Below are positions 1-64,000 of a DNA stretch of 64,000 bases, in pieces. Made by a program: the position numbers and the translations under genes. The stretch lies in the NCBI RefSeq assembly GCF_026810225.1, contig NZ_CP113865.1:1012001-1076000 (forward strand), given 5' to 3'. Within the stretch, counting starts at the first letter, position 1. Every line of letters begins with the position of its first letter. Below the pieces are notes generated by a model. The model was not told the DNA's origin. It was given only the letters and a program-made list of their open reading frames with translations, and did not search any database. This stretch comes from Caldicellulosiruptor morganii (GTDB taxonomy: Bacteria > Bacillota > Thermoanaerobacteria > Caldicellulosiruptorales > Caldicellulosiruptoraceae).

Positions 1-393
1 CTTTATCTTCCAATGGGGTTGTCAAAACCGATAAGAGTACAGGGGGCATATGTTTCTGAGTCTGAGGTTGAAAAAGTTGTAGAGTTTTTGAAGCAAAATT
101 TCAAGATTGAATACAGCCAGGAAGTAATTGATGAAATAAACAATAAGGCTTCAAATTTCAACCAGCAGCAGACAGATGAGCTTTTAATAAAGGCAATACA
201 GATTGTTGTTGAATCCCAGAATGCTTCAACTTCATTTTTACAGCGCAAGCTCAGAATTGGATACTCACGGGCAGCAAGGCTTCTTGACCAGATGGAAGAA
301 AGGGGTATTGTCGGCAGAATGGATAGCAGTGGAAAGCGCCAGGTTTTAATCACAAAAGAGCAGTTTGATGAGATGCTTATGAATATGGAGTGA
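1..393 (+). CDS. DNA translocase FtsK/SpoIIIE, C-terminal fragment (5' end outside window)
   Basis: The frame is open from the first base, so this is the last ~130 residues of a longer gene. The opening residues ([17 protein letters not shown]) match the end of the motor domain, where FtsK/SpoIIIE proteins carry a P(I/M)G-KP-RVQGA signature. The remainder is the winged-helix gamma domain that reads KOPS/SRS-type DNA orientation sequences ([20 protein letters not shown], then GIVG near the end). The full protein pumps DNA through the division or sporulation septum. It cannot be told from this fragment whether it is FtsK-like or SpoIIIE-like. The ATG at 13 is internal. The next gene starts 7 bp after its stop. 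Confidence 0.9.
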
Positions 394-400
394 TGATATT

Positions 401-2269
401 GTGGCTTTCTTGCCAATCTGCAAAGAGGACATGAAAAAACGTGGCTGGGATGAGCTCGATTTTGTATTCGTATGTGGTGATGCATATGTGGACCATCCTT
501 CTTTTGGACATGCAATAGTTTCAAGAATAATTGAAGATTTTGGATTCAGAATAGGAATTATTCCTCAACCAGATTGGAGAGATTCAAAGAGTATAACAGT
601 ACTGGGCAGACCACGAATTGCTTTTCTGGTATCAAGCGGAAATCTTGATTCAATGGTTGCGCATTATACTTCATTTAAAAAACCACGAAGTGAAGATTAT
701 TATTCTCCTGGGATGAAAATGGGTCTGCGCCCGAACAGGGCTACGATTGTATATTGCAATCTTATAAGAAAGGAATATGGTGATATTCCAATTATAATTG
801 GTGGGATAGAAGCATCACTTAGAAGATTTGCTCATTATGATTATTGGTCTGATAAGGTAAGATCATCTATTCTTGTTGATAGCAGTGCTGATCTTTTAAT
901 CTATGGTATGGGGGAAAAACCTTTATTTGAAATTTTAACACGGCTCAAAAGGGGTGAAGATATAAGAAACATAAAAAGTGTGAAAGGGACCTGTTATGTT
1001 GCAAAAGATCTTTCTCATCTTGAAGGAAAGGATTATATAATAATCGACAGCTATGAGAAAGTAAAAGAAGACAGGGTGGCATATGCAAAAGCGTTTGCCA
1101 TACAGTACAGAGAGCAAAATCCTTTTACAGGCAGGATAATTGTACAACCGCATAGAAATTTATATGTTATACAAAACCCTCCAGCTAAGCCTCTTACAAC
1201 AGAAGAGATGGATTATGTATATTCTCTGCCGTATGAACGAAATTACCACCCCATATATGAAAAGGATGGAGGAATCAAAGCCCTTGAAGAGGTAAAGTTC
1301 AGCATTGTTTCGCACAGAGGGTGTTTTGGTGGCTGTAATTTCTGTGCTATTCATTTTCATCAGGGTAGAATAATTCAAAAAAGAAGTGAAAAGTCAATCT
1401 TGGAAGAGGTAAAAAAGCTGACTCAGCTTCCTGATTTTAAAGGATATATTCACGATGTAGGAGGACCAACAGCCAACTTTAGAAATCCGGCTTGTATAAA
1501 TCAGCTACAAAGAGGTGCTTGTAAAGACAGAGGCTGCCTGTTTCCCACCCCCTGCAAAAACTTAATTGTTGACCATAGAGAGTACTTTGAATTGCTTGAG
1601 AAGATTAGAAAAATAAAGGGAGTTAAGAAAGTATTTATTCGTTCGGGAATAAGATATGATTATTTTTTACTTGACAGGGACTATAAAAAATATCTTGAAG
1701 AACTTTGTCGTTATTATATATCCGGTCAGCTAAAAATTGCACCTGAACATATCTGCGATAATGTGTTAAAATATATGGGTAAACCCCCAAGAGAGGTTTA
1801 TGAAAAGTTTGTTTCAGAGTATTTTAAAACCAACAAAAAACTTGGGAAAAAACAATTTATAATTCCATATTTAATGTCAGGACACCCGGGAAGTACTTTG
1901 AATGATGCAATTGAGCTTGCTCTTTACCTAAAGAATAGCGGCTTTATTCCTGAACAGGTTCAGGATTTTTATCCAACACCCGGAACAGTCTCAACCACTA
2001 TGTATTATACAGGTTTAAATCCTTTTACTCTTGAGAAGGTTTACGTTCCAAAGACTCTAAAAGAAAAAATGATGCAAAGGGCATTGCTGCATTTTCACAA
2101 TCCCAGAAATTATGAACTTGTATATGAAGCATTAAAACTTGCAAATAGAGAAGATTTGATTGGTTATGGGAAAAATTGCTTAATTCCACCCAAAAAACAT
2201 GGCGGAGGTTTGAAAAATGGCGGCGAATATAATAGACGGAAAAAAAATAGCGCAAGCAATAAAAGATGA
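401..2269 (+). CDS. YgiQ family radical SAM protein
   Basis: A 622-residue protein of the YgiQ (UPF0313) radical SAM family, whose substrate is unknown. The radical SAM cysteine motif CxxxCxxC is visible as CFGGCNFC at about residues 308-315, placed late in the chain after a long N-terminal cobalamin-binding-like domain, as usual for this family. A GTG start at 401 is chosen because GGAG lies about 10 nt upstream and the N-terminus [11 protein letters not shown] resembles family members. The C-terminal ~17 codons overlap the start of folD by 53 nt, in a lysine-rich tail that is probably not structured. It sits in a run of plus-strand genes after the FtsK-like gene. Confidence 0.9.
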
Positions 2270-3086
2270 AGTTAAGATTGAGATAGGGAAACTGAAAGAA
2301 AAGGGAATTGAATCAACCCTGGCTGTAGTGATAGTTGGTGATGACCCGGCATCAAGAAGCTATGTAAATTCCAAGAAAAAGGCATGTTCGGAAGTAGGAA
2401 TAAATTCAATTGAATATGCGCTGGATGGTACTACATCGCAGGAAGAGCTTGAAAATCTTATTGAAAGGCTAAGCCAGGACCCAAAAATAAATGGTATTTT
2501 AGTCCAGCTTCCTTTGCCAGATGGCTTAGATGAAACAAAGGTTTGTAAAAAGATTTTGCCTCAAAAAGATGTGGATGGTTTTCATCCCCTGAATGTAGGC
2601 CGACTTACAACAGGGATAGATTTTGAATATAGTATCAAACCCTGTACACCATTTGGTGTAATAGAACTTCTGAAAAGAGAAAATATAGAAATCAAAGGTA
2701 AACATGCGGTTGTAATAGGGCGTAGTAATATAGTAGGAAAGCCTTTGGCATTACTGCTTTTAAGAGAAAATGCAACTGTGACCATATGCCACTCTCATAC
2801 AGGAAATTTGAAAGAAATCTGCAAAAGTGCTGATATTTTGGTTGCAGCTGTTGGCAAGCCCGGATTTGTAACATCTGACATGGTCAAAGAGGGAGCTGTT
2901 GTAATTGATGTTGGGATAAACAGGGATGATACTTCAAAAAAAATAGTTGGGGATGTAGATTTTGAAAATGTCAAACAGGTAGCCTCTTACATAACACCAG
3001 TGCCGGGCGGTGTTGGACCAATGACAGTTGCAATGCTTATGAAAAACACTCTTTTTGCAACACTTCTTCAAAATGGACTGTTGTAA
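2217..3086 (+). CDS. folD: Bifunctional methylenetetrahydrofolate dehydrogenase / methenyltetrahydrofolate cyclohydrolase
   Basis: FolD oxidises 5,10-methylene-THF with NADP and hydrolyses the methenyl product to 10-formyl-THF in the cytosol, feeding purine and formyl-Met synthesis. At 289 residues it has the normal family length. Visible signatures are the catalytic YVNSKKKAC region (near residue 50), [17 protein letters not shown], the PCTPFGV segment, the nucleotide-binding GRSNIVGKP and the C-terminal [10 protein letters not shown]. The ATG at 2217 has a GGAGG about 8 nt upstream. Its start lies inside the end of the ygiQ-type gene, which suggests translational coupling. The fmt gene later in the window uses its one-carbon product. 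Confidence 0.96.
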
Positions 3087-3114
3087 AACACAGAAGAAGA
3101 TGGAGGAATTTGAT

Positions 3115-4437
3115 TTGGTTAAAATTGGATTTGTTTCACTCGGGTGCAATAAAAATCTTGTTGACAGCGAGATAATGATGGGTGCTTGTAAAAAGGCAGG
3201 TTTTGAGATAACACCGGATGCAGAAGATGCTGATGTTATTGTTATCAATACATGTGGTTTTATCAACGATGCGAAGCAGGAATCAATTGACACTATACTG
3301 GAGATGGCAGACTACAAAAAAAAGAAGTGTAAATTTTTGATTGTAACTGGGTGTCTCACACAACGCTACAAAGATGAAATTTTAAATGAGATGCCAGAAA
3401 TAGACGCAATACTTGGTGTCAAAGAGATGTTAAAACTTCCTGAAGTGATCAAAAAGCTTTATGAAGGTGAAGGTAAAATCAAGGTATTTGACCAGCAATC
3501 CACATTTATCTATACAAGCTCAACACCGCGTGTCATTGCAACCCCGGCATATTATGCTTACATAAAAATAGCAGAGGGTTGTAACAACAGATGCTCCTAC
3601 TGTTCTATTCCGCTTATCAGGGGAAGTTATGTGAGCAGGCATGTTGATGATATAATCAGGGAAGCAGAAATGCTTGCACAAAACGGGTATAAAGAGATAG
3701 TGCTTACTGCTCAGGATACCACAAAGTATGGTCTTGATATATACAACAAAAAAATGTTACCAGATTTGCTTCAGAGACTGAGTGAAATTGATAACATCAA
3801 GTGGATTCGTTTTTTGTATTCTTATCCTGAAGATATTGATGATAATCTGTTAAAAGTTGTAAAAGATAATCCAAAGGTGGTTAAATATTTTGATATTCCC
3901 ATTCAACATATAAACAACAGAATTTTGAGGCTAATGAACAGGAAAACCTCTTCGGAGAATATTAAAGAGCTCATTACAAGAATAAGGTCGGCATTTGATG
4001 AAGTGGTGATAAGGACTACAGTTTTGGTTGGGTTTCCAACAGAGTCAGAGGATGAGTTTGAAGAGCTTTATGAGTTTGTCAGATGGGCAAAGTTTGATAG
4101 ACTTGGTGCTTTTGCATATTCGCAGGAAGAGGACACACCGGCTGCGAATCTGCCCCAGGTAGACGATGAAAAAAAAATCAAAAGGTATGAAAAAATTTTA
4201 AATCTTCAAAGAAAAATTTCGCTTGATCAAAACAGAAGAAGAATTGGCAGGGAATATGAAGTTGTAATAGAAGGCAAAGATAGAAACAACTTTTACATTG
4301 CAAGAAGCCAGTTTGAAGCACCTGAAGTGGATGGCAAGATTATAGTGTTTTCAAGGCGAAAGCTTTTGCCAGGAGAGTTTGTGCACGTAAAAATCCTGGA
4401 TGCTTTTGAGTATGATTTGGTAGGAGAGGTAATTTGA
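3115..4437 (+). CDS. rimO: Ribosomal protein S12 (Asp) methylthiotransferase RimO
   Basis: RimO adds a methylthio group to a conserved aspartate of ribosomal protein S12, using two [4Fe-4S] clusters. The N-terminal UPF0004 domain opens with VKIGFVSLGCNKNLVDSE and holds its three cluster cysteines. The radical SAM motif CNNRCSYC is near residues 156-163, and a TRAM domain ends the protein. GCNKNLVDSE separates RimO from MiaB and MtaB. The frame extends further upstream, but the TTG at 3115 sits 8 nt after GGAGG (3102-3106) and gives the family N-terminus, so it is preferred (440 residues). The stop overlaps the pgsA start by one base. Confidence 0.95.
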   Translation: MVKIGFVSLGCNKNLVDSEIMMGACKKAGFEITPDAEDADVIVINTCGFINDAKQESIDTILEMADYKKKKCKFLIVTGCLTQRYKDEILNEMPEIDAILGVKEMLKLPEVIKKLYEGEGKIKVFDQQSTFIYTSSTPRVIATPAYYAYIKIAEGCNNRCSYCSIPLIRGSYVSRHVDDIIREAEMLAQNGYKEIVLTAQDTTKYGLDIYNKKMLPDLLQRLSEIDNIKWIRFLYSYPEDIDDNLLKVVKDNPKVVKYFDIPIQHINNRILRLMNRKTSSENIKELITRIRSAFDEVVIRTTVLVGFPTESEDEFEELYEFVRWAKFDRLGAFAYSQEEDTPAANLPQVDDEKKIKRYEKILNLQRKISLDQNRRRIGREYEVVIEGKDRNNFYIARSQFEAPEVDGKIIVFSRRKLLPGEFVHVKILDAFEYDLVGEVI

Positions 4438-4985
4438 TGAATATTGCCAATATCATTACAAGTATAAGAATATTACTTATACCTCTTTTCATGTTTTTTT
4501 TGCTTGATAGCAGGTTTTCATACTCAAAATTGATAGCTGCGGCTATCTTTATAATTGCTGCTATTACCGATAGTCTGGATGGGTACATTGCACGCTCCAA
4601 AAAGATTGTGACTAATTTTGGAAAATTTCTTGATCCACTTGCCGACAAGCTTTTAATTACAGCAGCTCTTGTTGGGCTTGTTGAGCTGAACAAAATTTCT
4701 TCATGGATTGCTATGATAATCATCGGACGGGAATTTATTGTAACAGGACTTAGGATGGTTGCTGCAGCAGAAGGTGTGGTGATTTCAGCCAATGTGTGGG
4801 GAAAACTGAAAACAATAAGTCAGATAATTGCAATAGTATTGCTTTTAGTTGACAACTATCCTTTTAAATTTTTAAACTTTCCGCTGGATCAGATTGTTTT
4901 ATGGATAGCTGTAATACTTACAATTTATTCAGGATTTGATTATATAAAATCTAACTGGAGTGTAATAAACTTTGCCAAAAAGTGA
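4437..4985 (+). CDS. pgsA: CDP-diacylglycerol--glycerol-3-phosphate 3-phosphatidyltransferase
   Basis: PgsA condenses CDP-diacylglycerol with glycerol 3-phosphate, the committed step to phosphatidylglycerol in the membrane. The CDP-alcohol phosphotransferase signature D-G-x2-A-R-x8-G-x3-D-x3-D is complete from about residue 45: DSLDGYIARS, then GKFLDPLADK. Several hydrophobic membrane segments surround it. The length (182 residues) is normal. The ATG at 4437 overlaps the rimO stop (TGATG); a TTG one codon earlier is possible. The gene order rimO-pgsA-cinA-recA is conserved in Firmicutes and supports the call. Confidence 0.95.
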   Translation: MNIANIITSIRILLIPLFMFFLLDSRFSYSKLIAAAIFIIAAITDSLDGYIARSKKIVTNFGKFLDPLADKLLITAALVGLVELNKISSWIAMIIIGREFIVTGLRMVAAAEGVVISANVWGKLKTISQIIAIVLLLVDNYPFKFLNFPLDQIVLWIAVILTIYSGFDYIKSNWSVINFAKK

Positions 4986-4998
4986 GGAGATTTTTAAT

Positions 4999-6234
4999 AT
5001 GGTTGCTGAAATAATTTGTGTGGGTACAGAACTTCTGCTTGGTCAGATAGTGAACACCAATGCTCAGTATCTTTCACAGAAGCTGGCAGAGCTGGGGATA
5101 GACCTGTATTTTCAGACAACTGTAGGAGATAATCTTATCAGACTAAAAAATGCAATTGAAATAGCAAGCAAACGTGCTGATATACTTATTTTTACCGGCG
5201 GACTTGGCCCTACTTCTGATGATATAACCAGAGAAGCTGTATGTGAGTATTTTGGGAAAAGGCTTATACTTGATCAGGAAATTTTACACAGGATTGAGAA
5301 TTATTTTAAGCGCATAGGTGTAAAAATGCCCGAGATTAACAAAAAACAAGCTTATGTTCCTGAAGGAGCAATTATACTGGAAAATAAGCACGGAACGGCG
5401 CCAGGTCTCATAATTGAGGAGAATAACAAGATAGCAATTTTGCTACCCGGTCCACCATTTGAAATGCAACCCATGTTTGAAGAATATGTCATACCTTATC
5501 TGGAGAGATTTTCTAATCAGAAGATATTTTCAAGAGTTTTAAAATTCGTTGGAATTGGAGAATCATCCATTGAGGAAAGATTGAAAGATCTTATAGAAAA
5601 TCAGACAGATCCCAGTCTTGCGTTGTATGCAAAACCATTTGAAGTTGAGCTAAGGATTTCAACAAAGAAAAGCAGCAAAGATTTGGCAAAGGATTTACTT
5701 GATCAGATGGAGAGCAGGGTAAGGGCTCTGCTTGGTGAATATATATATGGCGTTGACAATCAAACACTGGAAGAAGTAATAGTTGAGATGCTTATGCAAA
5801 AAGGTCTTAAAGTTTCGGTGGCAGAGTCGTGCACAGGCGGGCTCATTTGCAATAAAATTACAAATGTTCCTGGAGCATCAAATGTTTTTGACAGAGGTTT
5901 TATTACATATTCAAACCAGGCGAAAATAAAAGAACTGGGAGTTTCAGATCAAGCTTTAAAAAATTTTGGTGCTGTGAGCCATGAAGTAGCAAAACAGATG
6001 GCTCTGGGTGCTCTGAACAATTCATTGGCAGATATTGCCATATCAACAACTGGAATTGCAGGTCCAACCGGTGCGACAAACACAAAACCAGTGGGTCTTG
6101 TATATGTTGGAATTGCCACAAAAAATTATGTTGATAGTTTTGAGTTTAGGTTTTCGGGAGATAGGCTTAAAATCAAAGAAAGTGCTTCAAAGGCTGCTTT
6201 AAATGTTCTGAGAAGAGCCTTAATTAGTTATTGA
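4999..6234 (+). CDS. cinA: CinA family nicotinamide-nucleotide amidase / competence-damage inducible protein
   Basis: CinA couples an N-terminal MoCF/COG1058 domain, whose homologues have ADP-ribose pyrophosphatase activity, to a C-terminal PncC domain that deamidates nicotinamide mononucleotide in pyridine-nucleotide recycling. Visible are TGGLGPTSDDITREA near residues 67-81 and the PncC signature VAESCTGGL near residue 275, followed by GAVSHEVA and TGIAGPTGAT. The ATG at 4999 with an upstream GAGGAG is preferred over a TTG at 4972 that lies inside pgsA. It is placed directly before recA, as in many Gram-positives, and the recA -35 box overlaps its stop codon. Confidence 0.94.
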   Translation: MVAEIICVGTELLLGQIVNTNAQYLSQKLAELGIDLYFQTTVGDNLIRLKNAIEIASKRADILIFTGGLGPTSDDITREAVCEYFGKRLILDQEILHRIENYFKRIGVKMPEINKKQAYVPEGAIILENKHGTAPGLIIEENNKIAILLPGPPFEMQPMFEEYVIPYLERFSNQKIFSRVLKFVGIGESSIEERLKDLIENQTDPSLALYAKPFEVELRISTKKSSKDLAKDLLDQMESRVRALLGEYIYGVDNQTLEEVIVEMLMQKGLKVSVAESCTGGLICNKITNVPGASNVFDRGFITYSNQAKIKELGVSDQALKNFGAVSHEVAKQMALGALNNSLADIAISTTGIAGPTGATNTKPVGLVYVGIATKNYVDSFEFRFSGDRLKIKESASKAALNVLRRALISY

Positions 6235-6259
6235 AAAGTTTGTTTTAAAATTATATAAT
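6231..6259 (+). promoter_or_regulatory. recA promoter
   Basis: TTGAAA (6231-6236) and TATAAT (6254-6259) are separated by 17 nt, a good sigma-A-type promoter. The -35 box overlaps the cinA stop codon. Predicted transcription start is near 6266, on the putative LexA site, 30 bp before the recA start. Confidence 0.75.
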
Positions 6260-6264
6260 AGTTC

Positions 6265-6278
6265 TAAACATTTGTTCG
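6265..6278 (+). promoter_or_regulatory. Putative LexA (SOS) operator at recA
   Basis: TAAACATTTGTTCG differs at two positions from the Gram-positive SOS box form CGAAC-N4-GTTCG; the right half is perfect and the left half is weak. It lies just downstream of the -10 box of the recA promoter, where bound LexA would block initiation. Assigned by resemblance and position only. Confidence 0.6.
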
Positions 6279-6296
6279 AAAAAGTGGAGGTTAAAA

Positions 6297-7367
6297 ATGG
6301 AAAACTTAGATAAGAAGAAAGCGCTGGACAGGGTAATTCTGGAGATTGAAAAAGCGTACGGTAAGGGCGCCATTATGAAGCTCGGCGAGATGGCAAAGGA
6401 GAACATTGACGTAATTCCAACAGGAGCCCTTTCTTTGGACATTGCACTTGGTGTTGGTGGAGTTCCGCGTGGAAGAATTGTAGAGATTTACGGTGCTGAG
6501 TCCTCTGGTAAAACAACAATTGCTCTTCATATAATAGCAGAAGCTCAGAAGATGGGCGGTGAGGCAGCGTTTATCGATGCTGAACATGCTCTGGATCCAT
6601 TTTATGCAAAGAGGCTTGGTGTTGATATAAACAATCTTCTTGTTTCACAGCCAGACAGTGGTGAGCAGGCGCTTGAGATTGTTGAGACGCTTGTTAGAAG
6701 CAACGCTGTTGATGTAATTGTAATAGACTCTGTTGCTGCACTTGTGCCTCAGGCAGAGATTGACGGTGAGATGGGAGAAGCACATGTTGGACTTCAGGCA
6801 AGGCTGATGTCACAGGCACTGAGAAAGCTCGCGGGAATTACCAGCAAAACAAAGACAACAGTGATTTTCATAAATCAGTTAAGGGAAAAAGTTGGGGTTA
6901 TGTTTGGTAATCCTGAGACAACTCCTGGTGGAAGGGCTTTGAAATTCTATGCATCGGTAAGACTTGAGGTTAGAAAAGGCGAGATTATAAAACAGCAAGG
7001 TCAACCAATTGGTGCGAAAGTGAAGGTAAAGGTTGTGAAAAATAAGGTGGCACCTCCATTTAAAGAAGCTGAATTTGACCTCATATATGGAGAAGGGATT
7101 TCAAAAGAAGGAAATGTTTTGGATGTTGCAGTCAACATTGACGTCATCCAGAAAAGTGGTGCATGGTACACTTACAATGGGCAGAAGATAGGACAGGGCA
7201 GGGAAAATGCTAAGCAATTTTTAAAAGAGAATCCCGACATTATGCAAGAGATAATTGAGAAGATAAAACAGAATGCAAACCTTGCGTTTGAGAAAATCAA
7301 AACAACTGCTGAGATACCAGATGAAGACCTTCTTTTAAGTGGTGAAATAAATGAAGATATTGGATAA
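6297..7367 (+). CDS. recA: Recombinase RecA
   Basis: RecA forms ATP-dependent filaments on single-stranded DNA, drives strand exchange and stimulates LexA self-cleavage. Walker A is GAESSGKTT at about residues 66-74, Walker [13 protein letters not shown] near 140, and loop L2 region [22 protein letters not shown] near 195-215. The length of 356 residues is normal. The ATG follows GGAGG by about 9 nt. It has its own promoter and a LexA-like operator, so DNA-damage induction is expected. Its 3' end overlaps recX by 17 nt. Confidence 0.99.
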
Positions 7368-7953
7368 GAAGTTACATGGTGAGAAGTATTTAATAGTTTT
7401 TGAAGATGGAAGTGAAATTGAAATAGACAGGGAGATATATCTTCAGGAAAAGGTTTATGATCTTGAGGATATTGACGAAAGAACTTTGGAGCGGCTTTTA
7501 TTTGAGAACAAACTAAAAAAAGCAAAGCAGGACCTTGTAAGTTATATAGCAAAATATCCGATGAGGTCCGAGTTTATGTATTACAAATATCTTATTGGTA
7601 AAGGATACGACTCAGCTACTGCTTCAGAGGCGGTAGCTTATTTTGTTAGTTTGGGATATATAGATGAAATCTCTGCGGCAAAAAAGCTTGCTTTGAAATA
7701 TCAAAATTCAAAATCATCTTTTGAGATAATAAATATTCTGAGAAGAAAAGGATTTAAAAACTCTACAATTTCCCGCCTAAATATAAGTGACGAAAATGAC
7801 CTGATTTTACTTGATAAGCTCCTTTCAAAAAAATTAAAGCATCTCAAGCGCGCTGATAATAAAGAGGTTCTAAGAATAATAAAATGGTTTGTTGCAAGAG
7901 GATATGATTACAATACAGTTGTGGAAAAAATTAAGGAATACCTGGAACGTTGA
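7351..7953 (+). CDS. recX: Regulatory protein RecX
   Basis: RecX binds RecA filaments and limits their growth. The protein (200 residues) has the family's tandem three-helix repeats; recognisable pieces are [47 protein letters not shown] and a final repeat ending [17 protein letters not shown]. The sequence is divergent, so position matters: it starts inside the last codons of recA (17-nt overlap) in a different frame, the arrangement found in many Firmicutes. It is probably expressed only from the recA promoter and so SOS-coregulated. Confidence 0.88.
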
Positions 7954-7966
7954 AAAATCACTATTG

Positions 7967-7995
7967 TTGACACTCTGTGCAAAAAGTAATAAAAT
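7967..7995 (+). promoter_or_regulatory. Promoter upstream of rny
   Basis: TTGACA (7967-7972) and TAAAAT (7990-7995) are 17 nt apart, in the gap between recX and the RNase Y gene. The predicted start near 8002 leaves a ~50-nt leader. Confidence 0.6.
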
Positions 7996-8052
7996 TTAAA
8001 TGTAGCTTTTTTAATATTAAACTCTTAAGTTAAACAGAAGGAGGTGCAAAAG

Positions 8053-9609
8053 ATTAGTGATACATTGAATTTAGTAATTACCATTGCAATCAGTATAGCC
8101 TGTGCCACAGTTGCCTTTTTTCTGGGCTATTTATATAGAAAAAAGATTGCAGAAAAGACAATAAAAAGTGCCGAACAGGAAGCCCAGAGAATTGTTGAGG
8201 AGGCAAAAAAACAAGCTGAGGCATATAAAAAAGAGGCAACAATTTTAGCAAAAGAGGAAATTCACCGGGCACGGAATGAATTTGAAAGGGAAGTCAGAGA
8301 AAGGCGTGCAGAGCTCCAGAGATTTGAAAGAAGATTGATTCAAAAAGAAGAGATGCTTGACAGAAAGATGGCTTCTGTTGAAGAGAAGGAAGAACACTTA
8401 AATAAAAAAATAAAAGATGTGGAAAAACTTCAGGAAGAAATAGAACTTTTGAAGCAAAAACAGCAGGAAGAACTTCAAAGAATCTCCGGGCTTACACAGG
8501 AAGAAGCGCGCCAGATTATCCTCAAGAGTGTTGAGCAGGATGTAAAACATGATGTAGCTCTTATGATAAAAGAGCTTGAGCAACAGGCAAAAGAAGAAGC
8601 TGACAAAAAAGCCAGAGAGATTATTGCACTTGCTATTCAGCGCTATTCTTCAGACTATGTTGCAGAAAATACGGTATCTGTTGTAACACTGCCGAACGAT
8701 GAAATGAAGGGTAGAATAATAGGCAGAGAAGGAAGAAATATCAAAACATTTGAGACTGTCACAGGGATTGACCTAATTATCGATGATACACCGGAGGCTG
8801 TGATTCTTTCAGGATTTGATCCGATCAGGCGAGAGATTGCAAAACTTACTTTGGAAAAGCTCATTTTGGATGGTCGAATTCATCCAGCAAGAATTGAAGA
8901 GATGTATGAAAAAGCTAAGCGTGAGATTGAAAATAAGATTCGTGAAGAAGGCGAAAGAGTTGTATTTGAGCTTGGTATACACAATTTGCATCCAGAACTT
9001 ATAAAGCTTATTGGTAAACTCAGATATAGAACAAGTTATGGTCAAAATGTACTTGCTCACTCTATTGAGGTTGCAAACATTGCAGGTATTATGGCAGCAG
9101 AGCTTGGGCTTGATCAGAGCATTGCCAAACGTGCAGGGCTTTTGCATGACATTGGCAAGGCTGTAGACCATGAGATAGAAGGTTCTCATGCTTTGATTGG
9201 CTATGACCTTGCAAAGAGGTATAAAGAAACAAACCCTGATGTCCTTGAAGCGATTGGTGGACATCACGGTGAGATGGAAACCAGGTCAATCTATAATGTG
9301 CTCATTCAAGCTGCTGATTCTGTTTCAGCAGCACGCCCGGGTGCAAGAAGAGAATCTCTTGAGTCGTATATAAAAAGACTTCAGAAACTTGAAGAGATTG
9401 CAAATTCATTTGAAGGTGTAGAAAAAGCATATGCCATTCAGGCAGGTAGAGAGATAAGAATTATGGTAAAGCCAGATCGTGTGAGTGACGATGATATTAT
9501 CATTATGGCAAGGGAAATAGTAAAGAGGATTGAAAGTGAGCTTGACTACCCTGGACAGATAAAGGTAAATGTTATTCGCGAAGTAAGAGCTATTGAATAT
9601 GCAAAATAA
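8053..9609 (+). CDS. rny: Ribonuclease Y
   Basis: RNase Y is the membrane-anchored endoribonuclease that starts mRNA decay in Firmicutes. The order is an N-terminal membrane helix ([22 protein letters not shown]), a long charged coiled coil (residues ~30-200), a KH domain ([15 protein letters not shown], near 220) and an HD domain whose [10 protein letters not shown] motif lies near residue 366. The start is unusual: AAGGAGG occupies 8038-8044, so the GTG at 8044 overlaps the ribosome site, and the best spaced codon (8 nt) is an ATT at 8053. A TTG at 8065 is the other option. The gene is followed by a strong terminator. Confidence 0.95.
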
Positions 9610-9610
9610 G

Positions 9611-9656
9611 AAAAAAAGCGTGTTTTGTTCAAGAGTCTGAACAAAGCACGCTTTTT
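9611..9656 (+). terminator. Rho-independent terminator after rny
   Basis: A 15-bp stem with one G-U pair (arms 9617-9631 and 9638-9652; sequence AGCGTGTTTTGTTCA pairing with TGAACAAAGCACGCT) is preceded by an A run and followed by TTTTT, just after the rny stop. Confidence 0.92.
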
Positions 9657-9696
9657 ATAAATTCTTTTTTTAATTTGAGAAGTTTGGAGGCGTGGA

Positions 9697-10476
9697 ATGA
9701 GATTTTTAGCAATAGGAGATGTTGTAGGAAGACCGGGGAGAAATATTCTCAAAAATACCCTTTCAAAAATCAGAGAGAATTATAAGATAGATGTTATCAT
9801 AGCAAACTGTGAGAATGCAGCTGGTGGAAATGGTCTTACCAAAAAGGTGGCTGATGAGTTATTTGCCACCGGTATAGATATTATGACAATGGGTAACCAT
9901 GTATGGGCTAACAAAGAGATCTTTTCATTTATTGAAAATGAACCCCGTATAGTAAGACCAGCAAATTATCCAGAGTGCACAACACCTGGTAGGGGCTACA
10001 ACATCTTTGAAAAAAATAATGTGAGATTCGCAGTGATAAATTTATGTGGTCGGGTATTTATGGAAAACTTTGACTGTCCATTTAGAAAGAGTGATGAAAT
10101 ATTAGCAAAGCTTGACACAAAAATAATAATTGTGGATTTTCATGCCGAAGCAACATCTGAAAAGATTGCTCTGGGTTTTTACCTTGACGGACGTGTTTCA
10201 TGTGTGTATGGTACCCATACTCACGTTCAGACAGCAGACGAGAAAATACTTCCAAACGGAACGGCATATATTACAGATATTGGCATGACAGGACCTTATG
10301 ATTCGGTTTTAGGTGTTGATAAGGAGATTGTAATTCAAAAATTTGTCACTATGCTACCCGTCAAGTTTGAAATAGCCAGAGGCAAAGCCCAGTTTAATGG
10401 CATTGTATTTGAAATTGATGAAGAAAGTGGCAAAGCCATCTCTATTGACAGGATAAACTTTACTTTAGAAGAATAA
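9697..10476 (+). CDS. YmdB family metallophosphoesterase (TIGR00282-type)
   Basis: A 259-residue calcineurin-like phosphoesterase of the YmdB family; Bacillus YmdB is a 2',3'-cyclic nucleotide phosphodiesterase that influences RNase Y and the biofilm-motility decision. Metal-ligand motifs are GDVVGRPGR (residues 7-15), NCENAAGG, MGNHVWANKE, DFHAEATSEK and GTHTHVQTAD, all intact. The ATG at 9697 follows GGAGG by 7 nt. The neighbouring rny gene matches the Bacillus arrangement, which supports a functional link, though the terminator between them indicates separate transcripts. Its native substrate here is inferred only from the family. Confidence 0.9.
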   Translation: MRFLAIGDVVGRPGRNILKNTLSKIRENYKIDVIIANCENAAGGNGLTKKVADELFATGIDIMTMGNHVWANKEIFSFIENEPRIVRPANYPECTTPGRGYNIFEKNNVRFAVINLCGRVFMENFDCPFRKSDEILAKLDTKIIIVDFHAEATSEKIALGFYLDGRVSCVYGTHTHVQTADEKILPNGTAYITDIGMTGPYDSVLGVDKEIVIQKFVTMLPVKFEIARGKAQFNGIVFEIDEESGKAISIDRINFTLEE

Positions 10477-10513
10477 AAGAGAAAATAAAATTAAAAAAGT
10501 ACTGGAAAACATA

Positions 10514-10571
10514 GAGGCTGCAGAAAAGAAAGGTAATATATCATATCAATGAAGTAGCCTCTTATTTTTTT
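10514..10571 (+). terminator. Possible terminator after the ymdB-like gene
   Basis: GAGGCT (10514-10519) can pair with AGCCTC (10556-10561) across a long 36-nt loop, followed by TTATTTTTTTT. The stem is short, and the T run coincides with the end of the transposase remnant on the other strand, so this is a weak call. Confidence 0.35.
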
Positions 10572-10991
10572 TCATAAAATTGAAGGTAACATAAATAATT
10601 ATTTACTATAAAACAAGTAAAAAAGTAACCCATTATACAGTCAACGAGTCTTTTATATGTTCTAAAACTTCTTAGCCGTACTTGTTTCTGCGCTATATTC
10701 TCCTTTCAGCTTCCCAAATAATCTTTCAATTTTTATTCTTAGTTTATATACCCTTTGCTCTTCTTTACTTCTTAAAAATTCTATGTTTTGTGTTTTCAAC
10801 ATATTTTTGACATTGTTAAAATCTTTAATATTTCTCTTATTTATACCTGCTACAAACTTTATTCCAAGTCTATCAACCACATCAAACCACTTTGTACAAT
10901 CATAACCTGCATCTGCTAATATTACTTCAGGTCCAAATATCTTAGCTTCATACAAAAGTTCTATCACTGTTTTTAAGCCTTCTTTAAGAAC
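10562..10991 (-). pseudogene. IS4/IS5-type DDE transposase remnant, 5'-truncated and frameshifted
   Basis: On the minus strand the readable product covers the second catalytic Asp region (EVILADAGYDCTKW) and the catalytic Glu region (RIKIERLFGKLKGEY) of a DDE transposase. After GEY the frame ends at 10662, but a +1 shift near 10697 opens a second segment (RLRSFRTYKRLVD, then IMGYFFTCFIVNNY) that looks like the usual hydrophobic transposase tail and runs to a stop at 10562. The N-terminal half, with the first Asp, is missing; the frame stays open to about 10991, where it meets the spoIIIAH-like remnant. It is therefore inactive and marks an old insertion and deletion. Confidence 0.8.
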
Positions 10992-11336
10992 TTAAACCCA
11001 TCTGTAATAGAGGTAAGTAAGCAAATTGAGTCAAGTGGTGTGGATATTTTGGATAAGATAAAATTAAAACGTGAAGTTGAGCGTTCAAAAGAGGTAAATA
11101 CGTTAAAGGGTCTTCTTGATGAGAAAATGAACGAGAACAATCAAAAATTGATTGACAGAAAAATCTCTGAGATAATTGATAACAGTGCAGTCCTTTTTTC
11201 GGGAGATATTGTATATGATGTTATAACACAAAAAAAATTATCGAAGCAACAGGTGGTTCAAATACAAAACACTATAATGAATGTGTTTAAAGTAAAGATA
11301 GACAGGATTAGAATAACATCTGCTGCATCTCAATAA
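10977..11336 (+). pseudogene. Probable SpoIIIAH C-terminal remnant
   Basis: The frame is open from 10977 and runs 119 codons; the only usable start is a GTG at 11040, with no good ribosome site. The product resembles the C-terminal domain of stage III sporulation protein AH: a charged helix IKLKREVERSKEVNTLKGLL where SpoIIIAH has a REK-R(S)-E-EL pattern, then LSKQQVVQIQNTIM and VKIDRIRIT at the end, like the LTEEQVAKIQDIV / V-ENIKI ending of the family. The N-terminal membrane helix is absent. The spoIIIA operon normally lies just before asp23-amaP-nusB, exactly this position. The 5' end abuts the transposase remnant. The SpoIIIAH identity is recognised by eye and needs a profile search. Confidence 0.65.
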
Positions 11337-11372
11337 AAATAATAAAATCTGTTAAAATAAAAATTTGTGGGG

Positions 11373-11378
11373 TATAAT
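11373..11378 (+). promoter_or_regulatory. Probable -10 box of the asp23 promoter
   Basis: TATAAT at 11373-11378 lies about 50 nt before the asp23-like gene in an AT-rich gap. The -35 region (TGTTAA near 11350) is weak. It would drive asp23-amaP-DUF2273 and perhaps nusB onward. Confidence 0.4.
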
Positions 11379-11427
11379 ATGAATAGTAAAGAAAAAACTT
11401 TTATGATTTGAGGAGGTATAATTCAGC

Positions 11428-11814
11428 ATGTCAGAAAATATTATTAATGAGACAACTGGCGGAGTTGTGAAAATTGCTGAAGAGGTTGTGGCAATTATTG
11501 CAGCGGTTGCAGCTTCAGAGGTGAAAGGTGTTGCCTCGATGGTTGGAAGCTGGACAGGCAATATTACAGAAGCACTTGGGAAAAAGAACCTGGCAAAGGG
11601 CGTAAAAGTTCAGGTCGGGGAAAAGGAAGCAGCAATTGACGTCTACATAACTGTGGAGTATGGTGTCAGAATTCCGGAAGTTGCCTGGGAGATACAGGAA
11701 AGAGTCAAGAATGCAGTTGAGAGTATGACAGGCTTAAAGGTTGTTGAAGTGAATATCCACGTGCAAGGAATTAAATTTGAAAAAGAAGAACAAAAAGAAA
11801 CTCAGGATGAGTAA
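11428..11814 (+). CDS. Asp23/Gls24 family envelope stress protein
   Basis: A 128-residue Asp23/Gls24 (alkaline shock) protein. In Staphylococcus, Asp23 is an abundant protein held at the membrane by AmaP and linked to cell-envelope stress; biochemical activity is unknown. Recognisable parts are GGVVKIAEEVVAIIAAVAA near the start, EVKGVASMVG, IDVYITVEYGVRIPEVAWEIQ and the terminal VVEVNIHVQGI. The ATG at 11428 has GGAGG 12 nt upstream. The next gene encodes an AmaP-like membrane anchor and then a DUF2273 protein, the typical trio. A perfect palindrome overlaps the stop codon. Confidence 0.93.
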   Translation: MSENIINETTGGVVKIAEEVVAIIAAVAASEVKGVASMVGSWTGNITEALGKKNLAKGVKVQVGEKEAAIDVYITVEYGVRIPEVAWEIQERVKNAVESMTGLKVVEVNIHVQGIKFEKEEQKETQDE

Positions 11815-11838
11815 ACCTCTGGAATTCCAGAGGTTTAC
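11811..11838 (+). repeat. 28-bp perfect palindrome between asp23 and amaP
   Basis: GTAAACCTCTGGAATTCCAG plus the remaining eight bases reads the same on both strands over 28 bp and includes the asp23 stop codon. It is followed by TCTCATTTTTG. In RNA it could form a stable hairpin that attenuates transcription or protects the asp23 message; as DNA it could bind a dimeric protein. Confidence 0.8.
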
Positions 11839-11866
11839 TCTCATTTTTGTAGGGAGGAGTATACAA

Positions 11867-12406
11867 ATGAAGATTGGGGAGAGAATATTATTAACAATAT
11901 TTACATTGGTGGTAATAATAGTATCTATTTTTGCTATTCTTTTATCTCTCGGTGTATTTAATATTGATAGTGTTCAAAGTGCAGTTTATGAATATATGAA
12001 CAACCCTGTTTATGGGCTTGTACCGCTTTTGATGATAGTGATGGGCTTTGCAGTGATGTTTATTGGAGTTAAAAAGAAAAAAGTAAGACTTGGTATAATT
12101 CATACAAATGAATTTGGCAATCTTGTAATATCGCCAAAAACATTTGAGTCGGCTGGATATAGTGCTATAAAAGACATAAAAGGAATAAAAGATGCAGCAA
12201 TTGAAATAGAATTTGACGAAAGTGGCGTGGAGTATAACATTGATGCTCTTGTTGTAAGTGATGTAAATATACCTGAGTTGACAAAAGAGGTTCAAAATGC
12301 TATAAAGAATCATGTTGAGACTGTGATAGGTATTCCGGTTAAAAGTGTGAATTTGCATGTAAAAGATATGGTTGCCCCTCAAACTTCAATTACTCATCTG
12401 AGGTAG
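11867..12406 (+). CDS. Alkaline shock response membrane anchor protein (AmaP-like)
   Basis: A 179-residue protein with two N-terminal membrane segments (residues ~7-29 ILLTIFTLVVIIVSIFAILL and ~48-66 VYGLVPLLMIVMGFAVMFIG) followed by an Asp23-like soluble domain ending VKSVNLHVKDM. This is the AmaP architecture, which tethers Asp23 to the membrane. The frame continues upstream to 11777 inside asp23, but the ATG at 11867 follows GGGAGGAG by about 8 nt and gives the membrane helix directly, so it is chosen. It lies 52 bp after asp23 and 10 bp before the DUF2273 gene. Confidence 0.88.
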   Translation: MKIGERILLTIFTLVVIIVSIFAILLSLGVFNIDSVQSAVYEYMNNPVYGLVPLLMIVMGFAVMFIGVKKKKVRLGIIHTNEFGNLVISPKTFESAGYSAIKDIKGIKDAAIEIEFDESGVEYNIDALVVSDVNIPELTKEVQNAIKNHVETVIGIPVKSVNLHVKDMVAPQTSITHLR

Positions 12407-12416
12407 GGGTGTTGAT

Positions 12417-12626
12417 ATGAAAATAATATGGGAGTTTGTCTTAAAACATGTAGGAGAGGTAGTTGGAGGAAGTATAGGTCTGGTTTTTGCTATATTTGTT
12501 TTGATTTTTGGTTTTTGGAAGACGCTATTTATATTTTTATGTATAGCACTGGGTGTATTCATAGGTGGTCGCTATTTTGAAAAAAAGAAACTGATAGAGT
12601 TTTTGGATAAACATCTACCATGGTAA
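12417..12626 (+). CDS. Small DUF2273-like membrane protein
   Basis: A 69-residue protein with two hydrophobic segments, GGSIGLVFAIFVLIFGFW and TLFIFLCIALGVFIGGRY, and a short charged tail. This matches the DUF2273 family of small membrane proteins that accompany Asp23 and AmaP; no activity is known. An AmaP-Asp23 membrane complex is a reasonable inference from gene order. ATG at 12417, preceded by AGGGG. Confidence 0.82.
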   Translation: MKIIWEFVLKHVGEVVGGSIGLVFAIFVLIFGFWKTLFIFLCIALGVFIGGRYFEKKKLIEFLDKHLPW

Positions 12627-12650
12627 AAAAGGAGTTGGTAAAGAAGAGCT

Positions 12651-13079
12651 ATGCACAAACGACGAAGAGCGCGGGAGATGTGTATGAAGATACTGTATGC
12701 ATACAGATTTCAAAGTGACCAGGGAGATATTATTCAGTTTTTAAACAAATTTAAAGAGTTAAACCCGGATGAAAATTTCAAAGAGGTAGATGAGGAATAT
12801 CTAAGAAGACTCTTGATAGGAGTTATTCAGAATCAGCCGTTAATAGACAGTCTTATTGAAAAGTATTCTAAGGATTGGCCTTTGAGCAGAATTCCAATGG
12901 TTGAGCTTGAGCTTATGCGAATTGCGATATATGAGCTTTTGTTTGAAAAAGAGATTCCAGTATCTGTTGCCATAGATGAAGCAGTAGATCTTTCGAATAT
13001 TTTTGGTGTGGAAAAGGCACCAAGTTTTGTGAATGGTATTCTTGGCAGTATTGCCGCAAATGAGGTGACAAGAGAATAA
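12651..13079 (+). CDS. nusB: Transcription antitermination protein NusB
   Basis: NusB binds boxA RNA with S10 (NusE) to allow antitermination in rRNA operons. The all-helical domain of 142 residues begins with the family pattern RRRAREMCMKILYAY and contains SKDWPLSRIPMVELELMRIAIYEL and IPVSVAIDEAVDLSN...KAPSFVNGILG, all conserved in NusB. It lies 24 bp after the DUF2273 gene and 3 bp before xseA, the order seen in many clostridia. The ATG at 12651 has a weak AAGAAG site upstream. Confidence 0.95.
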   Translation: MHKRRRAREMCMKILYAYRFQSDQGDIIQFLNKFKELNPDENFKEVDEEYLRRLLIGVIQNQPLIDSLIEKYSKDWPLSRIPMVELELMRIAIYELLFEKEIPVSVAIDEAVDLSNIFGVEKAPSFVNGILGSIAANEVTRE

Positions 13080-13082
13080 AAA

Positions 13083-14441
13083 ATGTTGTTTGATAATATT
13101 GTGGCCAAAAAAGAATGGAGTGTTTATGAACTTACCAGTTATCTACGAAAAAAGGTCGAAATGGATGTTTTGCTCAAGAACATATACTTAAAAGGTGAGG
13201 TTATAAGACCCACTTTATCGGGAGACCATTTGTATTTTGAACTTAAAGATTTGGAATATGACGCCAAGGTAAAGTGCGTATATTTCTGGTTTGATAAAAG
13301 GATTGAAGTTAGACACGGTAGCAAGGTTTTAATCAAAGGCAGTGTTATCTTCTATGAAAAAGAAGGAATAATTGAGATAAAGGTAAATGAAATAACCGAT
13401 ATTGGTCTTGGTGAGTTGTTTGTAAAACTCAAACAGCTTGAAGAAAAATTAAGGCAGGAAGGGCTTTTTGATCAGAAACACAAAAAGGAAATTCCACAAT
13501 ATCCAAAAAGGATAGGAATTGTTACTTCAAAGAATGGCGCCGCTGTGAGAGATATTATAAACACTATTTATTCTAAATTTGAGAATGTAGAGGTTTATAT
13601 ATTTAACTGTTCTGTCCAGGGGCAGAGTGCCCCTTTTGAGATATGTGAAGGCATAGAATATTTTAACAAAGTTTTACCTGTGGAGGTTATAATTGTAGGG
13701 CGTGGCGGTGGTGCATTTGAAGATTTAATGGCTTTTAATGATGAAATGGTGGTAAGAAAGATATTTGAGTCAGAAATACCTGTAATTTCGGCGGTGGGAC
13801 ACGAGAGGGATTATGTCCTGACAGATTTTGTTGCTGACCTTCGTGCCATAACTCCCACAAATGCGGGAGAGATTGTTGTTGGGTTTCAAAACAGGGCTTT
13901 GGAAATGCTGGATGAATATCAGAAAAGGATGAAAAGGGCAATTTTAAAAAAAATAGAATCAGATGCAGAAAATTTGAAACACAAAATCTATAGACTGTAT
14001 CAGAACTCACCTTCAAGTAAGGTTATTAAACTTGCCCAGGATGTAAATTTGCTTTCTGGCAGGCTTGCATTTTCAATTAACAAAAAATTGCACAGTGTAT
14101 CCACCATATTGAAGATTTTGGAAAAGAGATTATCAGATGTGAATCCTTATATAAGATTTACCAGAGCAAAGAACCATTATGAGATGTTATGCAAAAGGCT
14201 GCATACAGCTTTTGAAGATTTTCGGAAGAGAAAAGAATTTGAACTTCAGCTTAAATTAGAGAAATTGATTGCATTGAACCCACTCAATATTCTAAAAAGA
14301 GGATATTCTGTTACAATACATAATTCAGAATTGATTACAAGCGTAAAACAAATAAAGGTTGATGATGAAATTGTAACACGTTTATCAGATGGATTTATAA
14401 GATCAAAAGTGCTTGGAGTTCAAGAAGGAGTGGATGAATAA
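13083..14441 (+). CDS. xseA: Exodeoxyribonuclease VII large subunit
   Basis: XseA with XseB degrades single-stranded DNA from both ends into oligonucleotides. An N-terminal OB fold (WSVYELTSYLRKKVE, VYLKGEV-like at residues ~5-100) precedes the catalytic domain with PKRIGIVTSKNGAAVRDIINT (~140-160), VGRGGGAFEDLMAFND (~203-218) and SAVGHERDYVLTDFVADLRAITPTNAGE, followed by coiled-coil helices and the end motif LNPLNILKRGYSV. The length of 452 residues is normal. The gene directly abuts xseB. Confidence 0.97.
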   Translation: MLFDNIVAKKEWSVYELTSYLRKKVEMDVLLKNIYLKGEVIRPTLSGDHLYFELKDLEYDAKVKCVYFWFDKRIEVRHGSKVLIKGSVIFYEKEGIIEIKVNEITDIGLGELFVKLKQLEEKLRQEGLFDQKHKKEIPQYPKRIGIVTSKNGAAVRDIINTIYSKFENVEVYIFNCSVQGQSAPFEICEGIEYFNKVLPVEVIIVGRGGGAFEDLMAFNDEMVVRKIFESEIPVISAVGHERDYVLTDFVADLRAITPTNAGEIVVGFQNRALEMLDEYQKRMKRAILKKIESDAENLKHKIYRLYQNSPSSKVIKLAQDVNLLSGRLAFSINKKLHSVSTILKILEKRLSDVNPYIRFTRAKNHYEMLCKRLHTAFEDFRKRKEFELQLKLEKLIALNPLNILKRGYSVTIHNSELITSVKQIKVDDEIVTRLSDGFIRSKVLGVQEGVDE

Positions 14442-14705
14442 GTGTGTGGGGATGCACAGAATAATATAAAATTTGAAGATGCAATGAAACGTCTGGAAGA
14501 GATTGTAAAGAGTTTGGAAGAAGGCAATCTGTCTTTAGATGAGGCGATAGACCTTTATGAGGAGGGTATTAGACTTTCAAAGTTATGCAATGAAATATTG
14601 CGTTCTGTTGAAAAGAGAGTGGTTCTGATTGAAAAGTTAAACGGTGAGTATGTGGAAGATGATATAACAAATGATATATATGGAGGCTTAGGACAAAAGG
14701 AATGA
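14442..14705 (+). CDS. xseB: Exodeoxyribonuclease VII small subunit
   Basis: XseB (87 residues) is the helical small subunit that binds the XseA coiled coil. The motif FEDAMKRLEEIVKSLEEGNL followed by SLDEAIDLYEEGIRLSKLC is diagnostic. The start is probably the GTG at 14442, placed immediately after the xseA TAA; GGAG lies upstream within the end of xseA. Its TGA overlaps the ispA ATG by 4 nt, so translation of xseA, xseB and ispA is likely coupled. Confidence 0.95.
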   Translation: MCGDAQNNIKFEDAMKRLEEIVKSLEEGNLSLDEAIDLYEEGIRLSKLCNEILRSVEKRVVLIEKLNGEYVEDDITNDIYGGLGQKE

Positions 14706-15598
14706 ATAGTAGCAGATTGGCAGAGTATTTAAAATATGCTCAGGAGAAAGTGGACAGGCATCTTGATAGGTTGCTTGAAAAAAGATCTCCAGAAATTATA
14801 TATGAGGCAATGAGATACAGTGTGTTTGCAGGTGGTAAAAGACTAAGACCAATTTTGTGTTTGCTTTCTTACGAAACTTTGAGTGATAAAGAAGCTGATG
14901 AGAGTGTGCTTGACATTGCCTGTGCAATAGAGTTAATTCACACATACTCTTTGATTCACGATGACCTGCCTGCGATGGATAATGATGTTTTGCGCCGCGG
15001 TAAGCCAACAAATCATGTGGTATTTGGTGAAGCAATAGCTATTCTTGCCGGGGATGCACTTTTAAACAAGGCAGCAGAGATTTGCTTTGAGTGGATACTC
15101 AAAAACAATGCAAATATTAACTTTATCAAGGCAGCCAGATATCTTTTCAAAGCCTCAGGCACAGAGGGTATGATAGGTGGACAGGTTATTGATGTAGTAA
15201 ATTCTGGCAAGGAAATTGAAGATGGATCTTTGCTTTATGAGATGCATCTCAAAAAGACTTCCATGTTAATCCAGGCTGCCTGTGTTTGTGGTGCTTATGT
15301 TGCAGGTGCAAATCAGCAGATTATATCGCAGTTTGAGGAATATGGTAAATATTTGGGACTTGCTTTTCAAATTAGAGATGATATCTTGGATATAATAGGT
15401 GACAGTGAAAAAATAGGTAAAAGCACAGGAAAGGATGCGATAGAAAAAAAGAATACATTTGTAACCTACTATGGTGTTGAAAAAGCTCAAGAATATGTTC
15501 GAAGTTTTTCCCAGAAAGCTCTCAAAATAATAGAGAGGTATGATAAAACAGGAATTTTCATTGAACTTACAGATTATTTAATCAATAGGGAAAAATAA
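14702..15598 (+). CDS. ispA: Polyprenyl synthetase (farnesyl/geranyl diphosphate synthase)
   Basis: A trans-prenyltransferase of 298 residues that condenses isopentenyl diphosphate with allylic diphosphates. The first aspartate-rich motif DDLPAMDND is near residues 86-94, followed by RRGKPTNHVVFGE; the second, RDDILDIIGD, is near 225. GGKRLRP near residue 45 binds IPP. Position after xseB is typical for IspA (farnesyl-diphosphate synthase), but product chain length cannot be read with certainty. The downstream partners dxs and tlyA, common in clostridia, are absent here; rnpB follows instead. Confidence 0.93.
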   Translation: MNSSRLAEYLKYAQEKVDRHLDRLLEKRSPEIIYEAMRYSVFAGGKRLRPILCLLSYETLSDKEADESVLDIACAIELIHTYSLIHDDLPAMDNDVLRRGKPTNHVVFGEAIAILAGDALLNKAAEICFEWILKNNANINFIKAARYLFKASGTEGMIGGQVIDVVNSGKEIEDGSLLYEMHLKKTSMLIQAACVCGAYVAGANQQIISQFEEYGKYLGLAFQIRDDILDIIGDSEKIGKSTGKDAIEKKNTFVTYYGVEKAQEYVRSFSQKALKIIERYDKTGIFIELTDYLINREK

Positions 15599-15601
15599 CA
15601 G

Positions 15602-15631
15602 TTGACATAATATGAAGAATGGATATATAAT
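15602..15631 (+). promoter_or_regulatory. rnpB promoter
   Basis: TTGACA (15602-15607) and TATAAT (15626-15631), both perfect consensus, with an 18-nt spacer. Transcription would start at about 15638, at the 5' strand of the RNase P RNA P1 helix. It overlaps the end of ispA by a few bases. Confidence 0.92.
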
Positions 15632-15637
15632 TATGTA

Positions 15638-15998
15638 TCGCGAGCAGGTCGAACGGCTGCGCAAGGTGAAAATACTTTCACCTTGTGAGGAAAGTCCGAG
15701 CTCCACAGGGCAGGGTGCCGGGTAACACCCGGTGGAGGCGACTCCAAGGAAAGTGCAACAGAAAAGAACCGCCACCTGCTGTTTTGGTGGGTGGTAAGGG
15801 TGAAAAGGTGAGGTAAGAGCTCACCAGCAGTTAGGCGACTAACTGGCTGTGCAAACCCCACCCGGAGCAAGACCAAATAGGGGAACAATGCAGTGGCCCG
15901 CTGCGTTCCCGGGTTGGTCGCAGGAGGTTTGATGGCAACATCAAACCCACAGAGAAATAGCCGTTCTCGACAGAACTCGGCTTACAGACCTGGTCGCA
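15638..15998 (+). ncRNA. rnpB: RNase P RNA (type A-like)
   Basis: The catalytic RNA that matures tRNA 5' ends. Conserved core elements are GAGGAAAGTCCGAGCTC (CR-I/P4 5' strand), CAGGGTGCCGGGTAAC, GGAAAGTGCAACAGAAA (CR-II and III region), CAAACCCCACCCGGAGCAAG (CR-IV) and the 3' ACAGAACTCGGCTTACAGACC (CR-V). Ends were set by the P1 helix: GCGAGCAGGTC at 15640-15650 pairs with GACCTGGTCGC at 15987-15997. The layout fits the ancestral A type rather than the Bacillus B type. A consensus promoter and a terminator flank it. Short frames over it on both strands are spurious. Confidence 0.96.
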
Positions 15999-16015
15999 TT
16001 TTTATATCCTTAAAA

Positions 16016-16053
16016 TCAAAAATGCCCAGTTACAAAAAACTGGGCATTTTTAC
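16016..16053 (+). terminator. Terminator after rnpB, probably bidirectional
   Basis: AAAATGCCCAGTT pairs with AACTGGGCATTTT around an ACAAAA loop, with an A run before and TTTTT after. It is placed between rnpB and the convergent MFS gene (stop at 16065), so it can end both transcripts. Confidence 0.9.
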
Positions 16054-16064
16054 TTTTTTCATAT

Positions 16065-17405
16065 TTATATTCTTTTTATCTTATTGATTATTACCTTTTT
16101 GAGGCTCTTTGCCCCTGGTTCTTTTACGTTTTTTTTCAGGTAAACCACAGCAAAAAATCTGATTAAACCTGATACAAAAAATGCTATATGGTAGGTTGCA
16201 ACATTTATTCCCAGATGGGTTTTCAAAAAAGCAACTGCAAACGGTGCTATATTTTCAATTAGATATCCTCCCAGTATGATTGGGATAGCGCTTCCAAATA
16301 TAGCGTTGAACAGGTTAATTACAGCCACATACATTGATGTTTGACTCTGGTCAGATAACTTCAAAATGAGATTGTTATTTCCCATGTCAGTTATTGGCCA
16401 TAAAAGTCCTGCAAAGATACTGATTGTTGTAACCAAAAATTTGTAATTATTTACATTGGTAAAGCACCATACTATAGGAAGTAGGGAAATAAGCCCTGTT
16501 GATAGAAGGAGCATAGGTCTATTTCCAATTTTATCAACTATCCTTCCGATGTATGGTAAGGTCAAAATTGTGACCACATTGCTCACAATCTGGGTAAGCA
16601 ATATTATATCAAAATAGCTCATTTTTAGGTCCTTTATCATATACATGTTAAAATACGGACCTGCTATATTTAGTCCAAAATTCCAAATCACAAAAAATAC
16701 TACAAATTTTCTGAAAAAATTATTGTTAAGGGTGGATAAAAACATCTTTTTTAAATCTAATTGCACTTCCTCATTTTTCATTGGCAAATCCTTTACAAAA
16801 AAGAAACAACCAATGTCCAGCATTCCCATTATTGCAGCAAACACAAACACAATCGAAAAACCTACCAATGTATTGTGGGAATCCAAAAATTTTCCTATTC
16901 CAAGACCGCTTAGCATTCCGACAATTGTTGATATTGTTGCCCTTCTTGAGAAAAAACGTCCCCTAATATGCATGGGTATTAAGTCATTCATCCACGACCA
17001 GAAAGATACATTGGTAAAAGAATTTGAAATAGAGGAAATTGTCATAAAACCAACCAGTAAAAATAGCAATATATAAGATCCTTTACCTAAAAAAAGTGGC
17101 AAAATTGCTATGAAAACCCACAGCAGCCTATGTAAAAAGCCGCTTATCAAAAAGATAGATTTTCTCTTTTTTGATTTTTCCAATATGTATGATGCAAATA
17201 CCTGGGCTACTCCACCCAAAACAGGCAGTGCCAGCATAATTCCATACATTAAATCTCCAAAACCAATAGCTTTGGCAAACCCGGCCACTGGTGAACCCAT
17301 TGTGACATTAAAGAATACAATTCCAAAAGTGATTCCGAGGATGACAAAATTAAGACTTCTTTGCAGTGACTTGTCTGTTGTCAAGTCAGAGTTCAAGCTA
17401 AACAT
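16065..17405 (-). CDS. Major facilitator superfamily transporter
   Basis: A 446-residue membrane protein with about twelve hydrophobic segments, for example FVILGITFGIVFFNVTMG near the N-terminus and IPIILGGYLIENIAPFAVAF near the end. The MFS loop-2/3-like pattern shows as ASYILEKSKKRKSIFL and the repeat in the second half as PYIGRIVDKIGNRPMLL. The substrate cannot be read. The ATG at 17405 is preceded on the minus strand by a GGGG-rich site. It stands alone, convergent with rnpB and following the spoVT remnant on the same strand; a minus-strand terminator separates them. Confidence 0.85.
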   Translation of the reverse strand: MFSLNSDLTTDKSLQRSLNFVILGITFGIVFFNVTMGSPVAGFAKAIGFGDLMYGIMLALPVLGGVAQVFASYILEKSKKRKSIFLISGFLHRLLWVFIAILPLFLGKGSYILLFLLVGFMTISSISNSFTNVSFWSWMNDLIPMHIRGRFFSRRATISTIVGMLSGLGIGKFLDSHNTLVGFSIVFVFAAIMGMLDIGCFFFVKDLPMKNEEVQLDLKKMFLSTLNNNFFRKFVVFFVIWNFGLNIAGPYFNMYMIKDLKMSYFDIILLTQIVSNVVTILTLPYIGRIVDKIGNRPMLLLSTGLISLLPIVWCFTNVNNYKFLVTTISIFAGLLWPITDMGNNNLILKLSDQSQTSMYVAVINLFNAIFGSAIPIILGGYLIENIAPFAVAFLKTHLGINVATYHIAFFVSGLIRFFAVVYLKKNVKEPGAKSLKKVIINKIKRI

Positions 17406-17495
17406 TTAATGACCCCCAACCATTAATTTGTTACATTGTTAGATTTTTAGACTTTCTGTAAATACCACATTGTTTATTATACTCTATAATTGCAT

Positions 17496-17526
17496 TAAAA
17501 AAAACTGTAGGTATAAAAACCTACAG
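17496..17526 (-). terminator. Minus-strand terminator after the spoVT remnant
   Basis: On the minus strand CTGTAGG pairs with CCTACAG around an 8-nt loop and is followed by eight Ts. It lies 28 bp past the stop of the SpoVT-like fragment, so it is the gene's original terminator, left in place. Confidence 0.85.
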
Positions 17527-17554
17527 CCAAATAATAAAAATTTGTTTAAAACAA

Positions 17555-17785
17555 CTATTGCTCAAGTTGTTTTCCAAAGAATGATGTTGCAGCTTGAACA
17601 AGCTTATATTCTGAATCTCCCATTTTGACATTTGATTCAGTTGAACACATTATAACACTTCCAATTACAGTGTCTTCAGACAAAATTGGACTTACGATTT
17701 GAGCGGTATATCTGGTGGTATCTCCTTCAACAATAGGGATACTACTCATGTCATTTTCAGACTTTACAAACACAATGGTGTTCTC
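17555..17785 (-). pseudogene. SpoVT C-terminal fragment
   Basis: The last ~75 residues of the sporulation regulator SpoVT are readable: SSIPIVEGDTTRYTAQIVSP, ILSEDTVIGSVIM and the terminal MGDSEYKLVQAATSFFGKQLEQ, which match the GAF-like C-terminal domain. The N-terminal AbrB-type DNA-binding half is missing; upstream of about 17785 the sequence changes to transposon-like DNA. The GTG at 17773 has a GGAGGAG nearby, so a short peptide could still be made, but it could not bind DNA as SpoVT does. The original terminator is intact. This is a truncation by mobile DNA rather than a frameshift. Confidence 0.78.
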
Positions 17786-17873
17786 CTCCTTTTTAGATTT
17801 TCTATTAGCCTTTTGCAGAAACGCTCAATATGAGCGTTATCAAGCTTTATAAAGATTCGAAAAAGTCTGGTCA

Positions 17874-17934
17874 CCCTCCTCATAGTTGTAGTAAAATATG
17901 ATTATATAAAACAAATTTTCTACTATGAGGAGGG
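17874..17934 (+). promoter_or_regulatory. Inverted repeat that covers the transposase ribosome binding site
   Basis: CCCTCCTCATAGT (17874-17886) is perfectly complementary to ACTATGAGGAGGG (17922-17934), with 16 of 18 matches if extended outward. The right arm contains the GAGGAGGGGG ribosome site of the transposase (ATG at 17943). Transcripts entering from outside would fold the site into a hairpin, whereas a transcript starting in the 35-nt loop would leave it free. Confidence 0.7.
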
Positions 17935-17942
17935 GGTCCAAA

Positions 17943-19373
17943 ATGTTCAACAACAAACCTAAACAACTTTCTTTCCTCGATCTATTCTCCCACCTAAAGG
18001 CTTCGGCTCTCTACAAGCCTGAAAGCCTCTTGGGCTTGTTCAATAAATTCATCAACTTATCAGACTACATACCTTCTTCTTTCTACAATGCCTACTACAA
18101 ATACTTTGGTAAGCATAGATGCTTCTCCTTAGAATCTATGCTCCTTTGCTTTTTTGTCCAAAAATTACTCAAACTCAATACTCTTACTCAGCTCCGCGCT
18201 GTGCTTCTTAACTCCTATGAACTTCGTTCATTCTGTAACTTAAATGGTAATGTTCCCTCTATTTCAACCTTCTCTCGCTTCAGAAAAATCTTCAACAACG
18301 AAATCCATAAACTTTTTCAAAATATCTCTATCCATGCACACAATATTTCTCTTAGGCAATCCCCTGAACTTGCTTCAATCTTAATCTTCGATACAACCGG
18401 TATTGTCCCAAAGGTCCGTGAAAATAACCCTAAATTCATTCAATCTCTCTTGAAAAATACCTCAAAAGCTAACCCTGAGCTGTCCTCTGATAAAATCTAC
18501 TCTCTTGTTTATTCTTCCTTGCCTAAAACTGCTAATGCTAATTCTAATATCCGTCTTATGTTCGTAAATGGCCATTTCTGCTGGGCTTTAAAATTCGCTG
18601 TCATTACCAATGCTCTCGGTATTCCTTTGGCTTTAGTACCTCTGTTTAACTCTGACTCTCCTTCTTCTGACCCTCAAGAAGCAAAGGCTATCTCTGACTC
18701 TAAAGCTTTATTTCCTTCGCTCGAAACTCTATTCTCTTACATTCCCAAAAATTTCTCCACTTTCATCGCTGACAGTGCCTTGGATGCACATAACATCTAC
18801 TCAACTTTAAAAAACACTTTCAACTTCTCCAAAATCATTATCCCTCTAAATCCAAGAGCCTCTAAAAATACTACACCTACTTCAGACCCTAATATCGTTA
18901 TATCTGAAGATGGTGTCCCTATCTGCAAAAAGTTCAATCAACCTTTTAAACCTGAAGGCAAATGTCAGGGTAAAAATCGTTCTGTGCGTCTTAAATGGGT
19001 CTGCCCCATGTCTTGTTATAAAGACGGCAAACGCATTTGCTCTTGCCCTCAACCTTGTACTAACTCTAAATCTGGCAGAATGTTCTACACTTACCCTGAC
19101 GATTTTCGCTCTTCCCCAGGTATCAACAGAAATTCTCAAGAGTTTTTAGACCTCTACAATAAACGTGTCGCTGTAGAGCAGACTATTTATCACCTAAAAT
19201 CCTATATGGGCTCCGATGTCATCTGTACTTATGACCATATTTCTATCTTCTCTGATTTTTTACTCTCTGCAATTACTTACTCACTTTTGTTTATCCTTGC
19301 TCACAATATCAAACTCTATTGTTCTAAATTAACTATCAAAAAGCTTAACAAACTCAAAAAACTTATCGCTTAA
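17943..19373 (+). CDS. DDE transposase of the insertion sequence
   Basis: A 476-residue transposase with an intact DDE triad by eye: Asp in ILIFDTTGI (near residue 155), Asp in FIADSALDAH (near 280) and Glu in NKRVAVEQTIYHLKSYMG (near 415). A cysteine-rich stretch (WVCPMSC, then CSCPQPC) sits before the Glu. The family is IS4/IS1182-like; the exact group needs a database. The ATG at 17943 is chosen because the in-frame ATG at 17925 overlaps the ribosome site. Codon use is strikingly pyrimidine-rich on the coding strand, unlike the purine-loaded host genes, which supports foreign origin. Confidence 0.88.
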   Translation: MFNNKPKQLSFLDLFSHLKASALYKPESLLGLFNKFINLSDYIPSSFYNAYYKYFGKHRCFSLESMLLCFFVQKLLKLNTLTQLRAVLLNSYELRSFCNLNGNVPSISTFSRFRKIFNNEIHKLFQNISIHAHNISLRQSPELASILIFDTTGIVPKVRENNPKFIQSLLKNTSKANPELSSDKIYSLVYSSLPKTANANSNIRLMFVNGHFCWALKFAVITNALGIPLALVPLFNSDSPSSDPQEAKAISDSKALFPSLETLFSYIPKNFSTFIADSALDAHNIYSTLKNTFNFSKIIIPLNPRASKNTTPTSDPNIVISEDGVPICKKFNQPFKPEGKCQGKNRSVRLKWVCPMSCYKDGKRICSCPQPCTNSKSGRMFYTYPDDFRSSPGINRNSQEFLDLYNKRVAVEQTIYHLKSYMGSDVICTYDHISIFSDFLLSAITYSLLFILAHNIKLYCSKLTIKKLNKLKKLIA

Positions 19374-19686
19374 AACTACAATTTTTCTTAAATCATTAAT
19401 CTACCAAAAATTTGTGACTTTGTTTTTTACTTAACCTTCTAAAGCCAAGAAGCTAGAAGGCTTAGGATACTATTGTCTTTTTTGATATTGTTAATTTTTG
19501 TCATATGTTTGTTGCTGATTATTTTTGTTTGCATTGATAATATTTGGTTGTCATTTTGCTTTTCTTTTTGTATCTTGATAGTATTTCATGTTAGTATTGG
19601 CATCTGTTACCTTCAATCACCAACCATTTTGCAAACGGCTAAGATTTTCTATAATTAGTTTTTATAATTCTTTTGATTGTTATTCT
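19374..19686. other. Intergenic stretch after the insertion sequence, no gene seen
   Basis: Holds the right end of the insertion sequence and a stem CCTTCTA...TAGAAGG (19436-19461) that may act as its terminator. A 61-codon very hydrophobic frame from 19473 starts at TTG without a ribosome site and consists of T-rich low-complexity sequence, so it is not called. Confidence 0.5.
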
Positions 19687-20079
19687 TTAAAAATCTTTTT
19701 CTTCTTCATCATCTGCTTTTTTAATTAGATTCTCAAGCTGAATTTTTCTATAGTACTGACATTTCAAAATATTATTTAATACATTTTTTTGCAGTTTTTC
19801 TTTATAGTGTTGTAAATATCCCTCGGTGTATAAATAATTTTTTACAAGGTTTCTAACTTCGGTCTCTTTATCATGTTCTTTTAAAATTGCTTTCTGAATG
19901 TTGTTTATTTGTTCCTCTCTTCTTCTTTGTTTTTGAATTATTTGCTGAATTTTTTCATAAGGTAACAGTTCGCTATATTCTTCAAGATGTCGTTGAGTTC
20001 TTGTATAATTTTCGAGAATATTCTTAAGATGCAAAAAGCGACGCTTATTGAGTTGTAAATCTTCTTTCATCTTTTCCAC
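19687..20079 (-). CDS. Unrecognised 130-residue coiled-coil protein
   Basis: I do not recognise a family. The protein is almost entirely predicted helix, highly charged and rich in Gln, Lys, Glu and Leu (for example YEKIQQIIQKQRRREEQINN), with an acidic end KKADDEEEKDF; it has no signal peptide, membrane segment or cysteine motif. A minus-strand AAGGTGG site lies about 6 nt before the ATG, so it looks like a genuine gene. The general look is similar to small flagellar-type or cell-structure coiled-coil proteins, but nothing nearby supports a specific role. It is divergent from iorA. Confidence 0.6.
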   Translation of the reverse strand: MEKMKEDLQLNKRRFLHLKNILENYTRTQRHLEEYSELLPYEKIQQIIQKQRRREEQINNIQKAILKEHDKETEVRNLVKNYLYTEGYLQHYKEKLQKNVLNNILKCQYYRKIQLENLIKKADDEEEKDF

Positions 20080-20157
20080 CTTCTTTTATATTCTATTTAG
20101 TATTTTTTGCAAATCTTTATTTTTTTACTCTTAAAATAATGTAATACAGATCACGTT

Positions 20158-20185
20158 TTGCAATGCACATAAATTTATGTATAAT
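20158..20185 (+). promoter_or_regulatory. Promoter of the iorAB operon
   Basis: TTGCAA (20158-20163) and TATAAT (20180-20185) with a 16-nt spacer; the predicted start near 20192 leaves a short leader before the AAGGAG site at 20213. Confidence 0.7.
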
Positions 20186-20229
20186 TAAAAGATAAGAAAC
20201 TTTTATTTAAAAAAGGAGTCGGAAAAGTG

Positions 20230-22023
20230 ATGAAAAAGGTTCTGATGGGCAATGAAGCAGTGGCATATTCATTATATATAAACGGTGTAAATGTGGCAGT
20301 TGGATATCCCGGAACACCATCAACAGAAGTTATAGAAACACTTAAAAATTTTTCGGATGATCATTTTTATGTTGAGTGGTCTGTCAATGAAAAGGTTGCA
20401 CTTGAAATTGCAGCAGGTGCAAGTTTGGCAGGTGCAAGAAGTGTTGTGACAATGAAACAGGTAGGGCTAAATGTTGCTGCAGATCCACTTCTTTCACTAT
20501 CCATTATTGGTATAGAAGGCGGGATGATTGTATTTGTTGCGGATGATCCGGGACCTCATTCATCCCAAACAGAGCAGGATACAAGAAATTTTGCCAGGTT
20601 CTGCAACTTGCCGGTTTTTGATCCTTCATCTCCAAAAGAGGCGTTTTCTCTTGTAAAAGAAGCATACGAAGTTTCAGAAAAGTATAAGCTACCTGTTATT
20701 TTTAGAATGACAACACGTGTTTGTCACTCGAACGAAACGCTGGAGTTTGAGTTTGAAAGGAGAAAGAAAGAGGTTACAGGTTTTGAAGAAAGACCTCAGT
20801 GGGTAATACTTCCTGGACTCTCTTACATAAAGCACGTCGAACTTGAAGAAAAGCTCACTGAAATGAAATCAGAGTTGGGAAAACTGAATATTGTCGAAGG
20901 GGATGGGCAAATAGGAATTGTCACTTCAGGAGTATCATATTTTTATGTAAAAGAAGCAATAAAAGGTTTTGAAGATTTATTTTCGATTTTAAAAATCACT
21001 GTAGCGCATCCTATAGATGACAGAACAATATTGGAATTTTGTGCAGATAAGAAAATGCTGATTTTTATAGAAGAACTTGACCCTGTTGTTGAAGAAGAGA
21101 CAAAGCTTGTGCTTTTTGAAAATAGAATATATATTCCTACATATGGTAAGCGCAATGGTTATGTGCCATATGCAGGAGAACTGGATGTTGACAAAGTGAA
21201 GAGAATAATCTTTGATATAACAAAAGAAGAAGGGCTTTTGCTACCCAGAACTTTCATAAAAGCACCTGAGATACCAAGAAGGCAGTCACAGCTCTGTGCA
21301 GGATGTCCGCATAGAAGTTCATTTTTGATAGTCAAAAGTGCTTGTAAAGGTAAAGATGTAATCTATACAGGAGATATAGGGTGCTACACACTTGGTTTTG
21401 CAAAGCCGATTTCAGCAACACATACCTGCCTCTGTATGGGTGCAAGTGTTACAATGGCGCAGGGATTAAAGATCATAGAGAATAAAAAGAAAATAGTTGC
21501 CTTTATTGGTGATTCTACATTCTTTCACAGTGGAATTACAGGGCTTGTGAACGCATATTATAATAGACATAACATTACAGTATGTGTTTTAGACAATTTG
21601 ACAACTGGAATGACTGGATTTCAGCCACACCCTGGCGTTGGTCAAAAGGTAAACGGTGAGAACGGTCAGAGAGTTGAAATAGCTGACCTGGTTAAGGGGA
21701 TGGGTATAAAAAATGTTTTGATAATCGATCCTTATGACAATTTTGATTTGTGCGTTCAAAAAGTTAGAGAATTCATAGAGAAAGATGAACTCTCTGTTAT
21801 AATATTCAGGCATAAGTGTGCAAATTTAGAGAAAAATAATTATTATTATAGAATAAACGAAAAATGTACTAATTGTAAGGCATGTATATCTGCAACTGGT
21901 TGTCCGGCAATTGGCGAAGATGAGAATAAAAATATATTTATAGATCAGGTACTGTGCAATGCATGTGGTCTTTGCACAAATTTTTGTCCCAATATGGCAA
22001 TTGAAAAGGTGGTGGAAAGATGA
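20230..22023 (+). CDS. iorA: Indolepyruvate:ferredoxin oxidoreductase, alpha subunit
   Basis: IorA oxidatively decarboxylates aryl pyruvates from aromatic amino acids to aryl-acetyl-CoA, reducing ferredoxin. The N-terminal pyruvate:ferredoxin oxidoreductase-like domain has GYPGTPSTEVIE (near residue 24). The thiamine-diphosphate-binding part has GDIGCYTLG and GDSTFFHSGITGLVNAYYN. The C-terminus carries two [4Fe-4S] ferredoxin motifs (CTNCKACISATGCP and CNACGLCTNFCP) near residues 546-590. The start is ATG at 20230; the GTG just before it is also possible. The length of ~597 residues is normal. It overlaps iorB by 4 nt. Confidence 0.94.
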   Translation: MKKVLMGNEAVAYSLYINGVNVAVGYPGTPSTEVIETLKNFSDDHFYVEWSVNEKVALEIAAGASLAGARSVVTMKQVGLNVAADPLLSLSIIGIEGGMIVFVADDPGPHSSQTEQDTRNFARFCNLPVFDPSSPKEAFSLVKEAYEVSEKYKLPVIFRMTTRVCHSNETLEFEFERRKKEVTGFEERPQWVILPGLSYIKHVELEEKLTEMKSELGKLNIVEGDGQIGIVTSGVSYFYVKEAIKGFEDLFSILKITVAHPIDDRTILEFCADKKMLIFIEELDPVVEEETKLVLFENRIYIPTYGKRNGYVPYAGELDVDKVKRIIFDITKEEGLLLPRTFIKAPEIPRRQSQLCAGCPHRSSFLIVKSACKGKDVIYTGDIGCYTLGFAKPISATHTCLCMGASVTMAQGLKIIENKKKIVAFIGDSTFFHSGITGLVNAYYNRHNITVCVLDNLTTGMTGFQPHPGVGQKVNGENGQRVEIADLVKGMGIKNVLIIDPYDNFDLCVQKVREFIEKDELSVIIFRHKCANLEKNNYYYRINEKCTNCKACISATGCPAIGEDENKNIFIDQVLCNACGLCTNFCPNMAIEKVVER

Positions 22024-22580
22024 AAAACATTCTCATAGCAGGAGTAGGCGGTCAAGGTAATATTTTACTCTCAAGAGTTATTTGTCAGCTTTATATGAAC
22101 AGGGGCTGCAACGTGAAAACAGCAGAAAACATAGGTATGAGCCAGAGGGGAGGTTCTGTTGTTAGTTTTGTCAGGATAGGAGACAGCTTTGGACCCATAA
22201 TCCCTGATGGCCAGGCGGATATCCTGATAGGACTTGAGATGTATGAAGCACTGAGAAATGTATCAAAAGTAAATGCTAACTCAATAATAGTTTTAAATAA
22301 AAGGTATATAAAGCCAAGGGCTGCATCTATTGAAGAAAAAGAAATCTTAAATTATCTAAAAATACATTTTAACCATATATATTACTTTGATGCCTATCAC
22401 ATAGCTATTGACTTAGGAGCTCCGAAAGCAGAGAATATTGCTATGCTTGCGCTTGCTTGTAAGAATTTACTACTACCTTTTTCAAAGGATGAAATTTTGA
22501 CGGCGTTGAGTGAACTGCTACCAAAAGGGATATTTGATATGAACAAAATTTTAGTTGAAAAGATTTATGAAAAATATTAA
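22020..22580 (+). CDS. iorB: Indolepyruvate:ferredoxin oxidoreductase, beta subunit
   Basis: The gamma-type subunit (186 residues) of the IorAB complex. It opens with the family's glycine-rich motif NILIAGVGGQGNILLSRVI, then the conserved ENIGMSQRGGSVVSFVRIG, and ends with a typical helical region. IorB completes the catalytic heterodimer with IorA. ATG overlaps the iorA TGA (ATGA), indicating coupled translation. The downstream CoA ligase is only 44 bp away. Confidence 0.94.
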   Translation: MKNILIAGVGGQGNILLSRVICQLYMNRGCNVKTAENIGMSQRGGSVVSFVRIGDSFGPIIPDGQADILIGLEMYEALRNVSKVNANSIIVLNKRYIKPRAASIEEKEILNYLKIHFNHIYYFDAYHIAIDLGAPKAENIAMLALACKNLLLPFSKDEILTALSELLPKGIFDMNKILVEKIYEKY

Positions 22581-22624
22581 AATAAAAGTAATTTAAAAGA
22601 TGAGAAGAGAGGAGAAAAGAGAGA

Positions 22625-23872
22625 ATGGAGAGAGTTGAGATAAGACAGTTAAAGGAAGAACTTTTTTTGAGTCAAATTGAAAATGTTTTTGAAAACAGCC
22701 CATTTTATAAGAGAAAATATGCTGAGGCTGGTATCAGTTTAAGGGATATCAAAAGTTTAAGTGATATAAAAAAACTTCCTTTCACCACAAAAGAGGAATT
22801 AAGAGAAGCTTATCCTTTAGGACTTATGTCCACAGATGAAAAAAAGATAGTACGGATTCACTCATCTTCGGGCACAACCGGAATTCCGGTAATAATACCT
22901 TATACACAAAAAGATGTAGATGACTGGAAAGAGATGATGAAAAGATGTTATCAATTTGCCGGTGTTACAGAGCTTGACAGGGTACAGGTAACACCGGGCT
23001 ATGGTCTTTGGACGGCAGGGATAGGGTTTCAGCTCGGAGCAGAGTATTTAGGTGCGATGGTAATACCAATGGGTCCTGGCAATACCGAAAAGCAACTTCA
23101 AATGATGATTGATTTGAAATCAACAGTAATTGTTGCAACATCTTCATACGGTCTTTTACTTGCAGAAGAGGTAGTCAAAAGAAAACTGAAGGATAAAATT
23201 CATTTGAGGGTTGGAATATTTGGTTCAGAAAGATGGGGAGACAAGCAAAGGAGTATAATCGAAGAGTATTTGGGGATTGAAACATTTGATATATATGGAC
23301 TTACAGAAATCTACGGACCAGGGATTGCCATTGATTGCAAATATCATAATGGGCTTCACTATTTTGATGACTATCTTTACTTTGAGGTAGTTGATCCGCA
23401 AACTGGTCAAGAGGTTCCGGATGGTGAATTTGGTGAGCTTGTTATAACCACACTGCAAAAAGAAGGTGCTCCTCTTATAAGATACAGAACAAGAGATATT
23501 ACACGCAAGATAAATGGAGTATGCCAGTGCGGCTCTACATATCCGAGAATTGACAGGATAGTTGGCAGAACCGATGATATGGTTAAGGTAAAGGGAGTGA
23601 ACATTTTCCCTGCACAAATAGATACTTTTTTGAAGGATTTAGAGGGTGTTGGTAGTGAGTATCAGGTTATTATTGAAAAAGTGGATTTCAGAGACAAGCT
23701 TACACTGAAGGTTGAAGTTGAGGAGCAGTTTTATACAACTTCAATGAAAGAATTAATATCTCATGAGTTTAAGAATAAAATTGGAGTATCTGCTGAGGTA
23801 ATATTGTGCAGAATTGGTGAACTTCCGAGAAGTGAAAAGAAGACAAAGCGCATATTTGATTTGCGAGGTTGA
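22625..23872 (+). CDS. paaK: Phenylacetate-CoA ligase family protein
   Basis: A 415-residue member of the PaaK branch of AMP-forming acyl-CoA ligases. The phosphate-binding motif SSGTTGIPV lies near residues 80-88, with the AMP-site DIYGLTEIYGPG near 220 and the RYRTRDITR hinge near 285. Arylacetates are the family's usual substrates. Together with IorAB it can interconvert aryl-acetyl-CoA and free acid, so the trio suggests aromatic amino acid fermentation or scavenging of arylacetates. ATG at 22625 with GGAG upstream. Confidence 0.9.
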   Translation: MERVEIRQLKEELFLSQIENVFENSPFYKRKYAEAGISLRDIKSLSDIKKLPFTTKEELREAYPLGLMSTDEKKIVRIHSSSGTTGIPVIIPYTQKDVDDWKEMMKRCYQFAGVTELDRVQVTPGYGLWTAGIGFQLGAEYLGAMVIPMGPGNTEKQLQMMIDLKSTVIVATSSYGLLLAEEVVKRKLKDKIHLRVGIFGSERWGDKQRSIIEEYLGIETFDIYGLTEIYGPGIAIDCKYHNGLHYFDDYLYFEVVDPQTGQEVPDGEFGELVITTLQKEGAPLIRYRTRDITRKINGVCQCGSTYPRIDRIVGRTDDMVKVKGVNIFPAQIDTFLKDLEGVGSEYQVIIEKVDFRDKLTLKVEVEEQFYTTSMKELISHEFKNKIGVSAEVILCRIGELPRSEKKTKRIFDLRG

Positions 23873-23879
23873 TACTACT

Positions 23880-25397
23880 ATGGGAAAAATAAAGATTTTC
23901 AGAGGAAGGCGAGTGCTTTCCTCTATTTTAATTATAGCTGTCCTTTATTGTCTTGCGCCTAATATCTTTTCACATGACAGATACAGTGCAAACAGGCTTT
24001 TGAGCTGGCTTTTATTTTACCAGATATTTATCTTTCTTTCTTCGGCAATTACAATCTCTTTGTTGTTCAGATTTTTAAATATTAAGTATGCGCCAAAGAT
24101 TTCAAATTATATTTTTGGTCTTTGCTGGAATGATGTTTTGCTAATCTTTTCAGGTGTGTCTTTGCTTCATACAGCGTTTATGCTCGCTTCGGTGAATGTA
24201 ATTGATTTTTCTTCAGTGTGGCTTGTGAAGGGAATTAATTTTGACATAGTTATCTCATTGGCAGATACTATGGCAATAATTGTTTATTTTTATAATTTTT
24301 ATACCATAAATCGACCGAAAAAGCTTTTGAGTCATATGCTAAGAGATTTGAACAGTTTTGAAAAAGAAAAGGAAAGGGAAAAGGTCAATGAACAATTTTC
24401 AATCATAAAAGAGTTCATTAAAAAGACAAATTCTTTTTTTGATACAGGAGTGCTGTTTTCTATTCTTGATAATTCAAGGCTGTCCCAGCCTGTTTTTGAA
24501 CATGAAAAGAATGATAACCATTTGGAATTAATTGTAGAGATGTTATTTGAAAATTTACAAAGAGCTTTCTTGTCTGAAAGTCCGGAAGAGTTTAAAAGAA
24601 TGGTTGATTTTTTGAATGAATTACTTGATAGATTTCAAGACAGTGAAGACAGTATTTTTGATAGGTTTATTTCAGCCTATTTTACCTTCATATTGGGTAA
24701 CATTGGGGAAATGAAAACTGATATGGTTCTGTATTTTGTGAGACAGTTAGAAAATATTTTTGAGAGACTCTTTGAAAAACAAATAGGAATAACTGAAAAG
24801 TCTAAATCTGATCTGATTGGGATATTGGATCGACTTTCGTATATTGTCTATAGCAGAAATTTAGAAACAAGTGAAGAATTGTTTTCAATCTTAGAATTTT
24901 ATATATGCCTTTTTGCTTATTTTGAAAAGGATTATCTTTTTTATTCTCAGCTTAAAGATGAATTTGATACCTTTGTTATTTTTATGCTGCAAAATATGAA
25001 TAATGTTTCTAAAAAAGAAGCCAGAGAGTATTTTTTAAAATTGATAGAGAAAACAAAACTTTACAAAATTGCTTTTGCAGAAATGGTACTTATTTATATA
25101 TTCCTTTTGGCTTTAGAATACAAAATGTGGAATACCGGATACGTTTTTTTTAATGTAATTATGGATTTAGCAAAAACAAGAAAGCTTTATAAGAAAAACA
25201 ACCATTTATTTTATCATTTTATGAGTGGTAGGAAGATATTTTACCTTAAAAAATGTTTATCAAAAGTAAAAAATAAAGAAATAAATGAAGTTTTTAGAAG
25301 AAAGATTTATAAAAAATATCTGATCTCAATAGGTAGCTGCAGCCTGAAGGAATTGTCAAAATGCAGAGTATTTAGAAAGCTGGCTGGAAGAAAATAA
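23880..25397 (+). CDS. Unrecognised membrane protein, possibly frameshifted at its 3' end
   Basis: A 505-residue protein without a family I recognise. Four hydrophobic segments fill the first ~150 residues (VLSSILIIAVLYCLAP, LLFYQIFIFLSSAITISLLF, VLLIFSGVSLLHTAFMLAS, ISLADTMAIIVYFYNFY); the rest is a helix-rich cytosolic domain. The ATG at 23880 lies 7 bp after the CoA ligase stop, behind GAGG, and so probably in the same operon. The frame extends upstream into the ligase but without reason. The last ~14 residues become basic and irregular, while the next frame continues for about 74 sensible codons, as described separately. Confidence 0.7.
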   Translation: MGKIKIFRGRRVLSSILIIAVLYCLAPNIFSHDRYSANRLLSWLLFYQIFIFLSSAITISLLFRFLNIKYAPKISNYIFGLCWNDVLLIFSGVSLLHTAFMLASVNVIDFSSVWLVKGINFDIVISLADTMAIIVYFYNFYTINRPKKLLSHMLRDLNSFEKEKEREKVNEQFSIIKEFIKKTNSFFDTGVLFSILDNSRLSQPVFEHEKNDNHLELIVEMLFENLQRAFLSESPEEFKRMVDFLNELLDRFQDSEDSIFDRFISAYFTFILGNIGEMKTDMVLYFVRQLENIFERLFEKQIGITEKSKSDLIGILDRLSYIVYSRNLETSEELFSILEFYICLFAYFEKDYLFYSQLKDEFDTFVIFMLQNMNNVSKKEAREYFLKLIEKTKLYKIAFAEMVLIYIFLLALEYKMWNTGYVFFNVIMDLAKTRKLYKKNNHLFYHFMSGRKIFYLKKCLSKVKNKEINEVFRRKIYKKYLISIGSCSLKELSKCRVFRKLAGRK

Positions 25398-25581
25398 AAG
25401 CAAGTGGGCTATATTGATTGAACATCAAGAAATAGACAGGATAGAAGAGCAGATGAGTAAAATAAAAGAACTGCTTGAACAAGATAGTAAAGAACTAATC
25501 TTGCCCGAACTCAGTACTCTGGAATTTTATGTTAATCATATAAAAGACATGGCTTTACTTAAGATTGAAAATATCTTTTAA
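25348..25581 (+). pseudogene. Possible out-of-frame continuation of the preceding membrane protein
   Basis: From 25348 the +1 frame is open for 77 codons to a TAA at 25581 and reads like a real helical protein (AEYLESWLEENKSKWAIL, EEQMSKIKELLEQDSKELIL, LEFYVNHIKDMALL). It has no upstream ATG; the first usable start is a TTG at 25414. Dropping one base from the AAAA at 25358-25361 would join it to the membrane protein as ...ELSNAEYLESW.... It may be a mutation, a sequencing error or an independent small gene. Confidence 0.45.
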
Positions 25582-25657
25582 AAAATTTTTAATACAAATG
25601 TGCGTTTGAGTGGTATATAATATATAAGAAATGTTTTTTAGATTGGAGGGGAGAGCC

Positions 25658-26302
25658 ATGAAAAGGTACACTGTAGTAATGGGCTACTCCTTTGAAGAAT
25701 ATGACATCGAAAATGGGAACGCAGGGTTTGCTTACTTTTTTGTAGAAGATCTAAAGGAATTGGAAAACGATAAATACACTGTTATTCCCTATAAAGATTA
25801 TAACGAATTTGCAACAAAATTCAAGAATGCAGCTTTAACTGAAAAAATGGATGCTTACTTGATTGATAATATCATTGAAGCATGTGTTGATATTTCCCGG
25901 ATAATATATCCTTCTGATAGATTTTTCTCTGTGATTACTTACAATGTATCGGATAGGTTTAAAGAACTTATGTTCGAAACAAGAGCAAATGAATTTAAAA
26001 TTATAGTTGATAGAAAAGCTAACTCGGTTGAAATTAGAGGAGAGGGAGTATTACGTGACCCTGTTGTGGTAAGGGAATATGATATTGTAGATGCTGTGGA
26101 TGAGTTTCTGTTTGAATACAGGAAAGAAAATGTCAAACAATTTATGATAAGCTTGAAGAAGATGTACAAAGATAAATATGGTGAAGATTTGAAAATGAAT
26201 GTTGTTGGTAATAAACTTTTAATCTCTATTGGTAAAGATACTTTCGAATTTGATGATACACGCTTGGATATTGTTTATAATTTTATTATGAGCAGGAAAT
26301 GA
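25658..26302 (+). CDS. Unrecognised soluble protein of 214 residues
   Basis: I do not recognise a family. The protein is soluble, mixed alpha/beta and acidic, beginning MKRYTVVMGYSFEEYD; no cofactor motif, signal peptide or membrane segment is visible. The ATG at 25658 follows GGAGGGGAG closely and is preferred to a TTG at 25631. A TATAAT at 25616-25621 with no clear -35 lies upstream. The CoA-binding-domain gene starts 10 bp after it, and the two share one terminator, so they are probably a two-gene operon. Confidence 0.7.
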   Translation: MKRYTVVMGYSFEEYDIENGNAGFAYFFVEDLKELENDKYTVIPYKDYNEFATKFKNAALTEKMDAYLIDNIIEACVDISRIIYPSDRFFSVITYNVSDRFKELMFETRANEFKIIVDRKANSVEIRGEGVLRDPVVVREYDIVDAVDEFLFEYRKENVKQFMISLKKMYKDKYGEDLKMNVVGNKLLISIGKDTFEFDDTRLDIVYNFIMSRK

Positions 26303-26312
26303 GGATATAAAA

Positions 26313-26705
26313 ATGCAGCATATCGAAGAAGCACTTAAACTTAAAAATTGGGCAGTGGTTGGTGCAACCCCAAACAAACAAAAGTATGGTTATTTAGTGT
26401 TTAAAAAATTAGTTGAAAGTGGATACAATGTATTCCCTGTAAATCCGTTTTATGAAGTACTTGATGGGTATAAGGTTTACAGAAACATTAATGAAATTTC
26501 TGATAAAATTGACTGTATAAGCATGATTGTTGCACCAGAAAAAGGTGAGAAGTATATATTGGAGGCTGCAAGTAAAAATGTTAAATACATCTGGTTTCAA
26601 CCCGGTGCTGAGAATGCTAAACTTGTTGATATGTGTAAAGAATTAGATATTGTTCCAATTTACAATGCATGTATTTTGGTTGCTTTAAACTCTTTAAAAA
26701 AGTAA
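26313..26705 (+). CDS. CoA-binding domain protein (YccU-like)
   Basis: A 130-residue stand-alone CoA-binding Rossmann domain. Diagnostic pieces are WAVVGATPNKQKYGY (nucleotide-binding loop, residues 14-28), YNVFPVNPFYEVLDGYKVY, and KYIWFQPGAEN near residue 91, with NACILV at the end. Members of this COG1832 group bind CoA but have no assigned reaction; they are the same fold as succinyl-CoA synthetase alpha N-terminal domains. The ATG is 10 bp after the preceding unknown gene. Confidence 0.88.
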   Translation: MQHIEEALKLKNWAVVGATPNKQKYGYLVFKKLVESGYNVFPVNPFYEVLDGYKVYRNINEISDKIDCISMIVAPEKGEKYILEAASKNVKYIWFQPGAENAKLVDMCKELDIVPIYNACILVALNSLKK

Positions 26706-26738
26706 CCTGTCAGGTTGGCTTTTAACCTGACAGGTTTT
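26704..26738 (+). terminator. Rho-independent terminator
   Basis: AACCTGTCAGGTT (26704-26716) pairs perfectly with AACCTGACAGGTT (26724-26736) and is followed by TT; the TAA of the CoA-binding gene overlaps its first bases. Confidence 0.92.
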
Positions 26739-27014
26739 ACATTATTCATCAGTTAAGCTGGGTATACCAGACGATGTTTTTAAAGTGCAAGTCATTATCA
26801 GAAATATTTAGAGTATTGTTCAAAAAAGAAGTTTTATGCCTGTTGTTTTTGATAAAAAACCGGGCTGTTTTTTAAAAGAGTTAACCTGTGAAGAATTTTT
26901 GGATCAATGATCAGAGAAGTGATAAGTGAGCCTGCAAAATTATATTCTTCGATTTCTAAATTATCATTTCTTCAAGAGGAATTTTTTTAAAAAATAAAAA
27001 TCTAATCAAAGAAG
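26739..27014. other. Gap without a recognisable gene
   Basis: This AT-rich stretch holds only short frames, such as a 27-codon plus-strand frame from 26908 (MIREVISEPAKLYSS...) without a ribosome site and a ~40-codon minus-strand run. It has the look of decayed coding sequence, but nothing can be identified. Confidence 0.4.
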
Positions 27015-27023
27015 GTGATACCG

Positions 27024-27605
27024 ATGGAAGCCAGGATTCCTAAGATTTACACCTATGCAGACTATCTTCAGCTGCCAGAAGACGCAAAAGTAGAGCTGAT
27101 TGAAGGTGTTATCTATGATATGAGCCCTGCTCCTTCGAGAATCCACCAGAAAATTGTAGTGGAATTGACAACAACAATTAATAACTATATCAAAAACAAC
27201 AAAAAACCCTGTGAAATTTACGCAGCTCCATTTGATGTTGTCCTGATAGAAGAAGGGCAGGATGAAAAGCAGGCAGTCAATGTTGTGCAGCCAGATATTT
27301 CGATTATTTGCGATAAGAAAAAACTTACTGACAAAGGCTGCATTGGAGCTCCTGAGATGATAATTGAGGTGGTGTCACAAAATAATCCTGCGCATGATTA
27401 TATCAGAAAACTTAACCTTTACACTCAATTTGGAGTTAAAGAATACTGGATTGTCAATCCATATGAACAGAACATTTTTGTGTATGTATATCATCAAGAG
27501 ACAGGATATTCATATCCCAAAGTTTACACTTTCAACGACAAAGTGAAGGTCTCTCTTTTTGAGGACCTTATAATAGACTTTGCCCAGATAAAAGAGGTGC
27601 TGTAA
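27024..27605 (+). CDS. Uma2 family endonuclease (DUF820)
   Basis: A 193-residue protein of the Uma2/DUF820 group, with a PD-(D/E)xK-type restriction-endonuclease fold. Visible are YTYADYLQLPEDAKVELIEG at the start, MSPAPSRIHQKI, the metal-binding QPDISIIC (Asp near residue 92), PEMIIEVVSQ (Glu near 115) and the terminal KLNLYTQFGVKEYWIVNP. Biological role is unknown; the family multiplies in some genomes and may be mobile. The ATG at 27024 is 7 nt after AAGGTG and is chosen over the GTG at 27015. It is isolated between two decayed gaps. Confidence 0.88.
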   Translation: MEARIPKIYTYADYLQLPEDAKVELIEGVIYDMSPAPSRIHQKIVVELTTTINNYIKNNKKPCEIYAAPFDVVLIEEGQDEKQAVNVVQPDISIICDKKKLTDKGCIGAPEMIIEVVSQNNPAHDYIRKLNLYTQFGVKEYWIVNPYEQNIFVYVYHQETGYSYPKVYTFNDKVKVSLFEDLIIDFAQIKEVL

Positions 27606-27877
27606 TATGCCTGCAAAAAGACAAAGAAGAGAGGGAATAATGAAGGTAGTATTTACAAACCAAAAGATGGGCTCTGGTTGAAAAATATAGTGCCTTTGCC
27701 ACCAATTTAATATCCAATCTCACATCTTACCAGAAATAAGGAAAGCTGCAGCAATGAAATTAAATAATCTATTTGAGCAAATAAGTTTAAAGGGTAACCA
27801 CTCCTAAGTAGATGGAGCAGTTACCCCAAAATTTTACAGTGTTATATTTTACCTATCCTCAAACCCCTTGATTTTAT
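27606..27877. other. Gap with probable decayed coding sequence
   Basis: After the Uma2 gene a 24-codon frame (MPAKRQRREGIMKVVF..., ATG at 27608) begins at once, then stops; no family is recognisable. The second half carries the hairpin described as a possible tRNA terminator. Confidence 0.4.
27785..27828 (-). terminator. Possible terminator of the tRNA-Thr transcript
   Basis: On the minus strand GGGGTAAC.. GCTCC and GGAG..GTTACCC form a stem of 7 plus 4 bp with an internal loop (plus-strand arms 27792-27804 and 27814-27827), followed by TTTAAACTTATTT. It lies 50 nt past the tRNA 3' end. Confidence 0.45.
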
Positions 27878-27952
27878 TGGAGCTCCATGGGGGATTCGAA
27901 CCCCCGACCGGTCGATTACGAATCGACTGCTCTGCCACTGAGCTAATGGAGC
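27878..27952 (-). tRNA. tRNA-Thr (anticodon CGU)
   Basis: All four arms fold: acceptor GCTCCAT/ATGGAGC, D stem GCTC/GAGC, anticodon stem GTCGA/TCGAC around loop TTCGTAA (anticodon CGT, decoding ACG), and T stem GGGGG/CCCCC with TTCGAAT. The 3' CCA is encoded. It stands alone with its own promoter. Confidence 0.97.
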
Positions 27953-27964
27953 ACCTACAATACA

Positions 27965-27994
27965 ATTATAATATTTTTCTTGACAACAAATCAA
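27965..27994 (-). promoter_or_regulatory. Promoter of tRNA-Thr
   Basis: On the minus strand TTGATT (27994-27989) and a consensus TATAAT (27970-27965) are 18 nt apart, 12 bp before the mature tRNA 5' end. Confidence 0.65.
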
Positions 27995-28071
27995 GAGTTA
28001 TTGTATTAATTTAATATTGCTAAATAATATTTTTGCATGGTAAAAGCTAAAAGAAAGGAGATTGCAGATTT

Positions 28072-28956
28072 ATGAAAGCACTTGTAGATTGCATCCACTG
28101 CTATTTGAAACAAGCCGTTTCGTGTATGGAAATGGTAAACATACCTGATGAAAGAAAAATAGAAGTACTGTATATTCTTATGGATTTTATAAAAACTTTA
28201 GATCCACAGGCATCACCAGCTTACAATTCCTCACTTGTCTTACTTAAGACATACGAGATTATAAAAAACCGTGACCCATACTGCTACGCTAAAAAGCAGT
28301 CTAATGCGCTGGCACTTGAGCTATATGAAGATATGAAGAAGAAGGTTTTTGGTGCAAGTGACCCTCTTTACAGTGCTTTAAAAGTGGCTGTAGCAGGAAA
28401 TGTAATTGACCTGGGTATAAAAAGAGATTTTGATATTGAAACTGAGCTTTCCAATGCTTTTGGGTACGGTTTTTCAATAGATGACTATGCTTTATTAAAA
28501 GATAGAATTAAAACTGCCAAAGATATTGTAATTGCTGGAGACAATGCAGGAGAGATTGTATTTGACAAGATTTTGGTAGAAGTACTAAGACAAATGGGAA
28601 AGAGTGTATACTACATAGTGAAAACAGAGCCTATTTTGAATGATTCAACATTGGAAGATGCAAAAGAAGTTGGGATGGACAGAATTGCAAATGTTGTTGA
28701 TACAGGAGTAGGACTTCTGGGTATTCCAAAAAATTTAGTGTCTTTGGAAGTAAAACAATTAATCTTGAATGCTGATGTAATAATATCAAAAGGTCAGGCA
28801 AACTTTGAATCCCTTGATGAGTTCGAAGAAATTCAAGCTAACATATTCTATCTTCTGAAGATTAAGTGTGAATTCCTGGCAAAGAAACTTGGCTTTAAGC
28901 TGGGAGATTTGGTGCTGATTAATGGTGAAAATTCAAAAAAGAGGAATTCAGAATGA
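28072..28956 (+). CDS. DUF89 family metal-dependent phosphatase
   Basis: A 294-residue protein of the DUF89/ARMT1-like family (subfamily I), whose members are metal-dependent phosphatases thought to remove damaged phosphometabolites. The subfamily marks are an N-terminal DCIHCYLKQA with its CxxC, the DPYCYAKKQSN segment, the metal-site GDNAGEIVFDK (residues ~158-168), KTEPILNDSTLEDA and SKGQANFESL. The natural substrate is unknown. The stop lies 8 bp from that of the convergent deacetylase-like gene. ATG at 28072 behind AAAGGAG. Confidence 0.85.
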   Translation: MKALVDCIHCYLKQAVSCMEMVNIPDERKIEVLYILMDFIKTLDPQASPAYNSSLVLLKTYEIIKNRDPYCYAKKQSNALALELYEDMKKKVFGASDPLYSALKVAVAGNVIDLGIKRDFDIETELSNAFGYGFSIDDYALLKDRIKTAKDIVIAGDNAGEIVFDKILVEVLRQMGKSVYYIVKTEPILNDSTLEDAKEVGMDRIANVVDTGVGLLGIPKNLVSLEVKQLILNADVIISKGQANFESLDEFEEIQANIFYLLKIKCEFLAKKLGFKLGDLVLINGENSKKRNSE

Positions 28957-28964
28957 ACCAGAAA

Positions 28965-30287
28965 TTATTTTGAATATTCTTTTTTGTAAAATTCAAAATT
29001 TCTTTTGTCTTGCAATATTACATGAGAGAAACTGCCAGAGTCAGTATTAGAAAAAATATCGTATCCCTGATTATAACATTCATCACAGGCATCAAACGGT
29101 ATTACAATTGCAAGGACTCTATAGTTTAAACAAGTAGATTCAATAGTTATAAGACCAGAACATTTGTTACAAATCTTAATGTTTTCAAGCTGTTGTTCTA
29201 AAAATCCCATGGTATCGTAATATATTGATTTTTTTCGCGTAAAATGTTTCTGGTATTTTTTCTTTACATCATGTTCTATTTGTTCTTTGTTTTTCCATAT
29301 AATATATACATTTTCACATAATTTTTTAATATATTCACTTATTCTGGTTGATTGTCTTAATTTTTCCGGGTCATAATCAGGTTCTTTAATGTTGGAACAA
29401 TCAATTCCTGCAAGTGCAAATATAATTCCAAGGTTAACATAGGGCAATGCATCTTCAACAGAATAACCACCTTCTAATACAGAAATATGAGGATTTAGCT
29501 TTTCTGTGAGTTTGGCATAACCCTGAGCGGAAAAGTTCATATTTGTCAGAGGATCAGAATAATGATTGTCTTGTCCGGCTGAGTTTATGATAATTTCAGG
29601 TTTAAATTCTTCTAAGATGGGTAGAATTAGATTTTCCAGACAATACAAAAAGCCTTCGTCTGATGTATAAGGTGATAAAGGTAAGTTAAGGGTGTATCCA
29701 GTTGCAGCCGGTCCGCCTATTTCGTTTGTAAATCCACTTCCAGGGTAAAGTGTTCTACCATCCTGATGCAAGGATATAAAAAGAACATCTTTGTCGTTCC
29801 AGAATATGTCCTGTGTTCCGTCACCGTGATGGCAATCTGTATCAATGATTGCTATCTTTTTTATTTTATGCTCTTTTCTTAAATATTCCACCATTATTGC
29901 TTCATTGTTTATCACGCAAAATCCTCTATCACCGTACGTTATTCTATGTGCATGGTGACCGGGTGGACGAATTAAAGCAAATCCTTTTGCAATCTCATTT
30001 GACAAAATTTTTTTAACCAGTGTGATACAGCTGCTTGCTGCTATTTTGTGTGAAATGGTTGCAATAGAATCAACGTCGGGGATACAAAAGTGTGTAAGGT
30101 TTATATATTTGTCATCAATAATTTCAGGATTGTACACAAATATATTTTCATAATCAAAAAGACCCTCTTCTTCAATCTGGTCAATGGTATAAAGAAGTCT
30201 TTCTTCTCTTTCAGGATGTGTGGGTGTGATTCTCCAATCAAAAGCAGGAAAAAGGATAAGTCCAAGTTTGTTCTGTGCTTTTTGCAT
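28965..30287 (-). CDS. Histone deacetylase family protein with C-terminal CxxC...CxxC module
   Basis: A 440-residue zinc hydrolase of the arginase/deacetylase fold; relatives deacetylate proteins, acetyl-CoA synthetase (AcuC) or acetylpolyamines. Active-site elements are all present: RPPGHHAH (catalytic His pair, residues ~111-112), DTDCHHGDG (zinc Asp and His, ~149-157), SAGQDNHYSDPL (zinc Asp) and LEGGY (catalytic Tyr). After the catalytic domain the protein has ~130 extra residues with CNKC (~373-376) and CDEC (~401-404), probably a zinc ribbon. The ATG at 30287 behind GGAGG is chosen over an ATG at 30365 inside the upstream gene. It lies 17 bp after the hydantoinase-like gene, so the two form an operon. 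Confidence 0.88.
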   Translation of the reverse strand: MQKAQNKLGLILFPAFDWRITPTHPEREERLLYTIDQIEEEGLFDYENIFVYNPEIIDDKYINLTHFCIPDVDSIATISHKIAASSCITLVKKILSNEIAKGFALIRPPGHHAHRITYGDRGFCVINNEAIMVEYLRKEHKIKKIAIIDTDCHHGDGTQDIFWNDKDVLFISLHQDGRTLYPGSGFTNEIGGPAATGYTLNLPLSPYTSDEGFLYCLENLILPILEEFKPEIIINSAGQDNHYSDPLTNMNFSAQGYAKLTEKLNPHISVLEGGYSVEDALPYVNLGIIFALAGIDCSNIKEPDYDPEKLRQSTRISEYIKKLCENVYIIWKNKEQIEHDVKKKYQKHFTRKKSIYYDTMGFLEQQLENIKICNKCSGLITIESTCLNYRVLAIVIPFDACDECYNQGYDIFSNTDSGSFSHVILQDKRNFEFYKKEYSK

Positions 30288-30304
30288 CTTTAAAAAACCT
30301 CCGT

Positions 30305-31945
30305 TTATTCTAATTGTTGCAACTTGGGTTTTAGCTGTGCTTTTAACCTGATTATTTTGCCACAATATTTAAAGTTCCTGATCATGTTAAATGAATTTTC
30401 CTCAATAATTTCTATTTCGTCTACCGAAATGGCATCACCTGCTTCTATGATATTTTCTATCAAAAAATTCTTTGCCTGAGCAATAGAAAAATCTATATCA
30501 ACACTTTCATACCTGTTCAATTCGGGTATATAAACTATCCCCTGCTCAGTATCTGCAACCAGGTTATATTCTCTTGACAGTGAACCAAGTGCACAGCCTA
30601 TTGCGTTTGCCACCATATAATATTTGGGGACCTCTACCTTGATTTTTAACCTTTTTGCTAAATGTTCAGCAATCAAATCAGCAGCTCCGCCAATTACAAT
30701 TGCCTTTTCTGGTTCAAATTTTTCACCGTATAAAAGTTTTTGGATTGTATATATGGGAGCAGAATTAATATATTCAATGCCTTCTTTTATCTTTTTGCAA
30801 ATTAAACTTAGAGCTGTCTCTAATACTTCATTACAAAAATGTAGAGGAGGCATGTTCACTTTTTTGGATAAATTTATAAGTCGAGCTTGGAGCTTGCAAT
30901 CAAAACAGGATAAGTTCTTCATGTACAGCAGCACGTCAGAAAAGGTTACAATATTTTCTCTCTCGGTTGCAAATGGTTTTACAGTTTCAGGACCAACTGA
31001 AATATGATCTTCAAGTTTTACAAGACTGTCGCCGCCGATTCCCACAGACCTTGAATAAATGGCACGAACCAGGGTAGGATATCTTCCTATAGTTGCTCCA
31101 TACTGCTCTAAGACAAATTGACCATTACAGACAAATGAAATATCAGTAGTGGTACCGCCAATGTCAATTATAACTGCATTTGAGAGTGGCTTTGATAGGA
31201 TATAACCACCCTGTGCTGAAGCAGCGGGACCTGACAGGATTGAGAAAATGGGAAATTCTTTTAAACTGTCTAAATTAATAATTCCACCATCGGGTTTTTG
31301 AATAAATGCAATTTCTGGAGGTAGATTTTTTTCTTTTAAAAACTCCGAAATAGCATTATAAAGAAGCTTAAAGCTGCTATAAACAGCTGAATTCAAATAT
31401 GTTGAGAATACTCTTCTTGGAAAGTTCAGCTTTCCAGAAATTCTATGACCTTTTGAAATGAATTCAAAACCGTGCTTTTTTACAATTTCATATATTTCAT
31501 TCTCATGTTTTGGATTTCTCACAGAAAATTTACAGGCAATCCCCACGTGTTTAATTGAAAGCTTTTTAAATTCTGATATTGCTTTTTCTACCGTATCATG
31601 TGAAAAACCTTTTACTTCAATGCCCCTGTTGTTTATGTATCCATCAACCATGACATTGGCATCTGCACACATAAGAAAATCCGGATTTGCTCCAATCCCA
31701 TTTTCGATTATCATTCCAACTTTATCAAGTTTATTTTGAACAATTGCATTTGTGGTAATTGTAGTACTGAGTATAATGCGATTTAGAATAGGAGTATAAT
31801 CTGCTGTTATAAACTTTTGTAAACTTGTCAATACAGATGAAAGAATATCATCACCAAGTTCGAATTTTTTATAATCAACAACTTTATTGTTTTCAATTGC
31901 GACAATGTCAATATTTGTTCCACCCACATCAAGACCAATTATCAT
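30305..31945 (-). CDS. Hydantoinase/oxoprolinase family protein (HyuA-like ATPase)
   Basis: A 546-residue ASKHA-fold ATPase of the hydantoinase A/oxoprolinase group, which uses ATP to open cyclic amides. LDVGGTNIDIV at residues 4-14 is the first phosphate-binding loop, STTITTNAIV follows near 60, and the second loop IDIGGTTTDISFV is near 270, with GIGGDS and AIVIGGAADL further on. No HyuB partner is nearby; instead the deacetylase-like hydrolase follows at 17 bp. The substrate is unknown. It may be a large acyl/amide-processing partner of that enzyme. ATG at 31945. Confidence 0.85.
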   Translation of the reverse strand: MIIGLDVGGTNIDIVAIENNKVVDYKKFELGDDILSSVLTSLQKFITADYTPILNRIILSTTITTNAIVQNKLDKVGMIIENGIGANPDFLMCADANVMVDGYINNRGIEVKGFSHDTVEKAISEFKKLSIKHVGIACKFSVRNPKHENEIYEIVKKHGFEFISKGHRISGKLNFPRRVFSTYLNSAVYSSFKLLYNAISEFLKEKNLPPEIAFIQKPDGGIINLDSLKEFPIFSILSGPAASAQGGYILSKPLSNAVIIDIGGTTTDISFVCNGQFVLEQYGATIGRYPTLVRAIYSRSVGIGGDSLVKLEDHISVGPETVKPFATERENIVTFSDVLLYMKNLSCFDCKLQARLINLSKKVNMPPLHFCNEVLETALSLICKKIKEGIEYINSAPIYTIQKLLYGEKFEPEKAIVIGGAADLIAEHLAKRLKIKVEVPKYYMVANAIGCALGSLSREYNLVADTEQGIVYIPELNRYESVDIDFSIAQAKNFLIENIIEAGDAISVDEIEIIEENSFNMIRNFKYCGKIIRLKAQLKPKLQQLE

Positions 31946-31997
31946 TTTAGGTTCACCTGCTTTTTAAGGTGGTTTATAATTATTATTATAACCCTTT

Positions 31998-32027
31998 CTT
32001 GATTTTATGGGTAAAAATACTTTAAAA
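31998..32027 (+). promoter_or_regulatory. Promoter of the yicC-remA-gmk operon
   Basis: TTGATT (31998-32003) and TAAAAT (32022-32027) are 18 nt apart, 65 bp before the yicC-type gene. It sits in the 146-bp divergent gap with the hydantoinase-like gene, whose own minus-strand TATAAT is also in this gap. Confidence 0.55.
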
Positions 32028-32091
32028 TAGATAGTGCAAATAGTTTTTGCATTTTTGTTTTAAATAATTCGAAAGGAATGATCTTACTGCA

Positions 32092-32973
32092 ATGATTAAA
32101 AGCATGACAGGTTATGGTGGGTCAAGACAAATTACCAACCAGAGAGAGTATTCAGTTGACATAAGGAGTGTAAACCATAGGTATTTAGAAATAAACCTGA
32201 GAATACCGAAGGAATTTATAAAGTTTGAAAGTGAAATAAAAAATCTTGTATCAACTTATATTTCTCGTGGTAAAGTTGATGTCTATATAAATTTTAAAAG
32301 TTTCAGTGAGAAAGATTACAGAATAACGCCCAATTTGGGACTGCTAAAGCAGTATTTAGAGGCAATAAATGTTGTAAGACAGAACTTTGCAGAGATTCAG
32401 GATGATTTTAGCCTATCAACTTTTATAAAGCTTCCGGATGCGCTTATTATTGAAAATCAGGAGCTTGACAGTGATATAATAAAAAATGAGCTCTTGTGTT
32501 GTGTTGAGGATGCAGTTAAAAGTCTTGATAATATGAGGAGAACCGAAGGTGAAAATTTAAAAAAAGACATATTGAAGAGAATTGAAAAGATAAAAGAGAT
32601 AATTACTACTATAGAACAATTTTCAGTTTCCCTGGTTGAAAATTATCGCGAGAAGCTTTATAAGAGAGTCAGTGAGTATTTTGACTTGAAAAATATAGAC
32701 GAAAATAGACTGATGCTGGAGATAACTCTTTTTGCTGACAAGAGTGATATAACCGAAGAATTGGTAAGGCTTAAGAGTCATATAAATCAGTTTGTTGAAT
32801 GTATAGAAAAAGGAGGAGTTGTTGGCAAAAAGCTTGATTTTATTGTTCAGGAAATGAACAGAGAGGCAAACACAATTGGTGCAAAGTCTACAATCTATGA
32901 GATTTCAAATTCTGTTGTTAGCCTAAAAGATGAACTTGAAAAAATTCGTGAACAGGTTCAAAATATTGAGTAG
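32092..32973 (+). CDS. YicC family endoribonuclease
   Basis: A 293-residue YicC protein; E. coli YicC is an endoribonuclease acting on small RNAs, and the Bacillus homologue YloC degrades mRNA. The protein opens with MIKSMTGYGGSR and continues with DIRSVNHRYLEINLRIPKE, both diagnostic. The C-terminal DUF1732 domain shows as LEITLFADKSDITEELVRLKSH and GKKLDFIVQEMNREANTIGAKS. It precedes remA and gmk, the standard Firmicute order. ATG at 32092. Confidence 0.95.
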   Translation: MIKSMTGYGGSRQITNQREYSVDIRSVNHRYLEINLRIPKEFIKFESEIKNLVSTYISRGKVDVYINFKSFSEKDYRITPNLGLLKQYLEAINVVRQNFAEIQDDFSLSTFIKLPDALIIENQELDSDIIKNELLCCVEDAVKSLDNMRRTEGENLKKDILKRIEKIKEIITTIEQFSVSLVENYREKLYKRVSEYFDLKNIDENRLMLEITLFADKSDITEELVRLKSHINQFVECIEKGGVVGKKLDFIVQEMNREANTIGAKSTIYEISNSVVSLKDELEKIREQVQNIE

Positions 32974-32985
32974 AGGTGAGTTTCT

Positions 32986-33291
32986 TTGAGTAACAGTGGT
33001 AATATAAAACTTATCAATATTGGCTTTGGGAATATTGTTTCAGCAAACAGGTTAATAGCCATTGTCAGCCCTGATTCTGCGCCCATAAAAAGGATAATTC
33101 AGGAAGCAAGAGAAAGAGGAATGCTAATTGATGCAACATACGGAAGAAGAACAAGAGCTGTTATTATAACAGATTCTGACCATGTGATACTGTCAGCTGT
33201 CCAACCAGAGACTGTTGCACACAGGGTAATAGAGCCTGAAGAGGACTTTGAAGAGGATATTGATGTTGATGATGAGGTTGACAAAAAATGA
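32986..33291 (+). CDS. remA: RemA-like regulator (DUF370)
   Basis: RemA is a DNA-binding regulator of extracellular matrix and osmoprotection genes in Bacillus. The protein of 101 residues has the conserved core [50 protein letters not shown] and [18 protein letters not shown], followed by an acidic tail rich in Glu and Asp. The start is a TTG at 32986 with AGAGGTG upstream. Its stop overlaps the gmk ATG by 4 nt. The matrix role in this organism is inferred from the family only. Confidence 0.93.
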
Positions 33292-33887
33292 AAGAGGGGC
33301 TTTTAGTTGTCATATCAGGACCGGCAGGTGTTGGGAAAGGTACAGTTGTTGGCAGGCTTTTAGAGAAAAATGCCAATATCAAACTTTCAATTTCAAAAAC
33401 CACCAGAAAACCAAGACCTGGTGAAAAAGAAGGCATTAGCTATTTTTTTGTCTCCAGGGAACAATTTGAAGACGATATAAGAAACGACAACTTGTTAGAA
33501 TATGCTGAGTACAATAAAAATTATTATGGTACACCCAAAGACTTTGTTCTGGATACTTTGAAGAAGGGCTTTGATGTAATATTGGAGATTGAAACGCAGG
33601 GTGCTTTGAAAATCAAGTCTAAATTTGAGGATGCAGTACTTATATTCATATTACCTCCATCTATGCAGGAGCTTTATAACAGACTCAAAAAAAGAGCGAC
33701 CGAGACTGACCAGGAAATAGAGGCAAGAATGAATATTGCGAGAGGAGAAATCAGGCTTTTGCAAGAGTATGACTATTGTGTTGTAAATGATGATGTTGAT
33801 AAAGCTGTTGAGGCAATTGAAAAGATTATTGAAGTAGAAAAACTTAAAACAAAAAGATTCGACATAGAAAGCTTTTTAAAGGAGTGA
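33288..33887 (+). CDS. gmk: Guanylate kinase
   Basis: Converts GMP and ATP to GDP and ADP. The P-loop is [12 protein letters not shown] (residues ~10-21), the GMP-binding part shows as [19 protein letters not shown] (~39-57) and [15 protein letters not shown], and IFILPPSM and RIARGE-like NIARGEI complete the pattern. 199 residues is normal. ATG overlaps the remA stop (ATGA). It shares its operon with rpoZ, as in Bacillus. Confidence 0.98.
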
Positions 33888-33894
33888 TTGTAAA

Positions 33895-34137
33895 GTGTTG
33901 CTTCGACCCGGGCTTGATGAACTTTTGCAGTATGTGGACAATAAATATACACTGTCTGTGCTTGTTGCAAAGCGGGCAAGACAGCTTTTAGAGCTGGCTC
34001 AAAAGAGAGTAGATTTAAATTTGAATTCTGACAAGTATGTAACAATGGCAGTAAATGAAATTGCTGCTGGAAAAATTTCTTACAGGTATGTAAACAAACA
34101 TGAAAAGCCGGTGAAAAAGAATGAGCCTAAAGGATAA
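33895..34137 (+). CDS. rpoZ: RNA polymerase omega subunit
   Basis: The omega chain (80 residues) helps fold the beta-prime subunit of RNA polymerase. Typical parts are LRPGLDELLQYVDNKYTLSVLVAKRARQL and YVTMAVNEIAAGKI, matching the family's N-terminal helix and AIxEIxxGK signature. The GTG at 33895 sits 8 nt after AAGGAG. It overlaps coaBC by 17 nt. Confidence 0.93.
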   Translation: MLLRPGLDELLQYVDNKYTLSVLVAKRARQLLELAQKRVDLNLNSDKYVTMAVNEIAAGKISYRYVNKHEKPVKKNEPKG

Positions 34138-35323
34138 AAATATTTTGATTGGAATGTGCGGGGGAATAGCGGCATATAAAGTCTGTGAATTGATCAGGCT
34201 TTTAGTAAAATGTGGTTCTAATGTAAAAGTTATTATGACAAAAAACGCAAAGAAGTTCATTACTCCCTTGACAGTGCAAACACTTTCGCAAAACAGGGTT
34301 TATCTTGACACATTTGAAAGTGAGCATTATTACGATATAGAACATATTTCTTTGACAAACTGGGCAGATATCATGGTTGTAGCTCCCGCGACTGCTAATA
34401 TAATAGGAAAATTTGCAAATGGTATTGCTGATGACCTTTTATCAACCACCTTTTTAGCTTTTAATAAACCTGTTTTGATTGTTCCTGCAATGAATTCGAA
34501 TATGTTTGAAAATAGAATTGTTCAGGCAAATATACAGAAGCTAAAGCAATCCGGTGTAGCTATCTTAGATCCAGATGCAGGTTTTCTGGCCTGTGGAGTA
34601 TATGGGAAAGGACGTTATCCTGAAAACCACAGGATTGTAGTTGAAATTGAAAGAATACTTGAAAAGAAGGATTTAGAGGGCAAAAATGTTCTAATTACAG
34701 CAGGACCAACCAGGGAATACTTGGACCCTGTGAGGTTTATTTCTAACAGGTCGTCAGGTAAAATGGGTTTTGCGCTGGCAGAGGAGGCTTATAAAAGAGG
34801 GGCAAAGGTTACATTAATATCAGGTCCTGTTAACATTCAAACCTATGCCAGCATAGAAATTATTAATGTTGAAACAGCTTCTCAGATGTATGATGTAGTA
34901 AAAAGGATAAAGGATGAACATGATATACTTATATTCTCTGCTGCAGTAGCCGACTTCAGACCCAAAGATTTTAAAAGTACAAAGATTAAAAAGGATCAGT
35001 TAGAAAATTTTTACATTGAGTTAGAAAAAAATCCGGACATTTTAAGGTATGCTGGGGAAACCAAAAAAAACGGGCAGATTATTGTGGGATTTTCAGCTGA
35101 GACTGAAAATATAGTAGAAAATTCGCAGAAAAAGCTTTATGAGAAAAATGCAGATTTAATTGTTGCTAACAATGTCCTGCAAGAGGGTGCTGGATTTGAT
35201 GTAGATACCAACATAGTGACACTTGTATCAAAGGATAAGATTATAGAACTTCCAAAGCTCAGTAAAAAAGAAGTGGCAAGTAAAATATTTGACTTCATAG
35301 TGGATTACCTCTGCAAAAAATAG
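34121..35323 (+). CDS. coaBC: Phosphopantothenoylcysteine decarboxylase / phosphopantothenate--cysteine ligase
   Basis: A 400-residue bifunctional coenzyme A enzyme. The N-terminal CoaC flavoprotein has GGIAAYKVCELIR (residues 14-26), the His in EHISLTNWADI, PAMNSNMFEN (~126-135) and the substrate flap region with Cys in LACGVYGKGR. The C-terminal CoaB ligase starts at VLITAGPTREYLDPVRF (~190) and has SSGKMGFALAE and SAAVADFRP. The start overlaps rpoZ. It is placed before priA as usual in Firmicutes. Confidence 0.97.
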   Translation: MSLKDKNILIGMCGGIAAYKVCELIRLLVKCGSNVKVIMTKNAKKFITPLTVQTLSQNRVYLDTFESEHYYDIEHISLTNWADIMVVAPATANIIGKFANGIADDLLSTTFLAFNKPVLIVPAMNSNMFENRIVQANIQKLKQSGVAILDPDAGFLACGVYGKGRYPENHRIVVEIERILEKKDLEGKNVLITAGPTREYLDPVRFISNRSSGKMGFALAEEAYKRGAKVTLISGPVNIQTYASIEIINVETASQMYDVVKRIKDEHDILIFSAAVADFRPKDFKSTKIKKDQLENFYIELEKNPDILRYAGETKKNGQIIVGFSAETENIVENSQKKLYEKNADLIVANNVLQEGAGFDVDTNIVTLVSKDKIIELPKLSKKEVASKIFDFIVDYLCKK

Positions 35324-35357
35324 CAGAGGTAATACTTTTAGTGGGTGGAGTTTTAAA

Positions 35358-37526
35358 ATGATTGCTGAGGTATGTATTAATTATCAAGATGCAAATGTGG
35401 ACAGGACATTTGACTATCTGGTACCAGAACATTTTAAAGAGTTTGTTGAAGTTGGCAAAAGAGTTTATGTAGCGTTTGGAGTTTCAAACAGAGTTGTGGA
35501 AGGTCTTATTGTCAATGTAAAAAATGATACAAATGTTGAGAAAGATAAATTAAAATGTATTCTTGCTGTAATTGATGAGATTCCTGTTGTCTCTGAAGAG
35601 CAAATAAAGCTTGCACTTTCTATTAAAGATTACTATGCTCTTAAACTTGGACAGGCATTGGAGCTGGTTATACCACCTTTTGTAAGTAATAAAGAAATAT
35701 ATCAAATTTCGGTACAAAGAACCGAGCATATAGATTTAGAAGATGAATTTTTAGAGGTTTACAATAGAATCATGAAAAAACCTGTTTTAGCAGATTCGAA
35801 ATTTGCAAGAGAAAACAAAGAAAAAATTATAAGTTTATTTTTAAAAGGACTGCTAAAATATGAACTGAGACCTTTGAAAGATTTGGAAGATAAAATTGAA
35901 AACTCTTTGATGCAACCACATTATACGTTGACAGAGGAACAGAATAAAGCTCTGAGTACAATAAAAACAGCTTTTGATGAAGGAGTTTACAAAAATATTC
36001 TTTTATTTGGAGTAACCGGGAGCGGAAAAACAGAGGTATATATTCAGGCAATGAAGTATGTGGTTGAAAAGGGAAAAAGTGTTATTCTGATGGTGCCAGA
36101 AATTTCTCTTACTCCCCAGATGATTGAAAGGGTTAAAAACAGATTGAATACTGATGTTGTTGTCTATCATAGTAAGATGAGCAGCACACAAAGACAGGTT
36201 GCCTGGTTGAAGTTAAAAAACGGAAAAGCAAAGGTGATAATTGGACCAAGATCGGCTATATTTGCTCCAGCAAAGGAAATAGGTCTTATAATTGTGGATG
36301 AAGAGCATGAACCAAGTTATAAATCTGAAAAATCTCCACGCATAAATGCTGTTGAAGTTGCTCAAATGAGAGCAAAGATAAACAGCATCCCTGTAGTTTT
36401 GGGTTCGGCAACTCCGACGGTTGAGCATTATTTCTGGGCTATTTCGGGAAAGTATATTTTATGTAGTTTGAAAAACAGAATAAACATGAAAATGCCTGAT
36501 GTATTTGTTGTGGATATGAAAAAAGAACTTTTAGAAGGGAATAGATCTATCTTCAGCAGGTTATTGCTATCTGAAATAGAGAAAAATTTGCAGAGAAAAG
36601 AACAGGTTTTACTTTTCTTAAACAGAAGAGGGTACTCACCTGTTGTAATATGTCGTGAATGTGGTTATGTTTATATGTGTAAAAATTGCAGCATCTCTTT
36701 GACATATCACAAGACAGGGTATTTGAAGTGTCATTATTGTAATTACAAGGAGAAATATACAGGTGTTTGCCCTAAGTGTGGGAGTAAATATATGCGCCAG
36801 TATGGAAGTGGAACTCAGAAAATTGAAGATGAGATTAAGATGTATTTCAGGGATGCTAAGGTTTTACGTGTGGACAGAGATACCACTACCAGGAAAAACG
36901 CTATTGAAGAAATTTTCAATAAGTTCAAACAGAAAGAAGCTGATATACTTATTGGCACACAAATGATTGCAAAAGGGCTACACTTTCCTGATCTGACTCT
37001 GGTTGGTGTGGTTAATGCAGATACTATTTTAAATATGCCGGATTTTAGAAGCAAAGAAAGAACATTTCAACTTCTTACTCAAGTAGCTGGAAGAGCAGGA
37101 AGGGAAAAACAAGGAAGAGTGATTATCCAGACCTTCAATCCTGATGATTATAGTGTTGTGGCAGCATCAAAACATGACTATGATAGTTTTTTTAAAGAAG
37201 AGATAAAACTGCGAAAAACATTGGAATATCCTCCCTATGTATACATAGTAAATTTTTTGGTGGTGTCTCACAGTGAGAGGTATGCCAAAAAAGGAATAGA
37301 AAATGTGTATAGATTGCTTGAAGAGTGTTCTAAAACCACTGATGCAAAGATTTATGGACCAAGTGAGAGCCCAATTTTCAAGGTTGAAAATCAATATAGA
37401 TACCATATACTGGTAAAATTTAAGAAGGCTCTTCAGATGATTGAGGTGGCAAATAAGATAAAAGAAAGGTATAATTATAATAATGCTGAACTAATAATAG
37501 ATATAAATCCCTGGAATACACTGTAA
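35358..37526 (+). CDS. priA: Primosomal protein N' (replication restart helicase PriA)
   Basis: PriA restarts stalled forks by binding branched DNA and loading the replicative helicase. The N-terminal 3'-end binding domain opens with VCINYQDANVDRTFDYLVPE. The helicase core has Walker A FGVTGSGKTEVYIQ (near residue 216), DEEHEPSYKSEKSP (~316) and LGSATPT. The zinc module has paired cysteines CRECGYVYMCKNC, CHYC and CPKC (~436-475), then GTQMIAKGLHFPDL and AGRAGR. At 722 residues it is near the short end of the family range. Confidence 0.97.
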   Translation: MIAEVCINYQDANVDRTFDYLVPEHFKEFVEVGKRVYVAFGVSNRVVEGLIVNVKNDTNVEKDKLKCILAVIDEIPVVSEEQIKLALSIKDYYALKLGQALELVIPPFVSNKEIYQISVQRTEHIDLEDEFLEVYNRIMKKPVLADSKFARENKEKIISLFLKGLLKYELRPLKDLEDKIENSLMQPHYTLTEEQNKALSTIKTAFDEGVYKNILLFGVTGSGKTEVYIQAMKYVVEKGKSVILMVPEISLTPQMIERVKNRLNTDVVVYHSKMSSTQRQVAWLKLKNGKAKVIIGPRSAIFAPAKEIGLIIVDEEHEPSYKSEKSPRINAVEVAQMRAKINSIPVVLGSATPTVEHYFWAISGKYILCSLKNRINMKMPDVFVVDMKKELLEGNRSIFSRLLLSEIEKNLQRKEQVLLFLNRRGYSPVVICRECGYVYMCKNCSISLTYHKTGYLKCHYCNYKEKYTGVCPKCGSKYMRQYGSGTQKIEDEIKMYFRDAKVLRVDRDTTTRKNAIEEIFNKFKQKEADILIGTQMIAKGLHFPDLTLVGVVNADTILNMPDFRSKERTFQLLTQVAGRAGREKQGRVIIQTFNPDDYSVVAASKHDYDSFFKEEIKLRKTLEYPPYVYIVNFLVVSHSERYAKKGIENVYRLLEECSKTTDAKIYGPSESPIFKVENQYRYHILVKFKKALQMIEVANKIKERYNYNNAELIIDINPWNTL

Positions 37527-37549
37527 ACAGGAGGTAAAAAAAGTACAAG

Positions 37550-38050
37550 ATGGCTTTGAGAAAGATAAGAACCTACGAAGATGAAATACTTCGGAAGAAA
37601 TCTAAAACTGTTGAAAAGTTTGATAAAAGACTTCATGATCTTATTGATGATATGAAAGAAACTATGTATGAAGCAAATGGAATAGGGCTTGCAGCACCCC
37701 AGGTTGGAATATTGAAAAGAGTGATTGTAATTGATGTGGGTAATGGTGCAGTTGAACTTGTAAATCCTTCTATTGAGTATTCTGAAGGAACCCAGATAGA
37801 TGTTGAGGGTTGTCTCTCAGTTCCCAATGTATGGGGAGAGGTGGAAAGACCGAAAAAGGTGGTTGTAAGAGGTCAGAACAGGTACGGTGAAGAGATTGTA
37901 ATTGAGGCTGAAGATTTAATGGCACGGGCTTTGTGCCACGAGATTGATCACCTTGATGGAATTTTATTTACTGACAAGGTGATAAGGTTTGTGACAGAAC
38001 AGGAAATTGAAGAAAGACGTTCAAAAGGACAAAAGATGGACTTAGAATAA
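37550..38050 (+). CDS. def: Peptide deformylase
   Basis: Removes the N-formyl group from nascent proteins. All three motifs are intact: [10 protein letters not shown] (residues ~42-51), EGCLSVP (with the metal-ligand Cys, ~86-92) and HEIDHLDG (with the two His ligands and catalytic Glu, ~129-136). The 166-residue length fits type 1 or 2 of Gram-positives. ATG at 37550, 11 nt after AGGAGG. It precedes fmt, which adds the formyl group. Confidence 0.98.
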
Positions 38051-38091
38051 TGGTTCTTAAACACCCAACTATTTTCTGAAAGGAGATAGGA

Positions 38092-39033
38092 TTGCCGTTG
38101 GATATTGTTTTCATGGGAACTCCGGAGTTTGCGGTAAATATATTGCAGAAATTAATTGAAGATCCTTCATTCAATATAAAACTGGTGGTAACTCAGCCGG
38201 ACAAGCCAGTAGGCAGAAAACAGATTTTAACCTCACCACCGGTCAAGGAATTTGCTTTAAAATTCAATCTCAATGTGGTTCAACCTGACAGATTGAAAGG
38301 CAACCAGGAGTTTTTTGAAATCTTAAACAGAATAAATCCAGATGTGATTGTGGTTGTGGCATACGGGAAAATACTTCCAAAAGAAGTTTTACAGATACCC
38401 AGGTATGGATGTATCAATGTTCATGCTTCGCTTTTACCTGAATACAGAGGTGCTGCGCCAATCCAAAGAGCAATTATGGACGGGCGGGATTATACAGGCA
38501 TTACAATTATGAAGATGGATGAAGGACTTGATACAGGAGATATTCTTCTTCAGGAGAGAATAAAAATAGAGTGGACTGATGATGTAATAACACTTTCTAA
38601 AAAGCTTTCCGAACTTGGCGGTAAACTTCTAATTGAGACTTTGAAAAATATCTCAAATATTTCACCGGTAAAACAGGATTCAACAAAAGCCACGTATGCT
38701 CCTCCTATCGAAAAAGATGAAGGTCAGATTTCTTGGGATATGACCGGTATAGAAATTTATAATAAATTTAGAGCTCTGAAAAATTGGCCAGGTATATTTA
38801 CAACCTACAAAGGTAAGCTTTTAAAAATCCATGACATGGAAATTGTAAATAAATGGAAAATAGAAGATGTGCAAAATGGCACAGTTGTGGAAGTTGACGA
38901 CAGTGGGATTGTGGTTAAGTTAAAAGATGGTGCAATTAAAATAAAAGAGCTTCAATTAGAAGGTGGGAAAAAAATAAGTGCAAGAGATTTTGTTAACGGG
39001 TATAAAATAAAAAAAGGTGATATTTTAAGTTAA
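38092..39033 (+). CDS. fmt: Methionyl-tRNA formyltransferase
   Basis: Transfers a formyl group from 10-formyl-THF to initiator Met-tRNA. The N-terminal domain shows DIVFMGTPEFAVNIL (residues 4-18), VTQPDKPVGRKQ, the catalytic NVHASLLPEYRGAAPIQRAI (~108-127) and GITIMKMDEGLDTGDIL. The C-terminal OB-like tRNA-binding domain follows with RALKNWPGIFT. The likely start is TTG at 38092, 8 nt after AAAGGAG. 313 residues, normal. Confidence 0.97.
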   Translation: MPLDIVFMGTPEFAVNILQKLIEDPSFNIKLVVTQPDKPVGRKQILTSPPVKEFALKFNLNVVQPDRLKGNQEFFEILNRINPDVIVVVAYGKILPKEVLQIPRYGCINVHASLLPEYRGAAPIQRAIMDGRDYTGITIMKMDEGLDTGDILLQERIKIEWTDDVITLSKKLSELGGKLLIETLKNISNISPVKQDSTKATYAPPIEKDEGQISWDMTGIEIYNKFRALKNWPGIFTTYKGKLLKIHDMEIVNKWKIEDVQNGTVVEVDDSGIVVKLKDGAIKIKELQLEGGKKISARDFVNGYKIKKGDILS

Positions 39034-39053
39034 AAAGGAGGGGATCATGAGTA

Positions 39054-39749
39054 ATGTTTTACTATTTTGACCCTGTGTATTTGTTTTTTGCAATCCCTGC
39101 CTTTTTAATTTCGATATTTGCACAGATAAGGGTTCAATCTGCTTTTGCAAAGTATTCTAAAATAAGGAGTTTTTCAGGGCTAACCGGTGCAGAAGCAGCA
39201 AAGAGTATTCTTTGGGCAAATGGTATTTATGATGTGAAGGTGGAGTATGTTCCTGGGCTTTTAACAGACCATTATGATCCACGCTTTAAAATACTGAGAC
39301 TTTCAAGTGGTGTATTTAATTCTAATTCCATTGCGGCACTGGGTGTTGCCGCTCACGAGGCAGGACATGCTATACAGCACTATGAAAAATATCCATGGTT
39401 AGCTTTAAGAAGTGCAATGGTGCCGGTTGTTAACATAGGTTCAAACCTTGCATTTCCGTTAATATTAATAGGACTTTTGTTCAAAAATGGAGATATTTTT
39501 ATAAATATTGGAATACTTCTGTTTTGCCTTGCGGTTTTATTTACATTGATTACTTTGCCGGTTGAGCTAAACGCAAGCAGGAGGGCTATTCAGGCTTTAA
39601 AGATGGCAGGAGTAATTATGCCTTCTGAAGAGCAGGGGGTAAGAAAGGTTTTAAATGCTGCAGCAATGACATATGTTGCAGCTGTTGCGGTAGCAATACT
39701 TCAGCTATTATATTATCTGAGTTTAGTTCAAAGAAGAAGGGATGATTGA
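39054..39749 (+). CDS. Zinc metallopeptidase, YugP/DUF2 type
   Basis: A 231-residue membrane peptidase of the YugP family, substrate unknown. A membrane helix begins the protein (YLFFAIPAFLISIFAQI), the zinc motif HEAGHAIQH lies near residues 101-109, and two to three more membrane segments follow (LIGLLFKNGDIFINIGILLFCLAVLF region). The ATG at 39054 is preceded by an overlapping 7-codon frame (ATG at 39047, stop at 39068-39070) that is closer to the ribosome site. The stop overlaps the rsmB start by 4 nt. Confidence 0.9.
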   Translation: MFYYFDPVYLFFAIPAFLISIFAQIRVQSAFAKYSKIRSFSGLTGAEAAKSILWANGIYDVKVEYVPGLLTDHYDPRFKILRLSSGVFNSNSIAALGVAAHEAGHAIQHYEKYPWLALRSAMVPVVNIGSNLAFPLILIGLLFKNGDIFINIGILLFCLAVLFTLITLPVELNASRRAIQALKMAGVIMPSEEQGVRKVLNAAAMTYVAAVAVAILQLLYYLSLVQRRRDD

Positions 39750-41053
39750 AAATTAATACAAGAAGAAGTGCTTTTTTGGTCATTTCTGAAATTGAAAATA
39801 AGAAAAATCCCAATGCAGATACTTTAATGGAAAAGTATCACCGGACGCTAAAAGATCCCAAAGATCGAAAACTTTTTGTTGAGATTGTACATGGAGTTTT
39901 AAAATTTAAAAACCTTCTTGATTACTATATAAATTTTGTTGCAACAAAGGGTGTAAAAGACAAAAGAATCTTAAATGTTTTGCGAATAGCAACGTACGAA
40001 CTTATGTTTCTTGACAGGATTCCCGAATATGCAACGGTCGATGAGGCCTGCAGTCTTGTTGAAAGTATTAATAAGCATCAAAAGGGTTTTGTCAATGCGG
40101 TTCTCAGAAACATAATTAGGAAAAAAGACGAAATAGAGAAGGCACTTGAAAGAGTAAAAGAAACAAATTTGAAGGATTTTCTCTCTATAAAACTTTCATA
40201 TCCAAAGTTTCTTATTGAATATTTAGAACAATCTTATGGGCTGGAAAAAACAATAAAGATTCTTGAATTTTTAAATACCAAACCATTGCAGAGTATAAAG
40301 ATAAATACCAAGAAGATAGATAGAGAAGATTTTTTGAAGAAATTAGAATTAAATGGATACAAATACACTTTGGCAGAGGAGAATAGTGAAATTGTTTATA
40401 TTCTCAGTGGTAATATAAAAGATAGTGATCTTTACAGAGAAGGCTATTTTTATTTCCAGGACCTTGCTTCTTCTCTTGTTGTGAAATGGAATAAAGAAGA
40501 CTTTGAAAGCGCAGGGGCTATACTGGATCTTTGTGCGGCTCCAGGTGGAAAAACTTTTAACTGTGCGGAAATAACAAAAGGTTTTATAATTTCATGTGAT
40601 GTTAATAAGTCAAAAGTTGATCTTCTGAGAAACAACCTGGTAAGACTTGGATTTGACAATGTTGTACCTGCGCAGAGTGATGCTACCATTTTGAATGAAG
40701 ATTTTATAGACAAGTTTGATATTGTCATTGCTGATCTTCCATGTGCTGGTTTTGGGACAATTAGAAAAAAACCTGATATCAAATGGAATAAGACACTTGA
40801 AGATATAGAAAGTTTACATGAGCTTCAATTAAGAATACTTGATAATGCTGCTAAATATGTAAAAGATGGTGGTATAATATTTTACAGTACATGCACTCTT
40901 GGACATAAAGAAAACGAAGATACTGCTAAAGATTTTGTAAAAAGACATAAAGAGTTTTCTATTGTATATCAGAAAACCATTTTTCCTGATGAATATCAAT
41001 GTGATGGATTTTTTATTGCAAAACTCAGGAAAGAGGGCAAGGAAGAAGCATGA
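39746..41053 (+). CDS. rsmB: 16S rRNA (cytosine-967-C5)-methyltransferase RsmB
   Basis: Methylates C967 of 16S rRNA. The N-terminal NusB-like RNA-binding domain (residues 1-140) ends with KHQKGFVNAVLRNIIR. The SAM-binding methyltransferase domain has LDLCAAPGGKT (~253), DLPCAGFGTIRKKPDIKW (motif IV with its Cys, ~330) and YSTCTL (motif VI catalytic Cys, ~379). A TTG start in the TTGA overlap with the upstream gene is used. 435 residues. The rlmN ATG overlaps its stop. Confidence 0.95.
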   Translation: MKINTRRSAFLVISEIENKKNPNADTLMEKYHRTLKDPKDRKLFVEIVHGVLKFKNLLDYYINFVATKGVKDKRILNVLRIATYELMFLDRIPEYATVDEACSLVESINKHQKGFVNAVLRNIIRKKDEIEKALERVKETNLKDFLSIKLSYPKFLIEYLEQSYGLEKTIKILEFLNTKPLQSIKINTKKIDREDFLKKLELNGYKYTLAEENSEIVYILSGNIKDSDLYREGYFYFQDLASSLVVKWNKEDFESAGAILDLCAAPGGKTFNCAEITKGFIISCDVNKSKVDLLRNNLVRLGFDNVVPAQSDATILNEDFIDKFDIVIADLPCAGFGTIRKKPDIKWNKTLEDIESLHELQLRILDNAAKYVKDGGIIFYSTCTLGHKENEDTAKDFVKRHKEFSIVYQKTIFPDEYQCDGFFIAKLRKEGKEEA

Positions 41054-42081
41054 AAAGGCTTATTAAAGATTTTACATTAGATGAGCTCAAAAAGTGGGTA
41101 GAAGAAGCAGGTGAAAGACCTTTTCGTGCAAATCAGATTTTTGAATGGCTTTACAAGAAGAATGCAACAGATGTGAATGCTTTTACAAACATCCCACTTG
41201 CGTTGAGAAAAAAAATAGAAGAGGAGTTTATTTTGAACTCACTGAGGACCATAGAATCTATGTGTGATGGAGAGAGCATAAAGTTTTTATTTGAGTTGGT
41301 TGATAAAAATGCCATTGAATCAGTATTTTTGCCTTATAGCTATGGAAATGCAATATGCATTTCTACTCAGGTTGGTTGCAGAATGAACTGTGCGTTTTGT
41401 GCTTCAGCAATTGGTGGAATGATAAGGAATCTTTCGGCAGGTGAGATGGTAGATCAGATTATCAATGTTGAGAATGTTACTGAAAAGAAAATATCCAATA
41501 TTGTTTTAATGGGAAGCGGAGAGCCGTTTGACAATATTGAAAATGTTTTTAAGTTTATAGATATTGTAAATTCAAAAGAGGGAAAGAATATTGGTGCAAG
41601 GCATATAACAATCTCAACTGTTGGTATTGTGGAAGGAATTTATAAGCTTTCAGAGTATCCAAAGCAGGTTAACCTTGCAATTTCTCTTCATGCGCCGAAT
41701 AACCAGCTGCGAAATGAGCTTGTTCCAATAAATAAAAAATATCCTATTGAAGAAGTGTTAAAAGCTGTTGATTGCTATATAGAAAAGACAAATAGAAGAG
41801 TCACATTTGAGTACGCTTTGATAGATGGTGTAAATGACTCAGACGAATGCGCAAAAGAGCTTGCAAAAATGTTATCCGGAAGGCTTGTTCATGTTAATTT
41901 AATTCCTATAAATCCAGTAAATGAAAAGGGGTTCAAAAGACCCCCACGGGAAAGAATAAGAGAATTTTATAATATTCTTGAGTCATCTGGTATTCAGGTA
42001 ACAATAAGAAGAGAATTGGGAAGCAGTATTGCCGCAGCATGTGGGCAGTTGCGAGCACGCCACTATAAATATATACTCTGA
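41050..42081 (+). CDS. rlmN: 23S rRNA (adenine-2503-C2)-methyltransferase RlmN
   Basis: A radical SAM enzyme that methylates A2503 of 23S rRNA and A37 of some tRNAs. The iron-sulfur motif CRMNCAFC is near residues 110-117, SGEPFDNIENV near 158, and the methyl-carrying C-terminal Cys is in AACGQLRARH. The N-terminal helical domain begins KDFTLDELKKWVEEAGERPFRANQIF with the family's FRA-Q-W pattern. 343 residues. Overlaps rsmB by 4 nt (ATGA). Confidence 0.97.
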   Translation: MKRLIKDFTLDELKKWVEEAGERPFRANQIFEWLYKKNATDVNAFTNIPLALRKKIEEEFILNSLRTIESMCDGESIKFLFELVDKNAIESVFLPYSYGNAICISTQVGCRMNCAFCASAIGGMIRNLSAGEMVDQIINVENVTEKKISNIVLMGSGEPFDNIENVFKFIDIVNSKEGKNIGARHITISTVGIVEGIYKLSEYPKQVNLAISLHAPNNQLRNELVPINKKYPIEEVLKAVDCYIEKTNRRVTFEYALIDGVNDSDECAKELAKMLSGRLVHVNLIPINPVNEKGFKRPPRERIREFYNILESSGIQVTIRRELGSSIAAACGQLRARHYKYIL

Positions 42082-42101
42082 TAAAACAGGAGATGAAGTG
42101 T

Positions 42102-42839
42102 GTGAAGTACATTGCTGCTTCAGAAACTGGAAAAATAAGAACAAACAATGAGGATTATTATCTGGTATTTACAACCAGGGATAGTAGCTTTTCTATTTTT
42201 TTAATTGCAGATGGAATGGGTGGACATAGTGCAGGTGAGGTTGCAAGCAGCTTTGCCTGCAAATATATCCTTGAGTATCTTCTAATAAAATTAAAAAATA
42301 TAAATGAATTAGAAGAACAGGTTATAAAGGAAGCCTATTATTATGCAAACCATAAGATGGCAGAACTTCAGCTGGAAAATCCAGTATGGTATGGAATGGG
42401 TACAACCTTAGCAGGGGTATTTGTTTTAAAAGATAGGGTAATTGTTAGCAATGTAGGCGATTCAAGGGTTTATCTTATCAATGAAAATGGGATACTGCAG
42501 ATAACAGAAGACCATTCTTTAGTCTATGAAATGTATAAGAGTGGTAAAATTACAAAAGAGAAGATATATACACATCCACAGAAAAACATAATTACACGGG
42601 CTATTGGCATAGAAAGGAATATAGAGGTAGATATATACAGATTTAGTTTTCAGGAGTTAGGAGAGAAATGGTATATTTTACTCTGCACAGATGGACTTAC
42701 CAACATGGTTTCAGAGATGTATATAAAAGATACCTTTGAAAAAATTTCATTTGAAAGAATAGGCAAAGTTTTAATTGACAAGGCACTTGAGAATGGTGGC
42801 ATTGACAATATAACAGTGCTTTATTTTACTGCTAAGTAA
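42102..42839 (+). CDS. stp: PP2C-type Ser/Thr protein phosphatase
   Basis: A 245-residue Stp/PrpC-type phosphatase that opposes the PASTA kinase encoded next. Metal-binding motifs: RTNNEDYY (~14-21), ADGMGGHSAGEVAS (~38-51), GDSRVYLI, TDGLTNMV and GGIDNITVLY at the end, all with their Asp residues. The start is the GTG at 42102, 9 nt after AGGAG; an in-frame ATG at 42093 touches that site and is unlikely. It lies 28 bp before the kinase. Confidence 0.95.
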   Translation: MKYIAASETGKIRTNNEDYYLVFTTRDSSFSIFLIADGMGGHSAGEVASSFACKYILEYLLIKLKNINELEEQVIKEAYYYANHKMAELQLENPVWYGMGTTLAGVFVLKDRVIVSNVGDSRVYLINENGILQITEDHSLVYEMYKSGKITKEKIYTHPQKNIITRAIGIERNIEVDIYRFSFQELGEKWYILLCTDGLTNMVSEMYIKDTFEKISFERIGKVLIDKALENGGIDNITVLYFTAK

Positions 42840-42867
42840 AAAAGTTTTAAGAAGGTGATGGGTAAGA

Positions 42868-44751
42868 ATGGATGATTTTGTTATAGGCAATAGATACAGC
42901 GTTATTGAAAAACTGGGCAGCGGTGGTATGTCTGTTGTATACAAAGCAAAAGATAAGGTTCTCAACAGATACGTTGCTATAAAGGTACTTAGAAGCGAGT
43001 TTGCAAGTGACGAGGAGTTTTTGACAAGGTTCAGGACAGAAGCTCTGGCTGCTGCTTCACTTTCACATCCAAACATTGTTTCCATTTATGATGTTGGTGA
43101 ACAGGAAGGTATGCACTACATAATAATGGAATATGTAAATGGAAAAACTCTTAAGGAGTTTATGAAAGAAGTAGGAAGAGTTAGCACAAAAGATGCTGTG
43201 ACAATTGCAATACAGGTTTTAAGGGCACTTGACCATGCACACAAAAAAGGAATTGTCCACAGAGATATAAAACCACAAAATATACTTATTGATGAAAATG
43301 GAATAGTCAAGGTTACAGACTTTGGTATAGCACGTGCTGTTTCAACCGGTACAATCATAAATACAAACCTGACAATTGGATCTGTGCACTATTTTTCACC
43401 GGAACAAGCAAGAGGTGGATATGTGGATAACAGATCTGATTTATATTCGCTTGGTGTAGTATTGTATGAGATGTTAACGGGGGTTTTACCATTTGATGGG
43501 GATACACCCATATCAATTGCTTTAAAACACTTACAGGAGCAACCAGTTCGTCCAACACTTTATAATCCGGATATTCCACGAAGTTTAGAAGCGATTATTT
43601 TGAAAGCTTTGCAGAAGGATGTACTTATGAGATACCAATCTGCTATGGAGATGATACAGGATTTGAAAAATTCATTGGTTGATCCTGAGGGTGATTTTGT
43701 AAAGATTGAAACACATGAAAATGCTGCAACAAAACAATTTCAATTTGAACAATTGAAAACAAAGGATATGATAAAAGAGCCAGAAAAAAGGCAAAAGGTT
43801 TTTAAAAAGGATTGGGTATATGTTGTAGCTGGTGTTTTAACTGCTTTAATTATTGTTGCAATTGGCTGGCTTGTATTTTATAATGCTGTTGGAAAGAGCC
43901 TGGTACCTCCAGAGGATGATATTACCCTGCCCGACCTTGTGGGTTATTCAGTGGAGGATGCAAAAAACAAGTTAAATGAACTTGGACTCAAGTTTACAAT
44001 AGTAGAACAAAATGACCAGTCTGAAAAGGGTACGGTTGTAAATCAAGAACCAGCTGCAGGTATAAAGGTCAAGAAGGATACGACTGTAAAACTCATAGTG
44101 AGCAAAGGTCCAGAAATGGTACGTGTACCAGATGTTGTGGGACAGAATATAAAGGATGCAGAGATTGATCTTAACAATGCGGGGCTCAATGTCGAGATAA
44201 AAAGAGATTATTCTGATAAACCTGTTGACACTGTTATCTCTCAGCAGCCTGCAGCAAATGAATCTATTGAAAAAAATGGGACAGTAGTGCTGACAGTGAG
44301 CATAGGTCCAAAAATCGAAAAAGTATCTGTACCTGATGTCACTAATATGGACATAACTTCGGCAAGAGAACTTTTACAAAAAACAGGGTTGAGTGTGGGG
44401 AATATCACATACAAAGAGGTAACTGATAGGGAATCTGGGATGGTTCTGGAGCAATTTCCTTATGCAAATACAATGGTTGATAAGGGTAGCAGCGTGGATT
44501 TAATAGTTGCCAAAAGAGTTGAACAGAAAAATACTGCCAAGATTGTCATTAAAACAGTCATTCTGCCCGCTGATTTAAGTGAAGCAAATGTAAAGATTGT
44601 TGTTGTCTCCAACAATAATGAGAGTACTGTATTTGATAGAGTGGTAAAAAGAGAAGAGACTCCTCTACAGGTTAAGGTACCAATAACAGGTCCTTCAACT
44701 ATCAGAATGTATATAAATGACCAACTTTCGTCGGAGGAGATGGTGGAATAA
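42868..44751 (+). CDS. prkC: PASTA-domain Ser/Thr protein kinase
   Basis: A membrane kinase that senses cell-wall fragments through extracellular PASTA repeats. Kinase motifs: LGSGGMSVVYKA (~13-24), VAIKVL with the ATP-binding Lys, HRDIKPQNIL (~132-141) and DFGIAR. A single membrane helix (VYVVAGVLTALIIVAIGWLVFY) is near residue 320, followed by three PASTA repeats beginning at DLVGYSVEDAK, DVVGQNIKDAE and DVTNMDITSAR. A ~60-residue C-terminal part follows. 627 residues. Regulates growth or dormancy in relatives; targets here are not known. Gene order stp-prkC-rsgA is conserved. Confidence 0.96.
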   Translation: MDDFVIGNRYSVIEKLGSGGMSVVYKAKDKVLNRYVAIKVLRSEFASDEEFLTRFRTEALAAASLSHPNIVSIYDVGEQEGMHYIIMEYVNGKTLKEFMKEVGRVSTKDAVTIAIQVLRALDHAHKKGIVHRDIKPQNILIDENGIVKVTDFGIARAVSTGTIINTNLTIGSVHYFSPEQARGGYVDNRSDLYSLGVVLYEMLTGVLPFDGDTPISIALKHLQEQPVRPTLYNPDIPRSLEAIILKALQKDVLMRYQSAMEMIQDLKNSLVDPEGDFVKIETHENAATKQFQFEQLKTKDMIKEPEKRQKVFKKDWVYVVAGVLTALIIVAIGWLVFYNAVGKSLVPPEDDITLPDLVGYSVEDAKNKLNELGLKFTIVEQNDQSEKGTVVNQEPAAGIKVKKDTTVKLIVSKGPEMVRVPDVVGQNIKDAEIDLNNAGLNVEIKRDYSDKPVDTVISQQPAANESIEKNGTVVLTVSIGPKIEKVSVPDVTNMDITSARELLQKTGLSVGNITYKEVTDRESGMVLEQFPYANTMVDKGSSVDLIVAKRVEQKNTAKIVIKTVILPADLSEANVKIVVVSNNNESTVFDRVVKREETPLQVKVPITGPSTIRMYINDQLSSEEMVE

Positions 44752-44753
44752 CC

Positions 44754-45626
44754 ATGGAGATAAATGGTGTAATTGCAAAGGTAATTGCTGGTTTTTACTA
44801 TGTATATGATCACAGCGGAAATATTTATGAATGCAGAGCACGGGGTATATTCAGGAAAGAAGAGATAACGCCACTTGTCGGTGATCATGTAACAGTTGTA
44901 GAAAAGGCAAAGGATACTTATGTTATAGACAAAATACATCCGCGGAGAAACCAGCTTATAAGACCGCCTGTTGCAAATGTAGATATTGCGATTGTTGTAG
45001 TGGCTTCGGTCTCACCTGAGGTTTCGCTTATTGCACTTGACAAACTGCTTGTAAATGTTTTGAAGGAAAAGGTAAAACCTCTCATTTGTGTTAATAAAAT
45101 TGACCTTGATGGTGGCAGGACATTTGAAATTATAAAGAATCAGTACAGTATATTTGATATAGTAGGAGTGTCTGCAAAAACAGGAGAGGGTATTGAGGAG
45201 TTAAAACAAAAAATCAATGGCAAAATATCAGTTTTTGCAGGACAATCGGGTGTGGGAAAGACTTCTATTCTGAACTGCCTGATACCAGGTTTGAATCTTA
45301 AAGTTGGAGAAATTTCAAAGAAGATTGAGAGAGGAAGACACACAACAAGGGTTGTTGAGCTTTTGCGAGCAGGTGAAGATACATATATAGCAGACACCCC
45401 GGGTTTTAGCTCTATTGAGATTATGGGAATACTTCGAGATGAGCTAAAATATTACTATCCGGAGTTTTACGATCATGAGAATTGTAAATTTCCGGGATGT
45501 AATCATATTTTCGAACCCGAGTGTGGTGTGAAAGCAGCAGTAAATGCAAGAATGATAAATTTTGAGAGATATGAACGCTACAAGGAGATATTTATGCAAC
45601 TTCCTGCAAAAAAAGAGTATGATTGA
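44754..45626 (+). CDS. rsgA: Ribosome small subunit-dependent GTPase RsgA
   Basis: A circularly permuted GTPase that checks maturation of the 30S subunit. After an OB domain, the GTPase motifs come in permuted order: NKIDL (G4, ~119), GQSGVGKTS (G1, ~164) and DTPGFSS (G3, ~214). The zinc-finger tail has C-x5-C-x-H-x5-C in NCKFPGCNHIFEPECGV. 290 residues. It starts 2 bp after the kinase, which is known to phosphorylate CpgA/RsgA in Bacillus. Confidence 0.96.
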   Translation: MEINGVIAKVIAGFYYVYDHSGNIYECRARGIFRKEEITPLVGDHVTVVEKAKDTYVIDKIHPRRNQLIRPPVANVDIAIVVVASVSPEVSLIALDKLLVNVLKEKVKPLICVNKIDLDGGRTFEIIKNQYSIFDIVGVSAKTGEGIEELKQKINGKISVFAGQSGVGKTSILNCLIPGLNLKVGEISKKIERGRHTTRVVELLRAGEDTYIADTPGFSSIEIMGILRDELKYYYPEFYDHENCKFPGCNHIFEPECGVKAAVNARMINFERYERYKEIFMQLPAKKEYD

Positions 45627-45656
45627 TATATTGGCTTCAAAAGGGAGGATTTTAAG

Positions 45657-46325
45657 GTGGCTGTAAAAATTGCACCATCAATATTATCGGCTGACTTTTC
45701 AGATTTAAAAAATGAAGTTAAAAAACTTGAAGAAAGTGGAGCAGATCTGGTACACATAGATGTTATGGATGGGAATTTTGTAGAAAATATTACCATTGGT
45801 GCTCCGGTTATAAAAGCTTTGCGAAAACATACAAATCTTTTTTTTGATGTTCATTTGATGATATTGAATCCGGAAAGACATATCGAGAAGTTTGTGAAAA
45901 GCGGTGCAGATAATATTACAGTCCATGCAGAAACAACTTATCACCTGGATGCTTTGATAAATAAAATCAAAAGTTTTGGAAAAAAAGCAAGCGTTGCAAT
46001 AAATCCTGCCACTCCAGTTTGTCTTATAGAAAATGTACTTGGGATGGTTGATATGGTTCTGGTTATGACTGTAAATCCCGGTTATGGTGGACAGAAGTTC
46101 ATTGATTATACTTTAGAAAAAATTCGGAATCTATCAGAGTTGAGAGAAAGAAAAGGTTACAGGTTTGAGATAGAGGTTGACGGTGGTATAAATGAACAAA
46201 CGGTTGTAGAATGCGTAAAAGCAGGAGCAAGTGTAATTATCGCAGGATCGTATGTCTTTGACAGCGTTGATGTAAAAGAGGCAATAAAAAAATTGAAAAA
46301 GTCAGTGGAAAAATTGAATGAATAA
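45657..46325 (+). CDS. rpe: Ribulose-phosphate 3-epimerase
   Basis: Interconverts ribulose and xylulose 5-phosphate in the pentose phosphate pathway. A TIM barrel of 222 residues with APSILSADF (residues ~6-14), HIDVMDGNFV (~34-43), FDVHLMI, VNPGYGGQKF and VDGGINEQT, covering the metal- and phosphate-binding residues. The start is GTG at 45657 behind GGGAGG. It ends the stp-prkC-rsgA run, as in Bacillus. Confidence 0.97.
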   Translation: MAVKIAPSILSADFSDLKNEVKKLEESGADLVHIDVMDGNFVENITIGAPVIKALRKHTNLFFDVHLMILNPERHIEKFVKSGADNITVHAETTYHLDALINKIKSFGKKASVAINPATPVCLIENVLGMVDMVLVMTVNPGYGGQKFIDYTLEKIRNLSELRERKGYRFEIEVDGGINEQTVVECVKAGASVIIAGSYVFDSVDVKEAIKKLKKSVEKLNE

Positions 46326-46337
46326 TTTTTGTGATTC

Positions 46338-46367
46338 TTGTTAAAATAGATTTAAGTATGCTATAAT
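46338..46367 (+). promoter_or_regulatory. Promoter of the rimP-nusA-infB operon
   Basis: TTGTTA (46338-46343), an 18-nt spacer and TATAAT (46362-46367) with an extended TGC just before. The start near 46374 gives a ~100-nt leader. A second TTGACA at 46385-46390 has no partner -10. Confidence 0.7.
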
Positions 46368-46405
46368 ATATACAATCAGTTTTGTTGACATAAAGTAAAT
46401 TAGCA

Positions 46406-46430
46406 AAAGAGTGGGTGTCCCCCACTCTTT
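46406..46430 (+). promoter_or_regulatory. Leader hairpin ahead of rimP
   Basis: AAAGAGTGGG (46406-46415) pairs perfectly with CCCACTCTTT (46421-46430) around TGTCC. It lies in the transcribed leader between the promoter and rimP; the following AATGTTGTTT is too weak for a standard terminator. It may be an attenuator or a processing or protection element of the nusA operon. Confidence 0.6.
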
Positions 46431-46474
46431 AATGTTGTTTAAGAGAGAATTTTTTGTGAAAGGAATGATTGGGT

Positions 46475-46930
46475 ATGTCCAAAGTGGTTAAAAAGGTTGA
46501 AGAACTTGTAAGACCTATTTTGGAAAAATACGGTTTTGATCTGGTGGATATTGAATTCAAAAAGGAAGGCAAGAGTCACTTTTTAAGAGTTTATATAGAC
46601 AAACCTGGTGGAATTACAATCGATGATTGTCAGCTTGTAAGTGAGGAGTTGTCTGATAAATTAGATATTGCTGATCCTATACCTTTTAGTTATTATTTAG
46701 AAGTTTCATCACCGGGCGTAGACAGACCGCTTGTAAACGAGAAAGCTTTTATAAGAAATAAAGGAAGACTGGTTGATGTTTTCCTCAAACAGCCTTTTAT
46801 GAAAACTACCAAGCTCACCGGTGAGCTTGTAGAAAAAAAAGAGGAAAATCTTATAATAATGGTAGACGGTGAAAATATTTCTATACCTTTTGAGAATATA
46901 AAAAAAGTGAAACTTACAATAAGATTTTAA
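46475..46930 (+). CDS. rimP: Ribosome maturation factor RimP
   Basis: RimP (151 residues) helps early 30S subunit assembly. The N-terminal domain has VEELVRPILEKYGFDLVDIE and LRVYIDKPGGITIDDCQLVS, ending YYLEVSSPGVDRPL, a signature of the family. The C-terminal SH3-like domain ends IPFENIKKVKL. The ATG at 46475 is 10 nt after AGGA. First gene of the nusA operon. Confidence 0.95.
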   Translation: MSKVVKKVEELVRPILEKYGFDLVDIEFKKEGKSHFLRVYIDKPGGITIDDCQLVSEELSDKLDIADPIPFSYYLEVSSPGVDRPLVNEKAFIRNKGRLVDVFLKQPFMKTTKLTGELVEKKEENLIIMVDGENISIPFENIKKVKLTIRF

Positions 46931-46955
46931 AAAACAAAGGGGGCTTTTAATAAAA

Positions 46956-48026
46956 ATGGCAAAAAAAGTTGCAACCACAGATTTTCAGGAGCTATTTTCT
47001 GCAATTGATGAGCTTGAGAGAGAGTATAAAATCGAAAGAGAGTATATTTATTCTGTTTTAGAATCAGCTCTTTTAACTGCTTACAAACAGGTAAGAGGGA
47101 TAAAGGATAAGAACCTTTCAAATGTGAAGGTTTCAATTGACCCTGAAAAGGGTGATGTGAAGATTTTTGAGTACAAGAAAGTAGTGGAAAATGTAAAAGA
47201 TAGAAGAAATGAAATTTCATTGGAAGATGCGCGAAAGATTGATAAACGATATCAGGTGGGTGACGTTGTTGCAATCGAGGTTCCAATTTCTGATTTTAGC
47301 CGGAAAGCTGCAATGACAGTAAGGCAAACAGTTATAGGCAAGATAAGAGAAAAGAAGAGAAATATAATATTTGAAGATTATTCAGCTAAGATTGACAATA
47401 TTGTAACGGGAGTTATTCAGAGAATAGATAAGAAAAATGTTATTGTTGAAATAGAAGGTGGAAAAGTTGAAGCAATACTTCCAATGGAAGAGCAAATTCC
47501 GGGTGAAGAGTATAAGCCCGGGACAATGATGAAGTTTTATCTTGTAGATGTAAAGATTCCACCAAAAGAAAAGGAGCCCATAGTTTATCTTTCAAGAACG
47601 CATCCCAATTTGATCAGAAGGCTAATGGAAAATGAAGTACCGGAGATTCAGGAAGGTATAATAGAAATAAAAGCAATTGCAAGAGAAGCCGGGTCAAGGT
47701 CAAAAGTAGCAGTTTATTCTAATAGCTCAAGGATTGATCCTATCGGTGCATGTGTTGGCGAAAAGGGAATAAGGATTCAAAATGTGCTGAAACATCTTGG
47801 AAATGAAAAAATTGATATAGTGAAATGGAGCAACGACATAGGAGAGTTTATTAAAAATGCGCTCAGCCCTGCGGAAGTTGTCCATATTGATTTGAATCTG
47901 GTTGAGAAAAAGGCTTTTGTCCTTGTACCAAACGACCAGTTATCTCTTGCTATTGGGAAAGGCGGACAGAATGCTCGGCTTACCGCAAAACTAACTGGTT
48001 GGAAAATAGACATAAAGGGTAAATAA
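46956..48026 (+). CDS. nusA: Transcription termination/antitermination protein NusA
   Basis: NusA binds RNA polymerase and modulates pausing, termination and antitermination. Its N-terminal domain starts FSAIDELEREYKIEREYIYS, an S1 domain lies around residues 135-200 (FEDYSAKIDNIVTGVIQRID), and two KH domains follow (GSRSKVAVYSN, DPIGACVGEKGIRIQNV, and IGKGGQNARLTAKLTGW). The 356-residue length is the short Gram-positive form without the acidic repeats. Confidence 0.97.
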   Translation: MAKKVATTDFQELFSAIDELEREYKIEREYIYSVLESALLTAYKQVRGIKDKNLSNVKVSIDPEKGDVKIFEYKKVVENVKDRRNEISLEDARKIDKRYQVGDVVAIEVPISDFSRKAAMTVRQTVIGKIREKKRNIIFEDYSAKIDNIVTGVIQRIDKKNVIVEIEGGKVEAILPMEEQIPGEEYKPGTMMKFYLVDVKIPPKEKEPIVYLSRTHPNLIRRLMENEVPEIQEGIIEIKAIAREAGSRSKVAVYSNSSRIDPIGACVGEKGIRIQNVLKHLGNEKIDIVKWSNDIGEFIKNALSPAEVVHIDLNLVEKKAFVLVPNDQLSLAIGKGGQNARLTAKLTGWKIDIKGK

Positions 48027-48045
48027 AATAAGTAGGTGACAAACT

Positions 48046-48315
48046 GTGCAAAAGTATATCCCGAACAGGAAATGTGTTGGTTGTCAGGAAGTAAAACCTA
48101 AAAACCAGCTTTTGAGAATTGCAAAAAATGACAGGGGAGTTTTCATAGATGAAAAACAAAGGTTGCCGGGAAGGGGAGCATATCTTTGTAAAAAAGCAGA
48201 GTGTTTGCATCTTGCGAAGAAGAAAAAAGGACTTGAGAGGTCTTTAAAGGTTACCATACCAAAGGAGTTTTATGATTTGCTTGATAAGTTTTTTGCTGAA
48301 AATTATAAAAATTAA
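48046..48315 (+). CDS. rnpM: YlxR family protein (RNase P modulator RnpM)
   Basis: An 89-residue YlxR/DUF448 protein. YlxR was recently reported in Bacillus as RnpM, which binds the RNase P RNA and affects its activity. The core [20 protein letters not shown] and the [13 protein letters not shown] segment with conserved Cys are visible. The start is GTG at 48046. The ribosomal L7Ae-like YlxQ gene normally next to it is absent; infB follows at 14 bp. Confidence 0.9.
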
Positions 48316-48329
48316 GCGGAGGTGTCAGA

Positions 48330-50903
48330 ATGACGAATAAGCTCAGGATATATGAATTTGCAAAGCTTTTAGAAATTCAAAACAAAGATTTAATGGAGAT
48401 ACTTAACAGGTTAAACATTGAACATAAAAATCATATGAGTGCTCTGGAGGAAAATGATATCAATCTGGTTTTAGAATATATATTGCAAGAAAAAGATAAA
48501 GAACAGGTCGAAAAAAGAAAAAGAGAAAGAGTATCAGTTCATAAAGAAACCAGCATACCAGAAAAGGAACAAAGAGCTCAGGAACATAAAAAGAGTCAGC
48601 GACAAGGTGAAAGAATGCCTTATCCTCATGATAGAAAAACTGAACCAAGGACTGCCCAGAAATCTCAGCAAGAGGGCAGACAGAAATTTGATAGAAATAG
48701 AAGAGAAAGGACTCAGGCAAATATAGTCCAAAGAGAAAGTGCTGCAGGTATTGAAAAAAAGGAGAAAAAAGCTACTGTTGATGATCAAAAGGTGATTGAA
48801 GCGCTTATGCAGGAGCCAGAAAAGAAACAGGTTGTGAAACCCAAATATGAGATTTCAAAAGAACAGAAGATAGAGAAAAAGTATCAGGATAAAACTGCTG
48901 TTAAGCAAAAATCTGAAAAGGCTGTAAAGCACAAAAAACAGCTATTTCATGTTGAAGAGCTTATACACGAAGAGGCTCCGGTTAATAGAGAAGAGCTTGA
49001 GAAAGTTGATAAAGAAGTAGAAGACACTTTACTGGAAGAAGAATTTTTACAGGAAAAGCACGTAAGACGTGGTAGAAAAGAAAAACCCAAGAAGAAGTCA
49101 AAAGAACAAAAAGAAGTACTGAGACTCCAGACCAAGACTGTGCAAGAAGAAAAGAAAGAGGAGATTGTAAAAATTCCGGAAAAGATAACCGTTGGTGAGT
49201 TTGCAAACCTTATAAGTAGGCCTGCTGCTGAGATTATTAAAAAACTGATAATGCTTGGGATTATGGCAAATATCAATCAGGAGATAGATTATGATGTTGC
49301 AGCCTTGATTGCAGAGGATTACGGGTTTAAGGTTGAAAAAGAGATAATAAAGAGTGAAGAGGAGATACTTTTGGAGGACCAGGAAGATCCACCAGAATCA
49401 CTGCAACCGCAACCACCCGTTGTAGTTGTAATGGGACATGTTGACCATGGGAAAACATCACTTCTTGATGCTATACGAAAGACAAATGTGACAGAAAAAG
49501 AGGCAGGGGGTATCACGCAACATATTGGTGCATCTGTTGTGGAAGTAAACGGCAGAAAAATTACTTTTTTGGACACACCCGGGCATGAAGCTTTTACTGC
49601 TATGAGGGCTCGTGGTGCACAGGTGACTGATATTGCAGTGCTGGTTGTTGCAGCAGATGATGGTGTTATGCCGCAGACAGTTGAAGCAATAAATCACGCA
49701 AAAGCAGCAAACGTGACAATTATAGTTGCTATAAACAAGATTGACAAACCGGAAGCAAATCCAGAGAGAGTAAAACAACAACTTTCTGAATACGGTCTTA
49801 TACCGGAGGAATGGGGTGGAGATACTGTATTTGTAAATGTCTCTGCTAAAAAGAAAATAGGTATAGACCATTTGCTGGAAATGATTCTGCTTGTTGCAGA
49901 TTTGCTTGAACTCAAAGCAAATCCAAACAGACCTGCACGCGGTAGAGTAATAGAAGCCAAGCTTGATAAAGGACGAGGACCTGTTGCTACAGTTTTGGTT
50001 CAAAAGGGTACACTCAGAGTAGGAGATTATGTTGTTGTTGGTAATACATGGGGAAAGGTCAGAGCAATGATTGATGACAAAGGACAGAGAATCAAAGAGG
50101 CCGGTCCTTCTATGCCTGTTGAAATTTTAGGGCTTGAAGATGTTCCAACTGCGGGTGATGAACTGGTTTGTGTGAAAGATGAAAAAACAGCAAAAATGGT
50201 TGCTCAAATCCGCCAGGACAAACTTAAAGAGGAGAAGATGCAGCAGTCAAGGGTTTCGCTTGAGGAGCTATTTGAGAGGATTCAGAAAGGGCAGCTAAAA
50301 GAGCTCAGAGTTATAATAAAAGCAGATGTTCAGGGTTCGGTAGAAGCATTAAAATCTGCTATTGAAAAACTTTCAAATGAACAGGTGACAGTAAAGGTTA
50401 TTCATGCTGCTGTTGGAGCGATTACAGAATCAGACGTTACACTGGCTTCTGCCTCAGATGCAATAATTATTGGATTCAATGTAAGACCAGAAGTGGGTGC
50501 TATGTCTTTGGCTGAAAAAGAAAAGGTTGACATCAGGATGTATAGAATCATATATGATGTTATAAATGACATAGAAGCAGCAATGAAAGGTCTTTTGGAA
50601 CCTGTATATAAAGAAGTAGTGATTGGTCATGCTGAGGTAAGACAGATATTCAAATCATCATCTGTTGGAACTATTGCTGGCTGTTATGTTTTGGATGGCA
50701 AAATAACAAGGACTTCCAATGCACGAATCATCAGAGATGGTGTGGTTGTTTATGAAGGTAAACTTGCTTCGCTTAAAAGATTTAAAGATGATGTAAGAGA
50801 GGTTGCAGCCGGTTATGAATGTGGTATGACCTTTGAAAAGTTCAACGATATAAAAGAAGGAGATATTGTTGAAGCATATGAAATGCAAAAGGTGGAAAGC
50901 TAA
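48330..50903 (+). CDS. infB: Translation initiation factor IF-2
   Basis: IF-2 (857 residues) brings initiator fMet-tRNA to the 30S subunit. The N-terminal IF2-N helix ([22 protein letters not shown]) is followed by a long charged, low-complexity linker of ~200 residues and a second IF2-N-like domain ([18 protein letters not shown]). The GTPase domain has [12 protein letters not shown] (~369), DTPGHEAF and NKIDKPEA, followed by the OB and fMet-binding domains ([32 protein letters not shown]). ATG at 48330. Confidence 0.98.
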
Positions 50904-50927
50904 AAATTAAAGAGGTGAAATTAGAAT

Positions 50928-51332
50928 ATGCAATTTGAAAGAGCTGATAGAGTTGCCGAAGAAATAAAAAAGGAGATAAGTGATATAATTCAGCACGATT
51001 TAAAGGATCCGCGCATTTGTGCAGAGCTTATAAGCATTGTAAAGGTGAATGTGAGCAAAGATTTGAGGCATGCGAAGGTCTTTGTAAGTATCTTTGACAA
51101 AGACCAGGAAAAAATTAAAAACACTATGAAGGTTCTGGAAAATGCAAAGCCTTATATAAGAAGAGAGATTTCTCAGAGGATAAAACTGAGGTTTTCACCG
51201 GAGATATCATTTGAGCTGGATGATTCGATAGAATATGGTGCAAGAATATCACAGATTCTAAACCAATTAAACATCTCAAAGGATGAAGAAAAAATACCTG
51301 AAAATGAAAGTGAAGGTGAACAGGAAAATTGA
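50928..51332 (+). CDS. rbfA: Ribosome-binding factor A
   Basis: RbfA (134 residues) binds the 30S subunit during late 16S rRNA maturation and cold adaptation. The KH-type fold shows as ADRVAEEIKKEISDIIQ, LKDPRIC, VNVSKDLRHAKVFVSIF and RREISQRIKLRFSPEISFELDDSIEYG. A charged tail (DEEKIPENESEGEQEN) ends the protein. Its stop overlaps the nrnA start. Confidence 0.95.
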   Translation: MQFERADRVAEEIKKEISDIIQHDLKDPRICAELISIVKVNVSKDLRHAKVFVSIFDKDQEKIKNTMKVLENAKPYIRREISQRIKLRFSPEISFELDDSIEYGARISQILNQLNISKDEEKIPENESEGEQEN

Positions 51333-52285
51333 TAGAGAGCAAGATTGTAAACTGTCTTTTGAATTCAGATGGAATTGCAATTGTATCACATGAAAATCCT
51401 GACGGAGATTGTATAGGTTCTATGCTTGCGCTTTACCTTGCACTGACCAAAAAAGGGAAAAGTGTAAGGATGTTTTTGAAAAATAATATCCCCAAAAATC
51501 TTTCATTTTTGCCTGCTGTAGATAAAATTGAGATAAAAGAAAAATTGGAAGAGATGTTTGATGTTTTGGTTCTCCTTGACACTGGGGAGCTTGAAAGAAC
51601 AGGCATTAAGAATATTCAAAACTGTTATAAAAAGCTTATTAATATTGATCATCATATAACAAGTGAAGGAATAGGAGATTACTATTATATAAACTCATCG
51701 GCTGCAGCAACCGGTGAGATAATATACCAGCTGGTAAAGCTTATGGGTATTGATAGTGATAAAGACATAGCAACCTGTCTTTATACAAGTATTTTTACCG
51801 ATACAGGTGGATTTAGATATTCAAACACTACATCTATAACCCACCAGATTGCAGGTGACCTGATAAATATGGGGATTGACTTTGTATACATTATCAACAG
51901 GGTATTTGAAGAGATGAGTCTTTCTAAATTTAATCTTTTGAAAGATGCTCTCCAGACTTTAGAACTTTTTGAAGACGGTAAAATAGCTTTTCTGACAATT
52001 ACAAGGCAGATGCTTGAAAAAAACAATGCTTCACGGGATGAAACAGAAAATATTATAAATTTTGCAAAGAACATTGAAGGCGTTGAAGTGGCTGCCCTGT
52101 TTATTGAAGAGGATGATAGAACAAAGGTAAGTCTTAGGTCAAAGTACTATGTGGATGTTGCAACAATTTCCAGAGAGTTTGGAGGAGGGGGTCATCCCAG
52201 GGCAGCCGGTTTTAGCATGAACAATAGTGATATAAGCCAGATCAAGAAAAGACTACTGCAAAGACTTAAAAGTGATGTGAAATGA
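51329..52285 (+). CDS. nrnA: Bifunctional oligoribonuclease / PAP phosphatase NrnA
   Basis: A 318-residue DHH/DHHA1 phosphoesterase that degrades short RNAs and 3',5'-phosphoadenosine phosphate. Metal motifs: HENPDGDCIGSMLAL (~20-34), DTGELERTG (~78-86), NIDHHITSEG (the DHH), TDTGGFRYSNT and the DHHA1 GGGGHPRAAGFS at the end. The TTG at 51329 overlaps the rbfA stop (TTGA). The rbfA-nrnA-truB order is conserved in Firmicutes. Confidence 0.95.
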   Translation: MIESKIVNCLLNSDGIAIVSHENPDGDCIGSMLALYLALTKKGKSVRMFLKNNIPKNLSFLPAVDKIEIKEKLEEMFDVLVLLDTGELERTGIKNIQNCYKKLINIDHHITSEGIGDYYYINSSAAATGEIIYQLVKLMGIDSDKDIATCLYTSIFTDTGGFRYSNTTSITHQIAGDLINMGIDFVYIINRVFEEMSLSKFNLLKDALQTLELFEDGKIAFLTITRQMLEKNNASRDETENIINFAKNIEGVEVAALFIEEDDRTKVSLRSKYYVDVATISREFGGGGHPRAAGFSMNNSDISQIKKRLLQRLKSDVK

Positions 52286-53145
52286 ACGGAGTGCTTTTAG
52301 TTGACAAACCGGTTGGTCTTACTTCGCATGATATTGTTGAGTATGTCAGAAAACTTTTCAAAACAAAAGCTGGACATGCCGGTACACTTGACCCATTTGC
52401 AACAGGACTTCTGGTACTTTTGATAGGAGAGGCAACAAAACTTTCTTCTTTTTTTATAAAAGAGAAAAAAACATATATAGCTACAATGCAATTTGGAATT
52501 AAAACAAATACACTTGACATAACCGGTAAATTATTGATGAAAAACAACATCTTTATAAAAACAGACGAAGTTGAAGATGTGTTGAAAAGTCTAAAAGGGG
52601 AAATTGAGCTTTTTGTTCCTTTGTTTTCTGCAAAGAAGGTAAAAGGTAGAAAGCTATATGAGTATGCCAGAGAAGAAATTGATATTGAAATTCCAAAGAT
52701 GAAGAGTATCATATATAATATAGAGATATTAAACTATTGCTATCCCTATCTAACCTTCAGGGTTGAATGTAGCCATGGCACATATATTAGAAGCCTGGCT
52801 GATGAAATAGCAAGAAGGCTTGGCACCATTGCTACTTTGACCATGCTAAGACGAGTTAAAAGTGGCAGATTCGATGTAAAAGACTCATTTTCGCTGGATA
52901 TTATTTCAAAAGAAGCGATAGTTTCTTTGGAAAATTTAATTTTAAATGAGATGCTTGTAAGTGACCGGGCTTTTAAAAAGGTGCTCAACGGCAATCCACT
53001 TACATTTAAGGATATAAGAGAAATAAGACAGGTTGATGAAAGTTTTGGAGAATTTTACAAAATACGACTTGACAGCATCTTAATTGTTTATCACAGAGAG
53101 GATGATAAATTTAAATATTTACTGAAGGTGGAAAATGATAGATGA
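52282..53145 (+). CDS. truB: tRNA pseudouridine(55) synthase TruB
   Basis: Makes pseudouridine at position 55 of tRNAs. It opens with MNGVLLVDKPVGLTSHDIV; the catalytic Asp is in HAGTLDPFATGLL (Asp near residue 38), followed by KTYIATMQFG and CSHGTYIRSLADEIARRLG. 287 residues. ATG overlaps the nrnA stop, and its own stop overlaps ribF, so the three genes are translationally coupled. Confidence 0.97.
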   Translation: MNGVLLVDKPVGLTSHDIVEYVRKLFKTKAGHAGTLDPFATGLLVLLIGEATKLSSFFIKEKKTYIATMQFGIKTNTLDITGKLLMKNNIFIKTDEVEDVLKSLKGEIELFVPLFSAKKVKGRKLYEYAREEIDIEIPKMKSIIYNIEILNYCYPYLTFRVECSHGTYIRSLADEIARRLGTIATLTMLRRVKSGRFDVKDSFSLDIISKEAIVSLENLILNEMLVSDRAFKKVLNGNPLTFKDIREIRQVDESFGEFYKIRLDSILIVYHREDDKFKYLLKVENDR

Positions 53146-54068
53146 ATATTTACAATAGAATTCGCAAAAGAAATGATATACCGGTAGTTGCGCTGGGTTT
53201 TTTTGATGGTTTTCATTTAGGGCACAAAAAAATATTTGAAGTTTTGGCTTTAAATGCCGGTCAGCAGAAAAAAGTGGCTTTTACATTCAAAAATCATCCT
53301 GACAGACTTTTGGGTTTGGATGTCAAATATATTCTCACAAATAGTGAAAGATTAGAATTTTTTGAAAAATATGGAATAGAAGATGTTTATTTTATTGAAT
53401 TCACAGATGAGTTTATGCAGATGGACAAAGACAGATTTATCAGAGAGATTTTGATTGAAAAACTAAATGCGGGTTTAGTTGTTGTGGGCTATGATTTCAC
53501 ATTTGGTTACAAAGCAGAGGGAAATAGCGAGTATCTCTGTAGAAGACTGAAGGATTATGGCAGACAGTGCATAGTAATTGATCCTGTTACCTACAATCAT
53601 CAGGTTGTATCAAGTACTCTTATTCGAAATTTGATAATGGATGGGAATATTCAACTTGCAAACTCTATGCTGGGCTACAATTTTTTTATAAATGGAATTG
53701 TTAAAAAAGGAAACAGAATTGGTAGAAAATTGGGATTTCCTACCCTCAATATACGATTTGATAAAGACAAGATCATACCCAAAAGAGGGGTTTACGTTAC
53801 AAATACCATCATTGACAGCAGAAGGTATATATCCATTACAAATGTGGGGGTAAATCCTACTGTATCAAAGACAAATAGTATAAAAATAGAAACACATGTT
53901 TTGGATTTTGAAGAAAAGGTATACGGTAAAAAGATTAAATTGGAGTTTATTGATTTTATACGTGATGAAAAAAAATTTGAAAGCTTGCAGGATCTTAAAA
54001 ATCAGATTGAGAAAGATATAGCATATGTAAAAGATATGCTTTGTAGAGCAACTGTATATAGACATTAA
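53142..54068 (+). CDS. ribF: Bifunctional riboflavin kinase / FAD synthetase
   Basis: Makes FMN and FAD. The N-terminal adenylyltransferase domain has ALGFFDGFHLGHKKIF (~17-32), GYDFTFGYKAEGNSEYL and SSTLIRNLIMDGNIQLAN; the kinase domain shows GRKLGFPTLNI, PKRGVYVT and TNVGVNPT. 308 residues, normal. ATGA overlap with truB. The rpsO leader begins soon after its stop. Confidence 0.96.
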   Translation: MNIYNRIRKRNDIPVVALGFFDGFHLGHKKIFEVLALNAGQQKKVAFTFKNHPDRLLGLDVKYILTNSERLEFFEKYGIEDVYFIEFTDEFMQMDKDRFIREILIEKLNAGLVVVGYDFTFGYKAEGNSEYLCRRLKDYGRQCIVIDPVTYNHQVVSSTLIRNLIMDGNIQLANSMLGYNFFINGIVKKGNRIGRKLGFPTLNIRFDKDKIIPKRGVYVTNTIIDSRRYISITNVGVNPTVSKTNSIKIETHVLDFEEKVYGKKIKLEFIDFIRDEKKFESLQDLKNQIEKDIAYVKDMLCRATVYRH

Positions 54069-54101
54069 AGAAGATTTTTGTTACAATATGCTATGTGTTA
54101 A

Positions 54102-54149
54102 CCTGAGTCCTTGTTAGAGGATGCTCCCAGCCTTTAACAAAGATTCAGG
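54102..54149 (+). promoter_or_regulatory. Long hairpin in the rpsO leader (possible S15 autoregulatory site)
   Basis: CCTGAGTCCTTGTTAGAGG (54102-54120) pairs with CCTTTAACAAAGATTCAGG (54131-54149) around ATGCTCCCAG: a 19-bp stem with two G-U pairs and one C-A mismatch. It ends 31 nt before the rpsO start. S15 represses its own synthesis in several bacteria by binding its mRNA leader, but this sequence was not matched to a known class. Confidence 0.65.
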
Positions 54150-54180
54150 CATTTATAAAAGAAAGGGAGGTGTGAAAGGA

Positions 54181-54447
54181 ATGCTTACAAAAGAGCAGAA
54201 GCAGGAGATAATCCAAAAGTACCAGCTTCACGAATATGATACAGGTTCTCCAGAGGTGCAAATAGCTCTTTTGACAGAGAGAATTAATAGGCTAAATGAG
54301 CACCTGCAGATTCATAAAAAAGATTTTCATTCCAGAAGAGGGCTTTTGAAGATGGTAGGTCAAAGAAGAAAGCTGCTCAATTATCTTAAAGAGTATGACA
54401 TCAACAGATATCGTGAGCTGATTGAAAAATTGGGATTGAGAAAGTAA
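54181..54447 (+). CDS. rpsO: Ribosomal protein S15
   Basis: S15 (88 residues) binds the central domain of 16S rRNA. The pattern [66 protein letters not shown] and [12 protein letters not shown] is complete. The frame continues upstream to 54121, but the ATG at 54181, 10 nt after GGGAGG, gives the exact family N-terminus. It is followed by a hairpin and pnp, the classical pair. Confidence 0.98.
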
Positions 54448-54459
54448 AATCACAAAAAT

Positions 54460-54490
54460 TGGAGCGGTATAGCCGCTCCATTATTTTAGA
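54460..54490 (+). terminator. Hairpin between rpsO and pnp
   Basis: TGGAGCGG pairs with CCGCTCCA around TATAG (54460-54480), followed by TTATTTTA. It may terminate partly and set the rpsO:pnp ratio, or act as a processing site, as the rpsO-pnp gap does in E. coli. Confidence 0.65.
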
Positions 54491-54505
54491 AAGAGGTGGT
54501 TAGGT

Positions 54506-56611
54506 TTGGAAAGTAAAATCTACAGGATGGAACTTGCAGGGAGAGAACTTAGTTTTGAGATTGGTAAGTATGCACTTCTGGCAAACGGTGCAGTTTTGGC
54601 AAGGTACGGTGATACAGCTGTTTTAGTAACTGCCTGTGCTTCAGAAAAGCCAAGAGAAGGTATAAACTTTTTTCCTTTAACAGTTGACTATGAGGAGAGA
54701 CTTTATTCTGTTGGGAAGATCCCGGGCGGTTTTATCAAAAGAGAAGGTAAACCTTCTGAAAAGGCGATTTTGTCTGCAAGGTTGATTGACAGACCAATAC
54801 GTCCTCTCTTTCCCAAAGACTTTTACCATGATGTGTCTGTAATTGCCACAGTTTTATCTGTTGATCCTGACAATCCACCCGATGTTCTGGCTATGCTTGG
54901 TTCATCAGTTGCTCTGTCAATATCCGATATCCCATTTGAAGGACCAACCGGCTCAGTACTTGTTGGATATGTTGATGGAAAGATTGTAATCAATCCCACA
55001 GCAAAAGAAAGAGAAGTCAGCAAGCTGCATTTGGTTGTCTCTGGTACAAAAGATAGAGTGATGATGATTGAAGCGGGTGCTCATGAGATTCCAGAAGACA
55101 TTATGCTTGAAGCTATAATGACTGCTCAGGAGGAGATCAAAAAGATTGTTGAGTTTATAGAAGGAATAGTAAGAGAAGTTGGGAAACCCAAGATGCAATA
55201 TGAGAAAAGAATTGTTCCTGAAGAAATAAAACAAAAAGTGAGAGAGCTTGCATATGAAAAAGTATATCAGTATGTTCAGATACCTGATAAGATAGAGAGG
55301 GATAAAAAGCTGGATGAACTAAAAGAAGAAGTGTTCAAGGCGTTTGAGGGTGAAACAGAAGATACACTTCTTTTGGTGGACGATGCTCTTTACAGCTTGG
55401 AAAAAGAAATTGTCAGGAAGATGATTGCTGAAGAGGGAAAAAGACCTGATGGGAGGAAGTTTGACGAAATCAGACCTCTGTATGCTGAAGTGGGAATTTT
55501 GCCAAGAACTCATGGATCAGCCATTTTCAAAAGAGGATATACCCAGGTTCTTACAGTGGCAACACTCGGAACAAAGAGTGAAATGCAGTTTTTAGATGGT
55601 CTTGAAGAGGAAGAAGCAAAGAGGTACATGCACCACTACAACTTTCCTCCATACTCAACAGGTGAGTCAAAACCGGTAAGGGGACCTGGCAGAAGGGAGA
55701 TAGGACATGGTGCTTTGGCAGAAAGAGCACTTGAGCCTGTTATACCATCTGAGGACGAATTCCCATACACTATACGGCTTGTGTCAGAAGTCTTGACTTC
55801 AAACGGTTCAACATCTCAGGCAAGCGTTTGTGGAAGTACTCTTGCATTGATGGATGCAGGGGTTCCAATAAAAGCGCCTGTTGCAGGTATTTCGATCGGG
55901 CTTATTACAAAAGAGGATGGTAGTTTTATAACACTTACTGATATACAGGGTATAGAGGATTTCTTTGGTGATATGGACTTTAAAGTAGCTGGAACAAGAG
56001 AGGGTATCACTGCTATTCAGCTTGATATAAAGATTCACGGTCTTACACGGGAGATAATTGAAAAAGCACTGTATCAGGCAAAAGAAGCAAGGTTGAGAAT
56101 TTTAGATTTTATGCAAACAGTAATTGACAAGCCCAGAAGTGAGCTTTCACCGTATGCGCCAAAGATATTCAAAACTACAGTTGATCCTGAAAAGATCCGC
56201 GACATAATAGGTCCTGGTGGTAAGATGATCAATAAAATCATTGCAGAGACAAATGTAAAGATTGATATAGAACCGGATGGTAGAATATTTGTAGCTGCGC
56301 CTGATGATATTTCTGGCAACAGGGCAATTAGTATGATTGAAGGTATTGGTCGTGAGATTGAGGTAGGACAGTTCTTCCTGGGGAAAGTTACGCGAACGGC
56401 TTCTTATGGGGCTTTTGTTGAAATATATCCTGGTAAAGAAGGACTTGTGCACATTTCCCAGCTTGACAATAAGAGATTAAAATCAGTGGATGAGGTTGTC
56501 AAAGTAGGAGATTTGGTGCTGGTAAAGGTAATCGGAGTTGACAAACTTGGAAGAATTTCGCTTTCTCGAAAAGAAGCTTTAGATGCAACATACTCTCGTA
56601 GAGCAAAATAA
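54506..56611 (+). CDS. pnp: Polyribonucleotide nucleotidyltransferase (PNPase)
   Basis: A phosphorolytic 3'-5' exoribonuclease (701 residues). Two RNase PH domains ([31 protein letters not shown]; and [26 protein letters not shown]) flank a helical domain; KH ([15 protein letters not shown], ~565) and S1 ([26 protein letters not shown], ~625) domains end it. The start is TTG at 54506 behind AGAGGTGG. A strong bidirectional terminator follows. Partner of RNase Y in the degradosome-like network. Confidence 0.98.
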
Positions 56612-56612
56612 C

Positions 56613-56660
56613 AAAGAAAGCATAAACCATAAAAATGGCTTATGCTTTCTTTTATTTTTT
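56613..56660 (+). terminator. Terminator after pnp, probably bidirectional
   Basis: AAAGAAAGCATAA (56613-56625) pairs with TTATGCTTTCTTT (56640-56652), with an extra CCAT/ATGG in the stem, followed by TATTTTTT; the minus-strand exporter gene ends at 56659. Confidence 0.9.
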
Positions 56661-57111
56661 ACTTAATAGGCTTTTCTTTTTGAAACACTCTGAAAATCCA
56701 GTTAAAAGATGTAACAAGCATCAAGGCTATTGCAATACTTCCGGCAATCAAGAGTGTTTGAATACCCATTTTTATTGCAATGTCAAAGTGATTTTTTATA
56801 AGTGCAATCATTGTATTGTACATTCCCGCACCTGGCACAAGAGGTATTATACCGGGTATAAGAAAGATTGGGACAGGGTTTTTAAGAAGTCTTGCAAAGA
56901 TTTCTGACAGTATATTAACCGTCAGTGCAGCAAAAAACACTCCTATAATAGGAGAAAAATTTGACCGTAAAAGTGTTATGTTAACAAGCCAGCCAAGCAT
57001 ACCGCTAATACCACAGTAAAACAGCGTTTTTTTGGGTGAATTTGTTAGGATTGCAAATGAAAAACTCACAAAGAATGCTGAAAAAAGTTGAAAACATATG
57101 CTTTGTTCCAC
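56659..57111 (-). CDS. Threonine/serine exporter family, small membrane subunit (ThrE C-terminal-like, DUF3815)
   Basis: A 150-residue membrane protein with about four to five hydrophobic segments. The diagnostic element is PVPIFLIPGIIPLVPGAGMYN near residues 78-98. Related to the C-terminal half of ThrE; in Firmicutes the exporter is split into two genes and the larger half follows here. The ATG at 57111 lies 15 bp downstream of the stop of the larger subunit gene on the minus strand, so both are one operon. Confidence 0.9.
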   Translation of the reverse strand: MEQSICFQLFSAFFVSFSFAILTNSPKKTLFYCGISGMLGWLVNITLLRSNFSPIIGVFFAALTVNILSEIFARLLKNPVPIFLIPGIIPLVPGAGMYNTMIALIKNHFDIAIKMGIQTLLIAGSIAIALMLVTSFNWIFRVFQKEKPIK

Positions 57112-57126
57112 TGTTTTTCCCCCTTT

Positions 57127-57882
57127 TTACTTTAAAATGCTCAGAGCAATTCCTGCGCCGGTTGCAATGAAAATGGCTATTAAAAATGCCTCAACAGCTC
57201 TTGCAACACCGGATAGAAGATCACCTGCGATTGTATCTCTTATTGCATTTGTTATTGCAACGCCGGGGGTCATGATCATAACAGAACCGATGATTATCTT
57301 ATCCAGGTTGATTCCAATATGAAGATAACTTACAGTTATCAAGGCCATGGTAGCAGTTGCAAAACCACCTATGATATAAGAGATAAAATAAGAAAGATTT
57401 TTTGAATTTAGGATGTTGAGTATTGTTTGAGTAAACAGACCGACAAAAAAAGCAGATATCGCATCGAGAATATTTCCACCAAAAAGGATTGAAGAAAAGC
57501 AGCATACTAAAGCTGCTGCAAATGGTGTCAGGCGGCTACTGTATCCTTTTTTGTTTTGTATATCATTTAAGGTTTTTATAGCTTTCTCATAGGTGAAGTT
57601 ATACTTCTCAAAGTCTCTTGAAAACTGGTTAACAAGAGATATCTTGTTTAAATCAATTGTTCTTCTTTTTATTCTCTTGGAAATTGTCAACAGGTTGTCA
57701 TTCTCATCTACAATTGTAGCTACTATTCCAGTTGGGATGACAAAACTTTCGTTGAACTTCAGATTACCCTTTGAACAGATTCTTACCATCGTATCCTCAA
57801 CTCTGTAAGTTTCTGCTCCGTTTTTGAGCATTATCTCACCGGCCAAAAGTGCAACTTCAATGAGCTCTTTTGAAGTCATCAT
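57127..57882 (-). CDS. Threonine/serine exporter family, large membrane subunit (ThrE N-terminal-like, DUF1212)
   Basis: A 251-residue protein with a ~110-residue soluble N-terminal part (VALLAGEIMLKNGAETYRVE, ICSKGNLKFNESFVIPTGI, the DUF1212 signature) and about five membrane segments, e.g. PFAAALVCCFSSILFGGN and IIIGSVMIMTPGVAITNAIRD (the SxMxxxPGV motif). It forms the exporter with the smaller protein. ThrE exports Thr and Ser in Corynebacterium; here the substrate is inferred. The ATG at 57882 may be one codon early. Confidence 0.9.
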   Translation of the reverse strand: MMTSKELIEVALLAGEIMLKNGAETYRVEDTMVRICSKGNLKFNESFVIPTGIVATIVDENDNLLTISKRIKRRTIDLNKISLVNQFSRDFEKYNFTYEKAIKTLNDIQNKKGYSSRLTPFAAALVCCFSSILFGGNILDAISAFFVGLFTQTILNILNSKNLSYFISYIIGGFATATMALITVSYLHIGINLDKIIIGSVMIMTPGVAITNAIRDTIAGDLLSGVARAVEAFLIAIFIATGAGIALSILK

Positions 57883-58004
57883 CCTGGATTTAAATCTTCC
57901 TTTCTATTTGGTTTTCAAAGGTTTATAATATGATTATATAGCAACCTTAGCTTGATTGTGAACAAATTCAAAATTTAAAATGGACTTTCGCTAATTTGAG
58001 GTGA

Positions 58005-58034
58005 TTGACTTTAGAATCAAAGCTAAAATATAAT
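58005..58034 (+). promoter_or_regulatory. glyA promoter
   Basis: TTGACT (58005-58010) and TATAAT (58029-58034) with an 18-nt spacer; the leader to the glyA ATG is ~80 nt. A second TATAAT at 58056-58061 lacks a good -35. Confidence 0.65.
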
Positions 58035-58120
58035 ATACAAAAAAGCAAAATTGGTGTATAATCATAAATTGCGAACGTTATATATGAAAAATAAAAAAAT
58101 ATTCGGAAAGGGAGATGTAA

Positions 58121-59368
58121 ATGTATTTCTATAATTTAGTTAAGGATACTGATCCTGAAATAGCTGAGGCAATTAAAAATGAGCTGAAAAGGCAGCAAAG
58201 TAAGATTGAGCTCATTGCCTCTGAGAATTTTGTTTCAGTTGCTGTTATGGCAGCTATGGGTTCACCTTTGACAAATAAATATGCAGAAGGTTATCCCAAC
58301 AAAAGATATTATGGTGGCTGTGAATACATTGACGTTGTTGAGTCTATTGCAATAGAAAGGGCAAAGAAATTGTTTGGAGCAGAGCATGCAAATGTGCAGC
58401 CACATTCTGGAGCTCAGGCAAATATGGCAGTATATTTTGCGGTATTAAATCCTGGAGATACCATACTCGGCATGAATCTTTCACATGGAGGACATCTTAC
58501 ACATGGAAGTCCTGTTAACTTTTCCGGTAAACTATATAATATTGTTTCCTACGGTGTTGACCCTGAAACAGAGACAATAAATTATGATGAAGTATTGAAG
58601 CTGGCAAAACAACACAGACCAAAACTGATTTTGGCAGGTGCTTCTGCATATCCAAGAATTATTGATTTCAAAAAGTTTAGAGAAATAGCTGATGAAGTTG
58701 GAGCTTATTTAATGGTTGACATGGCGCATATTGCAGGTTTGGTTGCTGTGGGACTTCATCCGTCGCCTGTTGAATATGCTGACTTTGTTACTACAACAAC
58801 TCATAAAACTCTCAGAGGTCCTCGAGGAGGACTAATCCTCTGCAAGGAAAAATATGCAAAACTGATTGACAAATCCATATTTCCTGGCATTCAGGGTGGG
58901 CCTTTGGAACATGTGATTGCAGCAAAAGCTGTTGCTTTCAAAGAAGCGATGACAGATGAGTTTAAAAACTATCAGGTTCAGATTCTAAAGAATGCCAGAG
59001 CGCTCAGTTCAAGACTCATTGAAAGAGGATTTCGACTTGTCAGCGGTGGCACCGACAATCATTTAATGCTTGTTGATTTGCGAAATAAAGGTATTACTGG
59101 CAAAGATGCAGAAAAAAGACTTGATAGTTTGAATATAACATGCAATAAAAATGCGATTCCTTTTGACACTCAAAGCCCGATGGTGACAAGTGGTATAAGA
59201 CTTGGCACTCCGGCTGTGACAACTCGAGGGTTTAAAGAAGAAGACATGATAGAAGTTGCTGATATTATTCATGATGCTCTGACAAATTCCGACTCAGATG
59301 AAAATATACTGCATAGAGTTAAGGTACTGTGCGAAAAGTATCCGCTTTACAGTGAGTTTAATGAATAA
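58121..59368 (+). CDS. glyA: Serine hydroxymethyltransferase
   Basis: A PLP enzyme that interconverts serine and glycine with THF, supplying one-carbon units used by FolD. Signatures are [11 protein letters not shown] (~28-38), [33 protein letters not shown], the PLP-lysine motif [15 protein letters not shown] (Lys near 229) and [12 protein letters not shown]. 415 residues, normal. Follows a divergent gap with the ThrE-like genes; serine exporters next to glyA could link the two physiologically, but that is inference. Confidence 0.98.
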
Positions 59369-59390
59369 TAAAGTTCTGGTGAGTTTTGAG

Positions 59391-60716
59391 ATGGACTTTT
59401 TTCAATATTTAGGAGATAAAAGATTAAAAAAAGAATCTCCTCTGGCATATAAACTGAGACCCAAGCGACTTGAAGATATTGTTGGACAAGACCACATTTT
59501 GGGCAAAGATAAACCTCTTTATAATCTCATAAAGAGTGACAAGATTACTTCTATAATTTTGTATGGACCACCGGGCACAGGAAAGACAACAATTGCACAC
59601 GTTATTGCTAATGTTACAGATAAGATTTTTAGGTCAATAAACGCTACTATCGCCGGGATAAACGATATAAAAAAGATTATAGATGAGGCAAAGTTTGAAT
59701 TTTCACAGGGTGGTAAAAAGACAATCCTGTTTATTGATGAGATCCACAGGTTTAACAAGCTTCAACAGGATGCGCTTTTGCCGTCTGTGGAGGAAGGAAC
59801 AATAGTTTTGATTGGTGCAACCACCGAAAATCCGTTTTATGAAGTAAATAAAGCATTGGTTTCAAGGTCGCTTGTGTTTGAGCTTTACCCTTTAAAAGAG
59901 GAGGATATTATTAAAATAATTGACAGGGCAATCACTGATAAAGAAAATGGTCTTGGAGAGATGAAAATTGAAATAGATGAAGAAACCAGAAAGTTTATCG
60001 CAAGACTTTCAAACGGAGATGCAAGGGTTGCTCTTAATATTTTGGAAGCCTGTGTTTATTCAGTAAAACCCCAGCATGATGGGAGCATTGTAATTACGAA
60101 GGAAATAGTCAGCAATCTTTCAAACAGAAAAGTGAGCGTATACGATGCAGCAGGGGATATGCATTATGATACAATTTCGGCGTTTATTAAGAGCGTCAGA
60201 GGGTCTGACCCTGATGCGGCTTTATTCTACCTTGCAAAAATGCTTGAAGGTGGCGAAGATATTAAGTTTATTGCAAGAAGACTTATTATCTTGGCAGCAG
60301 AGGACATTGGTCTGGCAGATCCCATGGCACTGAATGTAGCAACAGCTGCTGCATGGGCTTGCGAATTTATTGGTATGCCAGAGGCGCGCATAATTTTGTC
60401 CGAGGCTACCATATATCTTGCATGTGCTCCAAAAAGTAATTCGGCGTATTTGGCGATTGAAAAGGCGCTTGAAGATGCTAAAAATGTTCCTATCAAGAGT
60501 ATACCTATGCATCTCAGGATGGCTTTGCATGGTGAACAGAGGATTGGACATGGAAGTGGGTACCTTTATCCACATGACTATAGAAATCACTGGGTAAAAC
60601 AGCAATACTTGCCAGATGAGCTTGCTGGGAGAATATATTACTGTCCCACTGAAATAGGAAAGGAAAAATATATAAAGGAATATATAGAGAAACTGAGAAA
60701 AGAAAGCAATGGTTAG
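59391..60716 (+). CDS. rarA: AAA+ ATPase RarA/MgsA (replication-associated recombination protein)
   Basis: RarA (442 residues) acts at stalled replication forks. It starts MDFFQYLGDKRLKKESPLAYK, the usual N-terminus, followed by RPKRLEDIVGQDHILG. Walker A is GPPGTGKTT (~59-67), Walker B LFIDEIHRF, sensor 1 GATTENPFYEVN, and the C-terminal tetramerisation domain shows LPDELAGRIYYCP-like ends. The frame extends upstream into glyA; the ATG at 59391 is chosen for its family N-terminus and the GGTGAG nearby, with ATG 59361 possible. Confidence 0.95.
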   Translation: MDFFQYLGDKRLKKESPLAYKLRPKRLEDIVGQDHILGKDKPLYNLIKSDKITSIILYGPPGTGKTTIAHVIANVTDKIFRSINATIAGINDIKKIIDEAKFEFSQGGKKTILFIDEIHRFNKLQQDALLPSVEEGTIVLIGATTENPFYEVNKALVSRSLVFELYPLKEEDIIKIIDRAITDKENGLGEMKIEIDEETRKFIARLSNGDARVALNILEACVYSVKPQHDGSIVITKEIVSNLSNRKVSVYDAAGDMHYDTISAFIKSVRGSDPDAALFYLAKMLEGGEDIKFIARRLIILAAEDIGLADPMALNVATAAAWACEFIGMPEARIILSEATIYLACAPKSNSAYLAIEKALEDAKNVPIKSIPMHLRMALHGEQRIGHGSGYLYPHDYRNHWVKQQYLPDELAGRIYYCPTEIGKEKYIKEYIEKLRKESNG

Positions 60717-60758
60717 TATTCTTTAGGATTACATGAAAATGAGAGGAGCAAAATTAAG

Positions 60759-61988
60759 ATGGAAATTGGTAGTTTAGCTCTAAAGCTTCACAGAGAACAC
60801 AGGGGGAAAATAGCCCTGAAAAGTAAGGTGCCTATAAATGATGCAAAAGATTTGAGCATCTATTATACTCCGGGCGTTGCAGAACCATGTAAAGAAATAG
60901 CAAAAAATGAAGAACTTGTTTATGAATATACGGCAAAATCTAACTGGGTTGCTGTTGTTACAAATGGTACTGCTGTTTTGGGTTTGGGTGACATAGGTGC
61001 TCATGCTTCTCTTCCCGTAATGGAAGGGAAGGCAGTTTTATTTAAAGAATTTGGTGGGGTTGATGCTTTTCCAATTTGTATTAATTCAAAAGATGTGGAA
61101 GAGATTGTCAGGGTAATAAAGCTTATTCAACCTTCATTCGGAGGGATTAATTTAGAGGATATAGCAGCTCCTTTTTGTTTTGAGATAGAAGAAAGGCTTA
61201 TAGATGAGCTTGAGATTCCTGTATTTCACGATGACCAACATGGCACAGCAGTTGTTGCTCTGGCTGCGTTGATAAACTCTTTGAAACTTGTGAATAAAAA
61301 GATTTCTGATGTTAGAATAGTCATCAATGGGGCAGGCGCAGCCGGAATTGCTGTAGCTCAGCTTTTAATAAAATATGGTGCAAAAGATATTATAATTTGT
61401 GACAAATGTGGTGCGATTTATGAGGGCAGAGAAGAAGATATGAACAAATATAAGCAACAGATAGCAAAAGTAACCAACAAAAATCATTTAAAAGGTTCTA
61501 TTCATGATGTAATAAAAGGTGCTGATGTCTTTATTGGGCTGTCAGTTGCAAACGTACTTGATGAAGAAGATGTGAAAAATATGGCAAAGGATGCTATTGT
61601 TATGGCAATGGCAAACCCGGTACCAGAAATTATGCCGGGTAAAGCAAAAAGAGCTGGTGCCAAAATTATCTGTACAGGTAGGTCTGATTTTAGCAATCAG
61701 GTAAACAACGTACTGGCTTTCCCCGGCATTTTCAGAGGTGCACTTGATGTGAGAGCAAGAAAAATAACTGATGAGATGAAAGTTGCAGCAGCAGAGGCAA
61801 TAGCCAGAATTGCAGAGGAGGATTTAAATGAAGATTATGTAATTCCAAAGGCGCTAAACAAAAGAGTTTCGTTTGAAGTTGCGTTGGCTGTTGCCGAAAA
61901 GGCAATTGAACAGGGGATTGCAAGGATCAATTTGAGTAAACAGGAACTTCAAAGAAAGATTTTACTTGCGTTGAATTGTCCAGGTTAA
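60759..61988 (+). CDS. NAD-dependent malic enzyme
   Basis: A 409-residue short-form malic enzyme that decarboxylates malate to pyruvate with NAD(P). Visible are the catalytic Tyr-containing SIYYTPGVAEPCKEI (~33-47), NGTAVLGLGDIGAHASLPVMEGKA, ICINSKDVEE, the metal site EDIAAPFCFEIE with FHDDQHGTAVV, and the dinucleotide fold INGAGAAGIAVAQLL (~195). Cofactor preference is not readable with certainty. It ends with a clear terminator. Position after rarA is not informative. Confidence 0.94.
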   Translation: MEIGSLALKLHREHRGKIALKSKVPINDAKDLSIYYTPGVAEPCKEIAKNEELVYEYTAKSNWVAVVTNGTAVLGLGDIGAHASLPVMEGKAVLFKEFGGVDAFPICINSKDVEEIVRVIKLIQPSFGGINLEDIAAPFCFEIEERLIDELEIPVFHDDQHGTAVVALAALINSLKLVNKKISDVRIVINGAGAAGIAVAQLLIKYGAKDIIICDKCGAIYEGREEDMNKYKQQIAKVTNKNHLKGSIHDVIKGADVFIGLSVANVLDEEDVKNMAKDAIVMAMANPVPEIMPGKAKRAGAKIICTGRSDFSNQVNNVLAFPGIFRGALDVRARKITDEMKVAAAEAIARIAEEDLNEDYVIPKALNKRVSFEVALAVAEKAIEQGIARINLSKQELQRKILLALNCPG

Positions 61989-62002
61989 GAAATCTTTTGA
62001 CC

Positions 62003-62034
62003 AAAACACCCTTTTTAAAAGGGTGTTTTTTTAT
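62003..62034 (+). terminator. Terminator after the malic enzyme gene
   Basis: AAAACACCCTTTT pairs with AAAAGGGTGTTTT with a minimal loop, followed by TTTT, 15 bp after the stop. Confidence 0.92.
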
Positions 62035-62186
62035 AGACAGTAACTGCAATATGTAATATAATTTTAAGTGAAAGATTCATATCATTTAGAATTGTGTTGT
62101 GTTTTTGCTAAATGTAAATATGTAGTAATTTTGGAAGCAAGTTGGTACTTCAAAGTAATGGATTGTAAAAAGCGGGAGGAAGTCTT

Positions 62187-63860
62187 GTGAATAGTCAAAA
62201 AATAGCTATCGAAAGAGAATACATAAAAGTTTCATGGTTTTTGATAGGTGCGATAGTTATTTACCTGGTTTTTGATAGACTTGTAATTGAAAAGGCAAAT
62301 AATTTCTCTTCATTTTCTGACTGGCTTGTACCGTTTATATTCTTGCTTGTTTCAGTATGTTATAACTTTTTCAAACAATGGCTTTTTGATAGTAATACTG
62401 AGCTTGGCGAGGAAATTTACAGGTATCTTAAATTTTTTGAAGTTCTAAATTTTGTTTTTTTCTTTGGATATGAAAGATTATTTGATCTGATGTTTGTTGT
62501 ATCTCTAATATTTCTATTTTATCTTGGAAAAATTAAAATAAGAGGTATTAAGCAAATAGTATTGGCTTTAATTTTTTCTTATGTTTTCTTTATACTGCTT
62601 GACTTTTTGTCTAAAGATATAAGCATGGAGGTTTTAAAGAATTTATTTTACATACTCTTTTATATTTTCTGGATTTACAACATTGAAAAATTCGAACTTG
62701 TTGACAGAACTTCTGTGTATGTTTCTGAAGCCCGTGCGCAGGAGATGGAAGAAAAATTAAATAATCTTATAGAATCAAATAAAGCAAAGGATACAAAGAT
62801 AAAGGAGTTAGAGAGGGAAATAAGCTATCTCAGGGAGGTAAATAAAAGATTAAATATTTCGCTTGGGGAGTTTTTCAATCTTCAGGAGATTAGTAAAATA
62901 ATAACTCAAATTTTGGATACCAATGAATTATTAAAATTTGTAAACGATGTGTTAATTGGTGTAACAGGAGTTGACAAAAGTTCAATTCTACTTTTTAACA
63001 GGGATAAAACAGAGCTGTATGTTGCATTCTCAAATCTTTCTGAAAGTGATCAAAAAGAGAGTTTTAAACAGGAGAATATTCAGTGGCTTAAAAATGTTGC
63101 ATTGAATTGCGAAAATGGATATAGAAATAGGGTAAATCCCAAAGAGTGTCCTTTTATTGCTGGAAGAGCTACAAAATCAATTATGTATGCATCTCTGTCA
63201 ACTAAAAACGATAAATATGGGATTATATTGCTTGAGCATGTATTTGAGGATATCTTTACAGAAGATAATCTGAGGTTTTTGACTTCTATTGCCGCTCAGG
63301 TTTCAATTGCATTGGAGAACTCAAGTTTATATCAACAGATGAGAAGTATGGCAATGGTTGATGGTCTAACCGGTGCATATAACAGAATCTATCTGTATGA
63401 AGTTTTGGAAACCGAGATTGAGAATTCTAAAGGCAGGTATCCTATCAGTATTGCGCTATTTGATGTGGACAATTTCAAAAAACTTAATGACACATATGGA
63501 CATTTGTTTGGCGATAAAGTACTCCAGACAATTGTAAAAGTTGCAAAAGAAAAGATTAGAAAAGGGGATATTATAGCAAGATATGGTGGTGAAGAGTTTA
63601 TAATTGTGTTTACTCATCTTGAAAGTTCAGAGGCATACAAGGTTGTTGAGAGAATCAGGAGAGCAATTGAGAATGAAACCATAGAGGACAATCTTGTCCA
63701 AACAAAAGTTACGGTTAGCTTTGGAATAGCTTCTTATCCCGCTCATGCCCAGAATGTTAAAGATTTAATAAAATCTGCTGATATGGCAATGTATCGAGCA
63801 AAAAGCAGTGGTAAGAACTGTACTGTAATCTACAATAAGGAAATGGGGATGAAAATATGA
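62187..63860 (+). CDS. Membrane GAF-GGDEF diguanylate cyclase
   Basis: A 557-residue protein that should make cyclic di-GMP. About six membrane segments fill residues ~15-165, followed by a coiled coil (~185-225), a GAF domain (~235-390, beginning [20 protein letters not shown]) and a GGDEF domain. The active-site motif is GGEEF (~467-471), and the inhibitory I-site RKGD lies five residues before it, so the cyclase should be active and product-inhibited. The signal is unknown. GTG start at 62187 behind GGGAGGAAG. The stop overlaps the nrdR start. Confidence 0.93.
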
Positions 63861-64000
63861 GGTGTCCTTACTGTGGATATGAAGACAGCAAGGTTGTTGA
63901 TACAAGACCTGCTGATGAAGGAAGGACAATAAAAAGAAGAAGAGAGTGCTTAAAGTGTCAGAGGCGATTTACAACTTTTGAAAAAGTAGAAAGACAGCCT
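63857..64000 (+). CDS. nrdR: Transcriptional repressor NrdR, N-terminal part (3' end outside window)
   Basis: NrdR represses ribonucleotide reductase genes in response to ATP/dATP. The first 48 residues are present: [18 protein letters not shown] with its zinc-binding CPYC, then [19 protein letters not shown] with the second Cys pair (ECLKC). The ATP-cone domain lies beyond the end. ATG overlaps the diguanylate cyclase stop (ATGA), so the two are probably co-translated. Confidence 0.97.

Follow-up and report, generated by a model that had tools for sequence, protein, structure and literature searches.

What task could be shared by a hydrolase of the histone deacetylase (HDAC) fold and a hydantoinase-type (HyuA) ATPase encoded side by side in Caldicellulosiruptor morganii? 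The window that we analyzed, a 64,000-nucleotide stretch of contig NZ_CP113865.1, carries both genes on the minus strand, and the original prediction had the ATPase open a lactam or hydantoin and the zinc enzyme remove the acyl group.

The gene pair and its predicted active sites

The features of the locus, in window coordinates, are:

30305..31945, minus strand: hyuA, HyuA-type ASKHA ATPase of 546 aa (Pfam Hydant_A_N and Hydantoinase_A), first gene of the pair
28965..30287, minus strand: hdac, HDAC-fold predicted zinc amidohydrolase of class II type, 440 aa from the ATG, second gene of the pair
28968..29276, minus strand: C-terminal four-cysteine domain (CxxC...CxxC) of hdac, cysteines invariant in 41/41 members
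30288..30304, minus strand: 17-bp gap between hyuA and hdac, read from the sequence
28072..28956, plus strand: DUF89/ARMT1-like damage-control phosphatase (PF01937, 3.7e-63), convergent and judged to lie outside the unit

A longer HDAC reading frame (28965-30365; 466 aa, TTG start) runs into hyuA; the ATG at 30287-30285 (MQKAQNKLG) yields the 440-aa protein and leaves 17 bp to the hyuA stop at 30305, and from this start the predicted arrangement of two minus-strand genes, with its coordinates and gap, held true. The reference used to search for relatives (28965-30290) is one codon longer than the ATG version. Pfam searches recovered Hist_deacetyl (E 2.3e-69) in the HDAC gene and Hydant_A_N (3.2e-26) and Hydantoinase_A (7.3e-32) in hyuA, and the genome (2.48 Mb, one contig) encodes a single PF00850 protein and a single Hydantoinase_A protein. 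In most relatives the two genes are in near-contact or overlap.

A structure search with the AF2 model of the HDAC protein (pLDDT 89.8) assigned residues 1-335 to the class II deacylase fold, with matches to Klebsiella HdaH (KpHdaH; 9glb; Z 40.6, rmsd 2.1 over 321 residues) and KDAC1 (8szu; Z 40.6, rmsd 2.2 over 318 residues). Residues H109, H110, D147, D149, H151, D238 and Y273 (numbered after the first row of alignment A1) are invariant in 41/41 members and include the predicted zinc ligands (D149, H151 and D238), the H109-H110 dyad and the tyrosine of the EGGY motif. Around D238 the motif reads GQDNH (Q237, N239 and H240 in 41/41) at the site where HDAC6 and KDAC1 carry GFDA. An arginine (R119) is inserted just before the GFC motif in every one of the 41 members, and DWD has become DTD, with T148 in place of the Trp in 38 members and a Ser there in the other 3. 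By these three changes (GFD to GQDNH, DWD to DTD and the added R119), the tunnel is set apart from that of canonical deacetylases. The gatekeeper position is DPL or DPI in 41/41, and the PEG gatekeeper and PIS motif that mark polyamine deacetylases (PMC11532494, in part) are absent; the RPP and EGGY motifs are also in keeping with an ordinary deacetylase that is specific for acetyl groups and works without ATP (PMC11532494, in part). Residues 336-438 contain C371, C374, C399 and C402 and are probably a zinc ribbon. This domain matched no Pfam family (Mut7-C and zf_Rg were weak matches, each in one member of 41) and had no significant match among PDB sequences (best E 0.073); as far as tested, it was seen in this HDAC subfamily only. 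Judged from the alignment, the invariant GQDNH motif and the four-cysteine domain make this HDAC a distinct subfamily.

The AF2 model of HyuA (pLDDT 90.5) has as its nearest solved folds N-methylhydantoinase (9h03), the acetone and acetophenone carboxylase subunits and caprolactamase (6yra), and the Hydant_A_N and Hydantoinase_A domains were found in 39/39 members of alignment A2. Residues D6, G8, G9, T10, D261, G263, G264, T265 and D268 are invariant in this alignment, forming the phosphate motifs D6-x-GGT and D261-x-GGT, and K27 is present in at least 90% of members. By motif position, D6, K27, D261 and D268 match the ATP- and substrate-site residues D11, K32, D295 and D302 of the caprolactamase subunit CapA, with K27 as the likely counterpart of K32; mutants of D11 and D295 had strongly reduced caprolactamase activity (PMC8453981, in part). 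The catalytic motifs, predicted to be intact, are indeed all present in both proteins; the window HyuA, however, lacks the conserved adenosine-side stretch GPxRxGPAxCLGGPxPTPTDA (residues ~318-340), where it reads SVGPETVKPFATERENIVTFSD and retains only T-x-x-D. Model confidence falls to 64-67 in blocks around these residues. Identity to the window copies is also much lower for HyuA (27-41%) than for HDAC (46-61%).

Conservation of the pair

Whether the pair is limited to close relatives was the question set in advance for the neighborhood survey, and the answer was decisively negative: the pair is spread across the phylum and, among the best 80 of at least 567 relatives, also present in Desulfobacterota. 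In 117 of the 120 neighborhoods (L042-L161), the gene immediately upstream of HDAC, in the same orientation, is HyuA; this count retained six loci without a called HDAC ORF. Two of the three neighborhoods without an adjacent HyuA are at contig ends; in the other (L136), HyuA was not detected up to 10 kb upstream of HDAC. The full-length HDAC, including its C-terminal extension, was found in 12/13 genomes of the family, 18/37 of the class (E <= 1e-40) and 162/398 of the phylum (E <= 1e-50), the last number comprising 155 members (E <= about 1e-117) and 7 weaker matches that are other HDACs. The HyuA subfamily of the pair has members in 156/398 phylum genomes. When 84,980 species genomes were scanned using alignment A1, at least 567 relatives were confirmed, and the best 80 of these, which were kept, come from Clostridia, Tepidanaerobacteraceae, Tissierellia, Desulfobacterales, Syntrophales and Thiorhodococcus, plus single MAGs labeled Kiritimatiellae and Thermotogota.

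Co-occurrence is almost complete: both genes are present in 152 of the 398 phylum genomes, HDAC only in 3, HyuA only in 4 and neither in 239 (Fisher p 4e-101, a statistic that ignores kinship). The seven weaker matches noted above (G038, G040, G086, G110, G118, G255 and G312; E 2.0e-63 to 8.9e-51) were left out of this count. At least 4 of the 7 discordant genomes reflect cut contigs or broken copies (five were inspected, G278 and G345 being outside these): in G130, G416 and G118 the contig end cuts the partner gene down to a fragment, and in G402 HyuA is followed by an N-terminal HDAC fragment only, away from the contig end. In G137 the contig stops ~340 nt past HyuA, with no HDAC match in that stretch. 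Thus, HyuA and the HDAC-fold protein are an obligate, widespread two-gene unit, and since the genes are almost never apart in many anaerobic bacteria, the pair is probably a single joint enzyme without a name.

Natural fusions, suggested by the long HDAC frames of G103, L122 and L138, were considered and rejected. In L122 and L138, a stretch of 11-14 nt separates the end of a distinct HyuA from the HDAC frame that follows, and the two matches in G103 are 39 nt apart in different frames. Carriage by phages or plasmids was likewise rejected; the search of viral_contigs returned no relative and the sole plasmid match (50% coverage, 37.8% identity) was an ordinary HDAC.

HyuB is the usual hydrolase partner of HyuA. 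As predicted for the locus, it is missing, and this extends to the whole genome: a search for PF02538 (Hydantoinase_B) that was positive in 6/14 control genomes returned 0 proteins. The view of HyuA and HDAC as one functional unit is supported as well. Among the 152 pair-bearing genomes, HyuB was detected in 28 and not detected in 124, up to two of which were outside the search (396 genomes, versus 398 in the other phylum searches). In one further locus (L162; OR846746.1 2495-8970), a 524-aa HyuA-type protein adjoins S-Me-THD (DUF917) and not HyuB, so such ATPases can adjoin other partners. The L162 record, unverified and labeled as a Listeria phage, holds a bacterial-looking permease - S-Me-THD - HyuA operon and is probably mislabeled host DNA. 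The predicted location outside any acu or polyamine operon was also supported; the window ORFs at 24-38 kb (seven assigned by Pfam, the rest by eye) include neither acuA nor acuB.

A proposed joint reaction and its alternatives

CapA and OplA are thought to activate a carbonyl oxygen by ATP-dependent phosphorylation. We propose, tentatively and at somewhat less than an even chance, that HyuA and HDAC form one ATP-driven amidohydrolase: HyuA would spend ATP to phosphorylate a stable amide or ring amide on its carbonyl oxygen and so activate it, and the HDAC-fold subunit, in the place of HyuB, would hydrolyze this activated intermediate at its Zn2+ site. This is the simplest reading because HyuA needs a hydrolase, its sole constant partner is the HDAC-fold zinc enzyme and most pair-bearing genomes showed no HyuB. 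We infer that the two proteins form a physical complex in which the intermediate is handed over, and the four-cysteine domain may be a binding site for the partner or for a macromolecular substrate. The pair stays together as its surroundings change among mutS/mutL, epmA, murB and many other settings. In 19 loci with mutS and mutL, evolutionary distances of HDAC and HyuA are correlated (r 0.79, partial 0.69), the highest value for either protein among five neighbors. HDAC has diverged less in these loci than MutS, MutL and MiaA have (mean p-distance 0.418, versus 0.496 for MutS).

Several observations count against the ATP-driven reaction. HyuA is more variable than HDAC, which might befit a regulator, and the degenerate motif that it carries in the genus of the window could mean that the ATPase is regulatory rather than catalytic. 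The RPP and EGGY motifs also suit an ATP-independent, acetyl-specific deacetylase (PMC11532494, in part), and no HyuA was detected near the HDAC of L136.

The most serious alternative, which we regard as possible though rather unlikely, is that HDAC is a lysine deacylase acting on proteins (or on EF-P, ribosome or tRNA-associated targets), with the HyuA-like ATPase as a regulatory or chaperone partner and the cysteine domain recruiting a target in translation or mismatch repair. The class II fold, near KDAC1 and HDAC6, speaks for it, as do the genes around the pair. When one neighborhood was taken per family code across 40 families of the phylum, the order mutS-hyuA-hdac-mutL was found in 19/40 Bacillota families, in most cases preceded by miaB and ylbF and followed by a gene for an RsmJ-like methyltransferase, miaA and hfq (mutS, mutL, miaB, YlbF and RsmJ-like were checked by NCBIfam in one locus). 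Among the loci listed, epmA is the next gene after HDAC in 22/74 (L102, L158, L127 and 19 further loci, all Desulfobacterales), the denominator being 80 loci minus the six without a called HDAC ORF (L108, L112, L120, L134, L153 and L156); three of these epmA neighbors were verified as TIGR00462, above cut-off. Other loci have argS, gatA/gatC, tadA, rlmN, queA/tgt or dus nearby, as recognized by eye. The contexts vary by lineage, however, with EpmA adjacency limited to Desulfobacterales, and GQDNH and the added arginine suggest a non-standard substrate. Neighbors lean to housekeeping and translation, but the mutSL/miaA/hfq order is old and may reflect bystander linkage. In a quick HDAC tree (108 rows, midpoint root) the mutSL label has to change 6 times, and a large group of 84 rows, to which those of Desulfobacterota belong, is among the loci that lack it. 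Rooted at its midpoint, this tree fits an old mutSL position that would have been abandoned on one or a few occasions, the pair spreading to Desulfobacterota later. A housekeeping role, perhaps linked to translation or tRNA, perhaps in metabolite repair, is compatible with these neighbors. The original prediction mentioned neither the mutS-mutL setting nor the epmA linkage, nor the four-cysteine domain.

Other features of the surroundings recur locally. The RsmJ-like gene sits between mutL and miaA (e.g., L081:6681-7466) in 15/41 neighborhoods, its NCBIfam match being weak and far below cut-off, and some epmA loci have tadA, argS, gatC/gatA and mutL nearby (recognized by eye). In a second recurrent setting, murB lies just before the pair (L055, L071, L085, L086, L088, L093 and L100), and in most of these loci the pair is followed by genes for two small proteins, coiled-coil or rich in glutamine (all named by eye). 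The remaining surroundings differ between loci. The convergent DUF89 phosphatase gene does end 8 bp from the HDAC stop, as predicted, yet its suggested part in a shared theme did not survive the survey. DUF89 adjoins the pair in 12/12 loci of the same genus and in 0/28 others (1.5-kb flanks), and we rejected it as a third member of the unit, since it is a neighbor within the genus only.

Two successive enzymes, as originally imagined, with HyuA opening a lactam or hydantoin and HDAC deacylating the product so as to recover, for example, a damaged metabolite or a modified nucleoside, would accord with the chemistry of the two families and with the HyuAB/HyuC precedent for hydantoins (PMC8453981, in part). 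We find this unlikely: the ring-opening hydrolase that it requires was not detected in the 124 genomes noted above, and a linear pathway would not require two genes to co-occur almost perfectly with no transporter or other gene alongside. To our knowledge, HyuA alone does not carry out hydrolysis, which makes hydrolysis of its activated product by HDAC simpler than ring opening followed by deacylation. In caprolactamase, the HyuA-type subunit activates only, and the separate subunit CapB carries the zinc site that would hydrolyze the activated lactam (PMC8453981, in part).

Replacement of the 5-oxoprolinase PxpABC in pyroglutamate repair is more doubtful still. The window genome has no LamB_YcsF protein (PF03746, the PxpA family), and PxpA is less frequent in genomes with the pair (34/152) than in others (86/246), a weak trend (odds ratio 0.54, p 0.01) that ignores kinship. 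We know of no sequence relation between PxpABC and the HyuA-HDAC pair. Substitution was set aside given the weakness of this negative trend; 34 genomes carry the pair together with PxpA, two of them being among the 8 sampled from the same genus, and 160 carry neither. Coincidental neighborhood, for which only the variety of surroundings speaks, has next to no chance, being refuted by the adjacency and co-occurrence counts.

Comparison with known systems

Our literature search, which most subscription journals lay beyond, found no paper on the HyuA-HDAC pair, and the words hydantoinase and mutL are absent from the main text of PMC11532494. An unnamed pair carried by about four in ten of the sampled phylum genomes (152/398), and by Desulfobacterota, points to a conserved biochemical task for which we found no description. 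Should an ATPase be able to drive HDAC-fold enzymes, the treatment of bacterial HDAC homologues as stand-alone lysine or polyamine deacetylases would be an assumption to revise, and the names "histone deacetylase" and "hydantoinase" would mislead for every member. More speculatively, and with less confidence than in the joint reaction itself, an ASKHA kinase of the HyuA type that hands an activated amide to an HDAC-fold enzyme would be a further architecture of ATP-dependent amidohydrolases, and the pair an undescribed housekeeping enzyme of anaerobic bacteria, fixed early between mutS and mutL in Bacillota, with a modified nucleoside or a translation factor as its possible substrate.

The ATP-driven amidohydrolase that we favor resembles the family of HyuAB, caprolactamase CapAB and 5-oxoprolinase in two respects: an ASKHA ATPase of the HyuA type that keeps the two phosphate motifs as well as the conserved Lys and Asp, and a zinc hydrolase partner (here predicted) encoded by the adjacent gene. 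Unlike in that family, the partner has the HDAC fold and is not HyuB, and the HyuA protein is shorter (546 aa, versus 696 in CapA). The L162 system also places a short HyuA-type ATPase beside a non-HyuB protein, S-Me-THD, but the partner belongs to another family and is accompanied by a purine/allantoin-type permease. With PxpABC the pair has in common an ATP-hydrolyzing module and a separate metal hydrolase (PMC8453981, in part). The HDAC subunit, for its part, is like the class II deacylases KDAC1 and HdaH (cluster 1 of PMC11532494, in part) in fold, zinc site, His-His dyad and RPP, GFC and EGGY motifs, and differs from both in carrying GQDNH for GFD, DTD for DWD, an inserted arginine, a four-cysteine domain and an obligate ATPase partner.
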